A stretch of 39,750 nucleotides of DNA from Lautropia sp. (lineage in GTDB: Bacteria > Pseudomonadota > Gammaproteobacteria > Burkholderiales > Burkholderiaceae_E): contig JAUNLD010000023.1 of NCBI GenBank assembly GCA_030532425.1, positions 1-39,750 of the forward strand. Direction: 5' to 3'. This document shows, piece after piece, positions 1 to 39,750 of the stretch. The position numbers were made by a program, and so were the translations under genes. Positions within the stretch are counted from its first letter, which is position 1, and each line of letters begins with the position of its first letter. Under the pieces are notes generated by a model. That model ran no database searches and was not told the origin of the DNA. It saw only the letters and a program-made list of their open reading frames with translations.

Positions 1-240
1 ACGACATCATCCCCCGACGCCACGCCCGGCGCTGAGATCTGGCACCTGGACAGCACCGTCACCTACAGCGGCATGGATGCGGACATCCAGCAGATTCGTG
101 AGCGCCTGTTGCAGGGCGAGGTGCCGTCAAACCGGATGCCGGAAAGTGACGATCAGCCCTCCCACTCGACGAGATCACACGATGCCGGACGAGCCGTCAC
201 TCCCCTGAGCCAGGCCCTGAAGCTTGCCAGCGGCGGATAG
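1..240 (+). CDS. C-terminal end of an unidentified protein (partial)
   Basis: An open frame runs in from the left edge and stops with TAG at 238-240, giving about 79 residues with the G/C-rich third positions typical of this genome. It opens with a short acidic/aromatic stretch (EIWHLDSTVTYSG) and a helix-like segment (DADIQQIRERLLQG). The tail is Ser/Pro-rich and looks disordered. I do not recognise the family. Its last about 88 bases overlap the 3' end of the convergent LysR gene, which is unusual and could mean that the true end is distorted. The codon bias supports a real gene tail, but no function can be given. Confidence 0.45.
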   Translation, partial: TTSSPDATPGAEIWHLDSTVTYSGMDADIQQIRERLLQGEVPSNRMPESDDQPSHSTRSHDAGRAVTPLSQALKLASGG

Positions 241-1076
241 CTGCCCCGCCCGGCCGGCCAGGCCAGGTAATAGCTGCCGGTGCTGCGCAGCGGCGCGTCC
301 AGCGCCAGCACCAGGTCGCCACGGTCCAGCTCCTGCCTGCACAGGAAGGCAGGCAGCAGGGCCACGCCCAGGCCCGACATCGCCGCCTGCATGGCCACCG
401 AAAACTGATCGAACAGCATGCCGCGCACGTTCTCGGCTGTCACATGGTGCTCGGCAAACCAGCGCTCCCACGCGTCGGGGCGCGACACCAGATGCAGCAG
501 GGGCACCTGCAACAGATCGTCGGGCACCTGGATGCGGTGCTGCGCCCTGAAGGTCGGGCTGCACGCAGGCACCACCGTTTCGGGCATCAGGAAATCCAGC
601 TCGGCGCCCCGCCAGTCGGGCAGGCCAAAGTGGATGGCGGCATCGATCGGCTCGGCCCGAAAATCCACCGGCGTCAACCGCGTGACCAGGCTGATGCTGA
701 CGCCCGGATGCCGGCCCAGAAAATCGGGCAGCCGCGGCGCCAGCCAGCGGGCACCAAAGGTCGGCAGGATCGCCAGGCGCAGCGTTCCTTCACCGGGGTG
801 TGCCCGAAAACCCAGCGTGGCGCTGGCAAGCCGCTGCAACGCCTGTCGAACCTCGCGCGCATAGATCTCGCCGGCGGCAGTCAGCCGCACGGTCTGGCGA
901 TCACGCACAAACAGCTCGCCGCCCAGCAGCTCTTCCAGCGCCCGCACCTGCCGGCTGACGGCACTCTGCGTCAGATTCAGCTCCTGCGCAGCAGCCGTGA
1001 AGCTCAGCAGGCGTGCACTGGCCTCGAAGGCCCGCAATACCTGCATCGGCGGCAGGAAACGGCGAGGGAAGTTCAT
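153..1076 (-). CDS. LysR-family transcriptional regulator, GcvA-like
   Basis: This is a 307-residue LysR-type DNA-binding regulator of normal family length. The winged helix-turn-helix occupies about residues 10-70, with the typical core LRAFEASARLLSFTAAAQEL followed by TQSAVSRQVRALE. A periplasmic-binding-like effector domain of the GcvA/AmpR type follows. The ATG at 1076 has a GGAG-type ribosome site about 9 bases upstream. The gene is divergent from the pipecolate/2-oxoadipate operon starting at 1604, the classic arrangement for a LysR regulator of its neighbour. By inference it responds to a lysine-pathway intermediate. A perfect 19-bp palindrome at 1234-1252 is a candidate binding site. 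The family call is secure; the inducer is unknown. Confidence 0.9.
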   Translation of the reverse strand: MNFPRRFLPPMQVLRAFEASARLLSFTAAAQELNLTQSAVSRQVRALEELLGGELFVRDRQTVRLTAAGEIYAREVRQALQRLASATLGFRAHPGEGTLRLAILPTFGARWLAPRLPDFLGRHPGVSISLVTRLTPVDFRAEPIDAAIHFGLPDWRGAELDFLMPETVVPACSPTFRAQHRIQVPDDLLQVPLLHLVSRPDAWERWFAEHHVTAENVRGMLFDQFSVAMQAAMSGLGVALLPAFLCRQELDRGDLVLALDAPLRSTGSYYLAWPAGRGSYPPLASFRAWLRGVTARPASCDLVEWEG

Positions 1077-1194
1077 CGACAGACTCCGTGGCTCTACAGA
1101 TCACGGCTGGCATGCGACGGAGCAGAAACGCATCATCCACACATGGATGTCCGGACTTCGGCATCCCGGCCAAGGCCCCGCACCAGCACCTACA

Positions 1195-1221
1195 CCAGAC
1201 CCAGACCCAGACCCAGACCCA
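1195..1221. repeat. Tandem hexamer (CCAGAC) x4.5
   Basis: Four perfect CCAGAC units and a half unit (CCA) lie head to tail, 13 bases before the palindrome. The tract is non-coding. A change of one unit would alter spacing between upstream and downstream promoter elements by 6 bp. Confidence 0.85.
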
Positions 1222-1233
1222 ATTTTAGCCCAC

Positions 1234-1252
1234 TCATTCCACCATGGAATGA
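1234..1252. promoter_or_regulatory. Palindrome, candidate LysR operator
   Basis: TCATTCC at 1234-1240 and GGAATGA at 1246-1252 are perfect inverted arms separated by ACCAT. The position between a LysR gene and its divergent operon fits an activator/autorepressor site. The assignment is by position and symmetry only. Confidence 0.45.
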
Positions 1253-1603
1253 CCTCGTTCTGAATCGTCGCCACACCCCGGCCCCGCTGCTGCTACAGTT
1301 GCAGCAAAGGCAGCCACCGCCTTGCGGTGCAAACCCCCTTCAGAAGCAGCGCATCAGGGTTTTTACTGACTAGGGCGGAGCACTGGCATCCGGTCATCGC
1401 CGGGTAGCGCAAGCATCCCCCTGAACAGGAGACATTCCCAAACGGACTGATACCCCCTGTCCTTGCACGGCCGGCATCACCCGGCCTGCGGTCAGGGCAT
1501 GCGCCCCCACACCATCCGGCCAGCTCCATCGTGCAGCCGAGCATGGCCGGGCTGCCGCCCCCAGCCCGCACGTTTTCATCCCACCTCGATCACGCCTCTT
1601 GCC

Positions 1604-2989
1604 ATGAATACCTCCACGATGGTTTGCCCCGACGAGATCCGCACCCGTTTCTCCAGCGCCATGTCGACGATGTACCGCACCGAAGTCCCGCAATACGGCA
1701 CGCTGCTGGAGCTGGTGGCCGACATCAACGCGGCCTACCTGAAGGCTCACCCCGAGGTGGAACAGGCACTGCGCGACACTGACGAGCTGGCGCGCCTGGA
1801 TGTCGAGCGGCACGGCGCCATCCGTCTGGGCCTGCCGCGCGAACTGGCCAATGCCCGCCGGGTCTTTGCCGTGATGGGCATGCACCCGGTCGGTTATTAC
1901 GATCTGTCGGTGGCCGGCGTGCCGGTGCATTCCACCGCCTTCCGGCCGGTGGACGACGAGTCGCTGCGCCGCAATCCCTTCCGTGTCTTCACGTCGCTGC
2001 TGCGGCTGGAGCTGATCGCAGACGAGGCGCTGCGCGCGCAGGCTGCGCAGATCCTGGAAAAGCGCGAGATCTTCACGCCCCGTGCGCTGGCGCTGGTGCA
2101 GGTGTGCGAACAGCAGGGCGGGCTGACCAGCGCCCAGGCCGATGAATTCGTGGCCGAAGTGCTGGAAACCTTCCGCTGGCACAGCGATGCCACCGTCGAT
2201 GCCGACACCTACCAGCGCCTGCATGATGCGCACCGGCTGATTGCCGATGTCGTCAGCTTCAAGGGGCCACACATCAACCACCTGACCCCCCGCACGCTCG
2301 ACATCGACGCGGTGCAGGCCGAGATGCCCCGCCGTGGCATCGCCGCCAAGGATGTCGTCGAAGGTCCGCCCACCCGCCAGTACCCGATCCTGTTGCGCCA
2401 GACCAGCTTCAAGGCGCTGGAAGAACCGGTGCGCTTCGTTGGCGAGCAGCAGAGCGGCACACACACCGCCCGCTTTGGCGAGATCGAGCAGCGCGGGATG
2501 GCACTGACGCGCAAGGGCCGCAGCCTCTACGACCAGCTGCTGGCCAAGGTGCGCGAGATCGGCAAGGTCGGCAATTCCAGTCCCGATTACGAAGAGCGTC
2601 TGCGCGCCGTGTTCGTCGATTTTCCGGATGATCCGGATGAAATCCGCCGTCAGCAGCTGGCCTACTTCCGCTATCGGGTCAGGGATGAGGCCGCCCTGAG
2701 GCAGGCAGCGCAAGGCGGTCAGCCCTGGGATGTCGAGCAGCTGATCGCCGCAGGTGCCATCGCCGCCCACCCGATCGTCTACGAAGACTTCCTGCCCGTC
2801 AGCGCTGCCGGCATCTTCCAGTCGAATCTGGGCGGCACCGAACAGAAAAGCTATGCCGCCAATGCGGCGCAGGCCGCCTTCGAGGAGGCGCTGCAAGCCC
2901 GCGTGCAGGACGAGATCGCCCTCTACGCCAAGGCCGAAGCCGATTCACTGGCGGCCGTGCAGGCAGCCTTCCGGCAGCACGCACCATGA
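1604..2989 (+). CDS. hglS: 2-oxoadipate dioxygenase/decarboxylase (HglS, DUF1338 family)
   Basis: The 461-residue product belongs to the DUF1338/HglS family. These non-heme iron enzymes convert 2-oxoadipate with O2 to D-2-hydroxyglutarate and CO2 in bacterial lysine breakdown. Visible hallmarks are ERHGAIRLG with His70 and Arg74, GPHINHLTPR with His226, and the acidic metal-ligand motif FGEIEQRG at residues 291-298. The His positions coincide with the iron ligands I recall for Pseudomonas putida HglS (H70, H226). Start choice: the frame is open further upstream, but the first ATG giving the family's usual N-terminus is at 1604; the ribosome site is weak. It is the first gene of a four-gene operon and overlaps the next by 4 bases (ATGA). 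It catalyses the last step of the local pathway. The family is clear; the substrate is supported by the neighbours. Confidence 0.9.
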   Translation: MNTSTMVCPDEIRTRFSSAMSTMYRTEVPQYGTLLELVADINAAYLKAHPEVEQALRDTDELARLDVERHGAIRLGLPRELANARRVFAVMGMHPVGYYDLSVAGVPVHSTAFRPVDDESLRRNPFRVFTSLLRLELIADEALRAQAAQILEKREIFTPRALALVQVCEQQGGLTSAQADEFVAEVLETFRWHSDATVDADTYQRLHDAHRLIADVVSFKGPHINHLTPRTLDIDAVQAEMPRRGIAAKDVVEGPPTRQYPILLRQTSFKALEEPVRFVGEQQSGTHTARFGEIEQRGMALTRKGRSLYDQLLAKVREIGKVGNSSPDYEERLRAVFVDFPDDPDEIRRQQLAYFRYRVRDEAALRQAAQGGQPWDVEQLIAAGAIAAHPIVYEDFLPVSAAGIFQSNLGGTEQKSYAANAAQAAFEEALQARVQDEIALYAKAEADSLAAVQAAFRQHAP

Positions 2990-4269
2990 AAGGCGATCCG
3001 CGCAGTCACGGCCTGTGGGAAGCCAGCGCCCCACCTGCCCCGGAGGCGCCCCCCCTGCGCGGCACACATCAGGTCGATGTGGCCATCGTCGGTGCCGGCT
3101 ATACCGGCCTGTCGGCTGCCCTGCATCTGGCCGAAGGCGGCGCACGGGTGGCCGTGCTCGAAGCCGAGGACATCGGCTTTGGCGGGTCAGGCCGCAATGT
3201 CGGCCTGGTCAACGCCGGCCTGTGGGTCAAGCCCGCAGCGCTGCCGGCACTGCTGGGGCCGGTCCATGGGCCGCGTCTGCTCGATCTGCTGGGCAACGGG
3301 CCGTCGCTCGTCTGGCAGCTGGTGGCCCGCCACGCCATCGACTGTCAGGCCGTGCACAACGGCACCCTGCACTGTGCGGCCGATGCCGCCGGGCTGGCCG
3401 ATCTGCGTCAGCGTCACCAGCAATGGCTGGCGCAGGGCGCGCCGGTCGAGCTGCTCGACGCCGAGGCCACGGCACGCGCCGTGGGCACCCGCGCCTATCT
3501 GGGCAGCCTGCTCGACCGCCGTGCCGGCACCATCCAGCCACTGGCCTATGCCCGCGGCCTGGCCCGCGCCGCCCTGCAGGCCGGTGCCCGGCTGCATGCC
3601 GGCAGCCGTGTGCTGCATGCCGATGACCGCAACGGCCACTGGCGCCTACAAACCCCCAGCGGTACCGTGCAGGCCGATTGGGTGATCGTGGCCAGCAACG
3701 CCTACACCAGCAATCTCTGGCCGGTGCTGCAATCGCAACTGGTTCGCCTGCCCTACTTCAACATGGCCACCCGGCCGCTGCCCGCAGCCCTGCAACGCCA
3801 GATCCTGCCCAACCGCGAAGGCGCCTGGGACACGCGCAAGATCCTCACCTCCTTCCGCTACGACCAGGACGGCCGGCTGGTATTCGGCAGCATCGGCGCC
3901 CTGCGTGGGCCCGGTGCCTGTGTGCACCGCGACTGGTGCCGGCGGACGATGTGCCGGCTCTTTCCCGAGCTGGCCGGCTTCGCATTCGAGCATGTCTGGT
4001 ATGGGCAGATCGGCACCACCGACGATGCCGTGCCCCGCTTCCAGCAACTGGGGCGCCACGTCATCGCCTTCAGCGGCTATAACGGTCGCGGCATCTCGCC
4101 AGGCACCGTCTTTGGCCGCGAAGCCGCCCGCCTGATCCTGGGCCAGATCGCGCTCGACGAGCTTCCGCTACCCGTCAGCCAGCCCCAGGCCGCCGCCCTC
4201 AAACCGATGCGTGAAGCCGCCTACGAATATGGCGCGGTGGCGGCCCACGCCACCGCCGAACGTCTCTGA
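2986..4269 (+). CDS. amaA: FAD-dependent amine oxidase, likely L-pipecolate oxidase (AmaA-like)
   Basis: This 427-residue flavoprotein is of the DAO family. The Rossmann FAD-binding motif VAIVGAGYTGLS lies at about residues 32-43, followed by a Glu ending the second strand (AVLEAEDIG) and the typical GGSGRNVGLVNAG segment. A C-terminal FSGYNGRGISPGT motif closes the flavin site. Members of this type oxidise cyclic or secondary amines. Beside hglS, a PLP aminotransferase and an ALDH7-like dehydrogenase, the best reading is L-pipecolate to delta1-piperideine-6-carboxylate, as for AmaA of P. putida. The start codon overlaps the hglS stop, which suggests translational coupling. An alternative is a gamma-glutamylputrescine- or glycine-type oxidase; the neighbours argue against that. 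The symbol rests on context. Confidence 0.78.
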   Translation: MKGDPRSHGLWEASAPPAPEAPPLRGTHQVDVAIVGAGYTGLSAALHLAEGGARVAVLEAEDIGFGGSGRNVGLVNAGLWVKPAALPALLGPVHGPRLLDLLGNGPSLVWQLVARHAIDCQAVHNGTLHCAADAAGLADLRQRHQQWLAQGAPVELLDAEATARAVGTRAYLGSLLDRRAGTIQPLAYARGLARAALQAGARLHAGSRVLHADDRNGHWRLQTPSGTVQADWVIVASNAYTSNLWPVLQSQLVRLPYFNMATRPLPAALQRQILPNREGAWDTRKILTSFRYDQDGRLVFGSIGALRGPGACVHRDWCRRTMCRLFPELAGFAFEHVWYGQIGTTDDAVPRFQQLGRHVIAFSGYNGRGISPGTVFGREAARLILGQIALDELPLPVSQPQAAALKPMREAAYEYGAVAAHATAERL

Positions 4270-4290
4270 CCCGCCCCCGCCGATTGCCTC

Positions 4291-5496
4291 ATGGACACTG
4301 CCTTCTTTGCCACCGCCTTTCAGAACCCGGCCGGCTCGCCCATCCGCGAACTGTTTCCCTACCTGAGCCAACCCGGCATGATCTCGCTGGCCGGCGGCTA
4401 TCCCTCGCCTTCGCTCTTCGATCTGGAGGGATTGCAGGAAGCTGCCCGCAGCGCCGTCTCGGCACGGGAGCATTTTCAGTATGGTGCCACCGAAGGGCCA
4501 CTGCCGCTGCGCGAAGAGCTGGCCGGACTGTGCGCCTTCCGTTCCATCCGTGTCGAACCGGCGCAGCTCATGGTCACGACCGGCTCGCAACAGGCATTCG
4601 ACCTTCTGGTACGCACCCTCATCAACCCGGGCGACACCGTGCTGGTCGAATCTCCCTGCTATCCGGCCACGCTGCAAGCCCTGCGTCTGGCACACGCGCA
4701 GATCATCGAAATCCCCACCGATGCCGACGGCATCCAGACAGAAGCGCTTGAACAGTTCCTGTCCGGGCTGGCGCCCGCGCAGAAGCCCAGGCTTCTTTAT
4801 ACGGTACCGAATTTTTCAAATCCCGGCGGCACGGTGCTGTCACTGCCGCGCCGCCAGCAGCTGATCGAGCTTGCCCTGCGCCACGGCTTCTTCATCGTCG
4901 AAGACGACCCCTATGGCGACCTCAACTTCAGCGACCAGCACATTCCGACACTCCATGGCATTGCCCAGGACAGCGATGACGACAATCCCGTCATCTACCT
5001 TTCCAGCCTGTCCAAGACCGTGGCGCCGGCGCTGCGCACCGGCTGGCTGATCGGCCCACAGGCGCTGCTGCGCCGCTGTGCCATCGCCAAGCAGACCGCC
5101 GACCTGTGCTCGTCACCGATCACCCAGCTGATCGCCTGCGCGTATCTGCAATCCGGTCGCTATGGCGACACCGTCCTTCATGCACGCCAGGCCTATCACG
5201 CCCGGTTGCGCAGTCTGATCGATGCCCTTCGCAAGCATCTCGGCGGGCAGGCCAGCTTCGTCGAACCCCAGGGCGGCCTGTTCCTGTGGCTGCGCCTGGC
5301 CGACCATATCGACACCGCTGCCCTGTTTCAGGCCGCCGTCGCGCACAACGTGATTTACGTGCCCGGCAAGGCCTTCTATGCGCACCACCCAGATCAGCAA
5401 TGCCTGCGCCTGTCTTTTGCAGCCCCCTCCGAAGACGAGGTGGCCACCGGCATTGCCCGCCTGCAGGCTGCGCTTGCGCAGATCTCTGCATCCTGA
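4291..5496 (+). CDS. PLP-dependent aminotransferase, likely 2-aminoadipate transaminase (LysN-like)
   Basis: The 401-residue product is a class I/II fold-I aminotransferase of the LysN/MocR-catalytic type. Motifs in order are FQYGATEGPLPLRE (about residues 62-75), the Asn/Pro motif TVPNFSNPGG (171-180), the cofactor Asp in DDPYGDL (205-211), and the Schiff-base lysine Lys242 in YLSSLSKTVAPALRTGW. No N-terminal GntR domain is present, so it is an enzyme rather than a MocR regulator. It begins 21 bases after the oxidase. In this operon it would convert 2-aminoadipate to 2-oxoadipate, feeding HglS. Related enzymes also take kynurenine or branched/aromatic substrates, so the substrate is inferred from context. 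Confidence 0.85.
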   Translation: MDTAFFATAFQNPAGSPIRELFPYLSQPGMISLAGGYPSPSLFDLEGLQEAARSAVSAREHFQYGATEGPLPLREELAGLCAFRSIRVEPAQLMVTTGSQQAFDLLVRTLINPGDTVLVESPCYPATLQALRLAHAQIIEIPTDADGIQTEALEQFLSGLAPAQKPRLLYTVPNFSNPGGTVLSLPRRQQLIELALRHGFFIVEDDPYGDLNFSDQHIPTLHGIAQDSDDDNPVIYLSSLSKTVAPALRTGWLIGPQALLRRCAIAKQTADLCSSPITQLIACAYLQSGRYGDTVLHARQAYHARLRSLIDALRKHLGGQASFVEPQGGLFLWLRLADHIDTAALFQAAVAHNVIYVPGKAFYAHHPDQQCLRLSFAAPSEDEVATGIARLQAALAQISAS

Positions 5497-5525
5497 ACAC
5501 CCCCCTTTCCTTCAAGAGACCTTTC

Positions 5526-7037
5526 ATGCCGACTCCAGCAGAAACCACCCGTACCATTCTGGACAAGCTGGGCGTGCCCGCCGCCCTTTACACCGGTGGC
5601 GCCCTGGCGGTGCACAGCCCCATCGACGGCGCGCAGATTGCCGCCGTCCCCACCCATACCCCCGAGCAGACACGCCAGCTGATCGACAACGCCCGCCAGG
5701 CCCACGAAGCCTGGCGCACCGTCCCTGCCCCGCAGCGTGGCGAACTGGTGCGCCTGCTGGGCGAAGAATTGCGCGCCGACAAGGAGGCCCTGGGACAGCT
5801 GGTATCACTCGAAGCCGGCAAGATCCTCACCGAAGGGCTGGGCGAAGTGCAGGAAATGATCGACATCTGCGACTTCGCCGTCGGCCTGTCGCGTCAGCTC
5901 TATGGCCTGACCATCGCCTCCGAGCGCCCCGGTCACCGGATGATGGAAACCTGGCATCCGCTGGGTGTGGTCGGCGTCATCACCGCCTTCAACTTCCCGG
6001 TGGCCGTCTGGGCCTGGAACACCGCGCTGGCCCTGGTGGCCGGCAACGCCGTGCTCTGGAAGCCTTCCGAGAAAACCCCGCTGACGGCCCTGGCCACACA
6101 GGCGCTGTTCGAGCGCGCCCTCAGGCGTTTTGCTTCGGCGCCTGCCAACCTCAACCAGCTGGTGATCGGCGACCGCCGTGTCGGTGAAATCCTGGTCGAC
6201 AGCCCGAAGGTGGACCTGATCTCGGCCACCGGCAGCACCCGCATGGGCCGCGAGGTGGCCCCTCGTGTGGCCCAGCGCTTTGGCCGCACGCTGCTGGAGC
6301 TGGGCGGCAACAACGCCGTCATCGTCACCCCCAGCGCCGACCTCGATCTGGCCCTGCGTGGCATCGCCTTTGCCGCTGCCGGCACCGCCGGCCAGCGCTG
6401 CACCACCACCCGCCGCCTGATCGTGCACAACAGCGTCAAGGCCGAGCTGGTGGCGCGCCTGAAGGCCGCCTACGAGAAGCTGCCCATCGGCAGCCCGCTC
6501 GATGCCGGCACGCTGGTGGGACCGCTGATCGACAAGGCCAGCTTCGAGGGCTACCAGAAGGCGCTGGCTGCGGCCCAGGCCGAAGGCGGTCAGCTGCTCA
6601 CGGGCGGGCAGCGTGTCGATGCCGACAAGGCACCCGATGCCTTCTATGTGCAGCCGGCCATCGTCGAGATGCCGGGCCAGACCGGCACCGTGCGCCACGA
6701 AACCTTTGCGCCAATCCTCTACGTGCTGGGTTATGAAGATTTCGAGGAAGCACTGGCGATGCAGAACGATGTGCCGCAGGGGCTGTCGTCGGCCATTTTC
6801 AGCACCGATGTCCGCGAGACCGAACGCTTCCTGGCGGCATCGGATTGCGGCATCGCCAACGTCAACATCGGCACCTCCGGCGCCGAGATCGGTGGAGCCT
6901 TTGGTGGCGAGAAGGAAACCGGCGGCGGGCGCGAATCCGGCTCCGACGCCTGGAAGGCCTACATGCGCCGCGCCACCAACACCATCAACTACTCGCGTGA
7001 ACTGCCACTGGCCCAGGGCGTCAAGTTCGACATCTGA
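5526..7037 (+). CDS. amaB: Aldehyde dehydrogenase, L-piperidine-6-carboxylate/2-aminoadipate semialdehyde type (AmaB, ALDH7-like)
   Basis: A 503-residue NAD-dependent aldehyde dehydrogenase. Visible features are ITAFNFPVAVWAWN (about 152-165), the nucleotide-site GSTRMG (236-241), catalytic Glu258 in LLELGGNNA and nucleophile Cys292 in GTAGQRCTTTRR. The LGGNNA and TAGQRCTT wording, and the GGAFGGEKETGGGRESGSDAW end, are those of the ALDH7/antiquitin group, which oxidises 2-aminoadipate semialdehyde (in equilibrium with piperideine-6-carboxylate) to 2-aminoadipate. The ATG at 5526 follows AAGAGA at a usable distance; a much longer open frame upstream overlaps the aminotransferase and is not the real start. 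Last gene of the operon. Confidence 0.87.
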   Translation: MPTPAETTRTILDKLGVPAALYTGGALAVHSPIDGAQIAAVPTHTPEQTRQLIDNARQAHEAWRTVPAPQRGELVRLLGEELRADKEALGQLVSLEAGKILTEGLGEVQEMIDICDFAVGLSRQLYGLTIASERPGHRMMETWHPLGVVGVITAFNFPVAVWAWNTALALVAGNAVLWKPSEKTPLTALATQALFERALRRFASAPANLNQLVIGDRRVGEILVDSPKVDLISATGSTRMGREVAPRVAQRFGRTLLELGGNNAVIVTPSADLDLALRGIAFAAAGTAGQRCTTTRRLIVHNSVKAELVARLKAAYEKLPIGSPLDAGTLVGPLIDKASFEGYQKALAAAQAEGGQLLTGGQRVDADKAPDAFYVQPAIVEMPGQTGTVRHETFAPILYVLGYEDFEEALAMQNDVPQGLSSAIFSTDVRETERFLAASDCGIANVNIGTSGAEIGGAFGGEKETGGGRESGSDAWKAYMRRATNTINYSRELPLAQGVKFDI

Positions 7038-7058
7038 AGTCCAGCAGGCACATGGCCA

Positions 7059-7089
7059 CGGCCCCCAGGGAACATCTCCTGCGGGGCCG
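7059..7089. terminator. Hairpin between convergent genes, candidate terminator
   Basis: CGGCCCC at 7059-7065 pairs with GGGGCCG at 7083-7089, and an inner CAGG/CCTG pair extends the stem past a one-base bulge. It lies in the 59-base gap between amaB and the convergent receptor gene. There is no U-tract, so it may be a weak or bidirectional structure. Confidence 0.35.
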
Positions 7090-7096
7090 GTACGCC

Positions 7097-9286
7097 TCAA
7101 AAGCGATAGCGCAGCGTCAGCTGCACCGAGCGCGGTGCGCCGGGCATGTTGTAGTTGGACGCAAAACCATGCGCCGACACATAGTAGGCGCGGTCGAACA
7201 GGTTGCCCAGCCTCAGCTGCACATCCATCGCCGCCCGACGGTAATAGGCCATCGCATCCACCGTGGCATAGCCAGGCAAGACCACCGTGTTGGACGGATT
7301 GGCATAGCGACGGCCCACCGCGTACACACCGCCCCCCACGCCAAAGCCGTGGCCGATGTCACGCGTCAGCCAGGCACTGGCCGCATGGCGCGGGGTAAGC
7401 GTGGCCCGCTTGCCTTGCACCGCCACTCCTTCGCTGACAGCCGGAGACCGGGTAATGCGCGCATCCAGGTAGGCATAGCTGACCCAGCTCTCCCAGCCAC
7501 CGGGCAGGCGCCCACTCAAGCTCAGCTCGGCACCACGCGTGCGCTGCGTGCCCAACGGCTGCACCCGGTTGGTCACGGGGTCTGTCGCCTTGATATGCGT
7601 ACGCCGTGCCTGGAACACCGAGGCCGTCGCCGACAGCCGATGGCTCAGATCCCACTTCATGCCGGCCTCGTAGGCAGTGGTTTCTTCGGGCGCGATGTCG
7701 GCATTGCTGGCAGACAGTGCAAAGCCCTCCCCTGAAGGCTGGAAGGATTTGCTCATCGACATGTAGTAAGACACATCTGCCTGCGGCTGATAGACCACGC
7801 CCACACGAGGACTCCAGGCCTTGTCGGTTCGCGACAGGTCGGGTTTGCCCGCCTGATGCTCATGCGTTTCCTGACGGAAACGGTCATAGCGCACGCCTGC
7901 CAGCGCCTTCCACTGCGGCGCAAGAGAGAGCATGTCCTGTACATAAAGGCTGGCCACCTTGAAGATGCCATGGTTGTCAGTGCCTGGCGTCCCGGCAATG
8001 GCCAGCGGCAACAACGGCCCCACCGGGTTGAACAGATCCACCGTGCCCACGCTTCCTCCCGAATGCACCTGCTGATCCTTGCGCTGACGCCCCAGCTCCA
8101 TGCCCACCAGCCACTGATGTTCGATACCTGCCCAACCGGCACGGCCCTTCAACTCAGTCTGGTTGAAGACACCCTGCTCGTCCCGCGCGATGGCACCTCG
8201 GCCCAGCGTGGCCGTGCGCGCCGCTGCATTGACCCGCCCCGGCGTGGTGTTATGGCGATCGAGGCTGTAATCGTAGTAACGCAGTGCATTGCGCAGCATC
8301 AGCCCACTGCCAAAGGTATGCTCCACCGTCAATGTGCTCGAAGCCACCCGCGCCTGCGAGAAATCCACATCCCGGCCGTTGGCTGCCCCGTAATAGGTGC
8401 CCGCCGGCACCGCCACCGGCCGTCCATTCAGCGCTGGCACCCCAAAATCCGTCAGGCGCCGATCCGACAGGTAATCGGCCTGCCAAAGCACACGCGTGGC
8501 CGCCGAGGGTTGCCATTGCACCGTCGGCGCCACGGCCTTGCGATCAAGAAACTGCTGGTTGCGATAGCTTTCAGCCTTTTCCAGGGCGCCCGTCAGCCGA
8601 TACGAGAAATCGCTGTCACCGGGAGCACGCGCCAGGTCGAACTCACCACGCCGCTGCTTCCTGCTGCCCAACGTCAGTACCAGCTCGGAGAGATCGATAC
8701 CCGGCTTCTTGGTGATGCGGTTGAGCAGCCCACCCGACGAGCCTCGGCCATACAGCACCGCTGCCGGCCCCTTCACCAGCTCCAGCTGTTCGATGTTGGA
8801 CAGGTCGCGGAAATACAGCGCATCGTCCCGCAACCCGTCCACGAACTGATCGGACATGGCTGAAAAGCCGCGAATCGTCACCTGGTCGCGCTGGCCATCC
8901 CCGTGCGACAACCCCACCCCAGCCACGTTGCGCACCGCATCCTGCACCGACAACACCCCCTGATCGCGCAGCAACTGCTGTGGCAGCACGTTGACGGTCT
9001 GCGGCACATCACGCAAGGGCACCGCCACCCGCGTGGCAGTGCCTGCCTCAGGCAGCCGATAGCCCGGTTCCTCGGCCGATGCCCGTACCCGTACCGTGTC
9101 CAGTTCGGATACCCCAGCCTCCCTTCGTGCCGCCGATGGCACCCGCCCTGACTCCATCACGCTTCCCGATGCGTCATCCACCTGCGCAACAACCTGCGCT
9201 ACCGCCACTTGCTGCGCGCCAGCTCCTGCTACCAGTCCCCATCCCAGCACCGCCACCACCGACGTCTGTACTGTCTTCTTCCTCAT
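7097..9286 (-). CDS. TonB-dependent siderophore receptor
   Basis: This is a 729-residue outer-membrane receptor. The signal peptide is MRKKTVQTSVVAVLGWGLVA with likely cleavage after GAGA. A TonB-box-like DTVRVRA follows near residue 65. The plug domain (about 90-210) carries SVQDAVRNVAGV, VTIRGFSAMSDQFVDGLRD and ELVKGPAAVLYGRGSSGG, the hallmark of the siderophore-receptor subfamily. A 22-strand barrel ends in the aromatic SVQLTLRYRF with terminal Phe. The open frame starts earlier (9355), but that start lies within a Fur-box-like element; the ATG at 9286 gives a proper signal peptide. It has a TIGR01783-type architecture (FhuE/FcuA/FoxA relatives); the ligand, probably a hydroxamate or catecholate, cannot be told from sequence. 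No siderophore synthesis genes are nearby. Confidence 0.9.
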   Translation of the reverse strand: MRKKTVQTSVVAVLGWGLVAGAGAQQVAVAQVVAQVDDASGSVMESGRVPSAARREAGVSELDTVRVRASAEEPGYRLPEAGTATRVAVPLRDVPQTVNVLPQQLLRDQGVLSVQDAVRNVAGVGLSHGDGQRDQVTIRGFSAMSDQFVDGLRDDALYFRDLSNIEQLELVKGPAAVLYGRGSSGGLLNRITKKPGIDLSELVLTLGSRKQRRGEFDLARAPGDSDFSYRLTGALEKAESYRNQQFLDRKAVAPTVQWQPSAATRVLWQADYLSDRRLTDFGVPALNGRPVAVPAGTYYGAANGRDVDFSQARVASSTLTVEHTFGSGLMLRNALRYYDYSLDRHNTTPGRVNAAARTATLGRGAIARDEQGVFNQTELKGRAGWAGIEHQWLVGMELGRQRKDQQVHSGGSVGTVDLFNPVGPLLPLAIAGTPGTDNHGIFKVASLYVQDMLSLAPQWKALAGVRYDRFRQETHEHQAGKPDLSRTDKAWSPRVGVVYQPQADVSYYMSMSKSFQPSGEGFALSASNADIAPEETTAYEAGMKWDLSHRLSATASVFQARRTHIKATDPVTNRVQPLGTQRTRGAELSLSGRLPGGWESWVSYAYLDARITRSPAVSEGVAVQGKRATLTPRHAASAWLTRDIGHGFGVGGGVYAVGRRYANPSNTVVLPGYATVDAMAYYRRAAMDVQLRLGNLFDRAYYVSAHGFASNYNMPGAPRSVQLTLRYRF

Positions 9287-9340
9287 CCTTGTTTCTGTCC
9301 GTCTGCCCAGGTTACTCATTGCCATGCCATGCCATTTTAT

Positions 9341-9359
9341 GAGAATAATTATCATAATC
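9341..9359 (-). promoter_or_regulatory. Fur box upstream of the TonB-dependent receptor
   Basis: Read on the minus strand the site is GATTATGATAATTATTCTC, which matches 16 of 19 positions of the classical GATAATGATAATCATTATC consensus. It lies about 55 bases before the receptor ATG, so iron-loaded Fur should repress that gene. It is also about 195 bases upstream of the divergent DUF4153 gene. Confidence 0.85.
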
Positions 9360-9552
9360 TAACGTGTTTACCCCAATCAATTTGCACTCCTGTTTCCACG
9401 TGTTGCGCGGGTCCCACGCGTTGCAGCCGCCTGCCGGTTGCCGGGCGCCAGCCGTCAGTCATCCGTGCCTGTCGCCCCTGCGTCGGGCCAGGGGTGACAG
9501 CCCCGGCATGGGTGTCCACCATGCCAGCAGACGACTCTCGCGCTCAACGGTC

Positions 9553-11565
9553 ATGCACGCTCCGTTCATCCATTCCGGCCCCCTTGCCGACATCGACCCC
9601 CGGCCGCCCCGCCTGTTCATCCTGCTGCTGGGCGTGCTCCAGGGGGCGCTGATGCTGCTGGCACTGCCCGGTGGCATAGACACCTGGTCACTCGACGGCA
9701 TCTCTCGACGGGTACCCTGCATCACCCTGGCCACGCTGCTGCCCCTGGCGATGATGCTGACGGTGCGCCGCGTGGGCGAGATCCGCTTCTGGCTGCAGAA
9801 CATCCTGCTGGCCCTGGTACTGACCGGACCGGCCATGTGGGCAGGCTGGAGCATCTCGGTGGCTCCAGGCCTGAACATCTGGCCGGTGCTGCTGCCCTTT
9901 GGCCTGTCGATGCTGCTGGTCACGCTGATCGTCCTGCCGTACTTTCAGGCAGCCCTGCGCCACGGCCGCTGGCAGCCTCATTACCCCGACCTCTTCGAGT
10001 TTGCCTGGCAGAACACCCTGAGCCTGCTGCTCACGGCTGGATTCGTCGGCCTGTGCTGGGGCGTGCTGGCCCTGGGGTGGCAGCTGCTGGAAATCATCGG
10101 CATCACGGCCCTGTGGCACAAGGCCGGCCTGCCCGGCTTCATCCACCACCCGGTCTTTCTGCACCTGATGACCGGGCTGCTGGTGGGCACGGGCATCGCC
10201 ATCACGCGCGGCCAGTCCCGCCCGATGCAGGCCATGCGCCAGATCATCTTTGCCCTGCTGACCGCCCTGCTGCCGCCATTGGCCGCGCTCTGTCTGCTGG
10301 TCGTCGGCAAGCTGCTCGTCAGCGGCCCGCAACCGCTATGGCAGACCGGCCATGCCACGCTGATCCTGCTCGGCCTGCTGAGCCTGATGACGCTCGTCAT
10401 CAACGGCGTATTCCAGGACACGCGCCAGGCCATGCGCTACGTGCGTCCGGTACGCTGGATGATCTATGCTGCCCTCATCACCCTGCCCGCACTGGCTGCC
10501 CTGGCCCTTTACGCCCTCTGGCTGCGCATCCAGCAGTATGGCTGGACACAGGACCGTATCGCCGCGGTGGTGGTAGCCGCCCTGCTGGGCCTGCATGCCC
10601 TGGGCCATGCACTGGGTGCGCTGATGCCCGGCCGCGAGCGGCTGGCGGCCATGAAGCCGGTCAACATCGCCACGTCGGTCATCACCGTGATGGCGCTGCT
10701 GCTGCTCAATTCCCCCCTGCTCGATCCCCACCGGATCACTGCTCACAGCCAGCTGGCCCGGCTGACGGCACCATCCACCGACGACATCGGTACCGACCTG
10801 GCCCGCCTGCGCTTCAACAGTGGCCGACAGGGATGGCTTGCCCTCAAGCACTTCCATCAGACGCTGGCCGATGGCGCTTCGGCCCTCCCCGCGGCCCATG
10901 AACAGGCACCGGCGCCGTTCCCGCGTCCCTCCCCGGCACCTGCCGGCGCCTCTTCACCGGTATCGGCCCAGTCATCACGGGCGGGCGCCGCTGCACTTGC
11001 CCCCGCCACGACGCAGCAGACCCTGACCGGAGCCATCACCCACGGCGACAGCACCACACTGGGCGACCGGCTGAAGGTGCTGCTCGACAGCCAGAGCATG
11101 GCCGAGGCCCGGGCCCTGGAAGAAGACGGCACGCTGACCGACGATCCCGAGCAGCTGGCCCGGCAGATCCAGCTGGCACCCGGCACACGCCCGGCCGAAG
11201 CAGCATGGTGGCAGGCGCTGATCGCCCAGCAGAACAACCCCGCCGACTGCCAGTGGCAAGGCAACGAGTGCGTGCTGATCGAACGCGACCTCGATCAGGA
11301 CGGCCGCCCCGAACGCCTGCTGTGCAACATCACGGCACACCGCTGGAACGTACACTGCGAGGTCTTTCACAAGCCGCGCCGCCCCGACCCCAAACGGGGC
11401 GCCGATCTGGCCGGCTGGCAGCAGGACGGCACCCTGGGCTACGCCGACACGCCCGACCATCTGGACAACATCCGCCAGGCCCTGCGCCAGGGCCTGCTGA
11501 AGGCCCGTCCTGCCCGCTGGCCCGACATCGAGATCAGCGGCGTGCGCATGCAGATCCAGGAATGA
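9553..11565 (+). CDS. DUF4153-domain membrane protein
   Basis: About 670 residues. The N-terminal roughly 420 residues are a run of 11-13 hydrophobic helices (for example LFILLLGVLQGALMLLALPG and IIFALLTALLPPLAALCLLV). A soluble tail of about 250 residues follows with a Pro/Ala/Ser-rich linker (about 470-510). The segment STDDIGTDLARLRFNSGRQGWLALKHF just after the last helix is typical of the DUF4153 family, whose function is unknown. The tail carries EADWQ/CQWQGNECVLIERDLDQDGRPE-like acidic repeats with paired cysteines, suggesting a periplasmic fold, possibly Ca-binding (DxDxDG-like DLDQDGR). Start uncertain: the frame is open from 9364, but 9553 places the first helix at a normal distance. 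It is divergent from the receptor gene. Confidence 0.78.
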   Translation: MHAPFIHSGPLADIDPRPPRLFILLLGVLQGALMLLALPGGIDTWSLDGISRRVPCITLATLLPLAMMLTVRRVGEIRFWLQNILLALVLTGPAMWAGWSISVAPGLNIWPVLLPFGLSMLLVTLIVLPYFQAALRHGRWQPHYPDLFEFAWQNTLSLLLTAGFVGLCWGVLALGWQLLEIIGITALWHKAGLPGFIHHPVFLHLMTGLLVGTGIAITRGQSRPMQAMRQIIFALLTALLPPLAALCLLVVGKLLVSGPQPLWQTGHATLILLGLLSLMTLVINGVFQDTRQAMRYVRPVRWMIYAALITLPALAALALYALWLRIQQYGWTQDRIAAVVVAALLGLHALGHALGALMPGRERLAAMKPVNIATSVITVMALLLLNSPLLDPHRITAHSQLARLTAPSTDDIGTDLARLRFNSGRQGWLALKHFHQTLADGASALPAAHEQAPAPFPRPSPAPAGASSPVSAQSSRAGAAALAPATTQQTLTGAITHGDSTTLGDRLKVLLDSQSMAEARALEEDGTLTDDPEQLARQIQLAPGTRPAEAAWWQALIAQQNNPADCQWQGNECVLIERDLDQDGRPERLLCNITAHRWNVHCEVFHKPRRPDPKRGADLAGWQQDGTLGYADTPDHLDNIRQALRQGLLKARPARWPDIEISGVRMQIQE

Positions 11566-11645
11566 CGGGGCCGCACACCCGGCAGGCAGCATGTCAGCAG
11601 AGGCAGCGCTTCAGCAGAGGCGCCACCTCAGCTGGGAGCAGCGCT

Positions 11646-14600
11646 TCAGTAGGGACACCGCTTGAGGAAGCGGTGCGCCAGCAGATAGGCGCAATACTTC
11701 TGCATGTCGACCAGGCGGCCAGAAACCGGACCGAAAGTCATCGCCGACAACAGGGTCGAGACATCGCGGCTCAACTGCTGCCCATCTTCCGTCGACAGGT
11801 CGATCTTGCTCCCATGCAGCAACCGCAGCCGGCTCAGCAGACGTGACCATGAAAAGCTGTGTGCACGCGGCAAACCCATGTCTTCGGCCCTGGCATTCAT
11901 GCCCGTCACTCCTGCAGCAGACGCACCTACCCAGTTGCCATCCACCAGCAACTTCCGCTCCTCACCATCCAGGTTCCAGAGCCACTGTTCGACGTGCGCC
12001 AGCGGCCGTTGCACCTTGAAGATATTGTCCGGCCGCTCCGCCCGGAAGCGGACCCCGGCCTCCTGCGCCCTTTCCAGCAAGGCCCACAGCGCCACATTGG
12101 AAAAATCGCTGTCGGCAAAACCGCCACCAATGTCGGAGTGGGCGCCCAGCAAGGCAAACTCCTCACGCTTCACCCCTGCCACGTGCTGCGACGCCTGGCC
12201 TCCCATCGACAGCGCGTTGAAATGAGGATCTCGGCGTTCATCCGTCGCCAGGATATTGACCACGCTCTGCCACTCATCATCAATCGACATGGGCTTGCAG
12301 GCCTTTTCCCACTCGTAATCCTCGGTGCGGGTCGATATGCCGTATCTGTTCAACTCTTCCCGCACTTTCTGCGGGCCGCGCTCTCCCAGGTCGAACATGT
12401 TCGTTGCCACCGGGTCCAGCAGCCCCATGAAGCGCAACTGCACCTGTGAGGCATTGGCCAGCCGCCCCGACTTCAGTTCGTTCACCACCAGGCGCCCGAA
12501 CTCCAGCGCCTGCACGGCCCCGCGCGAAAAACCCACCACGTCGATCGGCAGGGTTTCTCCTGGCTTCAGCGCGTTCACGGCTGCCCGAAACTGCTGGATG
12601 TGATACTCGACGTTATCCTTCCAGCCATCCGCCGTCAGCCCCTCCATGGCATCCCGGCTCACGGTCTGCGAAGGAGGATCGTAGGGCATGTGGGGGCCGG
12701 CCGTCACCCCCACCCCATTCAGGTAAGGATCGTGCAGGCCTGCCGTGGGCGCCCCATTGGCCGCATGATCGTAGAGCTGGGAGAACTTCCAGATATTGGT
12801 GTCCTGATCCACCGCATTGTGCGTGCCATCAAAGGCAAACAGCAGCAGCCCGGTCGGATCGACATGGCGCACCGGATCACCGTTCACGTACAGATAGGGA
12901 TTGGGACCAGCCCGCAGCCCCAGCGGATCGGGAGACAGATAACGGCCGGTCGCCGGATCGTAATCGCGCAGCAGGTTGTAATACAGGCCGGTGACAGGGT
13001 CTTCCCACTGCCCCGGAAAGCGCAACAATGGATCATTCGCCGACTGACCGACTGTTCTTCCCCTGGCCGCAGCGCCCTGCGGGTCCAGTCCCTCACCACC
13101 GCGCACCGCCCGCCCGGTCACCGGGTGGTTACCCATGCGCTCGCCAAAGGGGCCAAAGCGCTGCTGCCAGACCAGCTGCCCCTGCGCATCGCTCATCGCC
13201 AGCGGCAAGCCGAGATGAGACACATGCAGCCAGTTCAAGCGGTATTGCGGCATGTTGCCAAGACCCAGCCAGCGCCAGATGCGCTGCCCCAGCCCTTTCG
13301 CCCCCACTGCGATCTCCCCGCTTCCTCCGGAAATCAGCATCACCGGCACCTCGCCCTCGTACCACCAGGCGCGCATGGCAGCGGACTCATCATCCTTTTC
13401 CGCCAGCAGGCGGCCATCGTGGTAATCGTAGAAGAACCAGCGACCATTGTCCTGCCGGGCCACACGCTCGCCACGATGGTTGTAGAAGTAATCCAGTACA
13501 CGGCCATCCGCATGCCGCATGCGTGCCATCTGCCCTCCCGGATGCCAGTCGATCTGCCATCCCTGCCATTGCAGGGGGCGCCCCGCTGCATCATAGGAAG
13601 TGCCCTGCAAGCGGTTGCTGCCTGGCTGATAGCTTGCCGGTACACCATTGACCTGGCCATCAAGCGCTGCAACCGACGCACGACGGGAGGCAACGCCATC
13701 GGGCTGATAACGTCCGCTGAAGACGCGGTTGCCGTTCTCGTCATAGGCGTACCACCAGGCCGGTGCTTCCCCGGCATCGGCTTGAGGGATGCGCGCCACC
13801 GTGTCCGCCTTGCCTGTTCCCGTGCCGTTGGGGCCGGCATGCGCCCGTGCCACGCGCATGGCCTGGCCCTGCCCCGACAGTGGACGCTCTTCAGCGATGA
13901 TGAGCCGTCCACGGCTGTCATAAGCCAGCCGCTGCAGATGTGTCGGCGTCAGGATCGCCTGGATGCGTCCATCAGCCCCATGATCCAGCATCTCCGCACT
14001 CAGCAGGCGACCCGGCGTGCGCACCGTGGCGTCTGCCGACGAAAACGCCATCGCGTCATCCATCACGCCCAGCAGGCGATCACCTGCCGCCCACCACAGG
14101 TGGCGCCGCGTGCCATTGCCAAACAGCCATTGTTCCTCGCGCACGTCATTGTCCACCTTGCGTGGCCGAATTTCGCGTCGATACAGCGGTACGCCCGGCC
14201 CATCGGCCTCGTCCCCCACCAGCGAGACCGTATGCCAGGAGGCATCCACCTGCTGACGGATCACCGCACCATTGGGCAGCACCACCTCGACTGGCAAGGT
14301 CTGCCCCGGTTGATAACGATAGCGGGTGACGAAACGCTGACGTACCGTACCCGCGCCCGGATGCACCTCCACCTGCCGCTCCAGCAGGCGCCCCTGTTCA
14401 TCGTGACGATAGTGTTCGGTCACGACCGGATGCTTCACCTCGACCAGCTGTTGTCCCTGATAGCGATAGCGGGTTTCTTCGACGAAACCATTCGGGCCGC
14501 TGACACGGCGCAGCAGGGGACGGCCATGCGCATCGTGGTCGATATGCACCTCACCACCGGCCGAGTCCGTCTGGCGCACGACGCGATCGGCCAGATCGTG

Positions 14601-17141
14601 CCAGAAAGTCTCGATGCCCGCATCGGGTGACTCGCTCCGGGTGATGCGCCCAAAATCGTCGATGACCACCCGCTGCCTGACCCCATTGGCCGCCTCGTGA
14701 CGGAGGGCACCCACCTCAGCCTGAAAACGGCCACTGTCCTGCACCCAGCGCAGGCTGTCCGTCAGCCACCCCATCCGCCTGGCGGGCAACAGCTCACGCC
14801 CCAGTCCGTCCACCAGCCGGTACAAGGTGTTGCCGCCGGCATCCTTGAAGGGCTCGAAATCGATCCGGTCCTCATCCCCCGGCAGCGGACCATCGATGCG
14901 GCGGATGCGGCCGTGCTCGTCATAGGCAATCTGCACGCTGCGCTGCTGACGCCGACCATGACTGTAACCGCTTTCAGTCAGGCGCACCGGTTGCAAACGG
15001 CCACCCGCCTGCGCATATTCAAAACGTACCGTGTATTCCCGGCCCGGTTCCACGCTCGGCCCTGCCATCAGGCTGGGCAGGCGGCTGCCGGCATCGGCGT
15101 ATTCATAACGGCGAAACAGCCGCAGATCATCTTCACCTGCAGCCGGTGGGGTGGCGCCAGCCGAGGGCGCCTTTTGCCAGTGACGCCGGTACACCCGCAC
15201 GATCCGTCCCTGCTCGTCATGCACAAAACGCAGCATCCGTGACAGCGACACATCCGGCAGGTCGATCTGATCGCGCAGGCCGGCCAGGCGCCCCTGCCCG
15301 TCATACCGGAAATACCGGTCACCCGGCCCGCAATGCACGCAATCGCGCCCCGTTACCGACAGGACCTGCCACTGCCCCGCCACCTGACGATAACGCCAGC
15401 GTTTTTCCTTGCCGTCGGCATCACGCACAACCGTCTCGGCCACCCCCACGGCGTCTTCTGGGCGGTACTCAAAACGCAAATGGCCGCGCTGGCCCCGATA
15501 TTCCACCACCCGACCTTCCCGGTCATAATGCCAGCGGCCCACCCGCAGGTTTCGCCCGCTCCCCGGCACCTTGAGTTCTATGGCCGTCAGTGCCGAGGGA
15601 AAGCCCGGATCCTCATAATGATACAGGCGTCTGGCCCGTGTGGGTGATTGCACCGCCAGCAGCTGGCCCGTGGCCGACACCTGATACAGCCACCGCCCGC
15701 GCGGATGGTCGATCGCCATCAGGTGCCCCTGGGCATCGTAGCGCAGCTGCATGCTGCGCCCGGCCGGGTCGACCACCTGCGTGATCTGGCCGCTGCGGTT
15801 GCGCCGGATGCGCAGCACATGCCAGTGCGCATCTTCGCCTGCGGTCAGCCCTGACGTCGACGATGACGTGGCCGTGACCCGCACTGGTGGCATCGCTGCC
15901 ACCATCCCGGTTACCCGTTTCGGTTCACGGATCGACACCAGAAAACCGGCCGCATCAAAATCCAGCTCGCGCCCCGAGGGCCAGCGCCAGCGATAGCCGT
16001 GCTCCAGCAGCAGCACTTCGCCGTCTTCCTGCACCTGACCCGCGCAAACCGGCGCCGGGGTCTCGCGCGGGGCCAGCACGGTGCGCAGCAATGCCTTGTC
16101 CAGCGCAGGTGACACACACATCTGCGGTGCAGGCGCGGCGCCCCAGGCAAGCGGGAAACGGCGCGAGGCCATCACGGACATGCCCACGGACGACACACCC
16201 GCCACCACTCCAGGCGTCGTGTCGCCGGTACTCACCGGCCGACGGAAGATCAGGCGCTGGCCATCGGCCTGAATGATCTGCACACTGTTGCCCACCGCGT
16301 ACAAACGGGTATCGTAGGACAGCATCCACCCGCGCCCCACCGGATTGGCCACCACGCCCAGACCGGAGCTGTAATGCCGGCGGATTTCCAGCCCCAGCAC
16401 ACCATCGGCCGGTGCGGCGTCCAGCTCGACCTGATATTTGCGCCCGGTCAGCGGGTTGACCGGATTGCCTTCGGCCACGGTCGGACCATTCTTCCTGTCC
16501 AGGCTGGCCACGCCCATCGCCGCGCACGGAGCCACCGACAGCGCAGCCCGACAGGCGTAATTTTCGTAACGTTTGTCATGACCCCACAGTTCCTGCTGTT
16601 CGGTCAGGGTAAGGCGGGGATGATCGCCCTGACTCGACGGGAACGTGGGCGCCGGCACGACCTCAGGCGTTTCCACCCAGAAATCGAACAGCTGGGCGAA
16701 GGCCTCTCGCTCCTGCTGTTCCATCCAGGCCCGCTGCAGCTGGTCGAGGGGGTTGGGCATGGGAGGCAGCTTGTGCATCCACTCCCGCACACGGCGGATG
16801 GCTTCCTCCTTCGACAACCAGACCGGCAGGTCTGGCGGGGGCTGTTTTCTTAGCCAGTCCCTGACCAGACGAGACAGGCCGTCAGGCGTCAATCCGTCGG
16901 CAAAGGGCAGCGGAATGTTCAGATCCGACGGCAAGTGCAAGGGAAGCGAAAGATTCAGCGCCAGCGCCTGGTCAAGCGGACCACCAGGCAGGCGCATGCC
17001 CGACAGCTCGCCGGACACCAGTCGGCCAGCGGGCATCCCGGCCGCCTGCGCCCCGGGTGACATCAGGTTGATGGCAGTCAGCATCACCACGCCGATCATG
17101 CCCCGACCAAGCCGCCGCGAAAAAACGCCTGCATCCATCAT
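11646..17141 (-). CDS. RHS-repeat protein with C-terminal DUF2235 (Tle1-like) hydrolase toxin domain
   Basis: This single open frame of 1831 residues is a polymorphic-toxin type RHS protein. The order is: signal-peptide-like N-terminus (about 1-34, ending GAQAA); a variable linker; a DUF6531-like entry motif with NPVNPLTGRKYQVELD (about 225-250); many YD/RHS repeats (YDAQGHLMAIDHPRGR, RYRYQGQQL, YDENGNRV); the RHS core end (LYYNLLRDYDPATGRYLSPDPLG, here split by description only; DPTGL ends about 1432); then a DUF2235 alpha/beta hydrolase from about 1433 to the end. That domain has FAFDGTHNA with Asp1438, the nucleophile motif GFSRGA (1537-1542, Ser1539) and GAHSDIGGG with His1668 and Asp1670, as in the Tle1 phospholipase family. 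The substrate is therefore likely phospholipid. The signal peptide is unusual for a T6SS effector. No VgrG, PAAR, EagR or immunity gene is adjacent. Confidence 0.9.
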   Translation of the reverse strand: MMDAGVFSRRLGRGMIGVVMLTAINLMSPGAQAAGMPAGRLVSGELSGMRLPGGPLDQALALNLSLPLHLPSDLNIPLPFADGLTPDGLSRLVRDWLRKQPPPDLPVWLSKEEAIRRVREWMHKLPPMPNPLDQLQRAWMEQQEREAFAQLFDFWVETPEVVPAPTFPSSQGDHPRLTLTEQQELWGHDKRYENYACRAALSVAPCAAMGVASLDRKNGPTVAEGNPVNPLTGRKYQVELDAAPADGVLGLEIRRHYSSGLGVVANPVGRGWMLSYDTRLYAVGNSVQIIQADGQRLIFRRPVSTGDTTPGVVAGVSSVGMSVMASRRFPLAWGAAPAPQMCVSPALDKALLRTVLAPRETPAPVCAGQVQEDGEVLLLEHGYRWRWPSGRELDFDAAGFLVSIREPKRVTGMVAAMPPVRVTATSSSTSGLTAGEDAHWHVLRIRRNRSGQITQVVDPAGRSMQLRYDAQGHLMAIDHPRGRWLYQVSATGQLLAVQSPTRARRLYHYEDPGFPSALTAIELKVPGSGRNLRVGRWHYDREGRVVEYRGQRGHLRFEYRPEDAVGVAETVVRDADGKEKRWRYRQVAGQWQVLSVTGRDCVHCGPGDRYFRYDGQGRLAGLRDQIDLPDVSLSRMLRFVHDEQGRIVRVYRRHWQKAPSAGATPPAAGEDDLRLFRRYEYADAGSRLPSLMAGPSVEPGREYTVRFEYAQAGGRLQPVRLTESGYSHGRRQQRSVQIAYDEHGRIRRIDGPLPGDEDRIDFEPFKDAGGNTLYRLVDGLGRELLPARRMGWLTDSLRWVQDSGRFQAEVGALRHEAANGVRQRVVIDDFGRITRSESPDAGIETFWHDLADRVVRQTDSAGGEVHIDHDAHGRPLLRRVSGPNGFVEETRYRYQGQQLVEVKHPVVTEHYRHDEQGRLLERQVEVHPGAGTVRQRFVTRYRYQPGQTLPVEVVLPNGAVIRQQVDASWHTVSLVGDEADGPGVPLYRREIRPRKVDNDVREEQWLFGNGTRRHLWWAAGDRLLGVMDDAMAFSSADATVRTPGRLLSAEMLDHGADGRIQAILTPTHLQRLAYDSRGRLIIAEERPLSGQGQAMRVARAHAGPNGTGTGKADTVARIPQADAGEAPAWWYAYDENGNRVFSGRYQPDGVASRRASVAALDGQVNGVPASYQPGSNRLQGTSYDAAGRPLQWQGWQIDWHPGGQMARMRHADGRVLDYFYNHRGERVARQDNGRWFFYDYHDGRLLAEKDDESAAMRAWWYEGEVPVMLISGGSGEIAVGAKGLGQRIWRWLGLGNMPQYRLNWLHVSHLGLPLAMSDAQGQLVWQQRFGPFGERMGNHPVTGRAVRGGEGLDPQGAAARGRTVGQSANDPLLRFPGQWEDPVTGLYYNLLRDYDPATGRYLSPDPLGLRAGPNPYLYVNGDPVRHVDPTGLLLFAFDGTHNAVDQDTNIWKFSQLYDHAANGAPTAGLHDPYLNGVGVTAGPHMPYDPPSQTVSRDAMEGLTADGWKDNVEYHIQQFRAAVNALKPGETLPIDVVGFSRGAVQALEFGRLVVNELKSGRLANASQVQLRFMGLLDPVATNMFDLGERGPQKVREELNRYGISTRTEDYEWEKACKPMSIDDEWQSVVNILATDERRDPHFNALSMGGQASQHVAGVKREEFALLGAHSDIGGGFADSDFSNVALWALLERAQEAGVRFRAERPDNIFKVQRPLAHVEQWLWNLDGEERKLLVDGNWVGASAAGVTGMNARAEDMGLPRAHSFSWSRLLSRLRLLHGSKIDLSTEDGQQLSRDVSTLLSAMTFGPVSGRLVDMQKYCAYLLAHRFLKRCPY

Positions 17142-17432
17142 CCACCCCCGTGATGAGCCGTAACGGGGCTTACTATGCAGGCAACGATGGATGCTGGGCG
17201 CTGCCCATCAGCCAGATGGCCTAGGCCGCCAGCAGGAGCCGTGCAACAGGTCACGGTCGGCAGCCCAGGCCGGGGCACCAGGGGCGGCTTCTGGGGACGA
17301 TGTACCCGTCAGGGTCGGGGCGCGCCACGGGGGAGCATCGCCCGGTGACGAACACCGGCCCCAGCAGGCACCGTCTGCTCCGCTTCCTGGCGCTCCCCCG
17401 GTGCCCGGACGAATGAGTACCCGACAGCCGCC
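17142..17432. other. Intergenic region between arginase and RHS genes
   Basis: These 291 bases separate two co-directed minus-strand genes. I see no gene with convincing codon use on either strand. Its main content is a nested set of inverted repeats at 17328-17400. Confidence 0.5.
17328..17400. repeat. Nested inverted repeats (cloverleaf-like)
   Basis: Outer arms CGGGGGAGC (17328-17336) and GCTCCCCCG (17392-17400) pair perfectly. Inside are two further hairpins: CCGGTG (17342-17347) with CACCGG (17353-17358), and AGCAG (17363-17367) with CTGCT (17375-17379). There is no U-tract. It lies just downstream of the arginase stop and could act as a transcript-end stabiliser, a repetitive extragenic element or a recombination site. 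Confidence 0.5.
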
Positions 17433-18407
17433 TCAGTGCGAAAGACGGTCGAGCAGCGTGCTCTTGCCGAACAGGCTTTCAACCAGATCGACGACCAGCT
17501 CGGCCGTCTGGTTGCGGATATCCAGCGCCGGATTCAGCTCGACGACATCCAGTGACCCCATCCGGCCCGTGTCGGCGATCATCTCCATGCACAGCTGCGC
17601 CTCACGATAGGTGGGGCCGCCACGCACCGACGTACCCGTACCCGGTGCAATCTCGGGATCAAGAAAATCCACATCAAAGCTGACGTGCAGGTGCACGTCA
17701 TCGTCCAGGCCGTCGAGGGCACGCCGCATCACCTCACGCATGCCCAGCTCGTCGATGGCGCGCATGTCGAAGGCACGCAAACCCAGCTGGCGGATCATGC
17801 GTTTTTCGTGGTCGTCCACCGACCGCAGGCCCACCTGGCAGAAGTCGGCAGCCTTCATGGCCGGCACCTGTCCCGAGAGGTTCGCCAGTGCGTCTGGCCC
17901 CAGCCCGCACAGGCTGGCCACCGGGATGCCGTGGACATTGCCGCTGGGCGAGATGTCGGGGGTGTTGCAGTCGGAATGTGCATCCAGCCACAGCACGCGC
18001 AGGCGCTTGCCCGTCTGGCGGCAATGTCGTGCCACCGCACTGATCGAGCCAGCCGCCAGGCAATGATCGCCGCCCAGCAGGATGGGCATCCGCCCCGCCC
18101 CGAACTGCGCCATGACGGCATCGTGAACGGCCTGGTTCCAGGTGATGCACTCGTCCAGGTTGCGCAGCCCACCGGCGGCGTGGTCGCGGGCACCGCGCGG
18201 ATTGATCGGGCCGGCCAGATTGCCGGTATCCAGCACGTCCAGCCCCAGCGCACGGAGTGCCGGCACCAGCTGTGCCACCCGCAAGGCGTCCGGCCCCATC
18301 GCCGCACCCAGCCGGCTGGCGCCCACATCGGTGGGCGCGCCGATCAGTGCCACCCTGGCATGCGCGGCCACGACCGGGTTTTCCTTCATCAAATCCTGAG
18401 CCGACAT
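17433..18407 (-). CDS. rocF: Arginase
   Basis: A 324-residue ureohydrolase converting L-arginine and water to L-ornithine and urea. All binuclear manganese ligands are visible: His115 in LGGDHCLAAGS, Asp142, His144 and Asp146 in WLDAHSDCNTP, and Asp245 and Asp247 in SFDVDFLDPEIAPG. The SGNVHGIPVASL segment (155-166) is arginase-like rather than agmatinase- or formimidoylglutamase-like. The ATG at 18407 is preceded by a near-ideal CAGGAGGAAAGCG ribosome site, which decides the start over an open frame 42 bases longer. It lies 210 bases downstream of mmsA on the same strand. No ornithine aminotransferase or urease is in the window. Confidence 0.93.
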   Translation of the reverse strand: MSAQDLMKENPVVAAHARVALIGAPTDVGASRLGAAMGPDALRVAQLVPALRALGLDVLDTGNLAGPINPRGARDHAAGGLRNLDECITWNQAVHDAVMAQFGAGRMPILLGGDHCLAAGSISAVARHCRQTGKRLRVLWLDAHSDCNTPDISPSGNVHGIPVASLCGLGPDALANLSGQVPAMKAADFCQVGLRSVDDHEKRMIRQLGLRAFDMRAIDELGMREVMRRALDGLDDDVHLHVSFDVDFLDPEIAPGTGTSVRGGPTYREAQLCMEMIADTGRMGSLDVVELNPALDIRNQTAELVVDLVESLFGKSTLLDRLSH

Positions 18408-18617
18408 CGCTTTCCTCCTGCTTGACGGAAGGAGGATTTTCGGGGGCAAGGCGCCTTCTTGGCAATATCGTCACCACTCGCGGCAGGCGTTGCGGGGGAT
18501 GCCGGCCCAGCCCGCAACGCGGCACGCCCCCCGGTCCTCCTCCACCCGTGGCCATACCCGTCCCGGGAGACGTGGGCGGCAGAGGTCGCGCGGGTGAAGC
18601 TCAGGCCAGCAGATGCC

Positions 18618-20129
18618 TTACTTGCTGGTGGGCATGGCAAACTCGGCCCCCTTGGCAATGGCCTGTGGCCAGCGCTGCATGATGCTTTTCTGACGGGTGT
18701 AGAAGCGAACGCCTTCTTCGCCGTAGGCATGCATGTCGCCAAAGAGGCTCTTTTTCCAGCCGCCAAAACCATGCCAGGCCATCGGCACCGGAATCGGTAC
18801 GTTGATGCCGACCATGCCGACCTGGATGCGGCGGCCGAACTCGCGGGCGATGTGACCATCACGGGTGAAGCAGCTGACCCCGTTGCCAAATTCGTGCCCA
18901 TTGATGAGGTCGACGGCCCCGGCAAAATCCTTCACCCGCACGCACGACAGCACCGGGCCAAAGATTTCCTCACGGTAGATGCGCATGTCGGGCGTGACGT
19001 GGTCGAACAGTGTGCCCCCCAGCCAGAAGCCGTCATCACAGCCCTGCCCGGCCTTGCTTCCATCAAACTGGCGCCCATCCACCAGCAGGGTGGCCCCTTC
19101 CTTCACGCCCTGATCGATGTAGCCGCGGATGCGCGCACGTGCTGCCTCGGTGACGATCGGCCCCATCTCGGCATCAAGATTCATGCCATCCAGCACCTTC
19201 AGGTTGCGGGTGCGTTCGATCAGCTTGGGCAGCACCTGCTCGGCCGTGCCTTCGCCCACGAAGACTGCCACGCTGATGGCCATGCAGCGCTCACCGGCCG
19301 AACCATAGGCAGCGCCCACCAGCGCATCGACAACCTGATCCATGTCGGCATCGGGCATCACCACCAGATGGTTCTTGGCGCCACCCAGGGCCTGCACCCG
19401 CTTGCCATGACGCGCACCCGTCTCGTAGATGTGGTTGGCGATCGGCGTCGAGCCGACGAACGAGATGGCGGCCACGTCCGGGTGCTCCAGCAGCACGTCG
19501 ACCGCCTCCTTGTCGCCCTGCACCACGTTGAAGACGCCATCGGGCAAGCCGGCCTGCCTGAGCAGCTCGGCCATGAACAGGCTGGGGCCGGGATCGAGCG
19601 GGCTGGGCTTGAGCACAAAGGTGTTGCCGGTGGCCAGCGCCATCGGGAACATCCACATCGGCACCATCACCGGGAAGTTGAAGGGTGTGATGCCGGCCAC
19701 CACCCCCAGCGGCTGACGCAGCGTCCAGTTGTCGATGTTGGTGCTGACCTGCTCGGAAAAATCGGTCTTGAGCAGTTGCGGGGCACCGCAGGCAAATTCG
19801 ACGATCTCGATGCCACGCGTGACTTCGCCCTGCGCATCGGTGAAGACCTTGCCGTGTTCGGCGGTAATCATGCGCGCCAGTTCGTCGCGGTTGTCTTCGA
19901 GCAGACGCAGGAAGGCATTGAGGATGCGCGCCCGGCGCAGTGGCGGCAGGCTGGCCCAGGCCGGGAAGGCCGCCTTGGCCGATGCCACGGCGGCATCCAC
20001 CTGCGCGCGATCGGCCAGCAGCACCTGCGCGCTGACAGTGCCGGTGGCGGGGTTGTAAACGGGGGACTGGCGGCTGTTGGCCGGCTGTTGCACGGTTCCC
20101 GAGATCCAGTGACCGATGGTTGTCGTCAT
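18618..20129 (-). CDS. mmsA: CoA-acylating methylmalonate-semialdehyde dehydrogenase
   Basis: A 503-residue aldehyde dehydrogenase of the MmsA/IolA group. It oxidises (methyl)malonate semialdehyde with CoA and NAD to propionyl- or acetyl-CoA in valine, beta-alanine or inositol breakdown. Evidence: [16 protein letters not shown] (147-162), the NAD-site GSTPIA (226-231), ALGGAKNH (247-254), where the usual catalytic Glu of hydrolytic ALDHs is replaced as in the CoA-acylating subgroup, and nucleophile Cys282 in GSAGERCMA. The ATG at 20129 has GGAGA upstream. The longer open frame crosses the LysR promoter and is discarded. The divergent LysR gene at 20365 is its likely regulator. The usual mmsB partner is absent. 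Confidence 0.92.
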
Positions 20130-20324
20130 GTCTGTTGTCTCCTGCGCGGCGGGCTGTTCTGTCTGGTGGCAAAGGCAATGCGTGCCCATCGATGCGGGAC
20201 GCCTGCCCCTGGCCAGGATGCAGGCCAGATCATGCCGTGCGTGCCGGCCCGACAGGTCTGTGCATCCCGTGCACGACAGTCTAGGACGCCACCGGGGCTT
20301 TGAGAAGACAAGCACGTGGATTAC

Positions 20325-20346
20325 ATTGTTTGGATTTTCAAACAAT
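20325..20346. promoter_or_regulatory. Palindromic operator candidate between mmsA and LysR gene
   Basis: ATTGTTTG (20325-20332) and CAAACAAT (20339-20346) are perfect 8-base inverted arms around GATTTT. The AT-rich palindrome stands out in this GC-rich region and ends 18 bases before the LysR start codon, so autoregulation is likely. The interval 20130-20364 should hold both divergent promoters. Confidence 0.6.
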
Positions 20347-20364
20347 CAGAAGGGGCGACGGCCC

Positions 20365-21354
20365 ATGAAAGCATCCCGCACCCCATCGGTCATCAAGGAT
20401 GACGCAGCCGGCGCCACCCCGGCGCCGATGTTCGGCGACCTGCACCTGCTGACGGTGCTGGGGCAGACCCGCAGCTACACCCGCACGGCGGCCTGGCTGG
20501 GCCTCTCCAAGGCCACGGTCAGTCAGCGCATCTCGGCGCTGGAGCGGGCAGTAGGGGTGCCGCTGGTACAGCGCTCGACGCGCGCAGTGGCGCTGACGGC
20601 GGCCGGTCAGCAGCTGTGTGACGAAACGGCCCCCGCCTTCGGACAGATTGCGCAGAGTTATGCCGCCGTCCGCGATCTGGCGGCCTCACCCCGCGGGCTG
20701 GTGCGCCTCTCGGCCCCGGTGGCGCTGGGGCGGCAACGGATCATGCCGGCGCTGGCACCGTTTCTGCTGGCCTATCCGCAGATCCGCGTCGAGCTGGACC
20801 TGAACGACCGGATGGTGAACCTGGCGCAGGAGGGCTTCGATCTGGCCATCCGGCATGCCCAGCAACCGCCCGACAGCCACGTGGCCTGGACGCTGTGCGA
20901 AACGCGCTCGCGCCTGTATGCCAGCCCCGCCTACCTGGCCCGGCACGGCACGCCCACCCATCCGGCCGAACTGGCGCAGCACGCCTGCCTGGTCTATCTG
21001 CGCGACAGCGCCAGCACCCAGCGCTGGACGCTGGTGCGCCCGCGTCGCCGTCAGCCCCCCGAGCAGGTGGGGGTGCAGGTGCATGGCCCGCTCAAGACCA
21101 ACAACAGCGAGCTGCTGCGCGAAGGGGCACTGGCCGGACTGGGCATTGCCATCCTGCCGGATTTCAGCGCCGAGGCGCGCGAAGCCGGTGATGCACGTCC
21201 GGCGCTGGTGAACATCCTGCCGCAATGGCAGGCACAAGGCGTGTTCGGCAACAGGATCCACGCCATTCGCCCCTGGGCACCGCAGGTGCCCAGGGCGGTG
21301 CGTCACCTGGTCGAGCATCTGCGCAACAGCCTGAAAGCCGGTGGGCACGCCTAG
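20365..21354 (+). CDS. LysR-family transcriptional regulator
   Basis: A 329-residue LysR regulator. The helix-turn-helix lies at about residues 25-85 (FGDLHLLTVLGQTRSYTRTA, then LSKATVSQRISALERAVG). The effector domain includes LVRLSAPVALGRQRIMPALAPF and DLAIRHAQQPPDSHVAW, the wording of the DsdC/AaeR-like (CrgA) subgroup. The N-terminus has an extra about 20 residues (MKASRTPSVIKDDAAGATPA) before the conserved part. The ATG at 20365 follows AGAAGGGG at a usable distance. It is divergent from mmsA and convergent with pncA. By position it controls mmsA; the inducer is unknown. Confidence 0.9.
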   Translation: MKASRTPSVIKDDAAGATPAPMFGDLHLLTVLGQTRSYTRTAAWLGLSKATVSQRISALERAVGVPLVQRSTRAVALTAAGQQLCDETAPAFGQIAQSYAAVRDLAASPRGLVRLSAPVALGRQRIMPALAPFLLAYPQIRVELDLNDRMVNLAQEGFDLAIRHAQQPPDSHVAWTLCETRSRLYASPAYLARHGTPTHPAELAQHACLVYLRDSASTQRWTLVRPRRRQPPEQVGVQVHGPLKTNNSELLREGALAGLGIAILPDFSAEAREAGDARPALVNILPQWQAQGVFGNRIHAIRPWAPQVPRAVRHLVEHLRNSLKAGGHA

Positions 21355-21373
21355 CGCGTCAGCGGCAGGAAAG

Positions 21374-22102
21374 TCACAGGCCGCAGGCAGGGCTGCGCCG
21401 GAGGAAGGCCTCCCCCTGACGGCGGCCCCCCGCCAGGCTGGTGACCGCCTCGACACCCAGGCGGATCACGCCGGCTTCGCGCATCTGCTGCCAGGCCTGA
21501 TCCAGCGAGCCGTTCAGGTCGATGGCCCGGCAGGCATCGTCGATGACGGCAACATCGAAGCCTGCGGCCCGCGCATCGAGCGCCGTCCAGGCCACGCAGT
21601 AGTCGGTGGCCAGCCCGCACACGAACAGGTGACGGATGCCGCGCGCATGCAGCCAGGCGGCCAGGCCGGTCGTGGTCTGGCGATCGGCCTCGACGAATGC
21701 CGAATAGCTGTCGACATCCCGATGAAAGCCCTTGCGGATGATGAGCTGGGCATGCGGGATGTCGAGCCGTGCATGGAAGGCCGCATCATGTGTGCCCTGC
21801 ACGCAATGCGTGGGCCAGAGCACCTGCTCGCCATAGGGCAGGCTGACCGTCTCGAAGGGACGGCGACCAGGATGCTGGCTGGCAAAGGAGATGTGGTCGG
21901 CCGGATGCCAGTCCTGCGTGAGGATCACGTTGTCGAAGCAGGCGGCCAGGCGGTTGACCGCCGGCACGATCGCATTGCCCTCGGGCACCGGCAGGCCGCC
22001 TCCCGGCATGAAGCCGTTCTGCACATCCACCACCAGCAGGGCAGCCTGAGGTTGCGAGATCTCGGCAGGCCAAGTGGCCTGCTTCACGGAAGAGTCAGAC
22101 AT
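21374..22102 (-). CDS. pncA: Nicotinamidase (isochorismatase superfamily)
   Basis: A 242-residue cysteine hydrolase converting nicotinamide to nicotinate and ammonia for NAD salvage. The catalytic triad is visible: Asp26 in LLVVDVQNGF, Lys124 in IIRKGF and Cys169 in GLATDYCVAWTALDA. The metal-site motif TQDWHPADHISF provides Asp64, His66 and His70, which is diagnostic of nicotinamidases among isochorismatase-like proteins. THCVQGT and DSYSAF also match. The start at 22102 (MSDSSVKQ) is preferred to an upstream open frame of 42 codons with no similarity. The gene is convergent with the LysR gene and 150 bases downstream of the sugar-isomerase gene on the same strand. Confidence 0.92.
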   Translation of the reverse strand: MSDSSVKQATWPAEISQPQAALLVVDVQNGFMPGGGLPVPEGNAIVPAVNRLAACFDNVILTQDWHPADHISFASQHPGRRPFETVSLPYGEQVLWPTHCVQGTHDAAFHARLDIPHAQLIIRKGFHRDVDSYSAFVEADRQTTTGLAAWLHARGIRHLFVCGLATDYCVAWTALDARAAGFDVAVIDDACRAIDLNGSLDQAWQQMREAGVIRLGVEAVTSLAGGRRQGEAFLRRSPACGL

Positions 22103-22253
22103 CAAAAGCACCTGTGAAACGATGCCCCGCCGGGAAGCCACCTGAACGGAAAGGAGCGGTGCACCTGTGATGCCCCCCCAGGGGGCGCGGGGATGAACAC
22201 CTTCATGACCCGCTCTTGTGAGGTTCAAGCATAACCGCCCAGCACCGCTACCC

Positions 22254-23066
22254 TCAACCGTAACAGCGTCGGGCCAGCGTCAGTGAGCGCGCGATGGCCG
22301 CCTGCCAGCTTTCCCCCCGGGGCAGCAGGATCTCGACACAGACCAGCGCCTCCGGCAGATGACGACGGATCGCCGCTCCCAGGGTCTCGTGCGGCACCCC
22401 GCCATCACCCAGCGGCACCAGATCCGGTTCGCTGGCGTGGATGGGGCCGATGCACGCGGCATGGGCAGGCAGCACGGCATCGATCGATTCGGCATTCAGG
22501 TGGAGGTTGGCGGTATCAAGCGTGATGGCCAGGGCCGGATGGGCCAGCGTCTGCACCATCGCCAGGGTGCTGGCCGTGTCGATCAGGAAATTGCTGCGGT
22601 AGCGGGTAGCCACGGCCTCGATGCCGATCTGCACACCCGCCGCAGCCGCCACATCCCCCAGGCGGCCAAAAAAATCGAGCGCCATCGCCTGCGCCTGGGC
22701 ATCACTCAGGCCGCTGCGGTCACGGTTGGCAGGTGACCCGAACACCAGTCGTGAAGCGCCCAGACCGGCAGCGATGTCGCAGACGGCACGCAGATGGTCG
22801 AGCATGCGCTGTTGCACCACCGGCGTTCCAAACAGATTCAGCCCCTGCGCGCCATGGAGCAGCGACTGCATGCCGCTGATGGCAATGCCCTGATCGGCCC
22901 ACCACTGGCGCACGCGCCGCACCTCGGCCGGCATGGCCCGCAGCGGATCGGCAAAATACTTGGTGGGGGCGATGTCGATGGCAGCCACGCCATGCTGATG
23001 CAGCAAGCGTGCCACCTCGGCATCGTCCTGCGGGTTCCAGGCCAGGTTGGTGAGGGCCAGCGGCAT
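22254..23066 (-). CDS. Sugar phosphate isomerase/epimerase family protein (TIM barrel)
   Basis: A 270-residue AP-endonuclease-2-like TIM barrel. Strands and ligand residues follow the family pattern: GVAAIDIAPTKYF near the N-terminus, MQSLLHG (about 66-72), LVFGSPANRDR (about 107-117), GIEAVATRYRSNFL with the metal Glu (about 148-161), ITLDTANLHLN (about 181-191), HASEPDLVPLGDGGVPH (about 210-226) and a final VCVEILLP with Glu. Such proteins act on sugars, keto sugars, inosose or hydroxypyruvate-type compounds. The substrate cannot be told here. It lies about 98 bases after the ABC permease genes on the same strand and may be co-transcribed with them. Confidence 0.82.
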   Translation of the reverse strand: MPLALTNLAWNPQDDAEVARLLHQHGVAAIDIAPTKYFADPLRAMPAEVRRVRQWWADQGIAISGMQSLLHGAQGLNLFGTPVVQQRMLDHLRAVCDIAAGLGASRLVFGSPANRDRSGLSDAQAQAMALDFFGRLGDVAAAAGVQIGIEAVATRYRSNFLIDTASTLAMVQTLAHPALAITLDTANLHLNAESIDAVLPAHAACIGPIHASEPDLVPLGDGGVPHETLGAAIRRHLPEALVCVEILLPRGESWQAAIARSLTLARRCYG

Positions 23067-23165
23067 GGTCAGCTCCTTGATGCCCGTGGGGATTCTGCCG
23101 GGGCAGGCCAGGTATGCTGGACGCCCGGCAAGGCTTTGGCGCGGGTAGACACGGGCATGCCCCCG

Positions 23166-24245
23166 CTATCGGCGCCGGCGACGCGGGTCGAGCAGGTCGC
23201 CCAGCGCATCGCCCAGCAGGTTCAGCCCCAGCACCGCCAGCATGATCGCCAGCCCCGGCCACAGCGCCAGCAGCGGTGCCTCGAACATCAGCGTCTGCGC
23301 CTCGGCCAGCATGCGGCCCCACGAGGGCTGCGGCGGCTGCACGCCAAAGCCCAGGTACGAGAGCGCGGCCTCGGCCAGGATGGCTACCGCAAAGCGCGAG
23401 GTCGCCTGGACCAGCAGCACCGGCAGGATGTTGGGCAGCACGTGGCGACGGGTGATCTGCCACGGCCCCATGCCGAGGGCCCGTGCGGCCAGCACGTATT
23501 CGCGCGACCAGACACTGGCAGCCGACGCCCGGGTGAGCCGCACGAAAGTGGGAATGTTGTAGATGCCGACAGCGATGATGGCATTGCCCAGGCTTGCGCC
23601 CCAGACGGCGGTCAGCATGATTGCCGTCAGGATGGCCGGAAAGGCCAGCATGAAATCGGTGGTGCGCATGATCGACTCCTGCACCCAGCCGGGGCGGGCG
23701 GCAGCCAGCAACCCCAGCAGCACGCCGGCCCCCACACCAATGCCCACGGCAATCAGCCCGGCCAGGATCGAGGCCTGGGCCCCCACCAGCAGCTGCGAGA
23801 ACACATCGTGCCCATAGGCATCGGTGCCCAGCCAGTGTGTGGCCGACGGCGGTTGCAGCGTGGCCGCCATGTCGATGGCATCGAAGGGATGGGGCGTCCA
23901 GACCAGCGACAGCGCCGCCATCAGCAACAGCAGGCCCGTCAGCAGCCCACCAAGCACAAAACCCGGATGACGACGCGCCCGCGCCCAGAAGACACGACCG
24001 ATCAGCGGCCAGGCCTCGGCGGAACCGGCGGCGGCCTCCTCTGACAGTAGCCGCTCTGCCCGCTCATCCCCGCTACCCGGCGGCACCGGCGCACCGGCGG
24101 CGGGCGGCAAGGCACGGTCCTCGTATCCGGGGTGCGTACCGGTCGGAGCGGGCGGCCCGTCCGGTGGCACCGTGGCGGGCACCCCAGGGGCGCCTCCACG
24201 GGAAGGCGGCGGCACGGGCTGCGGGGGCATGACAGGCGTCGTCAT
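23166..24245 (-). CDS. ABC transporter permease, DppC/OppC type
   Basis: About 359 residues. A Pro/Gly-rich cytoplasmic N-terminal extension of roughly 75 residues precedes the OppC N-domain (WPLIGRVFWARARRHPGFVLGG) and five to six membrane helices. HWLGTDAYGHDVFSQLL is the classical DppC signature, and the EAA-type coupling loop reads EYVLAARALGMGPWQITRRHVLPN. It partners with the upstream DppB-type permease in a peptide- or nickel-type importer. The ATG at 24245 is 13 bases after the stop of the permease gene before it. No ATP-binding subunit gene follows; the next gene is a sugar isomerase. Confidence 0.9.
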   Translation of the reverse strand: MTTPVMPPQPVPPPSRGGAPGVPATVPPDGPPAPTGTHPGYEDRALPPAAGAPVPPGSGDERAERLLSEEAAAGSAEAWPLIGRVFWARARRHPGFVLGGLLTGLLLLMAALSLVWTPHPFDAIDMAATLQPPSATHWLGTDAYGHDVFSQLLVGAQASILAGLIAVGIGVGAGVLLGLLAAARPGWVQESIMRTTDFMLAFPAILTAIMLTAVWGASLGNAIIAVGIYNIPTFVRLTRASAASVWSREYVLAARALGMGPWQITRRHVLPNILPVLLVQATSRFAVAILAEAALSYLGFGVQPPQPSWGRMLAEAQTLMFEAPLLALWPGLAIMLAVLGLNLLGDALGDLLDPRRRRR

Positions 24246-24258
24246 CGCAGGCGCGTCC

Positions 24259-25230
24259 TCACAGCGTGCGGGCGCGCAGGCGCGGGTCGACCCAGGCATA
24301 GAGCACGTCGACGATGAAGTTCAGCACCACCACCAGCATCACCAGCAGCAGCACGCAGTTGCGCACCACGACCAGATCGCGGTTGGCAATGCTCTGGAAC
24401 AGCAGCCGCCCCAGCCCCGGCAGCGAGAAGACATTCTCGATAACGACAGCCCCGGCCATCAGCTCGGCAAACTGCATGCCGGCCACGGTCAGCACCGGAA
24501 TCATCGCGTTGCGGAACACGTGATGCCACAGCACCTGCCGCGCACTCAGCCCCTTGGCCCAGGCGGTGCGCACGCAGGCCTCCCCACGGGCATCTAGCAT
24601 GGCGGTGCGCACGAAGCGCGCCAGGATGGCGGCCTGCACGCAGGCCAGCGCCAGGGCCGGCAGCAGCAGCGCCTGCACCCCACGAAGCAGGCCCGTCCAG
24701 CGCCCCTCGTCCTCGCCCTGCCAGCCATCGAACCCCCCGGAGGGCAACCAGCCCAGCCAGACCGAAAACACCAGGATCAGCAGCATGGCCAGCCAGAAGC
24801 TGGGCAGGGCCACCCCCAGCTGGCCCAGGCCCATCAGCACCGTGTCGGGCCAGCGCCGGTGATGCAGGGCCGCATAGACCCCCACCCCCAGCGCCGCCAG
24901 CACGGTCAGCCCCATCGCCAGCAGCGCCAGCGGCACGGTGAGGGCCAGCCGCTCGGCCAGCAGGCTGGCCACCGGCGCGCCATACACCACGCTCTCGCCC
25001 AGCTGGCCACTGAACAGCCCCTGCACCCATTGCAGATAGCGCCACCAGGCGGGCTGGTCCAGTCCCAGCTGCCGGGCCAGCGCCTGCACGGCGGCCGGAT
25101 CGGCCTCTGGCCCCATCATCATCTGCGCCACATCACCCGGCAGCACTTCCAGCACCAGAAAGATCAGTACCGAAGCGGCCGCCAGCGTCAGCAGCAGCGC
25201 AAGCAGGCGTCGTGCAAGAAAATGCGTCAT
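24259..25230 (-). CDS. ABC transporter permease, DppB/OppB type
   Basis: A 323-residue inner-membrane permease with six predicted helices. The start MTHFLARRLLALLLTLAAAS and the following LIFLVLEVLPGDVAQMMMG are typical of DppB, as is the LGLDQPAWWRYLQWVQGLF segment before the second helix. The coupling loop ACVRTAWAKGLSARQVLWHHVFRNAMIPV and the end IVDVLYAWVDPRLR also match. It lies 81 bases after the binding-protein gene and 13 bases before the DppC-type permease, so these three form one transcription unit. Confidence 0.92.
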   Translation of the reverse strand: MTHFLARRLLALLLTLAAASVLIFLVLEVLPGDVAQMMMGPEADPAAVQALARQLGLDQPAWWRYLQWVQGLFSGQLGESVVYGAPVASLLAERLALTVPLALLAMGLTVLAALGVGVYAALHHRRWPDTVLMGLGQLGVALPSFWLAMLLILVFSVWLGWLPSGGFDGWQGEDEGRWTGLLRGVQALLLPALALACVQAAILARFVRTAMLDARGEACVRTAWAKGLSARQVLWHHVFRNAMIPVLTVAGMQFAELMAGAVVIENVFSLPGLGRLLFQSIANRDLVVVRNCVLLLVMLVVVLNFIVDVLYAWVDPRLRARTL

Positions 25231-25311
25231 GGCAGGCAGGGGCGCACGCCAGGCCGGCGGAAACACAGGGCCAGCAGCAGCCGGCCTGTCGGGCACGGGG
25301 CAGACACCGGG

Positions 25312-26799
25312 TCAGCGCCAGCGCAGCGCGCTCAGGTCGTTGGCCAGGATCGGCATGCCATCCGGCACGCCCTGCAGGCGGCTGCGCGCCACCGACACCC
25401 AGTGAGGCTGGTACAACCAGGCCAGCACGCAGTCGTCGGCCAGCAGCTTCTGCACCTCGGCCAGCAACCGGTTGCGCTGGCCGGCATCGGTGGCGTGCAG
25501 CAGCTTCTGGTAGAGCGCATCGAAGCGTGCCGAGCGGTAGCCCCAGTAGTAATCGGGCTTGCTGAAGTTGTCGAGATCCAGCGGCTCGACGTGCGAGACA
25601 ATGCTGAGGTCGTAATCGTGATTGCGGTAGGTACCCGAAAGCCACTGTGCCCACTCGACGTTGCGGGCCGTGCAGAGGATGCCGACCCTGGCCAGCTGGG
25701 CCATCACCACCTGGGCTCCCTGGCGGGCATAAGGCGTGGGCGGCAGCGTGAGCGTGAGGCGCAGCGGCAGCGTCACGCCCGCTTCCTTCAGCAGCGCCCG
25801 CGCCTTGTCCGGGTCGTGCGGGTTGATGCCGGTGGTGTCGATGTAACCGGGCGCGCCGGGCACATAGTGGCTGCCGATGGGCGTGCCGTGGCCCTGCTGC
25901 CCCGCCGCCAGCACCGCCTTGCGGTCGATGGCGGCGGCAATGGCGCGGCGCACCCTGACATCATCGAGCGGCTTTCGGCGGTGGTTGATGGCCACCAGCG
26001 TCTTGGCACGCGAGGGCGACTCGACCACCTGCCATTCGGACTTGCCCCTGAAACGGGCGACACCACGCTCGCTGGTGCGCGGGAAGTAGTCGACATCCCC
26101 GGCCAGCAGGGCGGCAATCTGCGCCGCCGGTTCGCTGATGAAGCGGAAGGTGACGCGCGGGATACCGATGCGGCCGGCCTCACGCCAGTCGGGACGGGCT
26201 TGCAGGGTGAGCGAGGCGCCGCGGTTCCAGCGTTGCAACTGGTAGGGGCCTGTGCCCACGGGGCGGGTGGCATTGGTGGCCACGCTGCCCGGCTCGACGA
26301 TGATGGCGGTGGGCTGCCCCAGCCGGAACAGCACATCGGTCTGCGGCTGGGCCAGCGTGATCTCGATCGTGCGGGGATTGCGCACCTCGGCCTTGAGGGC
26401 GGCAAAGAAGGCCCGGTCCTTGTTGACGCTGTCGGGCGCCCCGGCACGCGCCAGGCTGAAGCGCACCGTCTCGGCATCACAGGGCGTGCCGTTGGCAAAG
26501 CGGGCATCGGCCCGCAGGTGAAAGGTATAGCGCTTCTGGTCGTCGGACACCGTCCAGCGTTCGGCCAGCAGCGGCGAGACTTCACCGGATGGCTCGATCT
26601 TCGTCAGGGTCTCGAAGACGTTGTAGAGCACGATCTCGGCGATGGCCGCGGCAGCACCGGTGGTGGGGTCCAGCCCCGGCGGCTCCAGCACCATGCCCAC
26701 CACCAGACTGCCGTCGGCGGCCTTGGCCTGGGCGTGGCCAGCCAGGCCCAGGCCAGCGGCCAGGCCCAGCGAGGACAGGGCAAATTGTCGGCGTCTCAT
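25312..26799 (-). CDS. ABC transporter substrate-binding protein, peptide/nickel (SBP family 5)
   Basis: A 495-residue periplasmic binding protein. The N-terminus MRRRQFALSSLGLAAGLGLAGHAQA is a signal peptide with an Arg-rich start, possibly Tat-type although the motif is imperfect. Family-5 features are GLDPTTGAAAAIAEIVLYNVFETL, WTVSDDQKRYTFHLRADARFANGTP, a typical GTGPYQLQRW and DVRVRRAIAAAIDRKAV. The cargo may be a peptide, glutathione or opine-like compound. The start 26799 excludes a 26-codon extension without signal character. First gene of the importer unit. Confidence 0.92.
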   Translation of the reverse strand: MRRRQFALSSLGLAAGLGLAGHAQAKAADGSLVVGMVLEPPGLDPTTGAAAAIAEIVLYNVFETLTKIEPSGEVSPLLAERWTVSDDQKRYTFHLRADARFANGTPCDAETVRFSLARAGAPDSVNKDRAFFAALKAEVRNPRTIEITLAQPQTDVLFRLGQPTAIIVEPGSVATNATRPVGTGPYQLQRWNRGASLTLQARPDWREAGRIGIPRVTFRFISEPAAQIAALLAGDVDYFPRTSERGVARFRGKSEWQVVESPSRAKTLVAINHRRKPLDDVRVRRAIAAAIDRKAVLAAGQQGHGTPIGSHYVPGAPGYIDTTGINPHDPDKARALLKEAGVTLPLRLTLTLPPTPYARQGAQVVMAQLARVGILCTARNVEWAQWLSGTYRNHDYDLSIVSHVEPLDLDNFSKPDYYWGYRSARFDALYQKLLHATDAGQRNRLLAEVQKLLADDCVLAWLYQPHWVSVARSRLQGVPDGMPILANDLSALRWR

Positions 26800-27167
26800 C
26801 GCGGGACTGCTCCTTGGGTGCGGCGCACCATCGTCACAAAAGCGCCATCGTAACCCAGCCTGCCGCTGTCGACGCACCCGCCACGGGTTTTCACGAAATG
26901 AAACACGCCAGGGGGACGGCCCGGAAAGCCGTCTACTTGAGCGGGCGTGGCAATGGCAACGGCCACGTGCAACGCTGAACCGGTTTCATGGGGTGCCCCC
27001 CTCCCTGCCGCATCCGCGGGCGGCCCCCCTCTTGAGGGCCTGCTGTCGCTGGGCAAGCGGGGGAGAACCCAGCGCTCCCAGCCAACCTGAGCGCACCACC
27101 CTGCTGTCATTGCACAGGGGGACAGTATCATCGCCCGGTTATCTTCGCCTATCGCTCCGCTTGCCTC
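26800..27167. other. Divergent intergenic region
   Basis: These 368 bases lie between the binding-protein and MFS genes. They should hold both promoters. I see no further gene, clear operator or terminator. Confidence 0.4.
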
Positions 27168-28526
27168 ATGGCAGACACGCCCGCCCCCCCTCCCGGTCCA
27201 TCGGCCCCCGCCGAAGCGATCCCACCCCGTACGCACTTGCCCGCCAGCCCCGCACCGGCCCCCGCCCCTGGTCCGCTGCCCGAACAGCCGCTGCTGCGCC
27301 CCTGCGAGTGGGCCCTGCTGGGCAGTGCCTACCTGAGCCAGACGGTGGCCTTCAGCTTCTTCTTCGTGTCGCTCTCCACCATCCTGCGCACACAGGGGGC
27401 GGCGCTGGACGATATCGGCTGGCTGTACCTGCTGGGCCTGCTGCCGGGGCTGAAATTCCTGTGGGCCCCGCTGATGGACCGCGTCGGCTTCGGGCAACTT
27501 GGTCACTACACGGCCTGGCTGGTGCTGATGCAGGCCTGCCTGATCGGCACGCTGGTTTTCATGGCGCTGCTGCCCGTGGGGGCGGGCCAGCCCCTGCCAA
27601 TGGGCGCTCTGGTGGCCGGCAGCGTGGCCCTGGCCTTCTTCACCGCCTGCCAGGACATGGCGGCCGACGGCCTGTCGGTGCGGCTGCTCTCGCCACGCCA
27701 GCGGGGCCTGGGCAATGCCGTGCAGATGGCCTGCGGCGCCGTGGGTTTCATCGCAGCCGGCGGCGGCGTGCTGACGCTGTACGAGCACCACGGCTGGACG
27801 GTGGCCCTGCTGAGCCTGGTGTCACTGAACCTGGTCACGCTGCTGCTGGCCCTCTTCTACCGCGAGCCACCCCATGCCCGGCCCGCACCCCATGGCCCCG
27901 CGCACCTGGCTGGCTACTGGCGCGGCCTGGCGCGCTTCTGGCAGCGCCCCGACACCGGCTGGGCCTGGCTGGTGCTGATCCTGTTCCTGCAGTCGGGCGT
28001 GTATCTGGCCTACAGCGTGCTGACGCCGATGCTGGTGGACAGCGGCTGGACACCCAGCCGTATCGGTCAGGTGGTGAACCTGTACGGCACACTGGTGGGT
28101 ATGGCCTCGATGCTGGGGCTGGGCGTGGTGATGAAGCGCTGGTCGCCGACGGTGGCCCTGCGGGTGATGCTGCCGGCGCAGGGGGTGGCGGTAGTGGCGC
28201 TGGCCGCCCCGCTGTTGCTGCGGGCCGATGCGATCTGGGTGACACTGGGCGTGGGCCTGTACATGGCCATCTACATGCCGATGGGCGTACTTGTAAGCAC
28301 ACTGATGATGAGTCGCGCCAGCGCCCATGCGCCAGCCACCGATTTCTCGATGCAGTACGGCGTGTACCTGTGCGCCGGTTATGGCTTTGGCGCCCTGGGC
28401 CTGCCGCTGGCGCAGCGCCTGGGCTACGACACCGTGCTGGGCCTGGCGCTGGGCATCAACCTGCTGCTGTGGGTGGGGGTGCCGCGCTTGTGGCGGCGGG
28501 TGAACGTGCAGGGGCGGAACAACTGA
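27168..28526 (+). CDS. MFS transporter, AmpG/RhtX-like
   Basis: A 452-residue polytopic protein with about 12 helices, preceded by a Pro/Ala-rich N-terminal extension of about 45 residues. The first helix region LLGSAYLSQTVAFSFFFVSLSTILR and GLLPGLKFLWAPLMDRVGFG resemble the AmpG/acetyl-CoA-transporter-like branch of the MFS, which includes muropeptide permease AmpG and the siderophore importers RhtX/FptX. TACQDMAADGLSVRLL (D near helix 4) is the AmpG-type 'QD.A.DG' motif. The cargo is unknown; a muropeptide or siderophore is possible. The start codon lacks a clear ribosome site, so a shorter N-terminus cannot be excluded. Confidence 0.82.
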   Translation: MADTPAPPPGPSAPAEAIPPRTHLPASPAPAPAPGPLPEQPLLRPCEWALLGSAYLSQTVAFSFFFVSLSTILRTQGAALDDIGWLYLLGLLPGLKFLWAPLMDRVGFGQLGHYTAWLVLMQACLIGTLVFMALLPVGAGQPLPMGALVAGSVALAFFTACQDMAADGLSVRLLSPRQRGLGNAVQMACGAVGFIAAGGGVLTLYEHHGWTVALLSLVSLNLVTLLLALFYREPPHARPAPHGPAHLAGYWRGLARFWQRPDTGWAWLVLILFLQSGVYLAYSVLTPMLVDSGWTPSRIGQVVNLYGTLVGMASMLGLGVVMKRWSPTVALRVMLPAQGVAVVALAAPLLLRADAIWVTLGVGLYMAIYMPMGVLVSTLMMSRASAHAPATDFSMQYGVYLCAGYGFGALGLPLAQRLGYDTVLGLALGINLLLWVGVPRLWRRVNVQGRNN

Positions 28527-28647
28527 AATACTGCCAGCAGGAGGCTGGTCTTTCAGCGCTACTCCGTTGTATGGGATTGGTCCAACGCACGCCCCCATGC
28601 CAACGAACAGCGCCATGGTTGCACATGATGCACGACATCAGCATGCC

Positions 28648-29589
28648 CTACGGCCGCCGAAAACCGAGTTGCTCAACCGCCGCCGCGCTTTGGCGGCGTG
28701 GCAATTTTGAAAAGTAGTTTTCCTCCCGGCTGATGTCAGCCCTTGCCGGCAACACGGCCAAAAACTTTCCTGCCAGCTCTGGCCTTCTGCCATCCTTGCG
28801 GGTTTGCCACATCTGCAAGAATTGCGCCTTGCTGAACGTACGATTGCCAAGACTGGGATCGGCCAGCCAGACCGTATCACCACTGATTCCGCGCAGAACA
28901 CTGAAATGATCGTCCTTGCGATATTTGACGTAGACGATGACGGGAATCTTCAGCTTGACGAGCTGATCCCAGCTTGCCGCGAAGCCTCTGGCCTTGAAAC
29001 CGAACCCTGGCATCGCCCGGGCCATGTCGTCAAAGCTGGCCATGCCATCTTCCTCTCCCATCGCTTTCAGAAAGCGTTTTTCTGAGACCTTCTGGCCATA
29101 GAAGCTGTTGAGCAGGGTTGCCGCAGAGGCAGCTCCGCAGGAGTAATCCAGATCCTGCTTGACGATGCCGTCATCACGCAAGGTCTTCCAGCTTCTCACC
29201 TTCACCTGCCCCGAGGCGCTCTGCGTTTGCAGCAAGGCGCCCTGATCGACCGGTCTTTTCTCCGGCTCATCGTCCGCATGATCGTCCTGACCGTCGGCGG
29301 AAGCCTGCTTGCGCCCGTTCCGCCGATCCTCCGCATTCAGATCGCTGGTGCGTTCACCCCGAGATTCTGCCCTGCGGGACGAAGCGGCCTGCTGCCCGGG
29401 GGATTCTGCTTCCGTCGCTGTCTGAACACCGTCTTTCGAGATGGCGCCGTCATGGGTCGTGCGGGTTGCATCCGGTGACAGCATGCCCTCTTGCGCAAAA
29501 GCAACCGGCATCAAGAGAGCCAGCGCTGCGCCTGCCATAACCCAAGCCCCCGTGCGGCCGTTACCGCGCGCTGAACAAGGCCTAATCAT
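28648..29589 (-). CDS. Periplasmic C39-like cysteine peptidase
   Basis: A 313-residue exported protein. The signal peptide (1-32, ending PVAFA) is followed by a charged, low-complexity linker (about 36-128) and then a peptidase C39-like domain (about 130-285). The papain-like residues are visible: Gln145 and Cys151 in KQDLDYSCGAAS, His228 in KDDHFSVLRGI and Asp244 in WLADPSLGNRTF. C39 domains cleave double-glycine leader peptides. Usually they are fused to an ABC exporter; here the domain is free and carries a Sec signal, as in FapD of functional amyloid systems. Its start directly abuts the stop of the membrane-protein gene upstream (TGA-ATG). Its likely substrates are the two precursors at 30286 and 31654. 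Confidence 0.87.
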   Translation of the reverse strand: MIRPCSARGNGRTGAWVMAGAALALLMPVAFAQEGMLSPDATRTTHDGAISKDGVQTATEAESPGQQAASSRRAESRGERTSDLNAEDRRNGRKQASADGQDDHADDEPEKRPVDQGALLQTQSASGQVKVRSWKTLRDDGIVKQDLDYSCGAASAATLLNSFYGQKVSEKRFLKAMGEEDGMASFDDMARAMPGFGFKARGFAASWDQLVKLKIPVIVYVKYRKDDHFSVLRGISGDTVWLADPSLGNRTFSKAQFLQMWQTRKDGRRPELAGKFLAVLPARADISREENYFSKLPRRQSAAAVEQLGFRRP

Positions 29590-30177
29590 TCAACCCGCTC
29601 CCAGGCTTGCCGCCGGAGATGCAGGCGGCAACCCGCCCATCAGGAACAGGCCCATGCCGACCGATGCCAGCAGCATGAGGACGGCCATCAATACCACGCT
29701 GATTAGCACACCTGTAATGGCATACCCCAGTGATATCCTGGAAACAGCACTGCTCAGCGCATGCCCAGCAACCCAGACCGAATACAGCCACAGCGCCATG
29801 CCCAGCACCGGCGGCAGCCCCACGATCGTCAACCCGGCTGCCAGCGCATCCGGCAGCAGCCACGCAGCAGCCAGCAGGTTGAACAGATCACCTTCTCCAT
29901 CCCATCGGCCACCGCGCCTTGCCCACCAGCGCACCACACCCACACATACCAGAAAACACAGCCAGACCAGCACCACCGAAAAACCGACGGCCAGCGCGGG
30001 GGACATCACGGCGCCCTCGGGCATGCCAGGCTGGGGTGCCGTCACACGTGGATCCAGCCCGGTGAGCACCCCCAACAAAGTGATGGCCAGCACAGCTTGC
30101 CAACGTGAGAAGGAAAACCGTGAAAACGACTGCTCACGCTGGATGAACGCAAACACCGATGAAGAAATGATATTCAT
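29590..30177 (-). CDS. Polytopic inner-membrane protein, Yip1-like
   Basis: About 195 residues with five hydrophobic helices (VLAITLLGVLTGL; ALAVGFSVVLVWLCFLVCVG; LLAAAWLLPDALAAGLTIVG; GMALWLYSVWVAGHAL; ITGVLISVVLMAVLMLLASV). Helix spacing and the short N-terminal cytoplasmic part (MNIISSSVFAFIQREQS) resemble the bacterial Yip1-domain proteins, but I have not confirmed this. The ATG at 30177 has an excellent AAGGAGG ribosome site, which decides it against a 29-codon longer frame. It lies between the first precursor gene (gap 108 bases) and the C39 peptidase gene (no gap), so it probably belongs to the maturation or export machinery, or protects the membrane. Confidence 0.72.
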   Translation of the reverse strand: MNIISSSVFAFIQREQSFSRFSFSRWQAVLAITLLGVLTGLDPRVTAPQPGMPEGAVMSPALAVGFSVVLVWLCFLVCVGVVRWWARRGGRWDGEGDLFNLLAAAWLLPDALAAGLTIVGLPPVLGMALWLYSVWVAGHALSSAVSRISLGYAITGVLISVVLMAVLMLLASVGMGLFLMGGLPPASPAASLGAG

Positions 30178-30285
30178 GAAGACCTCCTTCTCATGACAAC
30201 CGACATGCCCCTCCACGAAAACGGGGAACCTGACCCCATGCGACCATGAACCGGGGAATGCCATGTGCTAGCCACCAGGGCCTGT

Positions 30286-30651
30286 TCAACGGATCACAGC
30301 AGGAAAAAGACCGGAAGGACCGACAAGACGCCGATCTCCATTAATGACAGGAAGATAAATCTCCATCTGCCGTGACAACAGCGGAAGGCGGACCACATCC
30401 GGAGTCAGGGCAGAGGCGGGGAGTTCAAAGGGAAAGGCGGCCCCCTCGGTTTCCTTCATCTCCACCGACGACAGCGCAGCCACCTGCATCGGCTTGCCCG
30501 ATGCCTCGAAGAGGGTTGACGCATCCGCTTCCGTGAAGGCTGCTTGGGTCTGGGGCGACGCAGGCGCCTTGACATCAACCTCAGCCGCCAGTGACTGAGA
30601 CGAGATCAGGCCAGTGGTGGCCAGGACAAGAACAACATTCTTAGCTTTCAT
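30286..30651 (-). CDS. Secreted precursor peptide A with double-glycine-type leader
   Basis: A 121-residue protein. Residues 1-23 are a Sec signal peptide (MKAKNVVLVLATTGLISSQS, then LAA). Residues 24-59 form a variable acidic spacer. Residues 60-71 (LSSVEMKETEGA) match the LSxxEM..xxGA/GG leader pattern that C39 peptidases cut, so cleavage is expected after Gly70-Ala71. The remaining 50-residue core (AFPFELPASALTPDVVRLPL and on) is Pro/Leu-rich and not Gly-rich. The first 66 residues are identical to those of the protein at 31654-32091. The ribosome site is AGGAG 10 bases before the ATG. No homologue is recognised; a bacteriocin, amyloid or signalling peptide is possible. Confidence 0.75.
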   Translation of the reverse strand: MKAKNVVLVLATTGLISSQSLAAEVDVKAPASPQTQAAFTEADASTLFEASGKPMQVAALSSVEMKETEGAAFPFELPASALTPDVVRLPLLSRQMEIYLPVINGDRRLVGPSGLFPAVIR

Positions 30652-30806
30652 GGATTAAACTCCTGGGGAACTCCCCTATAAACAACAACACGCCTCGACA
30701 AACTCCCGAGGCACCCGCTGGTCGTGCTGCAACACTGCCAACGCTTGTCGGGCAGGCATGACCTGCCCAGGCCCCTCCCTTTCGGGAGGGATTTTTTTAC
30801 TTGAAC
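30452..30806. repeat. 355-bp perfect direct repeat, copy 1
   Basis: Every base from 30452 to 30806 equals 31892 to 32246, offset 1440. It covers codons 1-66 of precursor A, its whole upstream region and the last 10 bases of an outer-membrane gene remnant. Identity stops abruptly at the core side, and fades to homology on the other side. Confidence 0.97.
30773..30798 (+). terminator. Hairpin with T-run on the + strand, copy 1
   Basis: CCCTCCC and GGGAGGG form a 7-bp stem with a TTTC loop, followed by A and seven T on the + strand. It is a textbook intrinsic terminator for + strand transcription, although every annotated gene here is on the minus strand. A second hairpin (GGGCAGG/CCTGCCC) lies next to it at 30750-30768. 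Confidence 0.6.
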
Positions 30807-30916
30807 ATGTACAACCAGTTCACCCGCAGCTCGGCACCATTCCGCTCCGACTCCCCGCTAAGAAAGGTCGCATTGAGGGTATTGTCGCGCGCAAGGCCAT
30901 AGCCCATGCCCAGAAA
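30797..30916 (-). pseudogene. 3' remnant of an outer-membrane protein gene
   Basis: Translated on the minus strand from about 30916 to the TAA at 30797, it gives LGMGYGLARDNTLNATFLSG and then a tail ending GAELRVNWLYMFK. This is about three-quarters identical to the last 38 residues of the intact gene at 32237-33148, but not identical, so the source was a diverged relative. Upstream of about 30912 homology ends at once in AT-rich DNA. There is no start, so it is not expressed as a protein. Its position just before precursor A mirrors the intact gene before precursor B. Confidence 0.85.
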
Positions 30917-31356
30917 ATTGAACACATGAAAACATCTCCCGGCACTCACTCGCCATAAAACCACCAAACGACTTACCCCCCCAAAAAAGACAAAATTAAA
31001 TAAATGCTATGAAATTAAAAACGGAACCATCACTCCAACCATTCACCCCAAACACGATTCATCGATCACCAACAAAACACCCAAACCAAGCCCCCTCCAA
31101 TAACCACGGAAATGGCTATGACAATCAAATAATTTGCAACACCTGAAACACGACACAATTTTAATTTTTCGAGTCACTTTACCATTAAAATCAACTCTAA
31201 TTGACAAAACACAAATTTATAAGAATTGCTCAGCCTAGCGGCAACCATCTTACCCCCCCGGTCGAACGACATTACTCACCTAAGAACAGGCGTCAGTGGC
31301 CATAACCATGCAACAAACTCCATTATAAATTAATTGCACCAAAATGCACATCATAA
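30917..31356. other. AT-rich spacer without recognised gene
   Basis: Base composition changes sharply: for example 31141-31200 has 18 G/C in 60, against about two-thirds in most of the window. No open frame with normal codon use is seen. A 30-codon minus-strand frame (31158 to 31066, TTG start) would encode a single hydrophobic helix (ANYLIVIAISVVIGGGLVWV). It has no ribosome site, so it is only noted. The stretch is probably transferred DNA or the decayed part of an imported cassette. Confidence 0.6.
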
Positions 31357-31626
31357 TCATCCTCCACCACCAACAAACAACTTTACAACAAACCTCATCC
31401 ATGCCACGACCGAGACAGAAACAGCGAACGTAGTCAAGAACACCCCGACATACCTTCCCACAATAGCTTGAGACTCCAACCATCCAGACAACCAGATCGC
31501 CGCAAAAACAAATCCGCACGCAGATAGCGTATATAATACAACCATCAAAATCCTAAACAACACGCTCACAGACACTCCAAATAATTGCGACCATACCCCG
31601 ATCAACCATAAGGAAGAACGGGGCAT
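31357..31626 (-). CDS. Small hydrophobic membrane protein, possible immunity protein
   Basis: About 89 residues from the ATG at 31626. The frame can also begin at a TTG at 31650, 4 bases after the stop of precursor B. Most of the protein is hydrophobic: WLIGVWSQLFGVSVSVLFRI, LYTLSACGFVFAAIWLSGWL and VGVFLTTFAVSVSVVAWM suggest three helices. The end is Gly-rich. Codons are AT-rich, unlike the rest of the window. A small membrane protein directly after a bacteriocin-like precursor is the usual place for an immunity gene; that role is inferred from position and topology only. Neither start has a good ribosome site. Confidence 0.5.
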   Translation of the reverse strand: MPRSSLWLIGVWSQLFGVSVSVLFRILMVVLYTLSACGFVFAAIWLSGWLESQAIVGRYVGVFLTTFAVSVSVVAWMRFVVKLFVGGGG

Positions 31627-31653
31627 TTCGTCAAAATAGACTACAAACAAAGG

Positions 31654-32091
31654 TCATTCTCGTGCTGCCGAAATCGCACCGCCAGCTACACCGCCCGCCA
31701 TAGCCAATGCCGCACTGCCGAACCCCCTTACCGGGGAGAAAAGCCCACTTGCCAACCCCCCAGCAACAGCCGTAGTGAAAGCATAGGGGTCACGCCCACC
31801 GGCCGCGAGATAACCGTAACCAGCCCCGTACAATCCAGCGATTCCTCCAGCCGCGTGATACAGTGCAACAGGAATTGCGGCCCCTTGCGTATCCTTCATC
31901 TCCACCGACGACAGCGCAGCCACCTGCATCGGCTTGCCCGATGCCTCGAAGAGGGTTGACGCATCCGCTTCCGTGAAGGCTGCTTGGGTCTGGGGCGACG
32001 CAGGCGCCTTGACATCAACCTCAGCCGCCAGTGACTGAGACGAGATCAGGCCAGTGGTGGCCAGGACAAGAACAACATTCTTAGCTTTCAT
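31654..32091 (-). CDS. Secreted precursor peptide B with double-glycine-type leader and Gly/Ala-rich core
   Basis: A 145-residue protein whose first 66 residues equal precursor A: Sec signal peptide (1-23), acidic spacer, then LSSVEMKDTQGA (60-71). Predicted C39 cleavage after Gly70-Ala71 would free a 74-residue core. That core is very rich in Gly (17) and Ala, with GxxxG-like spacing (AAGGIAGLYGAGYGYLAAGG; AALAMAGGVAGGAISAA) and few charges. It resembles class II bacteriocin/microcin cores, which insert into membranes. It is followed at once by a small membrane-protein gene. The ribosome site (AGGAG) and the leader are in the perfect repeat shared with precursor A. Confidence 0.8.
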   Translation of the reverse strand: MKAKNVVLVLATTGLISSQSLAAEVDVKAPASPQTQAAFTEADASTLFEASGKPMQVAALSSVEMKDTQGAAIPVALYHAAGGIAGLYGAGYGYLAAGGRDPYAFTTAVAGGLASGLFSPVRGFGSAALAMAGGVAGGAISAARE

Positions 32092-32246
32092 GGATTAAAC
32101 TCCTGGGGAACTCCCCTATAAACAACAACACGCCTCGACAAACTCCCGAGGCACCCGCTGGTCGTGCTGCAACACTGCCAACGCTTGTCGGGCAGGCATG
32201 ACCTGCCCAGGCCCCTCCCTTTCGGGAGGGATTTTTTTACTTGAAC
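31892..32246. repeat. 355-bp perfect direct repeat, copy 2
   Basis: Identical to 30452-30806. It holds codons 1-66 of precursor B, the complete upstream region with three possible stem-loops and the last 10 bases of the intact outer-membrane gene. A possible minus-strand promoter (TTGTCG at 32141-32136, TATAGG at 32120-32115, spacing 15) is shared by both copies. Confidence 0.97.
32213..32238 (+). terminator. Hairpin with T-run on the + strand, copy 2
   Basis: Same element as at 30773-30798: 7-bp stem CCCTCCC/GGGAGGG and a T7 run at 32232-32238, overlapping the outer-membrane gene stop codon. On the minus strand the loop is GAAA, a stable tetraloop, but no U-tract follows there. The companion hairpin GGGCAGG/CCTGCCC is at 32190-32208. 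Confidence 0.6.
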
Positions 32247-33148
32247 GTGTACAACCAGTTCACCCGCAATTCGGCGCCACTCTGGCCAGAAGCCTTGGCG
32301 CGAAAAGTCGCATTGAGCGTATTGCCGCGCGAAAGCCCGTAGCCCACGCCCAGCACCAGATCACTTTCCGTTCTGTTGTAGCCCCTACGCTGACCACCCA
32401 AGGTATCGGCCGAGTGACGCAGCCACTGCATGCCGCCACTGAGCGTGACCCGATCATTGACCGCAAACGCCACGGAAGGATGGATCTGCAGCAGGCCGCC
32501 CGGCTTGAACGACGCTCTGCCGTCCCCGGATGAACGCGCCAGGCGATAGCTGCTGGTGACGGAAAAGACGATCGGGTCGACAGCCTTGTAGGCCGTCACG
32601 CCCAACAGCGCTGACTTGAAGCGGGCCTTGTCTTCCAGGCGCCGCTCCACCACGGCCAGCTCGGCAAAGCCCAGCACGGCCGGTGTGTCGTCGTCTTCCT
32701 TGAACTGGTAATTGATGCCCGCCCACAGATCGGAGAAACGGGATGTACTGCTGCTGCTGACACCATTCACATCCTGCGCACGCTCGCTGCTGGCCAGCAT
32801 GCTGGCGCGTGCATAGACTTCAGCCTTGGCGGTTGCGCCGTAACGCAAGCCAACGGTGGGCACAAAGTTGTCGCTGTTGGCATTGCGCTCGCCTACCGTG
32901 GCGGGCACCGCAACAAAGGAGGTGGAACCGGTCTGCACCAGCACCGGGTCGGCAGTGGACACATCCTGCTGGTCGCGGTTGGCGTAGGCAAAGGACAAGT
33001 CCAGCTTGAACCTGCCCTTGTCGGTGATGAGATCTTCCACCGTCAGGGGCAGATCATCCGCCCAAGCCGAGCCACTGGCTGCGCATGCAATCAGCGTGCC
33101 CAGCGCCCAGCACTTGTTCCGTTCCTTATAATTTGTCGACGCATTCAT
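32237..33148 (-). CDS. Outer-membrane beta-barrel protein of the precursor/C39 locus
   Basis: A 303-residue protein with a signal peptide ending SAWA (about residue 30), then alternating hydrophobic/polar stretches typical of antiparallel barrel strands (RFKLDLSFAYANRDQ; VGLRYGATAKAEVYARASM; LWAGINYQFKEDD; DLVLGVGYGLSRGNTLNATF; GAELRVNWLYTFK). The aromatic-rich end fits Bam-dependent insertion, although the final residue is Lys. It resembles the small 'transporter' barrels found beside C39-peptidase genes, such as the FapF idea in amyloid systems; I infer a role in passage of the mature peptide over the outer membrane. The gene precedes precursor B by 145 bases on the same strand. Confidence 0.75.
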   Translation of the reverse strand: MNASTNYKERNKCWALGTLIACAASGSAWADDLPLTVEDLITDKGRFKLDLSFAYANRDQQDVSTADPVLVQTGSTSFVAVPATVGERNANSDNFVPTVGLRYGATAKAEVYARASMLASSERAQDVNGVSSSSTSRFSDLWAGINYQFKEDDDTPAVLGFAELAVVERRLEDKARFKSALLGVTAYKAVDPIVFSVTSSYRLARSSGDGRASFKPGGLLQIHPSVAFAVNDRVTLSGGMQWLRHSADTLGGQRRGYNRTESDLVLGVGYGLSRGNTLNATFRAKASGQSGAELRVNWLYTFK

Positions 33149-33633
33149 CGTGGCAGAGCTGTCTCCGAAATCGTTGGAGCGATCCTAACAACCGCCATTC
33201 ACATCGTTCAATTACGCCCCATTGCTCGTCCGTAAATTATTCCGACAACAACGTCTGCACACGCGTGCCGTGTCTCGCATGCAGATACACACGCTGGCCA
33301 AACGCAATGTCCGTTCAAGCCTGCCATGACAGGGTATTGGTTCCGTCCTGAATCCTCTTTCCCGGCACAGCACATGTCAGCCTGTTGCTGTCATGCATCA
33401 AACGAAAACCTGTGCATCCTGTTCTGCTTGGTAAAATTCTGCGCCCTCTTGCGAAACGAAACGTGGGGTGTGGGGCTGCCACCCGTGTGGGGAACAGGGC
33501 ACACCCCTGCTCAACACACACCCCGCTACCGTCCATTCACCCCGAGCGTTCTTGACAGACATCAGCGTCCGTGCGGGGCGGGGTTGGATAGAATCCCCAA
33601 GGTCTCTGATCGCCTTTGCAAGGACTGGACATC
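33149..33633. promoter_or_regulatory. Divergent intergenic region with extended -10 candidate
   Basis: These 485 bases separate the barrel gene (minus) from the hydroxylase gene (plus). The left third is fairly AT-rich. At 33429-33437 TGGTAAAAT is an extended -10 element pointing toward the hydroxylase, about 200 bases ahead of it. No gene of its own is seen. Confidence 0.4.
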
Positions 33634-34839
33634 ATGGAATTCGACCTCCTCATCAGTGGCGCCGGCCCGGCGGGCCTGTGCCTGGCGCGTGCCCTGGCCG
33701 ATACGGGCCTGACGATTGGCCTGGTGGAACAGCAGCCGCTGGCTGCGCTGCAGGAGGCGCCTTTCGATGGCCGCGAGATCGCGCTGACGCAGCCTTCGGC
33801 CAGCCTGCTGCGCGAGCTGGGGCTGTGGGACCGGATCCGGGAGATCGACCCGGCGGCGCTGTCGCCGCTGCGCGATGCCCGGGTCTTCAATGGCGCCAAC
33901 CCGTTTTCGATGCTGATCGGCCATGCGCTCACCTCGCGCTCGGAGCTGGGCTGGCTGGTATCCAACCACCTGATCCGCCGCACGGCCTTTGCCGAGGTGC
34001 AGGCCGCGGCCGAACGCGATGGCCGGATCACGCTGCTGGCGGGCGTGCCGGCCATGCGGGTGCAGTGCGATGGGGAAGGCGGGGTGCTGACGCTGGCCGA
34101 TGGCAGCACGCACCGGGCACGCCTGCTGGTGGCAGCCGACAGCCGTTTTTCATCCACGCGCCGGGCCGTGGGCATCGGTGCCAGCCAGCATGATTTTGGC
34201 CGGACGATGCTGGTCTGCCAGATGACGCACGACGTGCCGCACGAACATGTGGCCTGGGAGTGGTTCGATTATGGCCAGACGCTGGCGCTGCTGCCGATGA
34301 ACGATGATCCGGCCACCGGCGAGCACCGGGCCTCGACAGTGCTGACGCTGCCACACCAGGAGATCGAGCCGCTGCTGACGATGGACGCCGCCGCCTTTGG
34401 CGAGGAGATGGCACGGCGCTTTCACGGGCGGCTGGGCGGCATGCGGCTGGCCAGCACCCGCCACAGCTATCCGCTGGTGGGGGTGATGCCGCACCGGCTG
34501 GTGGCCCGGCGCTTTGCCTGCATCGGCGACGCGGCCGTCGGCATGCACCCGGTGACGGCGCACGGATTCAATTTCGGCCTGCTCAGCGTCGACACGCTGG
34601 CCCGGGAGCTGCGCCAGGCGCTGGCCAGCGGCCGCGACATCGGCAGCCCAGAGCTGCTGGCCCGCTACGAGCGCAAGCACATGCTGGCCACGCGCCCGCT
34701 CTACGAAGTGACCAAGATGATCGCCACGCTCTACACCACCGAGGCCGCACCGGCCCGGCTGCTGCGCGATGCCGCCCTGCGGGTGGGCCAGCGGCTGACG
34801 CCCTTCCGCAAGCTGGTGGCGGCGTCGCTGACCGGCTGA
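33634..34839 (+). CDS. FAD-dependent ubiquinone-type hydroxylase, UbiH/UbiM family
   Basis: A 401-residue flavoprotein monooxygenase. The FAD-binding Rossmann motif ISGAGPAGLCLARAL is at residues 7-21 (GxGxxG at 9-14). The second FAD motif CIGDAAVGMHPVTAHGFNFG (Gly298-Asp299, His305) is the UbiH/COQ6 signature. The HPVTAHGFN wording differs from UbiH and UbiF (usually HPVAGQG) and reminds me of UbiM, the broad hydroxylase of Neisseria and some other proteobacteria. It would hydroxylate the ubiquinone ring precursor at the inner membrane. The start 33634 places the FAD motif at the normal distance; six codons upstream are also open. Family sure, UbiM assignment tentative. Confidence 0.85.
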   Translation: MEFDLLISGAGPAGLCLARALADTGLTIGLVEQQPLAALQEAPFDGREIALTQPSASLLRELGLWDRIREIDPAALSPLRDARVFNGANPFSMLIGHALTSRSELGWLVSNHLIRRTAFAEVQAAAERDGRITLLAGVPAMRVQCDGEGGVLTLADGSTHRARLLVAADSRFSSTRRAVGIGASQHDFGRTMLVCQMTHDVPHEHVAWEWFDYGQTLALLPMNDDPATGEHRASTVLTLPHQEIEPLLTMDAAAFGEEMARRFHGRLGGMRLASTRHSYPLVGVMPHRLVARRFACIGDAAVGMHPVTAHGFNFGLLSVDTLARELRQALASGRDIGSPELLARYERKHMLATRPLYEVTKMIATLYTTEAAPARLLRDAALRVGQRLTPFRKLVAASLTG

Positions 34840-34840
34840 T

Positions 34841-35062
34841 TCAGCCCGGCAGGCAGGGGCGGCGCATGCGCCACAGGACCCAGGCCAGCCATACCGGCAC
34901 CACCGGCAGCATCACCAGCCCCACCAGCAGCAGCCCCAGGGCGGTGGCCAGCCACGACCCGGCCTGCGCCACCACGCCCTTCATCCGGCTGCCCGAGGCC
35001 CCTCTGGCGCCTGCGGCCACCGGGGCGTGCGCGCCCTGCGCCACACCCTCATGCTGATCCAT
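34841..35062 (-). CDS. Small membrane protein of unknown function
   Basis: A 73-residue open frame with one long or two short hydrophobic helices (WLATALGLLLVGLVMLPVVPVWLAWVLW) and a basic end (RMRRPCLPG). GC-rich third positions look like real coding sequence, and GGAAGGGCAGGGTG gives a possible ribosome site. It is convergent with the hydroxylase gene, 1 base away. No family recognised. Confidence 0.5.
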   Translation of the reverse strand: MDQHEGVAQGAHAPVAAGARGASGSRMKGVVAQAGSWLATALGLLLVGLVMLPVVPVWLAWVLWRMRRPCLPG

Positions 35063-35253
35063 CACCCTGCCCTTCCTGCCGTCGCTGACTGAACACCCCG
35101 CCATCATCACGACAGGGCAGCAGCCGGCCAAGGGGCAGCGGATCATCGGTCCCTGCCTGCGGCCCGGCGCAGGCCGGCAGCCTCATCAGGCGTGGCAAGG
35201 CCGGCAGCGCGGTTTCAGGGGCTCAGGCCAAGACAAGCCGCCGGCCCGGCGCC

Positions 35254-36408
35254 TCAGCGCTTGAGTGCCAGGGCGGCCCCGTCATCTCCGTCCCGGATGA
35301 TGTGCCAGTGCCCGGGCGGCAGGCCGGCAAAGGTCTCGCGGTAGCGGGTGGCGCCCGCCGGCTGCCCGGTCACGTCGCGGATGACGATGCCCTCTACCTG
35401 CTGCGGATGCTCGCGCGCCACCTCGGCATAGATCTCGGGGTCGGCCTCACCGGAATCGCCGATGAGCAGAAAGCGCCGCTGCGGAAATGCCTTCAGCAGC
35501 TGGCGCAGCACGCCCAGCTTGTGCTTTTCGGAATCGCCGTTGCCCGGCAGCAGGCTGTGCCAGGCGGTGGATTCGCGCAGGTGCAGGCAGCCCGCCGGGA
35601 AGCCCTCATCGGCCAGAAACTGCTGCAAGGGCTGCAGCAGCTGCATCGGACTGGAGGACAGATAATGAAAGCAGATGCCGGTTTTTTCCTGTGCCTTCAG
35701 CCGCTGGTACCAGGCGGCCATGCCGGGCACGGGCTTGAACACGTTGACGAAGGTATTGCGCAACAGGCGGCGGGTGTTGCCCACGCCCGAGATCTTGATG
35801 GTGTCATCGATGTCGCTGACCACCGACAGCCCCTGCGGCGGCACGGGCCATAGCTGCCCGCGGCACTTGGGGCCGGGGCAGTCCAGCACCGTGTAATCGA
35901 GCGGGGCGGTCGAGCCATCCCAGGCTTCACGCGGAACCGGCAGCTCGGCCGAGGTACGGCCGGCCGCATCACTGGCCGGCAGCGTGGCTTCGGCCCCACC
36001 GGGCAAGCGCACCCGCAACACCTTGCCCCGTTCGGAGTCCTTCAGGAACAATCCGGCCCGCGCGATGTAGCGCTGGCGGCGTGCCTCATCCAGCCGGGCA
36101 AGGTCGATCCCCAGGTAGCGGGCAAACAGCCGGCGCACACCCGGACGGCGCTCGTCCTCGTACACCCACAGGTGCACGTGCGCCTGCATCGGCCCTTCGG
36201 CATTCACCTGCAGGATGCCGGGCAGGGCCAGTACCGATTCGTCGTCCTTGAGCGCGACGGCCTGCCCGGCCCGGGGCGCGGGCAGCAGACCCAGGCTGGC
36301 CAGCAGCGGCAGACCGCCCTGCATCAGGCGGCGACGGCGCGGCGAGCGCAGGGTGTGCGACGGCAGGGCCGACAGGGGCAGGCGGGCGGTGACAGGCAGG
36401 GGCTTCAC
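35254..36408 (-). CDS. App1-family phosphatidate phosphatase-like protein (DUF2183)
   Basis: About 384 residues. The C-terminal half is a HAD-like App1 catalytic domain: LSVVSDIDDTIKISGV (the DxDxT nucleophile motif), FHYLSSSPMQLLQPL and RFLLIGDSGEADPEIYAEVA. The family includes yeast App1, an actin-patch phosphatidate phosphatase; the bacterial role is unclear. The N-terminal part has SPRRRRLMQGGLPLLASLGL, like a Tat signal peptide, and ends APRAGQA. The start is uncertain: a GTG at 36408 gives a Tat-like N-region, while in-frame ATGs at 36483 and 36531 give longer and unlikely leaders. An ATG at 36324 would lose the twin Arg. Membrane lipid is the likely substrate. Confidence 0.8.
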   Translation of the reverse strand: MKPLPVTARLPLSALPSHTLRSPRRRRLMQGGLPLLASLGLLPAPRAGQAVALKDDESVLALPGILQVNAEGPMQAHVHLWVYEDERRPGVRRLFARYLGIDLARLDEARRQRYIARAGLFLKDSERGKVLRVRLPGGAEATLPASDAAGRTSAELPVPREAWDGSTAPLDYTVLDCPGPKCRGQLWPVPPQGLSVVSDIDDTIKISGVGNTRRLLRNTFVNVFKPVPGMAAWYQRLKAQEKTGICFHYLSSSPMQLLQPLQQFLADEGFPAGCLHLRESTAWHSLLPGNGDSEKHKLGVLRQLLKAFPQRRFLLIGDSGEADPEIYAEVAREHPQQVEGIVIRDVTGQPAGATRYRETFAGLPPGHWHIIRDGDDGAALALKR

Positions 36409-36642
36409 GATCGGCAAGGACAGCAGGGATGAAGACTGTCCGCGATCATACCGGCAATCGGCCTCTCCTGCGTCATGCAGCATCCCCGGCCGCCATCGGC
36501 TACGCCCAGGGGCCCAGCGGCATTGCTGCACGGCCGGGGCGCGGAGCGCACGCCGGAGACCACGCCGGACAGCACACCGGCCCCCTGCCCTACCGCGGAC
36601 CGACGGAGGCCCAGGCCATCGGCAGGTGGCGGTGCGGCAGTG

Positions 36643-36789
36643 TCAGTGACAGCCGCCCTTGCTGCCACCGCAGCGGCCACAGCCATCGCAGGGGCTGCCC
36701 GAGCTGCCCTTTTTCCTGAACACAAGCTTTCTGAGCATATAGGCGACCGCAATCACCACGATCAGGCCGACCATGATGTTCTCGTTCAT
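36643..36789 (-). CDS. FeoB-associated Cys-rich membrane protein
   Basis: A 48-residue gene too short for most ORF callers. One helix (IMVGLIVVIAVAYMLRKLVF) is followed by a basic turn and a Cys-rich tail (CDGCGRCGGSKGGCH) with four Cys and a final His. This is the FeoB-associated Cys-rich protein family found at the end of feo operons. The start overlaps the feoB stop by 4 bases (ATGA), so translation is probably coupled. A role in ferrous iron handling or in FeoB assembly is inferred. Confidence 0.88.
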   Translation of the reverse strand: MNENIMVGLIVVIAVAYMLRKLVFRKKGSSGSPCDGCGRCGGSKGGCH

Positions 36790-38653
36790 CCGAGGATCCT
36801 CGACGTGAGTTGATAGACGATCAGGGCAAACACATAGGCTGCCAGGAACAGGCCGCCCGCGATCATCCAGGTGACTTTGGCCGATTTGGTCTCACGGCGG
36901 ATGACGGCCAGCGTGGCCATGCACATCGGTGCATAGATGTACCAGGCCAGGAAGGCGAAGGCGGTGGGCAGGCCCCAGTTGCCGTGCACGATGGGAATCA
37001 GCGCATTCTGCACGGCATCTTCCGAGGCGGCCCCCACCGCGTAGACAGTGCCCAGCGCCGCCACCACCACCTCACGGGCGGCAATGCCCGGAATCATGGC
37101 GATGCACATCTGCCAGGTGAAGCCCAGCGGTGCAAAGATCGGCTGGATCAGGTGGCCCAGCGTGCCGGCCAGGCTGTAATCGATCGGCGCCCCGGTGGCT
37201 CCCTCGGGCGGCGAGGGGAAGCTGACCAGTGCCCAGAGGATCACGCTCAGCGCAAAGATCACCGTACCGGCCCGTTTGAGGAAGGCCTGCACCCGATCCC
37301 ACAGGCTGGTAAGGATGTGCCTGAAGTTGGGCATGCGGAAGGTGGGCAGCTCCATCAGCAGCGGAAACTGCTGGATGTTGCCGCGGGAGCGCGCCATTTT
37401 CTTCAGTATCCAGGCCGTCAGCGCCGCCGAGGCGATGCCGGCGGCATACAGGCCGAACAGCGTCAGGCCTTGCAGGTTGAAGAGCCCCCACACCTTCTGA
37501 TCGGGAATGATGGCGGCGATGATGAGCGCATAGATCGGCAGACGCGCCGAGCAGGTCAGCATCGGTGCGATGGCAATCGTCACCAGCCGCTCGCGCGGAT
37601 CCTGAATGGTGCGTGCCGACATCACGGCCGGCACGGCACAGGCAAAGCTGGACAGCAGCGGGATGAAGGCCCGGCCCGACAGCCCCGTGCGTGACAGCAG
37701 GTTGTCGAGCAGGAAGGCGGCCCGCGGCAGATAGCCGGAGTCTTCCAGCAGCAGGATGAAGGCAAAGAGGATGGTGATCTGCGGCAGGAAGACCAGCACG
37801 CTGCCCAGGCCGGCCAGCACCCCATTGACGAGCAGATCCTGCAACAGCCCCGGCGAGGTGTGGGCCACCACCCATTCACCCAGCGCCGCAAACCCCTCTT
37901 CGATGGCCCCATGACCGGCTCGGCCCAGGCATAGACGGCCTGGAACACCAGCAGCAGCACCACCGCCAGGATCAGCATGCCCCAGACCGGGTGCAGCACC
38001 AGCTGATCGAGCCTGCGGTGCCAGGCGGGCAGGGTCATCTCGGTACGCACCACCTGCCGCAGGATGTCTTCGACCTGCGCATACAGCGCATTGCTGTCGA
38101 GGGCCTCCAGCCGGCGCTCGGCTTCCGCAGCATCGAGCACCACCGGGGCCTGGCGCGGCAGGCTGGCCACCGCCTTGCGCACGCCCAGCACACCACGCTT
38201 GCTGATGGCCACCGTCTCCAGCACCGGCACCCCCAGCAATTCAGAGAGCTTGCCGGCATCGATGTTGAGACCGCGCGAGCGGGCCACGTCCGACAGGTTC
38301 AGCGACACCACCATCGGCAAGCCAAGTGTCTTCAGCTCAAGCATCATCCGCAGCGTCATGCGCAGGTTGGTGGCATCGGCCACGGCGATGATGGCCTGGG
38401 GCTTGTCGCCCAGGCGGCCCAGCACCATGTCGCGCGCCACCGCTTCATCGGGGCTGGTAGTGCGCAGGCTGTAGGTGCCCGGCAAGTCGATGATGTGAAC
38501 GTCGGGATCGTCGACGAAGCTGCCTTCGCGCTTGTCGACCGTCACACCGGCGTAGTTGGCCACTTTGGCATTGGAACCGGTCAGACCGTTGAACAGGACG
38601 GTCTTGCCGCAATTGGGTGCGCCCAGCAGCGCATAACAGGTGGTGGCAGCCAT
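36786..38653 (-). pseudogene. feoB: Ferrous iron transporter FeoB, interrupted by a one-base frameshift
   Basis: Two overlapping frames together make one FeoB of 622 residues, the short FeoB type. Frame 1 (from 38653) has the G-domain: P-loop GAPNCGKT (11-18), switch region YAGVTVDKREG, DLPGTYSL (G3) and NLSD (G4), then the first helix ending AWAEPVMG. Frame 2 resumes with WVVAHTSPGLLQDLLVNGVL and holds the gate motifs (VLVFLPQI, SSFACAVPAV, LTCSARLPIY). The switch point is a G4 run (C at 37907-37910 on +): one more G restores the family reading GAIEEGFAALGEW. The break is therefore one deleted base or a sequencing error in a homopolymer. Apart from that the gene is intact and sits in a normal feoA-feoB-Cys-rich operon. 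Confidence 0.92.
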
Positions 38654-38768
38654 GGTGGATTGTTGTTGAAGTCTGCGAACGGGTCAGCAAACAGAACCGG
38701 CGCCAGCAGGCAGGGGCCCGTGCCCGCCGACCCTCCCTTGTTGTTCCTGGGTCTGGGGGCTGGCGCGC

Positions 38769-39032
38769 TCAGTGGACCAGCCGGCAGAGAATCTTGTCGG
38801 CCTCGGGCTGCCGCAGGGCAAATTGCGACTGATTGCCCAGGCGGATGGCATAGGGCCCATGCCCCAGCACACCGGTGGCCACCACCACCAGCGGCACACC
38901 ATCAGAGAAACCCAGATCGGCCAGGCGCCGGGTGACGAGCGGATCAAGCTCGCCAAAGACGGGATTGGCCACGATGCACTCGATTTGCGCACGGGCACCT
39001 TGAGTGAGAGCGGAAAGCGGTAGCGTTGACAT
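38769..39032 (-). CDS. feoA: Ferrous iron transport protein FeoA
   Basis: An 87-residue SH3-like protein. LTQGARAQIECIV near the N-terminus, RRLADLGFSDGVPLVVVAT in the middle and YAIRLGNQSQFALRQPEADKI near the end are typical of FeoA. It regulates or assembles the FeoB transporter on the cytoplasmic side. The gene is 115 bases ahead of feoB on the same strand. No convincing Fur box was found upstream, although one would be expected. Confidence 0.93.
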   Translation of the reverse strand: MSTLPLSALTQGARAQIECIVANPVFGELDPLVTRRLADLGFSDGVPLVVVATGVLGHGPYAIRLGNQSQFALRQPEADKILCRLVH

Positions 39033-39447
39033 GATCGGAATCCATCCTGGATCGAAAGAGCTTCAGCTGGACATCTGCACGGCCGCGTGAATCACCCGGA
39101 TCTCACGGCCGGCGATCAACATCAGGATGCAAGCATCTTTGAAAACTGTAGGAGAAATGGCATTCAGTTGCAGAAACACCCCACAATTCGAGTCGGCTTC
39201 CAGAAACGGCTACACGCCTGCAAAAAAAACGGGCTGCGCCTGCCAGCACACCAGGTACTGGCGGGCGCAGCCCGTCGGAGCACGGGGGCACAGGTTGCAA
39301 CAGCCGGGCTGTGGCCTTCCCCCCTCAGCCCGGGGCAGGAAGGCCCGGCAGGCCGTGACAGGCACGGCACGGGCTGGCTACCGGCCACACGGTATCAGAG
39401 GCAGGTGCAGCAGGGGCAGCCAGCCCCCGCGGCGGCATGTGCTGCAC
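39033..39447. other. Intergenic region upstream of feoA
   Basis: These 415 bases hold the feoA promoter region and the terminator of the gene to the right. A slightly AT-rich piece (about 39110-39200) is the likeliest place for the feoA promoter. No other gene is supported. Confidence 0.4.
39222..39274 (-). terminator. Intrinsic terminator of the symporter gene
   Basis: On the minus strand a 17-bp stem (39258-39274 with 39230-39246, one mismatch) and an 11-base loop are followed by eight T (39229-39222). It lies about 170 bases downstream of the symporter stop and shields the feo operon from read-through. Confidence 0.9.
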
Positions 39448-39750
39448 TCAGGGCAGCTCGCCCTTGCGGCGGCGTGCCAGGAAGTCGCGGGTTTCGGTGA
39501 TGACCACCCCCGAGAGCAGCAGCAACGCGATCAGGTTGGGCACGGCCATCAGCCCGTTGAACACGTCGGAGGCCGACCAGACCAGATCGAGGCTGACACC
39601 GGCACCCAGCAGCACCGAGGCCACATAGATGATGCGATAGATGGGCACGAAGCCATCTCCGGCCAGATACGCGGCGCATTTCTCACCGTAGTAGCACCAG
39701 CCCAGGATGGTGGAATAGGCAAAGAAGATCAGCCCGAAGGTGACGAGCCA
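39448..39750 (-). CDS. Sodium:alanine/glycine symporter family protein (AGCS), C-terminal part
   Basis: The last 101 residues of a gene that enters from the right edge. FFAYSTILGWCYYGEKCAAY is the diagnostic segment of the AGCS (AlsT/DagA) family, followed by PIYRIIYVASVLLGAG, SLDLVWSASDVFNGLMAVPN and a final helix LIALLLLSGVVI with a basic tail. The family imports alanine or glycine with sodium. The start is outside the window. A strong terminator follows. Confidence 0.92.
   Translation of the reverse strand, partial: WLVTFGLIFFAYSTILGWCYYGEKCAAYLAGDGFVPIYRIIYVASVLLGAGVSLDLVWSASDVFNGLMAVPNLIALLLLSGVVITETRDFLARRRKGELP

Follow-up and report, generated by a model that had tools for sequence, protein, structure and literature searches.

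Class II microcins and bacteriocins are exported by a C39-ABC exporter, and the haemocin is bactericidal in Haemophilus. A combination of a C39 peptidase, a FapF-like barrel and GG peptides has been described for the nap island of Neisseria gonorrhoeae, which comprises NapP, NapF, NapABC and NapI (PLoS Biol 2025; PMC11798529). In the consulted part of that paper, export via Sec, cleavage by the C39 peptidase and exit through the barrel is proposed for the Naps, and the mature Naps promoted autolysis and had no antimicrobial activity. The Fap proteins are without canonical C39 sequences, and it is stated in the consulted section of PMC5557850 that the target of FapD "remains unclear". Polymorphic toxin systems (Rhs, CDI and others), as presented in the consulted parts of PMC3482391 and PMC11630599, served as a further comparison class; a combination of Sec, periplasmic C39 peptidase and barrel is not among the routes named in that part of PMC3482391. 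Among the papers listed in searches of the CC-licensed PMC literature, none dealt with a polymorphic family of C39/barrel systems.

The window, i.e., the whole analyzed stretch of 39,750 nucleotides, is from a genome of the genus Lautropia. At 33148-28648 on its minus strand a gene set is present with the operon order FapF-like 12-strand barrel, precursor A, an ORF with three TM segments, a stub of the barrel 3′-end, precursor B, a 4-5-TM protein (P0002) and a free exported C39 peptidase. It consists of the following features:

32237..33148, minus strand: outer-membrane beta-barrel protein of 303 aa, FapF-like and with a signal peptide (profile and fold)
31861..32352, no strand: direct repeat, copy 1 (repeat comparison)
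31654..32091, minus strand: precursor A, with Sec-like signal, C39-type leader and a Gly-rich cationic core of 74 aa (leader profile 5.3e-19)
31357..31650, minus strand: P0004, ORF with three TM segments and an uncertain start, a candidate for immunity to core A
30797..30967, minus strand: stub that duplicates the barrel gene's 3′ end (barrel profile 255-292, 1.6e-11)
30421..30912, no strand: direct repeat, copy 2 (repeat comparison)
30286..30651, minus strand: precursor B, with signal and leader as in A and an unrelated core of 50 aa (leader profile 9.4e-20)
29590..30177, minus strand: P0002, 4-5-TM membrane protein, 195 aa (ribosome site at 30177)
28648..29589, minus strand: C39 peptidase, free and exported, whose signal is followed by a charged linker (Peptidase_C39 1.5e-20)

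The content that an earlier note had read from the DNA, namely a barrel, two precursors with one shared leader, a membrane protein and an exported C39 peptidase, was verified. In the C39 peptidase the active-site residues Q145, C151, H228 and D244 are in place. Its best NCBIfam models were FilB and FapD, and both stayed far under the cut-off (84.2 bits with a cut-off of 475, and 79 bits with a cut-off of 330, respectively), so that membership in the Fap or Fil systems was rejected. In the window's own assembly, which is 88.8% complete, the free peptidase is the sole C39 match over the cut-off and no C39-ABC exporter reached it, and an ABC-exported microcin was rejected. The barrel matched Pfam OMP_b-brl below the cut-off (1.6e-4). 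Its best match by profile and by fold was FapF, in a structure comparison that covered the listed FapF and other known barrels and leaves room for unlisted families. The window barrel, which has the 12 strands of the FapF type, was aligned from residue 31, directly after the signal peptide, and FapF from residue 88; the N-terminal coiled coil of FapF is absent from the window barrel in this alignment. The proposed parallel to FapD and FapF holds for the peptidase type and the barrel, and an exported C39 peptidase and a 12-strand barrel are shared with Fap. In contrast to Fap, the window precursors carry a canonical C39 leader.

Both precursors begin with a Sec-like signal, which is followed by the motif "LS..EM..T.G". 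When the double-glycine C39 leader consensus was used for comparison, the spacing of a C39 leader was recovered behind the signal (LSSVEMKDTQGA and LSSVEMKETEGA), in support of the earlier interpretation. A leader profile matched 65 of 7849 ORFs and none in reversed or shuffled controls; its seed had been picked by motif, and thus L-12, E/D-8, M-7, T-4 and G-2 were fixed by choice, while M-17, L-15 and A-14 were not. Behind this one leader profile the family contains 22 core clusters. Core A has a pI of 8.4 and a Gly content of 23%, and it is related to the cores of the loci L055 and L061 (1.7e-12). Core B is a singleton in the core clustering, and the other frames of its region revealed no recognisable product. 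When the two precursors of the window and six precursors of relatives were scanned with Pfam and NCBIfam, nothing exceeded the cut-off, the same was true for haemocin HmcA in an NCBIfam scan, and the gonococcal precursor had only chance-level matches in the PDB.

With class II microcins and bacteriocins the locus shares a double-glycine-type leader, a Gly-rich cationic core and a small membrane protein behind it, but it has a free exported peptidase and a precursor that begins with a Sec-like signal. The haemocin locus on plasmid p250 of Avibacterium paragallinarum has the order HmcD-C39-ATPase-HmcA-HmcI. It resembles the window in its barrel (barrel profile 1.7e-22), its free C39 peptidase (5.8e-31), a precursor with a signal-like N-terminus and LSQKEMSEVKGG, and an immunity gene behind it; the match of the precursor to the leader profile was only 0.0057. 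It differs in an AAA-type ATPase and in having one small Cys-containing core. Between 28648 and 33148 no ORF for an HmcB-type ATPase was found, and P0002 adjoins the C39 peptidase instead. In view of the nap island (in the consulted part of PMC11798529) and the haemocin locus, the statement of the earlier note that the arrangement is not a standard described system was not supported.

The two precursors share a direct repeat of 492 bp, the copies of which are 93.3% identical and include an identical run of 355 bp. The repeat spans the barrel end, the intergenic stretch and the leader, and the barrel stub lies inside copy 2. A barrel-end stub with a leader is likewise repeated on an Acinetobacter plasmid. 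The 355-bp identity, with the barrel end included, looks as would be expected of displaced toxin cassettes. With polymorphic toxins the family shares a constant export part, a variable toxic end, a gene paired behind it and additional cassettes that carry a stub of that export part, and one toxin domain is common to a gonococcal relative and Rhs; the proteins of the window type differ in being very short. In one gonococcal precursor the last 65 aa match the end of an Rhs protein with 64.6% identity, and the genes behind the two match over 55 aa with 29% identity (E 9e-9, single comparison). For cores of classes 1 and 2 no Rhs-type match was found in plasmids.

Related next ORFs were found in 17 of 62 pairs of related cores, compared with 1 of the remaining 1369 (0 of 1000 shuffles), and were missing from 45 of the 62. 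The next ORFs had been chosen by rule and some are in a wrong frame; the loci L019 and L020 (copies of L024 and L047) and L038, L040, L061 and L083 (near-identical cores) were omitted, and matches to P0002 were taken out. A TM segment was present in the next ORF for 29 of 31 Gly-rich cores versus 13 of 23 other cores. P0004 is a candidate immunity protein for core A by its position and its three TM segments. It has no homologue among the collected loci, so that this role is by analogy; the ORFs after the L055 and L061 cores are unlike it, and a match behind a decayed copy of core A on contig C88 (E 0.12) was not counted. The putative pair of core A and P0004 is thus unconfirmed by homologues, and the support for paired genes is at the family level. 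No immunity ORF was found behind precursor B. Homologues of P0002 stand immediately before the C39 gene in 15 of 69 loci, which argues that P0002 is part of the machinery and not tied to one toxin; an immunity function for precursor B was rejected because these homologues precede C39 behind differing cores. Both this position of P0002 and the barrel-end copy before precursor B had been overlooked in the earlier note, whose interpretation was supported for the gene set, the leader and the Fap parallel, but did not include separate cassettes of a variable family.

It is proposed, with a probability of about 70%, that the locus is a small polymorphic toxin/immunity system that is delivered via Sec, C39 and the barrel. 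Each precursor would cross the inner membrane via Sec, and the free C39 peptidase in the periplasm would cut it after the G-A that is conserved in the leader. The core released in this way, which is cationic in most cases, would be secreted through the FapF-like barrel and would act on other bacteria; the 4-5-TM protein would assist at the inner membrane. For Gly-rich cores, A among them, the probable action is membrane depolarisation, with TM proteins such as P0004 as the immunity counterpart, and other cores of the family would be toxin domains that fold and are paired with soluble immunity proteins. Recombination within the barrel end and leader, which are repeated, would bring in new pairs of core and immunity gene, and precursor B would be a displaced cassette. 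This route had been suggested in the earlier note; it fits, but relatives have already been described. A wider claim is somewhat better than even, namely that this is a separate delivery route for polymorphic toxins, which is widespread yet patchy in Beta- and Gammaproteobacteria and Helicobacter, with one machine, several scattered toxin/immunity cassettes, the haemocin as an offshoot and a partly decayed nap island. There is no settled view of what exported C39 peptidases cut, and a precursor with a conserved Sec signal and C39-type leader beside such a peptidase is a direct candidate. If the proposal is true, toxin domains of large Rhs-type proteins would also leave the cell as short peptides via a small barrel. 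It would likewise explain from where the autolysis peptides of gonococci evolved, and would make the family a list of natural toxin/immunity pairs sharing one export tag.

The same route might instead carry self-lysis or signalling peptides, the product of which would act on the producer's own population. The activity reported for the Naps would fit this, and the nap island is related: the gonococcal C39 peptidase, encoded between the genes for HisRS and a pseudouridine synthase with flanks as in the consulted part of PMC11798529, is 59% identical to that of the window over 184 aa, a cut-short barrel is 42% identical over 156 aa, and small cationic GG peptides are common to both. However, in the examined gonococcal record none of the 18 ORFs between C39 and barrel matched the leader profile (E<=10), and the barrel ends at profile position 170, so that the island may be a derived remnant. 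Neither the barrel-end repeat nor P0002 was seen in this record, which elsewhere contains a full barrel (39.3% identity over 89% to the window barrel). Swappable cores with paired ORFs and the Rhs toxin domain fit competition better, and self-lysis or signalling is regarded as unlikely.

Still less likely is that the island consists of relic genes of a mobile toxin locus, which do not work here. Broken copies are indeed frequent, with C39 split into pieces in L047, L062, L074 and L084 and barrel fragments on the contigs C88 and C27 of the same genome, and precursor B has no antidote; but the barrel, the C39 peptidase with its active-site residues, the 4-5-TM protein and precursor A are all intact in the window, and most of these have likely ribosome sites. 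A Fap-like or Fil-like surface fibre with structural or adhesive cores and helper ORFs behind them is very improbable, because the FapF-like barrel and the FilB and FapD models as best matches are opposed by the low scores of both models and by core sequences that change together with the next ORF.

The gene set is conserved together elsewhere. Barrel and leader precursor are present in 40 of 69 loci, a few of which share a genome or a contig, and in 38 of those 52 related loci in which a C39 gene is preceded by 2.5 kb or more of sequence. In a draw of 398 Pseudomonadota genomes, with at most six candidates scored per genome, 26 matched the barrel profile, the window's own genome included. Only one other match was strong (8.8e-36, genome G313), the next best being partial (4.8e-12), and a common system was therefore rejected. 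Carriage by phages was also rejected, as no relative of barrel or peptidase was confirmed in viral_contigs. The family looks much wider than its published relatives, and one core class is common to Lautropia, Acinetobacter and Neisseria dentiae. In two sister genomes the same neighbours are present, and the island is missing between them.

The gene set of the window is carried on the minus strand between a gene for an MFS protein and one for a FAD-binding protein, and its features are as follows.

27168-28526: MFS gene, neighbour of the island
29589-28648, minus strand: exported C39 peptidase (P0001), last gene in transcription order
30177 (probable start) to 29590, minus strand: 4-5-TM protein (P0002), before the C39 gene
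30651-30286, minus strand: precursor B, after the barrel stub
30967-30797, minus strand: barrel stub, before precursor B
between the stub and the 3-TM ORF: AT-rich stretch, 39% GC
31650-31357, minus strand: 3-TM ORF (P0004), after precursor A
32091-31654, minus strand: precursor A, second, after the barrel
33148-32237, minus strand: FapF-like barrel, first in transcription order
33616-34839: FAD-binding protein gene, neighbour of the island

When named genomes were scanned once, using the peptidase alignment as query, 69 loci were obtained, with carriers including Thauera, Delftia, Herbaspirillum, Tepidimonas, Acinetobacter and Neisseria as well as Halomonas, Marinobacter, Helicobacter and Bathymodiolus symbionts. 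The barrel was present in 48 of them (in some in pieces), a leader precursor in 46, both together in 40 and a P0002 homologue in 15; in the 52 loci that had a C39 gene and 2.5 kb or more of upstream sequence, these numbers were 43, 42, 38 and 11. The system is real and conserved. The view of the earlier note that this is not a standard described system was not supported; two relatives are already known, the gonococcal nap island and haemocin. The commonest gene order was barrel, precursor(s), P0002 homologue where present, and C39; the precursors stand first in three Helicobacter loci (L050, L064, L066) and behind the C39 gene in two Lautropia genomes (G006, G007). The spread is patchy, with one further strong barrel match in 397 other Pseudomonadota genomes and barrel-profile matches in 5 of 9 Lautropia genomes, one of these a fragment alone. 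Decay seems to be frequent, the C39 frames being broken into pieces at L047, L062, L074 and L084; at L047 the barrel frame runs out beside the leader part of a precursor. A single ORF at L028 (5801-6691) seems to join a part resembling class-2 immunity proteins to a membrane part resembling P0002.

At the N-terminus of the precursors a signal-like segment is followed by a stretch closing in L-S-x-x-E-M-x-x-T-E-G-A, which has the spacing of C39 double-glycine leaders. A leader profile matched 65 of 7849 ORFs and none of 7849 reversed or 7849 shuffled controls; in some relatives the residue after the leader G is other than A, S or G.

Both window precursors are housed in a 492-bp repeat (93.3% identity), of which 355 bp are identical without interruption, covering the last barrel codons, the intergenic stretch and the leader; their cores and downstream sequences differ. 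An Acinetobacter plasmid has the same plan, with a barrel-end piece, a precursor and ORF, the full barrel and two further precursor/ORF units. This plan resembles the displaced modules of polymorphic toxin systems. In the genome of the window, contigs C74 and C86 each carry one more leader precursor, which on C86 lies at the edge of the contig, and C88 has a barrel/core-A piece that has decayed. Within L136 (C74, 49000-56500) a leader precursor is bracketed by a 1262-bp repeat (97.3%). As only one C39 protein exceeded the cut-off in this assembly (125 contigs, 88.8% complete), one machine may serve several toxins.

The 62 cores of at least 15 residues formed 22 single-linkage clusters, the largest with 31 mostly Gly-rich members, and many were singletons; the pI was above 8 in 57 of 62. 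Among 54 precursors with a next ORF, these ORFs were related in 17 of 62 related-core pairs versus 1 of 1369 other pairs, and none of 1000 shuffles reached 17 (maximum 7). At this loose cut the next ORFs were unrelated in 45 of the 62 pairs, and at a stricter core cut (E<1e-15) they were related in 15 of 22 versus 3 of 1409, indicating that most, not all, close core pairs agree in their next ORF. One core class was common to Lautropia (G007), Acinetobacter and Neisseria dentiae, and in its six pairs the next ORFs were related in three at E<1e-3 and in one more at 0.005. Next ORFs with a TM segment were found behind 29 of 31 Gly-rich cores (at least 14% Gly) versus 13 of 23 others (Fisher p 0.002); in the available text of PMC11630599, CDI ionophore toxins have a glycine-zipper motif in common and membrane-bound immunity. 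The final 65 residues of a gonococcal leader precursor were 64.6% identical to those of a Methylomonas sp. DH-1 Rhs protein, and the genes behind the two also match (29% over 55 aa); the Rhs protein and the gene behind it (L148, 2501-3051) have their toxin and immunity parts in common with the gonococcal precursor; for two other core classes no Rhs-type match was found in the plasmids searched. As counter-evidence for the window precursors, no P0004 homologue was found among the loci compared and no antidote gene behind precursor B, and core A relatives at L055 and L061 lack a P0004-like ORF behind them. At L018 in G007, the small ORF behind the precursor (4968-5219) ends in GGSDDLEAYFK like the flanking redoxin-glutaredoxin product (8270-9010), and a long DNA repeat behind this likeness was looked for there and not found.

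It is likely that the precursor crosses the inner membrane by Sec export, that the periplasmic C39 peptidase cuts the leader at G-A, and that the core leaves through the barrel and attacks related cells, with protection probably given by the protein encoded downstream. The parts of such a mechanism and their pairing at the family level are supported by sequence, and from these we infer the transport and killing steps as likely. According to PMC3482391, polymorphic toxins are served by at least eight secretory systems, and the available text does not name a Sec/periplasmic C39/barrel route among them. No description of the cassette nature and breadth of the system was found in the openly licensed papers searched.

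Haemocin (plasmid p250) is a relative with an additional ATPase. For the nap island, which is flanked by HisRS and pseudouridine synthase genes, PMC11798529 describes NapP, NapF and GG peptides; in the route proposed there, the peptides are cut in the periplasm and exported, and the reported effect is autolysis, with no antimicrobial activity. Between these flanking genes the gonococcal record (NZ_CP119142.1) encodes a C39 protein (59% identity over 184 aa with P0001) together with a barrel of 180 aa (42% identity over 156 aa with the window barrel). This barrel ends at profile position 170, and none of the 18 ORFs between the two matched the leader profile at E<=10. Elsewhere in the record a full barrel adjoins a leader precursor, and two more free C39 genes are present, one of them a 55.6% match. 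The relevant intervals are L149 (1782-5594) and L103 (5947-7742). The cut-short barrel, the missing leader ORF and the full barrel with leader precursor elsewhere suggest that the nap island may be a remnant, a partly decayed member of the family.

The site of the island (28527-33615; L127-L131) is possibly an insertion hotspot. It is empty in two genomes, where the MFS and FAD-protein matches are separated by 152 bp (G002) and 306 bp (G006), and it holds other sequence in G008 (1.4 kb), G001 (3.4 kb) and G003 (10.7 kb); G004, G005 and G007 had no close MFS match. The GC content was 39-62% in the island, 65.6% in the whole window and 70% in the two neighbours.
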